Virus record (IMG/VR): IMGVR_UViG_3300023274_000007
Location: 1-23,146 of that record
Length of the DNA: 23,146 nucleotides
Origin: a virus
Direction: 5' to 3' (one strand)
A model generated the notes under the pieces. It made no database searches and was not told the DNA's origin. It saw only the letters and a program-made list of their open reading frames with translations. Of the stretch, positions 1 through 23,146 are shown in pieces. The position numbers and the translations under genes are program-made. Numbering within the stretch: position 1 is the stretch's first letter; every line of letters starts with the position of its first letter.

Positions 1-113
1 CGAGCAACATCGTGGACAACGACATCGTCTACGGGGGTCGGCCGACGGTGACGATCAAGAAGGGGCAGGACTTCACGACCCAGGACTGTGGCACCTGGAC
101 TAAGGTGAAGTGA
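1..113 (+). CDS. 3' end of an unrecognised small protein (partial)
   Basis: An open frame (codons from base 3) runs in from the left edge and stops at TGA 111-113. The visible 36 residues include a GGRPTVTIKKGQ segment and end DCGTWTKVK. A short beta-rich tail with one Cys and a final Trp resembles the C-terminus of small exported or phage hypothetical proteins, but I cannot name a family. The stop overlaps the next start as TGATG, so it belongs to the same plus-strand transcription unit. The N-terminus lies outside the window. Confidence 0.6.
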   Translation, partial: SNIVDNDIVYGGRPTVTIKKGQDFTTQDCGTWTKVK

Positions 114-457
114 TGAGCGACCCTGGCCTGCGGGATGCGCTTGAGGCGCAGATCAAGACCTGGGAGGGGTACACCTCCGACAACCCGGATGTGGCGACTG
201 GCTTCGAGTTGGCGGCCGGCAAGCTCCGCGAGCTGCTCGCCGTCCACCCCGCAGAGCCTGCCGCGGTCGAGGATGCATCTCGCCCGGACCAGGCCGACGT
301 GGACACGGTACGGCGCCTGCTGGACCTGATGGCCGGGTTTGAGAGTAACGACCAGAGGGCGCGGTACCTGCTGTCGTCGAACTGGCTCCGGGATCGCGGA
401 TCCGCTGCCGCAGTTCGGCTCGGCGGAGAGCCTGCTCAACGGGTGAGCGCGAAGTGA
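113..457 (+). CDS. hypothetical phage protein, 114 aa
   Basis: I prefer ATG 113, which overlaps the upstream TGA (TGATG), over the in-frame GTG at 110 that only adds one Met. The product is mostly helical: a helix with LRDALEAQIKTWEG near the N-terminus, a second with AAGKLRELLAVHP around residues 36-48, and a charged helix VDTVRRLLDLMAGFES near 65-80. This looks like a small soluble helical-bundle protein of the kind common in actinophage accessory arms. No catalytic motif, Cys or membrane segment is visible. The function is unknown. Coupling to its upstream neighbour indicates shared expression. Confidence 0.7.
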   Translation: MSDPGLRDALEAQIKTWEGYTSDNPDVATGFELAAGKLRELLAVHPAEPAAVEDASRPDQADVDTVRRLLDLMAGFESNDQRARYLLSSNWLRDRGSAAAVRLGGEPAQRVSAK

Positions 458-465
458 CCACCACT

Positions 466-488
466 CCACCTGAGCAGCCCTCAGGTGG
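466..488 (+). terminator. stem-loop between two small genes (attenuator or weak terminator)
   Basis: CCACCTGAG (466-474) pairs perfectly with CTCAGGTGG (480-488) around the loop CAGCC. It sits in the 60-base gap between the stop at 457 and the start at 518. No T-run follows, so it may be an attenuator, a processing site or an mRNA-stabilising hairpin rather than a strong intrinsic terminator. The pairing is seen directly; the role is inferred. Confidence 0.4.
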
Positions 489-517
489 GGGTAGCAGCGA
501 GAACTAGGGAGGCGAAG

Positions 518-829
518 ATGAGCGGCGGATCGTACAACTACCTGTGCCACAAGTCAGTCGACGAGATCCTCATCGGCGGGATGCGTGACCTGCAGGACAT
601 GGCCGACCGGCTGGCGAAGCTCGGCTACGCCGACGACGCGGCCCGCGAGACCCAGACTCTGATCCACGACATCCGCGCGTTCCTGAATCGGAGCGAGACC
701 GCCACCGAGCGCCTCGCCGATGTGTGGAAGAACGTCGAGTGGTGGGACTCCAGTGACCGCGGCGAGGACGCCGTCAAGGCTGCCCTGACCACGTACCGTG
801 GGCTGGATGCAGTCGAGGGGGAGTCGTGA
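518..829 (+). CDS. hypothetical protein beginning MSGGSYNYLC, 103 aa
   Basis: Start ATG 518 is preceded by a strong ribosome binding site, AGGGAGG (506-512). An in-frame GTG at 485 would start inside the upstream hairpin and is less likely. The opening MSGGSYNYLCHK is a conserved start I associate with a family of small phage and bacterial hypotheticals (MSGGS-aromatic-x-Y). The rest is helical and acidic, with DMADRLAKLGYADDA and a Trp-rich stretch (VWKNVEWWDSSD) near residues 71-82. There is no transmembrane segment. The function is unknown. The stop overlaps the next GTG start (GTGA), so the two are co-translated. Confidence 0.75.
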   Translation: MSGGSYNYLCHKSVDEILIGGMRDLQDMADRLAKLGYADDAARETQTLIHDIRAFLNRSETATERLADVWKNVEWWDSSDRGEDAVKAALTTYRGLDAVEGES

Positions 830-1110
830 ACGAGGAGCAGAGGAGGCAGCGGGACGCCCGCGTAGCCGAACTGGCAGAGGCTGCGGTGGAGTCGTCCGAG
901 GTGGGTGGCAACCTGACCCGCTCGGAGATCGAGGACCTGGAGGTGCAGGTCCGGATGCGCATCAACCTGGCGCTCGACGAGCAGGCCCAGGAGATCGCGG
1001 CGGCGATCGAGTCGAGGGTTCAGTGGTTGCGAGAGAATCGACAGACGCGGACGGCCGAGGGATGTTCCGATGCTGGCTACATCGCTGCGGGCTTCGGTGA
1101 TGACCGGTGA
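826..1110 (+). CDS. small charged helical protein, 94 aa
   Basis: GTG 826 overlaps the preceding TGA (GTGA), the usual coupling in this cassette. The sequence is almost entirely charged helix: EEQRRQRDARVAELAEAAVE at the N-terminus, then RSEIEDLEVQVRMRINLALDE and AAIESRVQWLREN in the centre, suggesting a coiled coil or helical hairpin. The C-terminus is Gly-rich and ends GFGDDR. No known domain is recognised. It overlaps the next gene's GTG at 1107. A DNA-mimic or small binding protein is possible, but nothing in the sequence proves either. Confidence 0.65.
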   Translation: MNEEQRRQRDARVAELAEAAVESSEVGGNLTRSEIEDLEVQVRMRINLALDEQAQEIAAAIESRVQWLRENRQTRTAEGCSDAGYIAAGFGDDR

Positions 1111-1412
1111 CCGACAATCAACTGCGACGTCGGCGCCCGGAAGATCGCCCCGTGACCAGCGCTAGCATCTTCCCTATGGGTGAGCGACAGGACAAGCAGG
1201 AGCCGATCCATCCCGGGCAGCGGGTGCTGTCCACGGACTACGGCAAGGGGACTGTGTCAGGGGTAGCGCCACCGTGGGTGTTCATCGAGTGGGACAAACC
1301 GTTCCTGCCGGGTGCGAACCGGTTGGTGGCGCATGAGACCGGGTTCGCTGAGCGGCTGGAGAAGCTGCCACCAGAGGACGTCGAAAATGTCGGGGACGGG
1401 AGTTCGGTATGA
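1107..1412 (+). CDS. small protein with tudor/SH3-like fold segment, 101 aa
   Basis: The GTG at 1107 overlaps the upstream stop (GTGA). An internal ATG at 1177 (MGERQDKQ) would give a 78-residue protein that begins just before the recognisable part and is a serious alternative start. The core HPGQRVLSTDYGKGTV followed by PWVFIEWDKP matches the pattern of small beta-barrel (tudor, CarD or UvrD-C-like) domains: G-x-R-V, then G-x-G-T-V, then a strand ending in W-D. Such barrels bind nucleic acid or RNA polymerase partners; the pattern is visible but the function here is inferred. The stop overlaps the next start as ATGA. Confidence 0.65.
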   Translation: MTDNQLRRRRPEDRPVTSASIFPMGERQDKQEPIHPGQRVLSTDYGKGTVSGVAPPWVFIEWDKPFLPGANRLVAHETGFAERLEKLPPEDVENVGDGSSV

Positions 1413-1696
1413 CAGATCAGCCGTACGCCGACGCAGTGGCCGATCTGCTGGACCAGGGCTACCGGCTGGAGAACCTCACTACCCCCGAGGTGGTCCTCTG
1501 CGCGCTGGACCGGTGGATTGCTGAGCAGGTTCGACGCGGTATTGCTCACCACGCAGCAACCACCGGAAACGGGCATCAGCCTGACGACCACTGCGACGGA
1601 TGGAGCGCCGTGTCAGACGTGCTGCAGATCATGCACGACGGGAGCCGGACCTTCGTCATGGAACTCCTCGAGCCTGTTGAGGCGGCCCAGTCGTGA
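1409..1696 (+). CDS. hypothetical protein, 95 aa
   Basis: ATG 1409 overlaps the previous TGA (ATGA). The N-terminal half is helical (YADAVADLLDQGYRLENL, then PEVVLCALDRWIAEQVRRG), the middle has a His/Asp-rich loop (HHAATTGNGHQPDDHCD, residues about 47-63), and a final helix ends LLEPVEAAQS. The His/Cys/Asp loop could bind a metal, but there is no canonical zinc motif. I do not recognise a family. A 78-base gap follows, containing an imperfect inverted repeat (GGTCAG 1701-1706 with CTGACC 1731-1736). Confidence 0.65.
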   Translation: MTDQPYADAVADLLDQGYRLENLTTPEVVLCALDRWIAEQVRRGIAHHAATTGNGHQPDDHCDGWSAVSDVLQIMHDGSRTFVMELLEPVEAAQS

Positions 1697-1774
1697 TGTG
1701 GGTCAGCCCCCAGGTTTCCACACCCAGGGACTGACCGTGTTGAGTGCAAGCCCAACGACAGGAAGTGTACCGAG

Positions 1775-2020
1775 ATGAAGTGGCTGATCCGAAAACTGTT
1801 CCGGATCCCGAAGCGCGCTGGTGGCGAGCGCATCCCCATGCCTGCACCGAACCGCGATCTGGTCATGATGAAGGTCAGTGACGGCTACTACTTCCCCGAG
1901 GGCAACGACCCGTACGGCCCACACTTCGGTGACGGGGACTGCGCCATCAACAGGCGAACAGGGGAGTGCGAGCGCGACCATCCAGGACCCCACAAGAGAC
2001 TGCCCGTCGTCGGCATCTGA
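1775..2020 (+). CDS. small basic/acidic protein with two cysteines, 81 aa
   Basis: ATG 1775 has an upstream purine-rich site (AGGAAG, near 1760-1765). The N-terminus is an amphipathic basic stretch, MKWLIRKLFRIPKR, that could associate with membrane or nucleic acid. The remainder is rich in Asp, Gly, Pro and aromatic residues, with GYYFPEGNDPYGPHFGDGDC and a second Cys eleven residues later in GECERDH. The two Cys with nearby His might form a small metal site. No family is recognised. The gene begins after a gap, so it may have its own start of transcription, but I see no convincing promoter. Confidence 0.6.
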   Translation: MKWLIRKLFRIPKRAGGERIPMPAPNRDLVMMKVSDGYYFPEGNDPYGPHFGDGDCAINRRTGECERDHPGPHKRLPVVGI

Positions 2021-2025
2021 ACGCG

Positions 2026-2208
2026 ATGCACAAGTCGGCCCGTGACCTCCAGCCCGGTGACACCATCCGGGTACAGGACCAGGTGCAGGTCGTTGACTGG
2101 ACCGAGACGTTCCGGGACAGCAACGGCTACTGGTTCCTGTACGTCTACTTCACTGGTGGCGAGTTCATCATGAAGGCACTCAACGACCAGATCGAGGTGA
2201 CCGAATGA
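2026..2208 (+). CDS. small beta-rich hypothetical protein, 60 aa
   Basis: I chose ATG 2026, five bases after the upstream TGA, over GTG 1966, which would overlap the previous gene by 55 bases and add a low-complexity Arg/Pro-rich tail. The protein reads ARDLQPGDTIRVQDQVQVVDW, then a central aromatic strand GYWFLYVYF, then FIMKALNDQIEV. Alternating hydrophobic residues indicate an SH3-like small barrel similar to other phage proteins with an L-x-x-G-D-x-I-x-V start. The function is unknown. The stop overlaps the next ATG as ATGA. Confidence 0.65.
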   Translation: MHKSARDLQPGDTIRVQDQVQVVDWTETFRDSNGYWFLYVYFTGGEFIMKALNDQIEVTE

Positions 2209-2393
2209 GCGAGCGTCAGTGGCGATCCGATGGGACCGTGCTGATGGGAGACGGCTCCGTCGTCAGCGCTGCGGAGGCATCACGCAGGCAGGCCGCCGAG
2301 CCGCCTACCTTGCGCTGCCTGCGAGAGGCAATGGAGTCCTCGGCTGAATTCTGGGCCGACCTCATGCGGTGGGAGCACGACCTCGACCGCTGA
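2205..2393 (+). CDS. hypothetical protein, 62 aa, last gene of the left cassette
   Basis: ATG 2205 overlaps the upstream TGA (ATGA). The product starts with a short strand-turn-strand (DGTVLMGDGSVV, residues about 9-20) followed by an acidic helix (LREAMESSAEFWADLMRWEHDLDR). No recognised family. A strong hairpin begins 10 bases after its stop, marking the end of this plus-strand transcription unit. Confidence 0.6.
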   Translation: MSERQWRSDGTVLMGDGSVVSAAEASRRQAAEPPTLRCLREAMESSAEFWADLMRWEHDLDR

Positions 2394-2403
2394 ACGCACG
2401 ATA

Positions 2404-2434
2404 GCGCCCCACTCCCGGACGGGGAGTGGGGCGC
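2404..2434 (+). terminator. strong intrinsic-type terminator hairpin
   Basis: GCGCCCCACTCC (2404-2415) pairs perfectly with GGAGTGGGGCGC (2423-2434), and C2416-G2422 extends the stem to 13 bp around a 5-base loop. The downstream run is only ATTGCGTTC, a weak T-tract typical of high-GC hosts. It directly follows the last overlapping gene of the plus-strand cassette. Confidence 0.75.
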
Positions 2435-2471
2435 ATTGCGTTCAAGGCTGGCGTCGGTCCACACTCAGCGT

Positions 2472-2795
2472 ATGAGCCGAGGGGTGGGGAGCTCGCTGGC
2501 GACAGTGGGTGTCGGGGCGGTACTGGTAGGGGCTGTCGTGTACGCGGCAGTGACGCCGCGCGGGGAGGCGGGGGAATTGGTGGCGCCGATGGAGCAGGCC
2601 TGCACTGACGCTGCAGTGGCGAAGCTCGCGCCGCGAACCGTGACTCCGTCAGGTCAGTACGAGTCGAACTGGACCGGCGACGCCGACGAATCGAACTGGG
2701 CGGTACGCACCACCGTCACAGCCGATCGGACCTACAACGTGACCTGTGTCGTACGGCTCCATGACGGCAAGGTTCTGACGGTCACGGCCCGCTAG
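2472..2795 (+). CDS. predicted membrane-anchored or exported small protein, 107 aa
   Basis: I start at ATG 2472 (MSRGVGSSL) because it places the hydrophobic segment at the N-terminus; the alternative at 2436 overlaps the end of the terminator. Residues about 5-26 (GSSLATVGVGAVLVGAVVYAAV) form an uncleaved signal anchor or a signal peptide. The outside part has two Cys (EQACTDAA and NVTCVV), consistent with a disulfide, and a beta-rich C-terminal domain (TTVTADRTYNVTCVVRLHDGKVL). It lies alone behind a terminator and converges on the holin gene. Such isolated secreted genes in phages can modify the host surface or exclude other phages; that role is only an inference. Confidence 0.65.
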   Translation: MSRGVGSSLATVGVGAVLVGAVVYAAVTPRGEAGELVAPMEQACTDAAVAKLAPRTVTPSGQYESNWTGDADESNWAVRTTVTADRTYNVTCVVRLHDGKVLTVTAR

Positions 2796-2801
2796 CGGGC
2801 C
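2786..2801. terminator. perfect palindrome between convergent genes, possible bidirectional terminator
   Basis: GGCCCGCTAGCGGGCC is a perfect 16-base palindrome (6-bp stem with CTAG loop in RNA). It contains the TAG stop of the plus-strand gene and lies 11 bases from the stop of the holin gene on the minus strand. The position between convergent genes suggests a bidirectional terminator. There is no T-run on either side, so the call is tentative. Confidence 0.4.
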
Positions 2802-2811
2802 GCGGGCCTGG

Positions 2812-3075
2812 TCAGCCCATGTACTGCGACGGCGGGACTTCAGGGGTCGGCTTGACGGTCTCGTTCGCCAGCGACGGGCCAGGGTTGCCTGCACCAGCAG
2901 AAGCGAGCGAGGACAGCAGCGACAGGACGGCAGCCATGCCCGCGGCGGACAGCCGGGCGGGCCAGTCGGCGTCGAGAAGGCCGAACCCATCGGCGGTCAT
3001 CACGGCCACCAGGGCCTGGGCGAACGTCTTCACGGCCCGCTCGAAGGCGGCCTTCCAGAAAGCTCCGGTCCACAT
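2812..3075 (-). CDS. holin, r1t type, 87 aa
   Basis: Holins form the timed membrane lesion that lets the endolysin reach the cell wall. The start is ATG 3075, two bases beyond the endolysin stop. The sequence MWTGAFWKAAFERAVKTFAQ, then two hydrophobic segments at about residues 14-28 and 42-61, with GLLDADWPARLSAAG between them, matches the r1t holin family of Gram-positive and actinobacterial phages. The C-terminal tail (NETVKPTPEVPPSQYMG) is hydrophilic, as usual. Length and position next to the amidase fit. A longer reading frame upstream of this start overlaps the endolysin gene and is a shadow. Confidence 0.9.
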   Translation of the reverse strand: MWTGAFWKAAFERAVKTFAQALVAVMTADGFGLLDADWPARLSAAGMAAVLSLLSSLASAGAGNPGPSLANETVKPTPEVPPSQYMG

Positions 3076-3077
3076 GG

Positions 3078-3914
3078 TCACTCGCCTGCCTTCTGCGCCG
3101 CAGCGCCGTCGGTGTCGTCCTCGATGCGCTCCAGCCGGTTGACGATGTCGTTCAGCTGGACCTTGATCTGGCCGTTGTAGGCGAACTGGTCGGCGAGCCA
3201 CGCGGCCTTCGCCAACTGCTCGGCCTGTGCGGGGGTGAGAGACACGTCGTCCTCCGGGGTGGTGTTGGCGGGCTTGCTCGGGGTGGTGGGCTTGACGCCG
3301 CCAGGGCCCGCCCTTAGGAGGGCGGCGACGTCGGCGCGGAACTTGTTCATGGGGCACTTGCCCGGGTCAGGCTTGCGGCGGGACCACTCGCGGTGGCCGA
3401 TGACGCTCATAGCTGACCAGCCGTAGTGGTCACAGATCGCGGCAGCCCACCGGACAGCGGATGCGTACTGCTTCGCGATCATCGGTTGGTCGCCGTCGTA
3501 GCGGACCTCGTTGCCGTAGAAGTGGGCGTTGCCGTCGGTGTTGTCCAGTCCGGCGGTGATCTCAGCGGCGAACCCGTTGTAGTCCTCGGTGGTGACCTTA
3601 GCCAGCGTCGAGCTCGAGCCCTTGCCGGCGTGGTTCGCGCGGCCGATCGCACCCAGCCACACATCGCCGTCCATGTCGGTGGAGACGTGGCACAGCGGAG
3701 CGGGGATGCCTTCGGAGGCGCGGCCCTCGGTGAAGATCCAGTCCAGGTAGCTGTCGGACTGAGCATCCGATCCGGTGTGGTGGATGATGATGCCGCGGAT
3801 GTCGGTGAAGGCACCTGGCCGCTTGCGGGTGGTCCACCCGGAGAACTCCCGGTACTGGACGCCCCACTTCTTGCAGGCCGCGCGGTGTTCAGCGGCGGTC
3901 ATCGGACGAGCCAT
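3078..3914 (-). CDS. endolysin, N-acetylmuramoyl-L-alanine amidase, 278 aa
   Basis: The enzyme cleaves the bond between N-acetylmuramic acid and L-alanine in peptidoglycan. The domain is Amidase_2/PGRP-like: IIIHHTGSD with zinc ligand His45, CHVSTDMDGDVW (75-86), NHAG (94-97), GHREW with His174, and PGKCP with Cys187 as third ligand. After a Pro/Thr linker (about 204-225) a C-terminal helical segment (LTPAQAEQLAKAAWLADQF and NDIVNRLERIEDD) probably mediates oligomerisation or wall targeting. ATG 3914 has a GGGGAC site upstream; longer starts run through the regulator's operator. It is followed immediately by the holin. No mycolylarabinogalactan esterase (LysB) is found in this window. Confidence 0.93.
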   Translation of the reverse strand: MARPMTAAEHRAACKKWGVQYREFSGWTTRKRPGAFTDIRGIIIHHTGSDAQSDSYLDWIFTEGRASEGIPAPLCHVSTDMDGDVWLGAIGRANHAGKGSSSTLAKVTTEDYNGFAAEITAGLDNTDGNAHFYGNEVRYDGDQPMIAKQYASAVRWAAAICDHYGWSAMSVIGHREWSRRKPDPGKCPMNKFRADVAALLRAGPGGVKPTTPSKPANTTPEDDVSLTPAQAEQLAKAAWLADQFAYNGQIKVQLNDIVNRLERIEDDTDGAAAQKAGE

Positions 3915-3930
3915 GGTGTCCCCGTTTCTC

Positions 3931-3959
3931 TGATGTTCAATCGGGTTCGTGTGTATGAT
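3931..3959 (+). promoter_or_regulatory. candidate promoter for the RHH regulator
   Basis: TATGAT (3954-3959) differs from the -10 consensus at one base. The region 17 bases upstream (TGATGT, 3931-3936) is a poor -35, as is common in actinobacterial promoters. Transcription would begin near 3966, inside the palindrome, leaving a short leader with AGGGA (3982-3986) seven bases before ATG 3994. Confidence 0.4.
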
Positions 3960-3978
3960 GTGTGCACATCGTCTACAC
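3951..3978. promoter_or_regulatory. palindromic operator between endolysin and RHH regulator
   Basis: Seen directly: GTGTA (3951-3955), five bases, TGTGCACA (3961-3968), five bases, TACAC (3974-3978). This is a 28-base interrupted palindrome with a self-complementary core. It covers the candidate -10 of the ribbon-helix-helix gene and lies 37 bases upstream of the endolysin start. RHH proteins commonly bind tandem inverted repeats in their own promoters, so autoregulation is the natural inference; an effect on endolysin transcription is also possible. Confidence 0.6.
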
Positions 3979-3993
3979 GTTAGGGATTCGAGA

Positions 3994-4200
3994 ATGACCA
4001 CGAGACTCAGCGTCAACATCAACGACGAGACCGCATCGGCCCTTCGATCGATGGCTGAGCGACGGCAGACCACGGTGACCGAGATCGTGCGGCGCGCCGT
4101 GTCGGTCTACAAGTTCGTCGAGGATGAGGTCGTCGATGGCGACAAGACGCTCAAGCTGGTCGCGCCCGGAGGGTCGGAGACTGTCGTCTCCATGATCTGA
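3994..4200 (+). CDS. ribbon-helix-helix DNA-binding protein, 68 aa
   Basis: The start ATG 3994 follows AGGGA at a good distance; the longer frame from 3949 would translate through the operator and is rejected. The fold is the MetJ/Arc/CopG type: N-terminal strand TTRLSVNIND (residues 2-11), helix A ETASALRSMAERR (12-24), turn TTVT, helix B EIVRRAVSVYKFVEDE (30-45). A beta-rich tail (KTLKLVAPGG) follows. RHH proteins dimerise and insert the strand pair into the major groove. It lies on the plus strand in the middle of the minus-strand late genes, so late transcripts read it antisense. No toxin partner is next to it, so a phage repressor is more likely than an antitoxin. Confidence 0.88.
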   Translation: MTTRLSVNINDETASALRSMAERRQTTVTEIVRRAVSVYKFVEDEVVDGDKTLKLVAPGGSETVVSMI

Positions 4201-4201
4201 A

Positions 4202-5020
4202 CTACTCAGGCTCCGGGCCTACGCGGCACGGGCCCTTCTCGTTGATGGTCTTCTGGTCTGTCCCGTTGGACAGGTAGATCCGCCAGTAGGACTCAGCGTC
4301 ATCCCCGAGACAGTCCATGTCGGTGACACTCCACGGAGGCGGGGCGTCCTTGCCATCGGATCCTGGCTTCCCGTCACAGGGCTTGTCGTCCTGCGCGCAG
4401 TACGCGGCGAGAGCGAGCTTCGCGGACGCCAGCAGTTCTTCGTCGGTGATCTTCGGGGCCGAATCCCCTTTCTCTCCCTGTGGTCCGCGTGGACCGGGGG
4501 AGGGAGTGACGACGGGGGCGCGGCATCGGTCGCCGGCGCAGTAGGCGGCGACCGAGATCTGCGCGTAGCGCTGCATCTCGGCCGCGGTCGGGGTCTTCCC
4601 GTCCGCTGGCTTCGGGATCAACGCTGCCGCAGTGCGGGCGATCTGCGAGATCTCTGCCTGCGTGATCGACACCTTCTGCTGCGACAGTTGCTGAGAGACG
4701 ATCTGCCGTACGGCTTCAGCTTCGTCGGCGGTGAACTCGTCAGGCTGCACCGGGAGTGGTGCGGGCGTGACGGTCGGCACCGGGACCGGGGACTTCCCGA
4801 GAGCGACCAGCCTGCGGTTCGCCTCATCCAGCCCGCTGACCAGCTTGCCTTGGTTCTCGGTCAGCGCCTCCACCTGAGGCTTCAGGGTGCTCACCTCGGT
4901 CGCGGCGCTGTCGGCCTTGCTCTCCAGCTCGGGCACCTTCAGCAGTGACCAGGTGAGGGCGAACGTCAATGCGATGACAGCGCCAGCGAGGGCACCGTGC
5001 ATCCGTACTCGTGGACTCAT
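4202..5020 (-). CDS. membrane-anchored collagen-like protein, 272 aa
   Basis: Residues about 10-27 (ALAGAVIALTFALTWSLL) form a single N-terminal membrane anchor. Next come a coiled coil (LESKADSAATEVSTLKPQVEA onward, to about 75), a Pro/Val linker (SPVPVPTVTPAPLPVQP), and a helical region with AEAVRQIVSQQLSQQ. A module ending AAYCAGDRC is repeated later as AAYCAQDDKPC. Gly-X-Y collagen-like runs lie between and after them (PRGPQGEKG; DGKPGSDGKDA). The C-terminal domain has two more Cys. A stalk outside or across the membrane is likely. Its place next to the lysis genes suggests a lysis accessory or spanin-like connector; a minor tail or surface protein is the alternative. The ATG overlaps the upstream stop (ATGA). 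Confidence 0.7.
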   Translation of the reverse strand: MSPRVRMHGALAGAVIALTFALTWSLLKVPELESKADSAATEVSTLKPQVEALTENQGKLVSGLDEANRRLVALGKSPVPVPTVTPAPLPVQPDEFTADEAEAVRQIVSQQLSQQKVSITQAEISQIARTAAALIPKPADGKTPTAAEMQRYAQISVAAYCAGDRCRAPVVTPSPGPRGPQGEKGDSAPKITDEELLASAKLALAAYCAQDDKPCDGKPGSDGKDAPPPWSVTDMDCLGDDAESYWRIYLSNGTDQKTINEKGPCRVGPEPE

Positions 5021-5415
5021 GACGGGCCCAACTCCTCCGGGATATCCACCCCGTGATCGGTCAGCATCGTCCGGAGCTTGTAGCTCTTCATCCGCTCCGA
5101 CAGCAGCTCGCGTTCGTGGTCCACGCGCAGCTGCTCTATCTTCTGCTCGTTCGACTCGCGCAGTTCGTCGATCTTCGTTTCGAGCGACCGGACGCGCGTG
5201 GTGAGCTCGGTCATCTTCTGTTCGGTGTTCTTACCTGACTCGTGCTCGCGGGCCTCGGCAGCGATGCGGCGATTCTTCTCACCTTCGACGTCGATCTGCC
5301 GCGCCTCCTTGTAGGACTTCGCGGCCAGGGCCAAGAGTCCAGCGAAGGTGGCGAGCGAGATGCCAGGGGCGACGAAGGTGGAGTCGGTGACCTCCAGCAG
5401 GAGTTGGGCGATCAC
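5017..5415 (-). CDS. membrane protein with long coiled coil, 132 aa
   Basis: The GTG at 5415 overlaps the upstream gene's TGA (GTGA). An N-terminal hydrophobic segment (about residues 14-33, TFVAPGISLATFAGLLALAA) is followed by a charged helix running to about residue 115: RQIDVEGEKNRRIAAEAREHE, then TEQKMTELTTRVRSLETKIDE with clear heptads, then EQLRVDHERELLSERMKSY. This resembles small phage holin-accessory or spanin-like proteins with one membrane segment and a coiled-coil tail. The function is not provable. It overlaps the collagen-like gene downstream, so stoichiometric co-translation is likely. Confidence 0.7.
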   Translation of the reverse strand: MIAQLLLEVTDSTFVAPGISLATFAGLLALAAKSYKEARQIDVEGEKNRRIAAEAREHESGKNTEQKMTELTTRVRSLETKIDELRESNEQKIEQLRVDHERELLSERMKSYKLRTMLTDHGVDIPEELGPS

Positions 5416-5870
5416 TGCTCATCCCCCCGGCGTGGAACTGGGCCGCGGGCCCAGCAGAGGATCACGTGCGCGACGGTCACGACAAGGCTCATGGTGACGG
5501 CGCGGTAGATGGAACCGGTGAACTTCGCCTCCGGGGTGTGCGAGAACTGCCAGACGGCTTGCGCGGTGGCGACGGTGAATCCCGCGTAGAGGACCGCGCA
5601 GAGGAAGTGCCCGAGCCACACGGCGGCATGGCGTTTCAGCAGCAGCCCTACCGCGAGGATGCCGCCGGCCACGGTGAACAGGATCCCCCAGGTGTGGAGT
5701 GAGGCGAGCTTCTCGACCATGGTCAGCGACTGGGGTGCGCGGCCCGGGGTGTGCATGTAGTCCCACCCGGTGATGGCGGCGTTGACGGCGAGGAACCAGG
5801 ACAGCGCCCGCGCCATATACCAGGGGATGGGTGTTGTTGCGAGTAACGCACGGAAGTCGTTGATGCTCAC
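5412..5870 (-). CDS. four-helix integral membrane protein, 152 aa
   Basis: The start is GTG 5870 behind a GGGGGATC site. Four hydrophobic segments are visible: about 18-36 (MARALSWFLAVNAAITGW), 60-79 (GILFTVAGGILAVGLLL), 84-106 (VWLGHFLCAVLYAGFTVATA) and 122-142 (AVTMSLVVTVAHVILCW), ending in a basic tail. Multi-pass proteins of this size occur in actinophage lysis cassettes as second holins or holin partners. Here it lies three genes upstream of the endolysin in the same orientation. A role in lysis timing or superinfection exclusion is inferred only from position and topology. Confidence 0.75.
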   Translation of the reverse strand: MSINDFRALLATTPIPWYMARALSWFLAVNAAITGWDYMHTPGRAPQSLTMVEKLASLHTWGILFTVAGGILAVGLLLKRHAAVWLGHFLCAVLYAGFTVATAQAVWQFSHTPEAKFTGSIYRAVTMSLVVTVAHVILCWARGPVPRRGDEQ

Positions 5871-5891
5871 AGATCCCCCAGGTGCGGACGG

Positions 5892-6299
5892 TCAGCGGAA
5901 GAAGGCGATCGCAATCGACGCCAGGATCGCGAGACCACCGAGCATCGCGGTCTGAGCGGCAAGGCGGGACTCGAGTTTGTCCATCCGGGAGGTGAGGGTG
6001 TCGATCTTGTCCGTGTTGGCCTGTGCCCGCTGCTCGGCTTCCTTGCGGGGCATGAATGTCGCGGCCTGGTCGGTGAGGGTTTGGCGGAACTCATTGACGG
6101 ACTCGAAGCGTTTCTCAGACGCCGCCTCGGCTTTAGCCACGGCCCGCTGTTCGGCGGTCATGGCGACGGACGTGGCCTTGTCGGAGGCTGCGACGGCTGC
6201 CTCGACGGACTTCTCCTGGTCGCGGAATCGCTGGTCGACGTGTTCCTTCAGCGTGTCAACCGTCCACCCTGAGGGGTGCCTGTCAGTCTCTCCGCTCAT
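5892..6299 (-). CDS. coiled-coil protein with C-terminal membrane anchor, 135 aa (holin-like phage family)
   Basis: ATG 6299 is preceded by a very good GGAGGA site; the longer frame to 6365 lacks one and overlaps another gene. The sequence WTVDTLKEHVDQRFRDQEK, a long Ala/Glu/Lys helix (SDKATSVAMTAEQRAVAKAE), the conserved block KRFESVNEFRQTLTDQ, and a coiled coil KIDTLTSRMDKLESRLAAQ end in one membrane helix (AMLGGLAILASIAIAFF). This architecture is widespread in phages of Actinobacteria and is often annotated as a holin-like (XhlA-type) or membrane protein near the lysis genes. The family pattern is recognised from memory; the precise role remains uncertain. Confidence 0.78.
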   Translation of the reverse strand: MSGETDRHPSGWTVDTLKEHVDQRFRDQEKSVEAAVAASDKATSVAMTAEQRAVAKAEAASEKRFESVNEFRQTLTDQAATFMPRKEAEQRAQANTDKIDTLTSRMDKLESRLAAQTAMLGGLAILASIAIAFFR

Positions 6300-6462
6300 C
6301 TGGATCCTCCGGTGGGTTAGGGATCCTCGGGATGGCATAGACGACAGCGAAGGCGCGGGCGGCATCTTCCAGGACTTTGACTCTGTGCTCTAACCGCTCG
6401 ATGCGGATGAGCAGTGCGTCTACAGCGCCGGGAGGTGGGAGGTCAGGGTTCTTCTTCCCCAT
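6283..6462 (-). CDS. small protein, 59 aa, with helical heptads
   Basis: A short open frame from ATG 6462 to TGA 6283. It is supported by an ATGA overlap with the stop of the upstream gene (6462-6465) and a 17-base overlap with the start of the next gene, so it fills the only gap in this chain of genes. Residues 1-15 are basic and Pro-rich (MGKKNPDLPPPG). Residues 15-43 form a helix with heptads (LLIRIERLEHRVKVLEDAA), and the tail is Pro/Glu/Asp-rich (PRIPNPPEDPDERRD). A small coiled-coil protein that could pair with the coiled-coil membrane protein downstream is a reasonable guess. Confidence 0.65.
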   Translation of the reverse strand: MGKKNPDLPPPGAVDALLIRIERLEHRVKVLEDAARAFAVVYAIPRIPNPPEDPDERRD

Positions 6463-6782
6463 CAGGGGAGGATGGGCTTCTGCAACGCGCTGACGATCTG
6501 GTCCTGCTCAGCCGCCTCAGCCGCATCCCCGGCGGCGTCCGCCACTTCGGCAGCCTCCAGTACATCGAGGCGCTTCTCGTTGAAGCCGCCTTCGCGGGCC
6601 TGGTCGTAGGCCCACACGCCGCGAGGAAACGCGAGGCGGGGACTGTACGGCTTCCCGTCCCGGTCGGTCAGGCCGGGGAGGCTGGTGGTGTACCAGGCCT
6701 GGATCTCTTCGCGGACGATCTCCCGGAGACGTGTCTCCTGGCCTGGGGTGAAGACGGTTGGGGCCACAGTGAGGACGGGCAT
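6462..6782 (-). CDS. hypothetical phage protein, 106 aa
   Basis: ATG 6782 has GGAGG eight bases upstream (within 6788-6796); the longer start at 6839 reads back through a terminator hairpin. The N-terminus is hydrophobic (MPVLTVAPTVFTPGQ), followed by a helix RLREIVREEIQAWYTT and a loop LPGLTDRDGKPYSPRLAFPRGVW that looks like a compact fold. The C-terminus is an Ala/Glu helix (LEAAEVADAAGDAAEAAEQDQ). No family is recognised. It is the first gene after the terminator at 6810-6835, so it starts a new unit or is reached by read-through from the tail genes. Confidence 0.65.
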   Translation of the reverse strand: MPVLTVAPTVFTPGQETRLREIVREEIQAWYTTSLPGLTDRDGKPYSPRLAFPRGVWAYDQAREGGFNEKRLDVLEAAEVADAAGDAAEAAEQDQIVSALQKPILP

Positions 6783-6809
6783 GGTGGCCTCCAAAGGTGC
6801 CGGCATGCG

Positions 6810-6835
6810 AAGGGCCCCGCCGTGGCGGGGCCCTT
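6810..6835 (-). terminator. strong terminator hairpin downstream of the 6849-7289 gene
   Basis: AAGGGCCCCGC (6810-6820) pairs with GCGGGGCCCTT (6825-6835) around a CGTG loop, an 11-bp GC-rich stem flanked by A and T runs. It lies 13 bases beyond the stop of the minus-strand gene ending at 6849 and upstream of the 6782 start. The flanking A/T bases would allow function on either strand. Confidence 0.75.
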
Positions 6836-6848
6836 TCAAGGTCAGTTG

Positions 6849-7289
6849 TCAGGCTGTCGCTGGCTCGCCCGTCGGAACAAATGCGTACAAGCCGTCGGGG
6901 CCCGCCTTGGTCCGGTGGATCAGGGTCGGGTAGTCGTCTTCCTCATACAGATAGAAACCACGGAACTCCGCATGGCCAGAATCGAAGGGGGCGAACCACG
7001 CGAGGAACTTCTCAATCTCGCCGTCGTAATTCTTGAGCGACGAGTCGATGTTCAGCATCCACGCCTTCGCGATGTCGTCATAGGCGAACTGCGAGCCGCT
7101 CGTCTGGTGATAGTACGACGAACACACCATCAGCGAGTCGAAGCGCGGCGACTCGAAGAACTCATGGCTTGGCCATTCTTCGGGTGGCTCGGTTGCAGGG
7201 AAGGGGTTCGCCAGATGCTGCAGGATCGGTAGAGCTTCACAGTCGGGCCTAACCTCAGCCCAGAACGTGAAGCGGGTGTACATGCCCAT
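6849..7289 (-). CDS. hypothetical protein beginning MGMYTRFTFW, 146 aa, probable moron gene
   Basis: I chose ATG 7289, which overlaps the stop of a 12-codon leader frame (TGATG); a TTG at 7304 is the alternative and has no better ribosome site. The sequence is soluble and aromatic-rich: MYTRFTFWAEVRPDC at the start, a Pro/Glu loop (PATEPPEEWPSHEFF), then FDSLMVCSSYYH, a strand-rich centre, and a C-terminal FRGFYLYEEDDYPTLIHR. The opening resembles a family of small phage/actinobacterial proteins with an M-Y-T-x-aromatic start. The function is unknown. The base composition looks less GC-rich than the flanking tail genes, and it carries its own terminator, which points to a separately acquired unit. 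Confidence 0.7.
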   Translation of the reverse strand: MGMYTRFTFWAEVRPDCEALPILQHLANPFPATEPPEEWPSHEFFESPRFDSLMVCSSYYHQTSGSQFAYDDIAKAWMLNIDSSLKNYDGEIEKFLAWFAPFDSGHAEFRGFYLYEEDDYPTLIHRTKAGPDGLYAFVPTGEPATA

Positions 7290-7327
7290 CAGCCGTGCGC
7301 CCAACTCGGGTGGGTAGTATCTGACAC
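7289..7327 (-). CDS. 12-codon leader ORF coupled to the 146-aa gene
   Basis: AAGGAG (7333-7338 on the minus strand) is placed five bases before GTG 7327. The frame reads V-S-D-T-T-H-P-S-W-A-H-G and stops at TGA 7289-7291, which overlaps ATG 7289 (TGATG). The main gene has no ribosome site of its own at that ATG. The arrangement implies that ribosomes load at the leader and reinitiate. The coupling geometry is seen directly; regulation by the leader peptide would be inference. Confidence 0.45.
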   Translation of the reverse strand: MSDTTHPSWAHG

Positions 7328-7408
7328 ATCGACTCCTTGTTAGTCGGTCACGCTCCCGGGCTGGTCACACAGTCGCGGGAGCCTTTCCCTGGAGTCTACG
7401 CCTGACCA

Positions 7409-7438
7409 TCGACATTCCACCCGCCTCGCCGTTACCGT
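7409..7438 (+). promoter_or_regulatory. weak candidate promoter in the divergent intergenic region
   Basis: TCGACA (7409-7414) and TACCGT (7433-7438) are separated by 18 bases, 45 bases before ATG 7483. Both hexamers are only partial matches. The divergent gap 7328-7482 must contain starts of transcription for at least one of the flanking genes, but nothing stronger is visible in it. Confidence 0.25.
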
Positions 7439-7482
7439 GAAGGCTCAGCTCGTGGGGGGCTGTCGAAGACAGGGGGCAGAAC

Positions 7483-7671
7483 ATGGCGTCGATGCTGGAG
7501 ACCCGCATCCAAACCCGGAACGACCTGCGGAAAGCAGGCGACCTGGAAGGGCTCACGCCGCAGCAGGCCGACTGGCTCGTTGAGCGGACCGCGCAAGCCC
7601 GCCACCGAGGACCGGTGCGGCAGGTGCTGCACGCCGGGGTCGAATGGATCAGCCGGCGGAGACGAGGCTAG
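7483..7671 (+). CDS. small basic hypothetical protein, 62 aa, opposite to the tail operon
   Basis: ATG 7483 follows a GGGGG-rich ribosome site (7472-7476). The protein is helical: MLETRIQTRNDLRKAGDLEG, then TPQQADWLVERTAQARHRG, then a basic end VEWISRRRRG. The segment LEGLTPQQADWLVERT has a helix-turn-helix-like feel but no firm match. Its last 23 bases overlap the 3' end of the fibre gene on the other strand. Together with the divergent 146-aa gene it forms a two-gene insertion between the tail fibre and lysis regions. The function is unknown. Confidence 0.55.
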   Translation: MASMLETRIQTRNDLRKAGDLEGLTPQQADWLVERTAQARHRGPVRQVLHAGVEWISRRRRG

Positions 7672-9457
7672 ACCCGTTGCTGACCCGCACGAACGACCTG
7701 GCGCCTGCAGCACCCGCGATCGGGGTAGTGATCAGCGCAGGAACCACGTTCCCGGTGATGTTCAGGTCCGTGTAGGTGCCGTCGTAGAACAGGCCCTGCG
7801 ACGTGGAGGCGTACCGTCCACCGCCACGGTTGAAGATCGAGATCCCCGCCATCTGCAGGTCGTCCGAGGAGACCCGGATCCCGGCCGTCTGGCTGGTGTC
7901 CGCCGTCAGCGCCGACGCTACGTATGGGGCGCCGTCGAAGTAGAACCCGATCACGTCGTCCTGCGACTCGCAGCCCGTGACGGTGCCGCGGCCGCTGGAG
8001 AAGTAGAACCCGACCGCGTCGGAGTAGAACGACTTGCAGCCGATGACCTTCGTGTTGCCGGTCTCGATGCGGAACCCGGAGTTGTCCGACCCGCCGACCT
8101 CGACGTTCGCGATGGTGCAGTCGGATGCAGCCTGGAGGTAGACGCCGTTGCCGCCGCAGTCGCGCATCGTGATCGACTCGATCCGGTTGCCGCGGTTGTT
8201 CGCGGTACCGGAGGCGTGCATCCAGATCCCGTGCCGGTTCGACCCGGAGAACTGGGAGATGTAGAGCCGGTGCACCTGGTGGTACGAGTCCGGGTTGGTG
8301 TTCGGGTACCCAGTCGTGTTCCCGGAGGCGGTCATGTCGAAGTTGATCGCGCTCGCCGTACCACCCGAGCCGCCGTTCCCGTCGAGGAACATGTTGCTGA
8401 TCTGGCAGGCATGGTCGTTCGCGTTCGCCAGCTGGAACACGCCAGCGGTATTGCAGGCGGCGGCTCGGACCACGGTCAGCCAGCCGGAACCTTCGACGTG
8501 GACGGCGGTGCGCATGTTGATGCCGGACGAGATGTTGAACTGGCCGCCCGAGAGTTGCACTTTCCCCAGCTGGCCCGCGCCGACAGGCATCCCGGCGTTG
8601 CGGGACTGCAGTGGGGCGGCGGCGTCGATCGCGGCCTGGATCTGAACCTGGTCCGCGGTCCCGTCACAGACGAACGTGTACGGGTCCGACGCCGCCGCGG
8701 TCCTGCGATCGAGTGGCGCGTCAGCCGACAGCACTACAGCATAGATCGGGCGGGGTGAGGTGCCCGTGGTTCCGAACCGGGCGTCGTTGCCCTGCGCCAC
8801 TGTGCCCGCAGTGGTGCCGTACACCACCGCGAGGGAGCGGTTCGCGGTCAGGTCCCCGCCACCGGTCAGGCCGGTGCCGGGGGAGATGGTGCGGCTGGTC
8901 GGTACGGCGCCGAGGTCGGCCGCATTCAGCACTACATTGCCGGACTCGGTGCCGCCCACGGGGGTGGTGATATCCGCGACACCAGACACGCCCGATGCCG
9001 GGAGGAATGACGGATCCACCTCGCCGCTGGCGTTCAGCGGGGCGACGCCGTTCGCGGCACCCTTCTCAGCAGACCCGATCGGGTCCAGCGCTTCGATGGC
9101 GCGGAGCCTGGCGTTCCCGTTCACCGGATTCGCAAGCCAGCGCTGTCCACCGGCGACGCCCGCACCCTGGCCAGTGACGTACACCGCATCGAGGGTGTCC
9201 TCAGCCCAGAACAGGAACGTGCTCGACGTTTCCGCGGGGAAGATGCCCGACGGGGCCGCACCGCCTGCGGCGGTGTAGCTGCCGGTGAACAGGGCGATGT
9301 CAGTGATCTGCGACCCGCCACTGCCCGCGCCCCACGCTTCGAGTGGGGCGCCGGGGTTCAGCTTCAGCACGGAGACCGTGCCGCCAGCGGCAGCAGGGAC
9401 CGAGACCTCAGTGACCGCGAAGTCAGAGGCGGTGCCGGCGTAGAGAATCTTCGCCAT
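7649..9457 (-). CDS. tail fibre / receptor-binding protein with right-handed beta-helix, 602 aa
   Basis: This is probably the host-recognition protein at the tail end. ATG 9457 has AAGGAG upstream. The N-terminal 150 residues are a beta-rich virion attachment part (MAKILYAGTASDFAVTEVSV; FLFWAEDTLDAVYV). A phage fibre motif follows at about 187-228 (ISPGTGLTGGGDLTANRSL, then YGTTAGTVAQGNDARF). From about 255 (YTFVCDGTADQVQIQAAIDAA) the sequence turns into pectate-lyase-type beta-helix rungs: HVEGSGWLTVV, IESITMRDCGGNGVYLQ, NVEVGGSDNSGFRIETGN, KSFYSDAVGFYFSSGRG. This fold is common in depolymerase tailspikes, but catalytic residues cannot be assigned by eye. It is the last gene of the tail operon. 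Confidence 0.82.
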   Translation of the reverse strand: MAKILYAGTASDFAVTEVSVPAAAGGTVSVLKLNPGAPLEAWGAGSGGSQITDIALFTGSYTAAGGAAPSGIFPAETSSTFLFWAEDTLDAVYVTGQGAGVAGGQRWLANPVNGNARLRAIEALDPIGSAEKGAANGVAPLNASGEVDPSFLPASGVSGVADITTPVGGTESGNVVLNAADLGAVPTSRTISPGTGLTGGGDLTANRSLAVVYGTTAGTVAQGNDARFGTTGTSPRPIYAVVLSADAPLDRRTAAASDPYTFVCDGTADQVQIQAAIDAAAPLQSRNAGMPVGAGQLGKVQLSGGQFNISSGINMRTAVHVEGSGWLTVVRAAACNTAGVFQLANANDHACQISNMFLDGNGGSGGTASAINFDMTASGNTTGYPNTNPDSYHQVHRLYISQFSGSNRHGIWMHASGTANNRGNRIESITMRDCGGNGVYLQAASDCTIANVEVGGSDNSGFRIETGNTKVIGCKSFYSDAVGFYFSSGRGTVTGCESQDDVIGFYFDGAPYVASALTADTSQTAGIRVSSDDLQMAGISIFNRGGGRYASTSQGLFYDGTYTDLNITGNVVPALITTPIAGAAGARSFVRVSNGSSLVSAG

Positions 9458-9486
9458 TCGAGTACTCCTTCAGAGCAGGCGGAGAA

Positions 9487-9509
9487 GACCCGCCGGCATG
9501 CCGCGGGTC
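9487..9509 (-). terminator. stem-loop between minor tail gene and fibre gene
   Basis: GACCCGC (9487-9493) pairs with GCGGGTC (9503-9509); the nine bases between contain the palindrome GGCATGCC. It is in the 67-base gap between two tail genes. On the minus strand it is followed by TTCTCC, so partial termination or mRNA processing that sets the fibre level is possible. Confidence 0.4.
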
Positions 9510-9524
9510 AGTGGGGAGAGGGGG

Positions 9525-10442
9525 TTAGGCGTCGGCGTATCGGTAGTGCCACACGGGCGAGCCGGTGATGATCTGCCCGGCCGCCATGGTCACGTCGTTG
9601 AATCCCATGGAGCCGGTGCCGGCGGAGACGTAGAGGCGACATGGGCTCGAGCCGGCCCAGATGGTCTCCGTGACATCAACACTGCCCCCTGGCCACAGGG
9701 CCGAGGGGAGAGTGACGGAGAAGTCGACGTTCGTGCCGGTGCCGGTGCCAACCTTGGTCCAGTTGAAGGCGACCTTCACCATTCCGTTCCGAACACGGGC
9801 CTTCATGGTTCCGCTGAATCCGGCAGGGGCAGGGAGTGCGTCGTACCAGCCGGTGTCCGAGTCGGCCTTGAACTTCCAAGTCTCCGACCCGAAGCCGCCG
9901 AGGATCACCTCGCCGTCGAAGGGCTTCGTCCACAGTCGGCCGGGGAAGGTGTCGGGGAGCTTGTCGCCATTGATCGCAGGGAGGCCGTCGACGATCCACA
10001 CCCGAATATCGCCAGCGGCAACGTTGACAGCGGTGTAGTCGGCGGCGCCCGAGGCGAGCACGAGCTCGTACAGCGGCACGTCGTACGTGACCCCAGGATT
10101 CAGGTTGTATGACGGAGCGGTCGCACCGCCGACAAGGATCATCAGCGAGCAGGTGTCGGTGGTCCAGTTCACTCGCATGACCAGCAGGTCGATCCGGTTC
10201 GCGCCGGTGGAGTTCGCAGCCACCGCGGTCGGGGTGGTGACCGAGTCCATCGTGACCAGCACGCCGGGGGCCCACAGTTCACCCGGCTGCACTGTGACAG
10301 TGCGGGAACCGGCGACGCGGGCAGCGGCGAAGTTCGTACCACCCACCGTGCCGCGGATCCCGTAACCGCCGACAGCGTTCATCATCTTCGCGAACGGCTG
10401 TTCGTTGACCTGACCCTCGAAGCCGACCGGGGTGATCGCCAT
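9525..10442 (-). CDS. minor tail protein, 305 aa
   Basis: ATG 10442 overlaps the upstream TGA (ATGA) and follows AAAGGAG. The N-terminal half reads PVGFEGQVNEQPFAKMMNA, then GTVGGTNFAAARVAGSRTVTV and GELWAPGVLVTMDSV, a pattern I know from actinophage tail-tip/baseplate upper proteins in which a beta-sandwich precedes a fibre-like C-terminus. The region NRIDLLVMRVNW and the stretch PLYELVLASGAADYTAVNVA continue the fold. The C-terminal 120 residues (about 185-305, VILGGFGSETWKFKADSDTGW onward) look like a compact beta-sandwich carbohydrate-binding or tip domain. It lies between the Gp37-like protein and the beta-helix fibre, consistent with a bridge between them. Confidence 0.75.
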   Translation of the reverse strand: MAITPVGFEGQVNEQPFAKMMNAVGGYGIRGTVGGTNFAAARVAGSRTVTVQPGELWAPGVLVTMDSVTTPTAVAANSTGANRIDLLVMRVNWTTDTCSLMILVGGATAPSYNLNPGVTYDVPLYELVLASGAADYTAVNVAAGDIRVWIVDGLPAINGDKLPDTFPGRLWTKPFDGEVILGGFGSETWKFKADSDTGWYDALPAPAGFSGTMKARVRNGMVKVAFNWTKVGTGTGTNVDFSVTLPSALWPGGSVDVTETIWAGSSPCRLYVSAGTGSMGFNDVTMAAGQIITGSPVWHYRYADA

Positions 10443-12430
10443 CAACGGCTCCTTTCCTGGCGGAGGATTCGCGCAACAAGCCCGAGATACTTGCGGGCGA
10501 ACGCGGTGGACTTGTTCGACGAGTCGGAGTTCCCGACCGTGGGGGTAACCTTCGGCGCCGAGCCGGCCGTATGACTCAGCACGACCTGCGCCACGATGTC
10601 CGGCAGGAATGTGTCCTGCGCGACCTCGACCTTGACCTTGTCGCCGAGGTTGTAGTCGCGTGCGTACTGCATCGACTCGGTGTCCATCGGGGTGATGGAG
10701 AACCCAGCTGTTGCGCCGTAACCGGTCAGTAGCAGCGCGCCCTTGGTGGAGGCGACCGCGTCGACGGTGGCGTCGGTGATGTCCTCGAACTTCTCGGTCG
10801 CCAGCCAGTACGTCTCCGAAGCGGGGAGCTTCTTCTGCATGTACTTGCGGGCGAGACCTTCGCCGGTCATGCCGACCACGAGACGGCTGGCGATCGGCGC
10901 CTCCAGCACGTACTCCCAGGAGCGGAGGTTTCCGAGGTTCTCCGAGAGACGGACCGCCTGGGTCGCCGGTTCGTACACGTCGAACACCAGGTGGTCATCG
11001 ACTTGCTTGAGGGACACGCCCAGCCCGTTGGTCTGCGCCACCCGGAAGCAGATCTCGGCCAGCGTCTCCCAGCGAGGCCCGTCCGTCTCGGTGGGACCAC
11101 GCCCCAGGTCGGGCGCGACCACGAGGCCGGCGATCGGGTGCCGAGTAACTGCATTGCGAGTCACCCAGTGCTTGATGATGGTCTCGGCGTTGTCGGTTGC
11201 CGCGTCCTGCAGTGTCGACTGAGTGAACGAGACGCCGTCTGCGGGGAACGACGCGAGCGGGTTCGGGTAGCCGAGGCGTCGCTCGAGCCACCGTTTGTCG
11301 TCGAACCCGTAGACCTCGTTGGTGATCTTCCGTTCGTCACGTGCACGGCGGATCCCGTGCACCTCGCCCGACATCACTCGTACGCCGCGGTAGTCGACGG
11401 TGATCCGCCGGTCCGCGCGTGCGAGCTCAAGGACCGACTGGTCCGAAGGGGAGAGGTTGATCTTCCAGGACCCGATGGCGTTGTGCCGCAGCGTGAACTC
11501 GCACGACATGTACGAGCCGACCTCGCCTACCTTCTGGTAGGGGTAGACGTTGCTGTAGATCTGGATCCTGAACGGCGCCCGCTCCGGTTCGGTGGTCGGA
11601 ACGGAAATTGTCGGTGAGGTCAGGGACAATGCCGCGGATCCGCTGGAGGTGGCGGTACCAGTAGCGGCGAGGGGGAGCTTGCCGAGGATCGCTGCACTGC
11701 CGCTCGATGTGGCTATGCCGGCGGAGCTGAGGGCGAGCTTCTCCCTGAGGGCGGCCGATCCGGACGATGTACCGGTTCCCGAGGCGGAGAGTGCGAGTGG
11801 GGCTGCAGCCACGGTGACGCCGACGATCCACATGATGACGCCGTCGTTGGCGACATCGGCGACCCAGTTCCCGCCACCCACTGAGCTCGCGGCAGGGACG
11901 GTAGTGAGGCTGTACGCCACGCCAGCAGAGGTCGCGCCGGACCCAGTGTTGTGCGCCTGTCCACCAACCGTGAAGGTGGAGTGAGTGAACGACGTCGACG
12001 GGGTCGACTCGCGCTCCAGGATGAACGCCAGCCCGGCATCACCGGTGACAGCGGTAACAGTCGGGGCGGCGTGCGTAGTGGTGACGGATGCTTCGATGGT
12101 GAAGTTGTGCACATCAACCGCGGACACACCGGACAGGACGCCGATGGCGGCGGCGAGCTTCTGGCTCACCGGGTTGGTCAGCGTGACCGTCCCGCCGCCT
12201 TCGCCCGCGCCGAGAACTCGGTAATACAAGCGCCCTCGGAAGGACCCTGAAAAGTCCCGGTCCACATCCAACTGGGTCCAGCCGGCCGTGATGGTCGAGT
12301 CGCCGCCCGGCTGGTTGTAGCCGTGCGCAACGACAGCGACATCGCCAGCGGCTGCACCTGCCGGGATGGTGAGGGAGACGGTGGTCGAGGCGTTGTTCGC
12401 TGCCGATCCACCGACCCACGTTGCGGTCAC
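10442..12430 (-). CDS. Gp37-like tail-tip protein with N-terminal repeat-module fusion, 662 aa
   Basis: The GTG at 12430 overlaps the upstream TGA (GTGA). Residues about 1-208 are a beta-rich domain (TIPAGAAAGDVAVVAHGY; SFRGRLYYRVLGAGEGGG; VMWIVGVTVAAAP-type end). Residues 211-273 carry three repeats of about 20 residues with core A-x-G-x-A-T-S-S-G-S-A-A-L. From about 283 a Siphovirus ReqiPepy6 Gp37-like domain follows: FRIQIYSNVYPYQKVGEVG, SCEFTLRHNAIGSWKINL, ARADRRITVDYRGVRVMSGE, then GFDDKRWLERRLGYP and the C-terminal DKVKVEVAQDTFLPDIVAQV. That family is a tail-tip/hub-type virion protein. The N-terminal module matches the protein encoded at 19700-21088, so the gene is a fusion of an adhesion-like module with a core tail protein. 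Confidence 0.82.
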   Translation of the reverse strand: MTATWVGGSAANNASTTVSLTIPAGAAAGDVAVVAHGYNQPGGDSTITAGWTQLDVDRDFSGSFRGRLYYRVLGAGEGGGTVTLTNPVSQKLAAAIGVLSGVSAVDVHNFTIEASVTTTHAAPTVTAVTGDAGLAFILERESTPSTSFTHSTFTVGGQAHNTGSGATSAGVAYSLTTVPAASSVGGGNWVADVANDGVIMWIVGVTVAAAPLALSASGTGTSSGSAALREKLALSSAGIATSSGSAAILGKLPLAATGTATSSGSAALSLTSPTISVPTTEPERAPFRIQIYSNVYPYQKVGEVGSYMSCEFTLRHNAIGSWKINLSPSDQSVLELARADRRITVDYRGVRVMSGEVHGIRRARDERKITNEVYGFDDKRWLERRLGYPNPLASFPADGVSFTQSTLQDAATDNAETIIKHWVTRNAVTRHPIAGLVVAPDLGRGPTETDGPRWETLAEICFRVAQTNGLGVSLKQVDDHLVFDVYEPATQAVRLSENLGNLRSWEYVLEAPIASRLVVGMTGEGLARKYMQKKLPASETYWLATEKFEDITDATVDAVASTKGALLLTGYGATAGFSITPMDTESMQYARDYNLGDKVKVEVAQDTFLPDIVAQVVLSHTAGSAPKVTPTVGNSDSSNKSTAFARKYLGLVARILRQERSR
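11612..11800 (-). repeat. three tandem about 20-residue coding repeats (copy 1 of the module)
   Basis: Residues 211-273 of the Gp37-like protein contain PLALSASGTGTSSGSAAL, LALSSAGIATSSGSAAI and LPLAATGTATSSGSAAL. Each unit begins with a hydrophobic strand, has an A/S-G-x-x-T-S-S-G-S-A-A core and ends in a short hydrophobic strand. The unit agrees with the ten repeats in the gene at 19700-21088. The underlying DNA has diverged between units, so this is not a recent slippage product. Confidence 0.85.
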
Positions 12431-13392
12431 CAGGCCCGCCAGAACTTCGGGCGGTACGTGAACGACACGCTCATCCCCGTGGCGGCACCGACCACTGTGA
12501 CGCCCAGGTTCGTGGTGCTCGAGGGCGGGATGGGCGCGAAGCGCACCATGTCCTCACCGACCGAGGCCCACTTGTTCGCGCCGGTCTCGTCGATGATCGT
12601 CGCGACCCGCGGGTTCGTGTTCACCTCGATCCACTCCCCGGCATCCTTCGAGAACGGGATCGTGATCAGCCCGGACCCGAACGTCGCTGACGCTGACGTG
12701 AACGGGCCGGTGAAGCGCCACACCCCGTACGCGTTGGCGTCCCCGGGGTTGGTGATGGTGGCGGTGTCGATCGTCTGGCTGGACGAGATGTAGAACGGCG
12801 GGCCGAACCCACCCGGGGTGCCTCCGTAGAAGTTCACCCCGGGGGAGTACTTGAACGCCGACACGATCTCGTCGCCGTAGAAGAACGGGTCGTAGGCGCG
12901 CATCGTCAGCGAGTGCCGGATCCAGGAGATCCCGTAGGCGTTGGTACCGAAGTCGCCCTCGCCGCCTGCGACGTAGCGCAGATCCAGGGACCGGCGCTGA
13001 CCGTCCGGGGCGGTGACGGTGAACACTCCCGTCTGGTCCGGGCGGAGCGTCGTCATGAACCGACGATGCTCGTCACGCATCCCTTGCGGGGAATCGGCGA
13101 TGATGATCAGCGGCCATGACACGTCTCGGGGGAGGACGCTGTAGCCCTGCCACGCGGCGCCGTCAGCGGTGGCCGAGACGTCCGAGTAGTGCTCAAGCGG
13201 GGGCATGACGATGCCACCCCTGCCATCAGCCTCGAGCAGCGCCATGGAACTGAAGTCGCCGCCGAGGGTCCAGGTGTCCCCTGTCCAGCCGGTCCACGTC
13301 AGCAGAGGCTGAGCGTAGGCGGCCGGCAGGGGAGCGTCCGGTGTGGGGATGATCGGTCCGGGGGGCGGGGTGGTTCCGACTACGACCGGCAC
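12427..13392 (-). CDS. distal tail protein (Dit-like), 321 aa
   Basis: GTG 13392 is preceded by AGGAGG, a perfect ribosome site. Dit proteins form the ring between the tail tube and the tip. The position immediately after the tape measure gene and the sequence both fit: a Pro-rich start (TTPPPGPIIPTPDAPLPAA), WTGWTGDTWTLGG, a strand with SVLPRDVSWPLIII, DEHRRFMTTLRPDQTGVFTV, and RSLDLRYVAGGEGDF followed by RAYDPFFYG. The C-terminal half (about 195-321) is a beta-sandwich with GVWRFTGPFTSASATFGSG and FSKDAGEWIEVNTNPR, as in phage_tail-type Dit proteins. The stop overlaps the next start (GTGA). Confidence 0.85.
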   Translation of the reverse strand: MPVVVGTTPPPGPIIPTPDAPLPAAYAQPLLTWTGWTGDTWTLGGDFSSMALLEADGRGGIVMPPLEHYSDVSATADGAAWQGYSVLPRDVSWPLIIIADSPQGMRDEHRRFMTTLRPDQTGVFTVTAPDGQRRSLDLRYVAGGEGDFGTNAYGISWIRHSLTMRAYDPFFYGDEIVSAFKYSPGVNFYGGTPGGFGPPFYISSSQTIDTATITNPGDANAYGVWRFTGPFTSASATFGSGLITIPFSKDAGEWIEVNTNPRVATIIDETGANKWASVGEDMVRFAPIPPSSTTNLGVTVVGAATGMSVSFTYRPKFWRAW

Positions 13393-13401
13393 GTCCGCCT
13401 C

Positions 13402-16400
13402 CTAAATGTTGTAGCTGGTGGCCATGTCGCGGAACGCCTCGTCCACCTCGACGCGGGCGATCTCGGAGATCTCCCGATCGCCGATGAACACACGGATCTG
13501 CATCGGGCGGCCAACGGCCGCCTCCTGCTCCGCAGTGCGTACGGTCTCCGTCTTGCCGGTGCCGTTGTAGGCGAGAGTGCCGGGAGCCCAACCGCCCGCC
13601 TTGAGGCCGGTGTCGAACTTCTGCACACCGAGCGCCCTGGCAACCTCCGCCTGGAAGTTCTTCCCGCGGGGGTTGAGTAGGTCGAACGGGAGATCCCCTT
13701 CGAGACCAGGCCGTCCGCCATCCTTGAAGCCCTTGACCTTGGCCTGGTTGGTGAACAGTGGATCGAAGGCTCCGCGAGCTCCGGACCCGACAACGACTCC
13801 ACGTCCACCACGGGACTCGAAGTTGACGCCGTTGATGGTGGCGGCGGTGTGGCCCGGGTTGCCCTTGAACCAGCCGACCATGAACCGTCCGATGCCTGCG
13901 GCCATGTCGCCCCACGGCATCGACCCGGTAGCACCGAGCCGACTGAATGGGTTGCGTCCCTTGGCGTAGTTGATCAGCGCCGACACGAACCCCGAGCAGT
14001 CGTAGCCGTTCGGTCCTGCTGCACCCCACACGTAGGGCTTGCCTGCCTGGGATCGGCCGAAGTTCATCGCGCCGCCGAGTCCACCACCGGACTTCGCCAA
14101 CTGCTTAGCCATGGCGGTGGCCAGGACGTTCACGCTCGCACCGACACTCTTCGCCAGCGCGGTCGAGTCGCCTGAAGCACCGACTGTCAGGCCAGCCCGT
14201 CCACCCGCGGCGAGGCCGGGGATGATCGTCGCGGTGCCGGCATTCACCGACGCCATGGCTTGGTCGCCGTACTTCATCGACGACGCAGCCTTGACCACCC
14301 ACTCCTTGTTGCTGAGCGCATAGAGCCCTGCAGTGTCAGACGTGGTCGTGCCAGGCCCGCGAACCGGGCCGCCGGGGCCGCCCATCGCGCGGCGACCCAC
14401 TGAGGACGGTGAGGTCAGGTTGACCCCAGTGGAGGAGTACTTGATGGCGATGTCCACAGCCTGGTCGGTGATGCCGCCGAGCTTGCGGTTCACGTCGTCA
14501 CGGAAGGTGCCGAACTCCTTCGCGGCACCCTTCAGCTTCTCGCCCAGACCAGGCACCCAGCCGAACGCCTTAGCGGCACCCTCGAGCATGAACTCGATGA
14601 ACCCGAGGAACTTCTCGGCCACGTAGGCGAGTGATACCCGGACCGCTTCCTTGATGCTGTTGAACGCGTCGACCATGTAGCCGATGGTGGTGATGACGGC
14701 GCGGATCTGGCCGGCTACCAGCGGGAAGTACTCGTTGGCGAGCTTGCCCAGGATTGGGAAGATCTGCTCCACGACGAACTTCGCGACCGTCTTGAAGGCC
14801 GACACGATACTGTCGATCTGGGGGCGGTTGTCCTGGATCGCCTGCTTGACAGTGTTGAAGGCTTCCTTCAACTTCGCCAGGTGGGTCGAAACGAATTCAC
14901 CGACGATCGGCGCGACCGTGTCGACAAGGTACCCACCGAAGGACCGCAGCGGGGGGATGACGTTGTCTCGGATGAAGTTGCCGAACTCCACGACCCGCGG
15001 CAGAACCTCGGCTTTCAGGAAGCCGGCGAACTCCCTCAGTCGGGGCATCACGTCCGACTTGAAATACTCGAACGCCTCGCGGGCCTTGATGCCGATGTTC
15101 GCCATCACGCCCGGGAATCCGGCCGCTTCGGTCTTGCCTGTCTGGAACCCCTGGATCAGGGAGCCGAACCCGTCGACGGAGCCCTGTTTCAAGGTTCGGA
15201 AGAACCCAGTCAGGGTCTGCTGCGGCGTGGACCCGACGGTCTTCACCATCCGGTCCGCCGCACCTCCGACCTTGTCCAGCGCCGTCACGGCCTGGGAGGG
15301 GTCGAGAGCGAACAGCGCCTTGCCGAGATCCTCGGCCTGGGTGCCGAACAGTTCTACCGCGATCTGCGACTGCTTGACCGGGTCCTTGATCTTCCGCAGA
15401 CGGTCGAGCACGGTGTCGAGCCCGGCCGCGGCAGGCTTGCCACCCTTGGCAATTTGAGCAGCCATCTTCTCGGCGTCGATACCCAGGGATTTAAAGCCGG
15501 CAGCCGTGGTCTTCGACCCGTCGATCGCACGAATCGAGAACTCCTTGATGGAGTCCGCGACCAGATCGCCGTCGCGCGCGCCAGCCTTCAGGCCCTGGGA
15601 GATCAGCGCGGTGGCGGTGGTGCCATCAATGCCCATCTTGCGGAACTGGGTACCGTACTCATTCAGGGTGTCGAGGAAGTCCTCGGACTTATCCGCGCCG
15701 GTCTGGAAGCCGCGGGTGATGATATCCAGCGCTTCCGTGGCGTTCTTCGCGAGGCCGGTACGCATCAGCTGCCCAGTCGCCCGAGTGACGCCACCTAGAT
15801 CCTGGTCGAACGTCTGCGCCAGGGTCAGCACCTTGCCGGTGACCGGCTTGAGGTCGACCGAGTTCAGACCGACGTTCGTGTCCTGCACGACGCGTCGGAT
15901 AGCGTCGTTGACCTGACCGAGGGAATCGCCGTAGGCGCCCTTGTAAAGGTCGCCGGCGACCTTGCCGGCTTTCGCGGCCTCACCATCGGACAGACCGAGT
16001 TGAGCCTGGAACTTTGCCTTCGTGTCGCCCTGCGCGAGGGCCTCCTTGAACGACTCGATGAAGCCTGCCGCAGCGACTGCGCCGGCCGCAAGGCCGGCAG
16101 CAGCAGCGAAGCCGGTCTTGAAGAACGATGTGACCCTGCCACCGATCCCGGGCAGGCTCTTGGAGAACCCGACCCCGAACCGGTCGCCAGCCTTGTCGCC
16201 CTCGTCGTCGGTCTTGACCTTCGACAGCGCGTCCTTCAAGCCGCGGTTGAACTTCTCGCCCGACTCTGACCCAGACTGCTGTGCACTCTGGGCGGCCTTG
16301 GTCCGGGCCTTCTCCAGTGACGTCGCCGCCTTGGCTGCGACGTCACCTGCGGTAGCAGACTTCCGCTGAGCCGCAGCTAGCGCCTCTTCCGCAGCGACAG

Positions 16401-16668
16401 CCCGGGCGGATGTGGCACCGAACTTCTCGCGGGCCTCCCCAAGCTTTGCCTCGGCAACCCTGACCTTGCCCGCGGCATCGGCTTCGGCGGTACGCGCCTT
16501 ACCCAATGCGTCACCGAGCTTCGAGATCTTCGCCTCGGCAGCCTTTGCGGCTGCGTTGGCCAAGCGCTCGCCGTACTCCTTGCCAGCCTTGTCGCCTTCC
16601 TTCTTGACGTCGCTCATCCCGGTGAACTTGGGACCGACCTCAATGAAGGCGTCGTACAGCCTGCCCAT
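13402..16668 (-). CDS. tape measure protein with NlpC/P60 peptidase domain, 1088 aa
   Basis: This is the longest gene in the window. It sets tail length and is injected with the DNA. The start ATG 16668 overlaps the upstream stop (TAATG). Order: N-terminal coiled coil, residues about 20-130; hydrophobic Ala-rich stretch at 183-205; TP901-type central core with DTNVGLNSVDLKPVTGKVL and GVTRATGQLMRTGLAKNATE (about 265-330); long helical and amphipathic region 520-740; Gly-rich linker; NlpC/P60 domain from about 868 (MNFGRSQAGKPYVWG) with catalytic Cys891 in YDCSGF and His940 in PGHTAATING. The peptidase cleaves peptidoglycan stem peptides and probably opens the wall at entry. A beta/helical tail (RVFIGDREISEIARVEVDEA) closes the protein. 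Confidence 0.95.
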   Translation of the reverse strand: MGRLYDAFIEVGPKFTGMSDVKKEGDKAGKEYGERLANAAAKAAEAKISKLGDALGKARTAEADAAGKVRVAEAKLGEAREKFGATSARAVAAEEALAAAQRKSATAGDVAAKAATSLEKARTKAAQSAQQSGSESGEKFNRGLKDALSKVKTDDEGDKAGDRFGVGFSKSLPGIGGRVTSFFKTGFAAAAGLAAGAVAAAGFIESFKEALAQGDTKAKFQAQLGLSDGEAAKAGKVAGDLYKGAYGDSLGQVNDAIRRVVQDTNVGLNSVDLKPVTGKVLTLAQTFDQDLGGVTRATGQLMRTGLAKNATEALDIITRGFQTGADKSEDFLDTLNEYGTQFRKMGIDGTTATALISQGLKAGARDGDLVADSIKEFSIRAIDGSKTTAAGFKSLGIDAEKMAAQIAKGGKPAAAGLDTVLDRLRKIKDPVKQSQIAVELFGTQAEDLGKALFALDPSQAVTALDKVGGAADRMVKTVGSTPQQTLTGFFRTLKQGSVDGFGSLIQGFQTGKTEAAGFPGVMANIGIKAREAFEYFKSDVMPRLREFAGFLKAEVLPRVVEFGNFIRDNVIPPLRSFGGYLVDTVAPIVGEFVSTHLAKLKEAFNTVKQAIQDNRPQIDSIVSAFKTVAKFVVEQIFPILGKLANEYFPLVAGQIRAVITTIGYMVDAFNSIKEAVRVSLAYVAEKFLGFIEFMLEGAAKAFGWVPGLGEKLKGAAKEFGTFRDDVNRKLGGITDQAVDIAIKYSSTGVNLTSPSSVGRRAMGGPGGPVRGPGTTTSDTAGLYALSNKEWVVKAASSMKYGDQAMASVNAGTATIIPGLAAGGRAGLTVGASGDSTALAKSVGASVNVLATAMAKQLAKSGGGLGGAMNFGRSQAGKPYVWGAAGPNGYDCSGFVSALINYAKGRNPFSRLGATGSMPWGDMAAGIGRFMVGWFKGNPGHTAATINGVNFESRGGRGVVVGSGARGAFDPLFTNQAKVKGFKDGGRPGLEGDLPFDLLNPRGKNFQAEVARALGVQKFDTGLKAGGWAPGTLAYNGTGKTETVRTAEQEAAVGRPMQIRVFIGDREISEIARVEVDEAFRDMATSYNI

Positions 16669-16976
16669 TACCGGGCGCCCTTGACGGACTTGGCCGCTTC
16701 ACGCAGCGCGGGGTGGGCGGGGGTATCCTCTGTGCCGAACTCGTAGTACGGCCCGGCCTCGTCGATGTCCAGGTCGTATCCGACGCGACGCACAAGAACG
16801 CCATCACTGCGGAGCTCGTCCACAACCACGACGGACTGGGCGGTTCCGCCGGTGACTTTCTTGATGCGCCGGCGCGTCTCGGCCTTGATCGCGTTGGCGC
16901 GCTCGTCGAGCTTCCGCTGGACGGCAGGGGAGTTCATGATCTCCTGGTACTCACGGTCGGACAGGCGGTTAGGCAT
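16668..16976 (-). CDS. HK97 gp10-like small virion protein, 102 aa
   Basis: ATG 16976 has GGGAGGT upstream; the longer frame to 17012 overlaps the chaperone gene. The N-terminus is helical (LSDREYQEIMNSPAVQRKLD, then ANAIKAETRRRIKKVTGG). The C-terminal part carries strands SVVVVDELRSDGVLVRRVG and the motif GPYYEFGTEDTPAHPALREA, which is the signature ending of gp10-like neck or tail-completion proteins. These usually lie between connector and tail terminator; here the gene is between the chaperones and the tape measure. The family call rests on the C-terminal motif only. Confidence 0.6.
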   Translation of the reverse strand: MPNRLSDREYQEIMNSPAVQRKLDERANAIKAETRRRIKKVTGGTAQSVVVVDELRSDGVLVRRVGYDLDIDEAGPYYEFGTEDTPAHPALREAAKSVKGAR

Positions 16977-16995
16977 GGCTACCTCCCGTGAGTTG

Positions 16996-17699
16996 TCAGG
17001 CGATCTCTCCACGCATGAACGCCTTGCGGCGTTCGCGGAGACGCTCGGCTTCGGCGATCTCCTTGGCGGTGATCGGTTCGTCGAGCCAGTCGAGGAACTT
17101 CCTGGTGCGGCAGTCCTCGGCGCACACCAGTCCGATACCGGGGCGCTCCTTGCAGTCGGAGTGCTCGGTCTTGTAGAGCAGGTGCGTGTAGATCAGGTTG
17201 AACAGCTGCCGCACGGACAGGCGGTTCAGCCAGCCAGCACTTCGCTGATCGGCCGCAGGTAGGTCGGGGTCGTCGCGTCGTGCGGTTCCCCACCAAAGGC
17301 CGGGGGTACTGAGGACGAGGTATTCGAACTCGGCGAAGTTGGCAACTGCCCATCCGGCGAGTCGGACACCTGCACGGTAGGGCGTTCCCCACCGCTTGCC
17401 TGGAACAGGGCCATGACCAGTTCCATCAGCGAGGTGGTGTCGGCCTTCTTCTGGACCGCGGTCTTGTAGAACCGCTTGAAGCCTTCCTCGCCTAGGCAGA
17501 TCTCGAGCGCCGACCACATGGCGACCATGGCCTCGTTCTCGGAGACCTTGCCGGTCATGCAGGCGGCGAGCTGGAACACGAGCATCGGTGGGATTTCGTC
17601 GACGATCTCGAACTTCTCGGTGAAGAAGTTGAAAGTGTCCTTCTCCGCGGCCGGGTCGAGCTCATTGACGGCGGCGCCGAAGTCTCCAAGGTGGCTCAC
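16996..17699 (-). CDS. tail assembly chaperone GT product by predicted -1 frameshift
   Basis: The frame that ends at 16996 has no convincing start of its own but continues the chaperone gene in the -1 frame past its stop at 17226. The read-on part begins SAGWLNRLSVRQLFNLIYTHLL, then KERPGIGLVCAEDCRTRKF and ends AEAERLRERRKAFMRGEIA. The G/GT pair upstream of the tape measure is a conserved siphovirus arrangement: GT recruits tail tube protein to the tape measure. The exact slip site is not certain. A run of five C (17302-17306) read A-CCC-CCG is my best candidate; T-GGG-GAA at 17287-17293 is another. The fusion would be about 234 residues. Confidence 0.7.
17226..17699 (-). CDS. tail assembly chaperone G, 157 aa
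   Basis: GTG 17699 follows GGAGG and overlaps a mini-ORF stop (GTGA). The first 105 residues form the helical chaperone domain: DPAAEKDTFNFFTEKFEIVD, then PPMLVFQLAACMTGKVSENE, EAMVAMWSALEICLGEEGFKRFYK-type helices, and TTSLMELVMALFQASGG. The last 50 residues are a Ser/Pro/Thr-rich linker (SDSPDGQLPTSPSSNTSSS) that ends YLRPISEVLAG. The position between major tail protein and tape measure, and the overlapping -1 frame, identify it. It keeps tape measure and tail tube protein soluble before assembly and is not expected in the virion. Confidence 0.82.
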   Translation of the reverse strand: MSHLGDFGAAVNELDPAAEKDTFNFFTEKFEIVDEIPPMLVFQLAACMTGKVSENEAMVAMWSALEICLGEEGFKRFYKTAVQKKADTTSLMELVMALFQASGGERPTVQVSDSPDGQLPTSPSSNTSSSVPPAFGGEPHDATTPTYLRPISEVLAG

Positions 17700-17755
17700 G
17701 ACAGCACCTCCACGTTCACGTCAGCGATGGGGGGTTCCCCCTGGAACCCGTTCAT
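17696..17755 (-). CDS. 19-aa mini-ORF linking major tail protein and chaperone
   Basis: ATG 17755 overlaps the stop of the major tail protein (TGATG), and its own TGA at 17696 overlaps the chaperone GTG (GTGA). The predicted peptide starts MNGFQGEPPIADVNVEVLS. It has no ribosome site of its own and also contains the GGAGG used by the chaperone gene. It may serve to carry ribosomes across the gap, or it may be a chance open frame of 60 bases. Confidence 0.35.
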   Translation of the reverse strand: MNGFQGEPPIADVNVEVLS

Positions 17756-18348
17756 CAGGTGGCCTGCGACAGGTTGCCGGAGGTGATGCGCTTGTACGGG
17801 GTGGTGAGGACCGACGGGTCGGGCATCTCGACGTCGAACGACACGGGAATGCCGTGCTTCGCGTCGATCGCGCCACGCTCGGTCTCGATACCGCCGGTGT
17901 TGAAGACCTGCGGCCAGATGAACGCCTCGTCCTCGTCGAGCGACAGGAACGCCAGCATCACGCGCACCTCGGCGCCGATGAGCGGTGGGACGAACACGGA
18001 CATCTTCGTGGTCGTCGTGCCGGTGACGGTGATGGTGCCGCCGTTCGCGGCAAGCTTCCAGTTCACGTCCGACACGTGGTTCATGGCGAACGCGACCGAC
18101 CCGGCCTTGCCGGTGACCACGGAGCGGATGTTGTACGGGGTTTCCGCGACCTTGATCGGGGAGGAGTCGGTCGACTCCTGGTAGGTCATGCCCGCGTCGG
18201 TCGCGCCGGCCTCGACCCAGGAGGTCCAGGTGGCGGTGATCTTCGAGGCGGTGACACTGAAGGTGGGGATTGTGGTGCCGAGCGGCGCCCACAGGATCCG
18301 ACCCGGGCCAGTCTTGATCTGGCCCGGCTGGATGGTCGGTGCGGCCAT
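17755..18348 (-). CDS. major tail tube protein, 197 aa
   Basis: ATG 18348 has AAGGAAAG upstream, inside the preceding gene's end. Strands alternate with polar loops: QPGQIKTGPGRILWAPLGTT, FSVTASKITATWTSWVEAG, a conserved PIKVAETPYNIRSVVTGKAG, then SVAFAMNHVSDVNWKLAANG and TKMSVFVPPLIGAEVRVMLAF. The N-terminal G-P-G-R-I-L-x-A-P-x-G-T pattern is typical of actinophage tail tube subunits. It precedes the chaperone pair, the expected order. The protein polymerises into the tube around the tape measure. It has no C-terminal Ig-like domain, so it is a minimal version. Confidence 0.88.
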   Translation of the reverse strand: MAAPTIQPGQIKTGPGRILWAPLGTTIPTFSVTASKITATWTSWVEAGATDAGMTYQESTDSSPIKVAETPYNIRSVVTGKAGSVAFAMNHVSDVNWKLAANGGTITVTGTTTTKMSVFVPPLIGAEVRVMLAFLSLDEDEAFIWPQVFNTGGIETERGAIDAKHGIPVSFDVEMPDPSVLTTPYKRITSGNLSQAT

Positions 18349-18349
18349 G

Positions 18350-18550
18350 TCAGCTTTCCTTCACGGTCGAGCCGGTCGCCTCAGCGACGGCGGTCTGGGC
18401 AGCCTTGGTGGTCTCGGCGGACACGTAGTCCTGCCAGTCGTTGGCCTTGACGGCTTCCTCGGACACGCGGTCACCGACGCGGTAGGCGAAGACGCCACGG
18501 CCCGGGTCGCCGAACGGGATGTCCTGGGTCGCGATGAACGTCTTGCTCAT
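18350..18550 (-). CDS. small hypothetical protein, 66 aa, before the tail tube gene
   Basis: ATG 18550 follows CGGAGGT and overlaps the tail terminator stop (ATGA). The sequence MSKTFIATQDIPFGDPGRGV, then FAYRVGDRVSEEAVKANDW, is a small beta-barrel-like start with a helix, and the C-terminus is an Ala/Thr-rich tail (ETTKAAQTAVAEATGSTVKE). Small proteins of this type often lie between tail terminator and tail tube genes in actinophages; none has a role I can name. The long frame upstream in the same phase is a shadow. Confidence 0.7.
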   Translation of the reverse strand: MSKTFIATQDIPFGDPGRGVFAYRVGDRVSEEAVKANDWQDYVSAETTKAAQTAVAEATGSTVKES

Positions 18551-18954
18551 GGCGCTACCTCCGGTGAAATCGTGAACTTGACTTGGGTGATGAACCTGGG
18601 TCGGCCCGTCTCGGGGTCGGCCAGGGAAAACGGTCGGACGGTTGGGGCTGCGACGGTGACGCCGCTGGTTCCGCGCAGGTCGTAGATCGCGCCGCACACA
18701 GCGCGGGCGAGGTTCTGTGCCTGGTCGATGTCGTCCACTGCGTCAGTGGGCCCCCAGCAGTCGACCTGGTACTCGTAGTTCTCGAATCCAGGAGGGCCGA
18801 CTTCTGGCGGGACCATCGACAACTGGATCCTGGTGAGGGGCGTGTCGAGTCTGAAGGTGGACACTCGGTCCCCGATCAGGGGCTCGAGGACCGAGTGGCT
18901 TTTGAGGAAGTCGATCAGCACCGTGGTTGGGTCGGCGGCCAACTCGTAGAGCAT
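18547..18954 (-). CDS. tail terminator protein, 135 aa
   Basis: ATG 18954 follows a GGGGGG run at the normal distance. Tail terminators cap the tail tube and join it to the head. The N-terminal helix (LAADPTTVLIDFLKSHSVLE) is followed by strands: DRVSTFRLDTPLTRIQLSM, GFENYEYQVDCWGPTDAVD with the usual W-G, then the helix AQNLARAVCGAIYDL and a last sheet RFITQVKFTISPEV. The order helix, strand pair, helix, strand is that of DUF3168-type/tail-terminator proteins. Its position two genes before the tail tube gene agrees. Confidence 0.78.
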   Translation of the reverse strand: MLYELAADPTTVLIDFLKSHSVLEPLIGDRVSTFRLDTPLTRIQLSMVPPEVGPPGFENYEYQVDCWGPTDAVDDIDQAQNLARAVCGAIYDLRGTSGVTVAAPTVRPFSLADPETGRPRFITQVKFTISPEVAP

Positions 18955-18956
18955 GG

Positions 18957-19289
18957 CTACCCCCCGGTGACTCTGGTGACGACCATCTCCACGTGGTGCT
19001 CGCGGCTTGCGCGGCGGTGGCGTTCGATCTCGCCGTCGACCTCGTAGACGACGCCGAAGAACCGCCAACGATCCGAGGCGGTGATGTCCGCTCCTGCCGG
19101 CAGGAGTACGCGCCACGAGGTGACGGTGCGCTGCTGGTTGTCGACGTTCTCGCTGGTCGAGTTCGGCTGATGCTCACAGGGCAGGTCGAGCTCGCCGGGC
19201 GGCTGGTTCCAGTCGATCCGGTCGGGGCGGCCCTGGGTGCCTGCGACAACCACTCCCCTGAGGCGGGTGCCGCTGTCGCGGAAGCGCAC
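18957..19289 (-). CDS. head closure / head-tail connector protein, 110 aa
   Basis: GTG 19289 overlaps the upstream TAG (TAGTG). The protein is a small beta barrel: a basic N-terminus MRFRDSGTRLRGVVVAG, a loop with NQPPGELDLPCEH, then RTVTSWRVLLPAGADITASD and RWRFFGVVYEVDGEIER, finishing HHVEMVVTRVTGG. The motif W-R-V-L-L-P-A-G-x-D followed by D-x-(Y/W)-x-F-x-G-x-x-Y-E-V-D-G is characteristic of SPP1 gp16-like head closure proteins of actinophages. It lies directly before the tail terminator, as expected. Confidence 0.8.
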   Translation of the reverse strand: MRFRDSGTRLRGVVVAGTQGRPDRIDWNQPPGELDLPCEHQPNSTSENVDNQQRTVTSWRVLLPAGADITASDRWRFFGVVYEVDGEIERHRRASREHHVEMVVTRVTGG

Positions 19290-19690
19290 TACTCGACGCT
19301 CATGGTGAGCGCACCGATGGCCACGGTGAACGAGTCGCCGGAGATGCCGTCACGTGCGGTGTCGGCGGTCCAGTAGAAGATGAAGTCACCGGACGTGCCG
19401 GAGCTCGCGGACACCAAGGCCAGGTGGGTCACGCTGGCCGGGTCGAAGGACACCGGGCCGAACGTGATCAGGTTGGTGTTCGCGGTGACCTCAGCCGACG
19501 GGGCGCCCCAGGTCACGGACTGCCGGGCGTAGCCGGTACCACTGAGCTCAGCCATCGTCGACAGGATGGTGGCGTCGGTCGGTGCCGAGGTGAGCAGGGC
19601 GAGGTAGGTGGTGCGGGCGGTCTGCGTGGCACGGCCACTCATCGCGTCGAGGGCGATGTGCGAACCGGCAGTGCTGGCCTGTCCAGTCAT
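19289..19690 (-). CDS. virion-associated protein, 133 aa, partner of the repeat protein
   Basis: ATG 19690 comes nine bases after the stop of the repeat-rich gene and follows a GGAGGCACCC site (AGGAGG). The sequence starts MTGQASTAGSHIALDAMSG, then TYLALLTSAPTDATILSTM, ELSGTGYARQSVTWGAPS, NTNLITFGPVSFDPASVTHLAL-type strands, and ends GDSFTVAIGALTMSVE. The pattern S-G-T-G-Y-A-R-Q then V-T-W-G-A-P-S is a family I recognise from actinophage virion genes of unassigned role. It looks like a beta-sandwich. With its neighbour it interrupts the usual connector-to-head-closure order, so both may form a head or neck appendage. Confidence 0.65.
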   Translation of the reverse strand: MTGQASTAGSHIALDAMSGRATQTARTTYLALLTSAPTDATILSTMAELSGTGYARQSVTWGAPSAEVTANTNLITFGPVSFDPASVTHLALVSASSGTSGDFIFYWTADTARDGISGDSFTVAIGALTMSVE

Positions 19691-19699
19691 GGGTGCCTC

Positions 19700-21088
19700 C
19701 TACGGGCGAGTGGTGACGCCCGCATTGGGGCGGGTGACGAGAACGGTGGGCGGGCGGAGAGTGACCCCGGTGTTGGGGCGCGGGGTGATCGGGGTTCGCA
19801 GGCGCAGGTCTGCGGTGCCAGAAGAATCGGCCGACCCGCCCGCGGAGAGGGGGAGCGTTACGGCAAGTGCTGCGGCGCCACCTGTTGCTGCAGCTCCTGC
19901 CGCCGCGAGGGCGATGGTTGACCCCAGCGCCGCGGAACCCGCAGATGCCGCCGTGCCGCTCGCGGACAGTGGGTAGGTGGTAGCGCCGGCGAGCAGCGTC
20001 AAAGCGGCGGTGCCGGACGATGCGGCCACGCCAGCGGCGGTCAGAGCCACGCGCTCGAGCAACGAGGCCGAGCCACCGGACACTGATGCGCCGCCGGCGG
20101 ACACCGGGAGTTTCAGCGTAAGCGCTGCAGCGCCGCTGGATGTGGCGAGGCCCGCCGAAGCGAGGGGGGGCTTCAGGGCCAACACCGCGCTGCCACCGGA
20201 GCTGGACGCTCCTGATGCGGTGAGCGCGTGGCTCACCGGCCCAGTGACGAGACTCAGCGCAGCAGAACCTGCTGAAGTCGCGGCGCCGGTCACCGCCATC
20301 GCCAGCGACGAGGCAAGGGGGGCCGAGCCGCTACTGGCTGCCGCTCCTACGGAACCAAGGGGCAGCACTAGCGCGACCGGCGCGGCGCCCGTGGAGCTAG
20401 ATGAACCGGCCGCGGAAAGCGTGAGGGGCGTGGATGTTGGGCGGAGTGCGATCGTCCACGTCACCGCCGTGCCGCTGCTGACGTAGCCAGTGAATGAGGC
20501 GGGATCCACCGGGAGGGCAGCCCCGGTGGAGAGGCCGTCGTCGGCGATCGTGGTGACGGTTCCGCCTGAACCTGTAGCGAGAGCTTCGGTGCCGGTGCGT
20601 TCCGAGAACCCTGCTGGCGGAGATGCGCCAGTTGATGCCGCGCGATCTGCGCCGATGACGACGATCGAGTCGCCATCCGCAGCACCACTCGCGGTGGTGA
20701 TCTGTGGGCAGTCGTGGCTGGTGCCGGTGACGGTTTCCTGACGGGACACCGCACCGGACACATCGCTGTATCCACGGACCACGTACAGCACTGCGGTCTG
20801 TCGGTTCTGCAGGCTGGTCGACCAACCTGTGACAGCGCCCGTCTCAGAGCCGTCACAGACTCTCTTCAGGAGGCGGGACTTCAGGTTGCCGTCCGTCACC
20901 TGAGCGATGAGGGTGAACGCCTGACTGGTCGGGTCGGTAGCGGTGACGGTGGAATCGCCGAACGACCAGGCCAGGAGCGCAACATCCCCAGCTTGTACGC
21001 CTGAGGGCCAGTTGAGTGGGGCGGAGTTGGCTGCGGTCAGAGCGACGACGTTGCCGCCTGCCGCGTTGGCGCCTACGAAGGTACCCAT
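19700..21088 (-). CDS. repeat-rich virion protein with beta domain, 462 aa
   Basis: ATG 21088 follows GGAAGG; the open frame extends to 21376 only by overlapping the connector gene. Residues about 1-218 are a beta-rich domain: GVQAGDVALLAWSFGDSTVT, SRLLKRVCDGSETGAVTG, TAVLYVVRGYSDVSGAV, then GDSIVVIGADRA and PAGFSERTGTEALATG. Residues 221-431 contain ten Ala/Ser/Gly repeats of about 20 residues. The end has RPNTGVTLRP and RPNAGVTTRP, a duplicated tail. The N-terminal domain shares conserved spacing (A-G-D-V-A, G-D-S-T, R-L-x-x-R-V) with the start of the Gp37-like protein. The location in the connector block suggests a head or neck fibre; a displaced minor tail protein is the alternative. No enzyme motif is visible. 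Confidence 0.72.
   Translation of the reverse strand: MGTFVGANAAGGNVVALTAANSAPLNWPSGVQAGDVALLAWSFGDSTVTATDPTSQAFTLIAQVTDGNLKSRLLKRVCDGSETGAVTGWSTSLQNRQTAVLYVVRGYSDVSGAVSRQETVTGTSHDCPQITTASGAADGDSIVVIGADRAASTGASPPAGFSERTGTEALATGSGGTVTTIADDGLSTGAALPVDPASFTGYVSSGTAVTWTIALRPTSTPLTLSAAGSSSSTGAAPVALVLPLGSVGAAASSGSAPLASSLAMAVTGAATSAGSAALSLVTGPVSHALTASGASSSGGSAVLALKPPLASAGLATSSGAAALTLKLPVSAGGASVSGGSASLLERVALTAAGVAASSGTAALTLLAGATTYPLSASGTAASAGSAALGSTIALAAAGAAATGGAAALAVTLPLSAGGSADSSGTADLRLRTPITPRPNTGVTLRPPTVLVTRPNAGVTTRP
19796..20428 (-). repeat. ten tandem about 20-residue coding repeats (copy 2 of the module)
   Basis: Units start at residues about 221, 242, 262, 286, 307, 327, 347, 372, 392 and 412 of the repeat-rich protein. 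Examples: PLTLSAAGSSSSTGAAPVAL, LPLGSVGAAASSGSAPL, PPLASAGLATSSGAAAL, VALTAAGVAASSGTAAL, LPLSAGGSADSSGTADL. The consensus is a hydrophobic strand, A-x-G-x-A-x-S-S-G-x-A-A-L, then a short hydrophobic strand. Spacing is 20-21 residues with three insertions of about four or five residues. This would suit a beta-hairpin stack or solenoid. Confidence 0.88.
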
Positions 21089-21116
21089 CGACACGCCTTC
21101 CAGAAGGACCGATGGA

Positions 21117-21500
21117 CTACCAGCAGCTCTCCACTGGATCCGGCCACGCCCGCGGCTCAGGAAAACAGCCCTGGGGCTGGCCGACAGTGGAGCCGCCCGG
21201 CCCATTCGCCCACTCCTGCAGTCGCTCAACCTCATCCTTGGTGAGGTACACCCCTCGTTCCGGGTAGGTCGCCGCCGTAGATCCGGAGGTTTCTGACCCA
21301 AGCCCTTCGGGGTTGACGTAGGCGCGCTTTGCCGCTTCCAGCGCGACCGCTTTTGCGGTCGTCGGCCATGGGTCAAGGTCGCCGATGCGTTCAGTGATCT
21401 GGCCCTGCGCCAGGTCGAGCAGCAGCAGGTTCGCAGTCGCTGTGTTGACGTCTGCCTGAAGGAAGCTGGCGAACTCTTCGAGCGTTGCGATGTCAGCCAT
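21117..21500 (-). CDS. head-tail connector, Gp6-like, 127 aa
   Basis: The start is ATG 21500. These proteins form the ring beneath the portal. The N-terminal ADIATLEEFASFLQADVNTA, then ATANLLLLDLAQGQITERIG, AKAVALEAAKRAYVNPEGLG and GVYLTKDEVERLQEW give the helical order usual for Phage_connect_1/gp6 proteins: helix with a Leu/Phe ladder, long central helix after ATANLLLL, helix AVALEAAKRAYVNP, then strand and final helix. The C-terminus has a Trp/Pro-rich extension (CFPEPRAWPDPVESCW). It follows the small head protein and precedes the repeat-rich gene with a 28-base gap. Confidence 0.82.
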   Translation of the reverse strand: MADIATLEEFASFLQADVNTATANLLLLDLAQGQITERIGDLDPWPTTAKAVALEAAKRAYVNPEGLGSETSGSTAATYPERGVYLTKDEVERLQEWANGPGGSTVGQPQGCFPEPRAWPDPVESCW

Positions 21501-21520
21501 GCTCGCCAGCTCCCATCAGG

Positions 21521-21841
21521 TCACTTGCCGTACTTGTCGCGGAGAGCGGACTGAGACAGGCCGCCCTCGTCGACCGGCTTCGTCTCATCCTCAGGCGCGC
21601 CACGGTCGGCCGCGAACTTCGCCCACTCGTCACGCGAGGCGTTGCCCTTCGGGGCGCCGTCCGCCTTCGGCTCAGCCGGGGCTTCGGTCGCCTTGACGGA
21701 CTTAACCATGCCCGACTCACGCAGCTGCTTCAGGTGCTCTGGGTCCGCGTCATCCGGAACCAGACCACCTTCGTAGACGTGGTGCATGACACCCGCCTTG
21801 TCCTTCACGATCACCAGCGGTGCAGTCACCTTGTAGGTCAT
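21521..21841 (-). CDS. small head-region protein with C-terminal helical domain, 106 aa
   Basis: I chose ATG 21841 (GGGG eight bases upstream); GTG 21847, which overlaps the capsid stop (GTGA), is an equally plausible start and adds two residues. A beta start (TYKVTAPLVIVKDKAGVMHHV, residues about 2-22) is followed by YEGGLVPDDADPEHLKQLRESGMV, an Ala/Pro/Lys linker (TEAPAEPKADGAPKGN), and a short helical domain ASRDEWAKFAADRGAPED then LSQSALRDKYGK. That ending resembles HeH/SAP-like helical pairs present in many actinophage head genes. It may bind DNA or the connector, but no function is established. Confidence 0.7.
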   Translation of the reverse strand: MTYKVTAPLVIVKDKAGVMHHVYEGGLVPDDADPEHLKQLRESGMVKSVKATEAPAEPKADGAPKGNASRDEWAKFAADRGAPEDETKPVDEGGLSQSALRDKYGK

Positions 21842-21843
21842 GG

Positions 21844-22767
21844 TCACAGCCCCGTGATCTTGCGGGCAGCAGCCGGCTCGACCACGACAGGGACGGTAAC
21901 GCGGCGGCAGCGCAGGCGCCACTCGTCGGTCTTGTCCTCGCGGATCGACTTCGCCTGCACGCCGACACCGCCGGCGGAGGTGTAGCCCGGGCCACCGAGG
22001 TCCTCGTCGGCCATGCCGCCCAGCTGGTCCCGGTCGAGAACAAGGCCGACGCCGGCGGTGGGGATGTTCGGAGTGGCAAGCCACTGCATCCCGAGGATGG
22101 TCGGGAAGTCGCCGGTCAGGGCCGGGTTGTCGGCGACGTTCTCACGAGGCACGTAGCCAGCGGCAACGAACGCCGCCATCGCGTAGCCCCAGTTGATGTC
22201 GTCGAGGACGACGGTGTTCGGGTCGTAGCCCTGGTTCAGCGCGACGATGTTCTGCTTCGCGAGCATCACATCCTTGAGGATCTGCGCGGCGGTCGCGGTC
22301 GACCAGGCAGCAGTCGCAGCCGCGGTGGCGGTCACCGCGGAGGCGATCGCTGCCAGCGCCACCGAGTCGACGTACTTGACGTTCTGGTTCGCGAGCTTCA
22401 GGAACGCGCGCTCGACCGGATCCATCTTGCGACGCTTGATCGACGCGTCCGTGACCAGGGTGTCCTGGCCCCAGTTGACGGTCTTCGCCAGCGACGCGGC
22501 GCCCGTGCCGGGGTTGACGAGCGGGTACTCACCACCCGGCGCGACGGCGCGCGGGTTCTCGCCGGAGAAGATCGCCTCGCCGGTCTCGTAGAGAACGACG
22601 CCACCTTCCACGTCGTATCGCCCGGTCAACAGGGCGTCGGCGATGTAGCGCTGCTCGAGCAGTGTGCGCAGACGGCGCGCGACCAGAGTCGGATTGCCGA
22701 GGAACCGGCTGACGGTGACCGCGTCACCCGACAGGGTCGGCGTGGCAGGGGGGTATGCGTAGGCCAT
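21844..22767 (-). CDS. major capsid protein, HK97 fold, 307 aa
   Basis: ATG 22767 follows AAGGAG. The protein builds the head shell. The sequence has the actinophage HK97-fold pattern: N-arm with PPATPTLSGDAVTVSRFLGN, then RRLRTLLEQRYIADALLTGR, the E-loop and P-domain region EGGVVLYETGEAIFSG, VNWGQDTLVTDASIKRRKMD, a spine helix VERAFLKLANQNVKYVDSVA, and A-domain DPNTVVLDDINWGYAMAAF. The C-terminal portion (MADEDLGGPGYTSAGGVGVQ then WRLRCRRVTVPVVVEPAAA) closes the fold. There is no visible protease or scaffold domain fused to it. It is preceded directly by the decoration protein. Confidence 0.9.
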   Translation of the reverse strand: MAYAYPPATPTLSGDAVTVSRFLGNPTLVARRLRTLLEQRYIADALLTGRYDVEGGVVLYETGEAIFSGENPRAVAPGGEYPLVNPGTGAASLAKTVNWGQDTLVTDASIKRRKMDPVERAFLKLANQNVKYVDSVALAAIASAVTATAAATAAWSTATAAQILKDVMLAKQNIVALNQGYDPNTVVLDDINWGYAMAAFVAAGYVPRENVADNPALTGDFPTILGMQWLATPNIPTAGVGLVLDRDQLGGMADEDLGGPGYTSAGGVGVQAKSIREDKTDEWRLRCRRVTVPVVVEPAAARKITGL

Positions 22768-22779
22768 GTCAGGGGCTCC

Positions 22780-23142
22780 TTATCGAACCATCAGAACTTC
22801 GACGAGGGCAGTGTCGAGTGCCGTCGTCAGGGCGATGCCGACCTGCTGGCCGACCGTGCCGAGGCCGGTGGCCACAGTGCCAGCGGCACCGGTGATCACG
22901 CCCGCCCCAGCAGTGATGCCGCCCGAGGCGACGATGCGCTGAACGCCGCCGCAGTGGACGAGGAACTTGTCGCCGTTCGCAGCGTCGGTCGCGGCGACGC
23001 CGACCCACGCGGCGGTGGCGGCGCCGGCCGGGCCGACCGTGCCGTCACCGGAGACCGCGACGACCTGCCCACCAGTGATGGTGGCGGAGGCGGTGCAGGT
23101 GATCGACTGGCCGGGCTTGTAGAGCGGAAGGTACTCAGCCAT
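22780..23142 (-). CDS. capsid decoration protein (DUF2190-like), 120 aa
   Basis: ATG 23142 lies four bases from the right edge, so its ribosome site is not in the window. The protein is a Gly/Ala/Val-rich beta structure: YLPLYKPGQSITCTASATIT, GGQVVAVSGDGTVGPAGAAT, WVGVAATDAANGDKFLVHCG, then GGVQRIVASGGITAGAGVIT and ALTTALDTALVEVLM. The P-G-x-x-I-T-C-T-A-x-A-x-I-x-G-G-Q start is typical of decoration or capsid-stabilising proteins encoded just upstream of major capsid proteins in actinophages. It has two Cys (ITCTA and VHCGG). Confidence 0.83.
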   Translation of the reverse strand: MAEYLPLYKPGQSITCTASATITGGQVVAVSGDGTVGPAGAATAAWVGVAATDAANGDKFLVHCGGVQRIVASGGITAGAGVITGAAGTVATGLGTVGQQVGIALTTALDTALVEVLMVR

Positions 23143-23146
23143 GATC

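Follow-up and report, generated by a model that had tools for sequence, protein, structure and literature searches.

Two virion proteins encoded in separate gene blocks of one phage appear to carry the same N-terminal module, a beta domain followed by repeats. This locus therefore raises the question of whether the two modules are related and, if so, what such a module might do at two places on one particle. The window analyzed here is a 23,146-nucleotide stretch of DNA from an uncultured bacterial virus (positions 1 to 23,146 of IMG/VR record IMGVR_UViG_3300023274_000007). It encodes both proteins, hereafter A and B, and we confirmed their genes on the minus strand at the coordinates in Table 1. 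Judged by gene order, a preliminary description of this DNA was correct in placing B in the head block and A at the tail tip, gene A being located behind the tape measure and distal tail (Dit) genes.

Table 1. Proteins A and B, their parts and neighboring genes in the window
Feature	Position	Strand	Remarks
Protein A	10442-12430	-	GTG 12430 to stop 10442; 662 aa
A residues 1-209, N-terminal beta domain between start codon and Gp37 domain	11804..12430	-	
A residues 211-273, 3 repeats of 20 residues, sharing the private type of B	11612..11800	-	
A residues 287-662, Sipho_Gp37 tail-tip/hub protein, virion part	10445..11572	-	PF14594; 63% identity to module-free L029 protein
Distal tail protein (Dit), stop overlaps start of A	12427..13392	-	phrog_106
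Protein B	19700-21088	-	ATG 21088 to stop 19700; 462 aa
B residues 1-220, N-terminal beta domain, proposed tip	20429..21088	-	
B residues 222-432, ten ~20-residue repeats, proposed bead-docking string	19793..20425	-	
B residues 433-462, TPRPNTG..RP tail, proposed anchor	19703..19792	-	Conserved in same-slot proteins even with differing N-domain
Gp80-like protein, 133 aa, directly behind B, proposed bead	19289..19690	-	PF23140 5e-21; phrog_240 head protein
Major capsid protein (MCP), puts B in head/connector block	21844..22767	-	phrog_1650 7e-89

The N-terminal domains of A and B can be aligned over their full length with 27-30% identity (composition-adjusted BLASTP, E 4e-9), and the motifs that had been put forward as shared landmarks (A-G-D-V-A, G-D-S-T and R-L..R-V) are aligned identities. 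Their local alignment score of 154 compares with 52 ± 9 in shuffled sequences (z 11.8), and the HMM-HMM comparison that had been proposed as a check is significant (single-sequence hhalign, E 6.6e-5). In addition, a profile of seven relatives, built without A and without B, detected both proteins, with 22 bits for A (4e-6) and 18.5 bits for B (6e-5); none of the 2,000 shuffled decoys exceeded 3.4 bits. Alignments of the domains alone were used where inclusion of the repeats misplaced the last strand of the domain. The claim of one beta domain plus repeat module in two virion proteins is thus borne out by BLASTP, the shuffles, the independent profile and the repeats themselves. That two proteins rich in Ala, Ser, Gly and Thr came to look alike through convergence or biased composition is scarcely credible, since this reading, for all that the composition is skewed and HMMER reports high bias terms, is refuted by the composition-adjusted BLASTP, the same-composition shuffles and the independent profile, and fold searches with the two domains also converge. 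The two N-domains are related only distantly (branches of 1.6-1.7); they form one group (93/97), though the branches are long and their own subgroup is unsampled. Sequence searches with both N-domains in phage records, Pfam and PHROGs, and with that of A in plasmids and the PDB, returned nothing useful, and the Pfam profile search gave no match of note (Ig-like, CBM or lectin) even at E 10.

AlphaFold models of the A and B domains were of moderate confidence (mean pLDDT 65 and 67; pTM 0.65 and 0.72, respectively). The two models agree in strand order, and BFVD searches with both gave the identical first match, with ~34 of the 50 best matches common to both by our own count; the comparison of predicted folds, also suggested beforehand, therefore came out in favor of a common domain. 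Each model was obtained from an alignment that excluded the other protein, but the two alignments share 30 relatives, so this agreement is support rather than independent proof. The minor-tail beta domain in BFVD, as in Mycobacterium phage Hawkeye (X2KSL9) and Microbacterium phage ValentiniPuff (A0A386KPT7), matched the fold of both N-domains over the full length with a Foldseek probability of 1.00, although identity is only 11-24% and these proteins are mostly unannotated and stand alone or are fused to other domains. Fold searches of the PDB returned only generic jelly-roll neighbors at Z ~6, below the noise guide of the tool, in keeping with a predicted jelly-roll-like sandwich of generic type.

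The beta domain is a member of a large and so far unnamed family in phages. Viral contig scans that used A or B as a single query missed this family; it was reached by way of the capsid gene and then of alignments of proteins from the same gene slot. Alignment-based scans of viral contigs found the domain in 39 ORFs (2 of them in the window), and most carriers also contain a motif that is repeated every 20 or 21 residues. When 31 whole records, which are fragments, were searched, 26 held one copy of the domain, 2 held two and 3 held none. A 728-residue protein (L099, positions 394-2580, from the same record as L068) has the beta domain in mid-protein and another domain at its C terminus, and is the second domain copy of its record, 15 kb from the first. 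Fusion of the domain to other proteins is therefore not unique to the window. In L054, two overlapping ORFs in different frames (4598-5926 and 5155-7272) both encode the beta domain with Ala/Asp-rich repeats; these are probably tandem paralogs with open-frame artifacts at their ends.

The gene slot of B was compared across relatives. We collected 26 related contigs via the capsid protein, which in close relatives is 74-86% identical. In eight other contigs, some of them fetched later than the capsid-based set, the same two connector genes flank a protein in which this beta domain is followed by ~20-residue repeats, the sequence of which varies by phage group. Those B-slot proteins that were read to their end have the RPNTG..RP C-terminal tail, and the proteins of L006 and L018 combine a different N-domain with retained repeats and tail. 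A tail that is conserved while the N-domain is exchanged suggests that the C terminus of B anchors the protein and that its N terminus is the exposed end; the layout of A, with the module first and the virion part last, fits this reading. In L004, the B slot holds a 638-aa protein that was considered as a second Gp37 fusion and dropped, being without Pfam support.

The repeats connect A and B more closely than the domains do. The three repeats that had been noted behind the domain of A are present, each of 20 residues, and B has ten of ~20 residues. Autocorrelation, taking the best of 19 lags, gave 20 residues for both tracts (z 8.2 for A and 9.6 for B), and the MCP and Dit, used as controls in the same test, showed no period. 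Compared with each other, the repeats of A and B reached z 13.4, against 5.1 for the best other carrier, so that the pair has a phage-private repeat in common. As the repeats are alike and the domains distant, repeat sequence evidently stays alike within this genome though it differs between phages, which could come from exchange between the two genes or from joint acquisition. In the best A/B repeat pair, 9 of 12 codons are common, versus 4.6 expected, a figure that is no more than suggestive, this pair having been chosen as the best match. We also considered a recent copying of B into A and rejected it, the N-domains being too different in branch length.

The virion part of A is a tail-tip protein. 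Its residues 289-634 match Sipho_Gp37 (PF14594; E 5.6e-35) with 121.5 bits against a cut-off of 26.2, covering profile positions 2-370 of 370. In the closest relative found, L029, the distal tail gene is 62% and the Gp37 protein 63% identical, and the Gp37 domain follows directly after the start codon, whereas ~286 residues intervene in the window. Across the stop/start overlap of Dit and Gp37, 19 bases (GTTCTGGCGGGCCTGGTGA) are identical in the window and L029. The module of A thus sits in-frame just behind the start codon, at a junction that is module-free in L029. Gp19 of Arthrobacter phage MargaretKali resembles residues 287-662 of A and is likewise encoded behind the tape measure and distal tail proteins, but, like the L029 protein, it is without the 286-residue module and has no N-terminal extension. 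The matches listed from 611 phage records start at residue 283-287 of A. On these sequences, the simplest reading is an in-frame gain of the module in the lineage of A; the alternative is its loss in L029, the one close relative compared. A search of related records for PF14594 gave no match anywhere, a result that carries no weight. The earlier description of the module as portable is supported by the homology, by module-free L029 at the same junction and by the more than 35 other ORFs in which the domain has changing partners.

Other genes of the tail region, all on the minus strand, also merit mention. The protein encoded behind A (9525-10445) matches, in its first ~130 residues, PHROG families that bear the names lectin and "virion structural protein", and is a candidate for a further receptor-binding part. 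A 602-aa protein (7649-9457) has a weak right-handed beta-helix match and a tail-fiber segment, which makes a tailspike or depolymerase possible. In the tape measure protein (13402-16668), residues 876-902 give an NlpC/P60 match close to threshold, which may mark a muralytic domain carried by the tail.

The gene directly behind B encodes a member of PF23140 (75.8 bits, gathering score 27), a result repeated at the record level, and it also matches a PHROG head protein. PF23140 is named after gp80 of fiber I of podophage GP4. An elongated rope protein reportedly connects the gp80 dimers of that fiber, which is placed at the head vertex that bears the tail. A PF23140 gene is present in 12 of the 36 records bearing the domain or a same-slot protein and, by our own reading of the coordinates, adjoins the repeat protein in 10 of these 12; many domain carriers have no PF23140 gene within the stretch of DNA examined. 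Unrelated phages show this pairing as well: next to their Gp80-like gene, BcepMigl (gp57), MW202462, phiM5, PBC5 and Phlyer (gp33) encode a protein with a best period of exactly 20, at a score that no shuffle reaches. Period 20 is weaker in Itty13 and Gmala1 (p 0.04), the best lag of Gail gp32 is 12, and Gp80-bearing Lietuvens, pSt2308 and CcrSC have no period-20 neighbor; six control proteins showed no period. The Gp80-like protein of phiM5 matches PDB entry 8jou at 4.9e-14, and the matched chain is present ten times in that structure. B and the other candidate strings have no sequence match among solved chains in the PDB; such repeats diverge fast. As a 20-residue-repeat protein encoded beside a Gp80-like gene, B has one of the features that we would look for in a GP4-like rope.

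Some of these gene pairs have further features. The 20-residue-repeat protein beside the Gp80-like gene in MW202462 (L106, 5320-6150) was deposited as a "serine-rich adhesin" and has a Trp-rich C terminus. In Mycobacterium phage Phlyer (gp33-gp34; L112, 2253-3869) and in Gail (gp32-gp33; L120, 1516-2878), repeats are joined to a Gly-rich C-terminal domain and a Gp80-like "head protein" adjoins, within a minor-tail gene block. Phlyer gp33 and Gail gp32 are possible strings with the tip at the opposite end, period 20 being clear only in Phlyer gp33.

The Gp80-like neighbor of B, together with the period-20 pairing elsewhere, leads us to read B as the string of a bead chain. On balance, we favor the view that B is a bead-chain fiber string with a tip and that A is a Gp37 tail-tip protein carrying the same tip and a short string. 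The three Gp80-bearing phages without a period-20 neighbor, the many domain carriers without a PF23140 gene in the stretch examined and the lack of a match between B and any solved chain speak against this view. In such a model, B would be the string protein of a bead-on-a-string fiber at the head-tail junction (neck or head vertex), anchored to the virion by its C-terminal RPNTG tail. Its ten repeats would be docking sites for the neighboring Gp80-like bead protein, and its N-terminal beta domain would form the outward-facing tip. A would be a Gp37 hub with the same tip domain and three private string repeats behind its start codon, through which the tail tip would display the head group of B as well, possibly along with a few beads. 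Since the repeats look like a bead-chain string, the beta domain becomes the sole candidate for a binding head, and the role of the repeats is most likely more specific than had been supposed. GP4 fiber I provides the outline of a known system of this kind. The resemblance lies in the Gp80-like gene directly beside repeat protein B, a pairing also seen in phages unrelated to this one. B differs in its beta tip domain and RPNTG tail and in being without a sequence match to a solved rope, and the window differs in that part of the string is also present on a Gp37 protein. A limited literature search did not find this variant described, with its tip-bearing string, private repeats and the same module on a Gp37 hub.

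The preliminary description instead suggested a host- or glycan-binding element. In a purely adhesive reading of this kind, the beta domain would bind glycans of the host cell wall at the two places on the virion, and the repeats would be a mere stalk without bead protein. We consider this rather unlikely. Such a role would agree with the swapping of the N-domain among B-slot relatives, as expected for a host-facing part, and with the occurrence of the domain in proteins annotated as minor tail proteins, yet it leaves unexplained both the Gp80-like gene beside the repeat protein and the near-constant 20-residue spacing across unrelated sequences. Known phages provide precedents on either side. 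In mycobacteriophage Douge, the capsid, the tail tube and the baseplate all bear domains that bind glycans (PMC13033339); these Ig-like and CBM domains are, like those of A and B, small beta domains on both head and tail of one virion, but they belong to different fold families, and their binding was measured, whereas A and B are known from sequence and models. The distal carbohydrate module of the neck fiber of cyanophage A-1(L) did not bind its host (PMC10966104). That fiber, too, is a chain of beads attached to the neck and has a domain at its distal end, but in its authors' model the beads are trimers that connect head to tail, and no long string protein is involved. By analogy with these two cases, glycan binding by the tip could go either way, and host or glycan binding by the beta domain is plausible. 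A purely structural role, in which domain and repeats stabilize head and tail-tip assembly or pack on virion proteins and never touch the host, is distinctly improbable: the great diversity of N-domains and repeats among relatives with 74-86% identical capsids is unlike an internal part, even though the predicted fold is generic.

If B is a tipped bead-chain string, the presence of the same private string and tip on the tail-tip hub allows the function of the tip to be probed at two sites of a single virion. More tentatively, and as a possibility that we rate below even, bead-on-string fibers with a 20-residue docking period may be common among phages as a mostly unannotated class of appendage. 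Each phage would then have its private repeat, and the tipped string end could be mounted on both a neck fiber and a tail-tip hub, giving one virion tips, and perhaps beads, at both ends. Such repeat proteins are currently filed as hypothetical, minor tail or serine-rich adhesin proteins. If a period of 20 marks bead-docking strings, a Gp80-like gene with a period-20 neighbor would predict bead-chain fibers in many phages, and the same signature would then point to a variable, possibly host-facing, tip.
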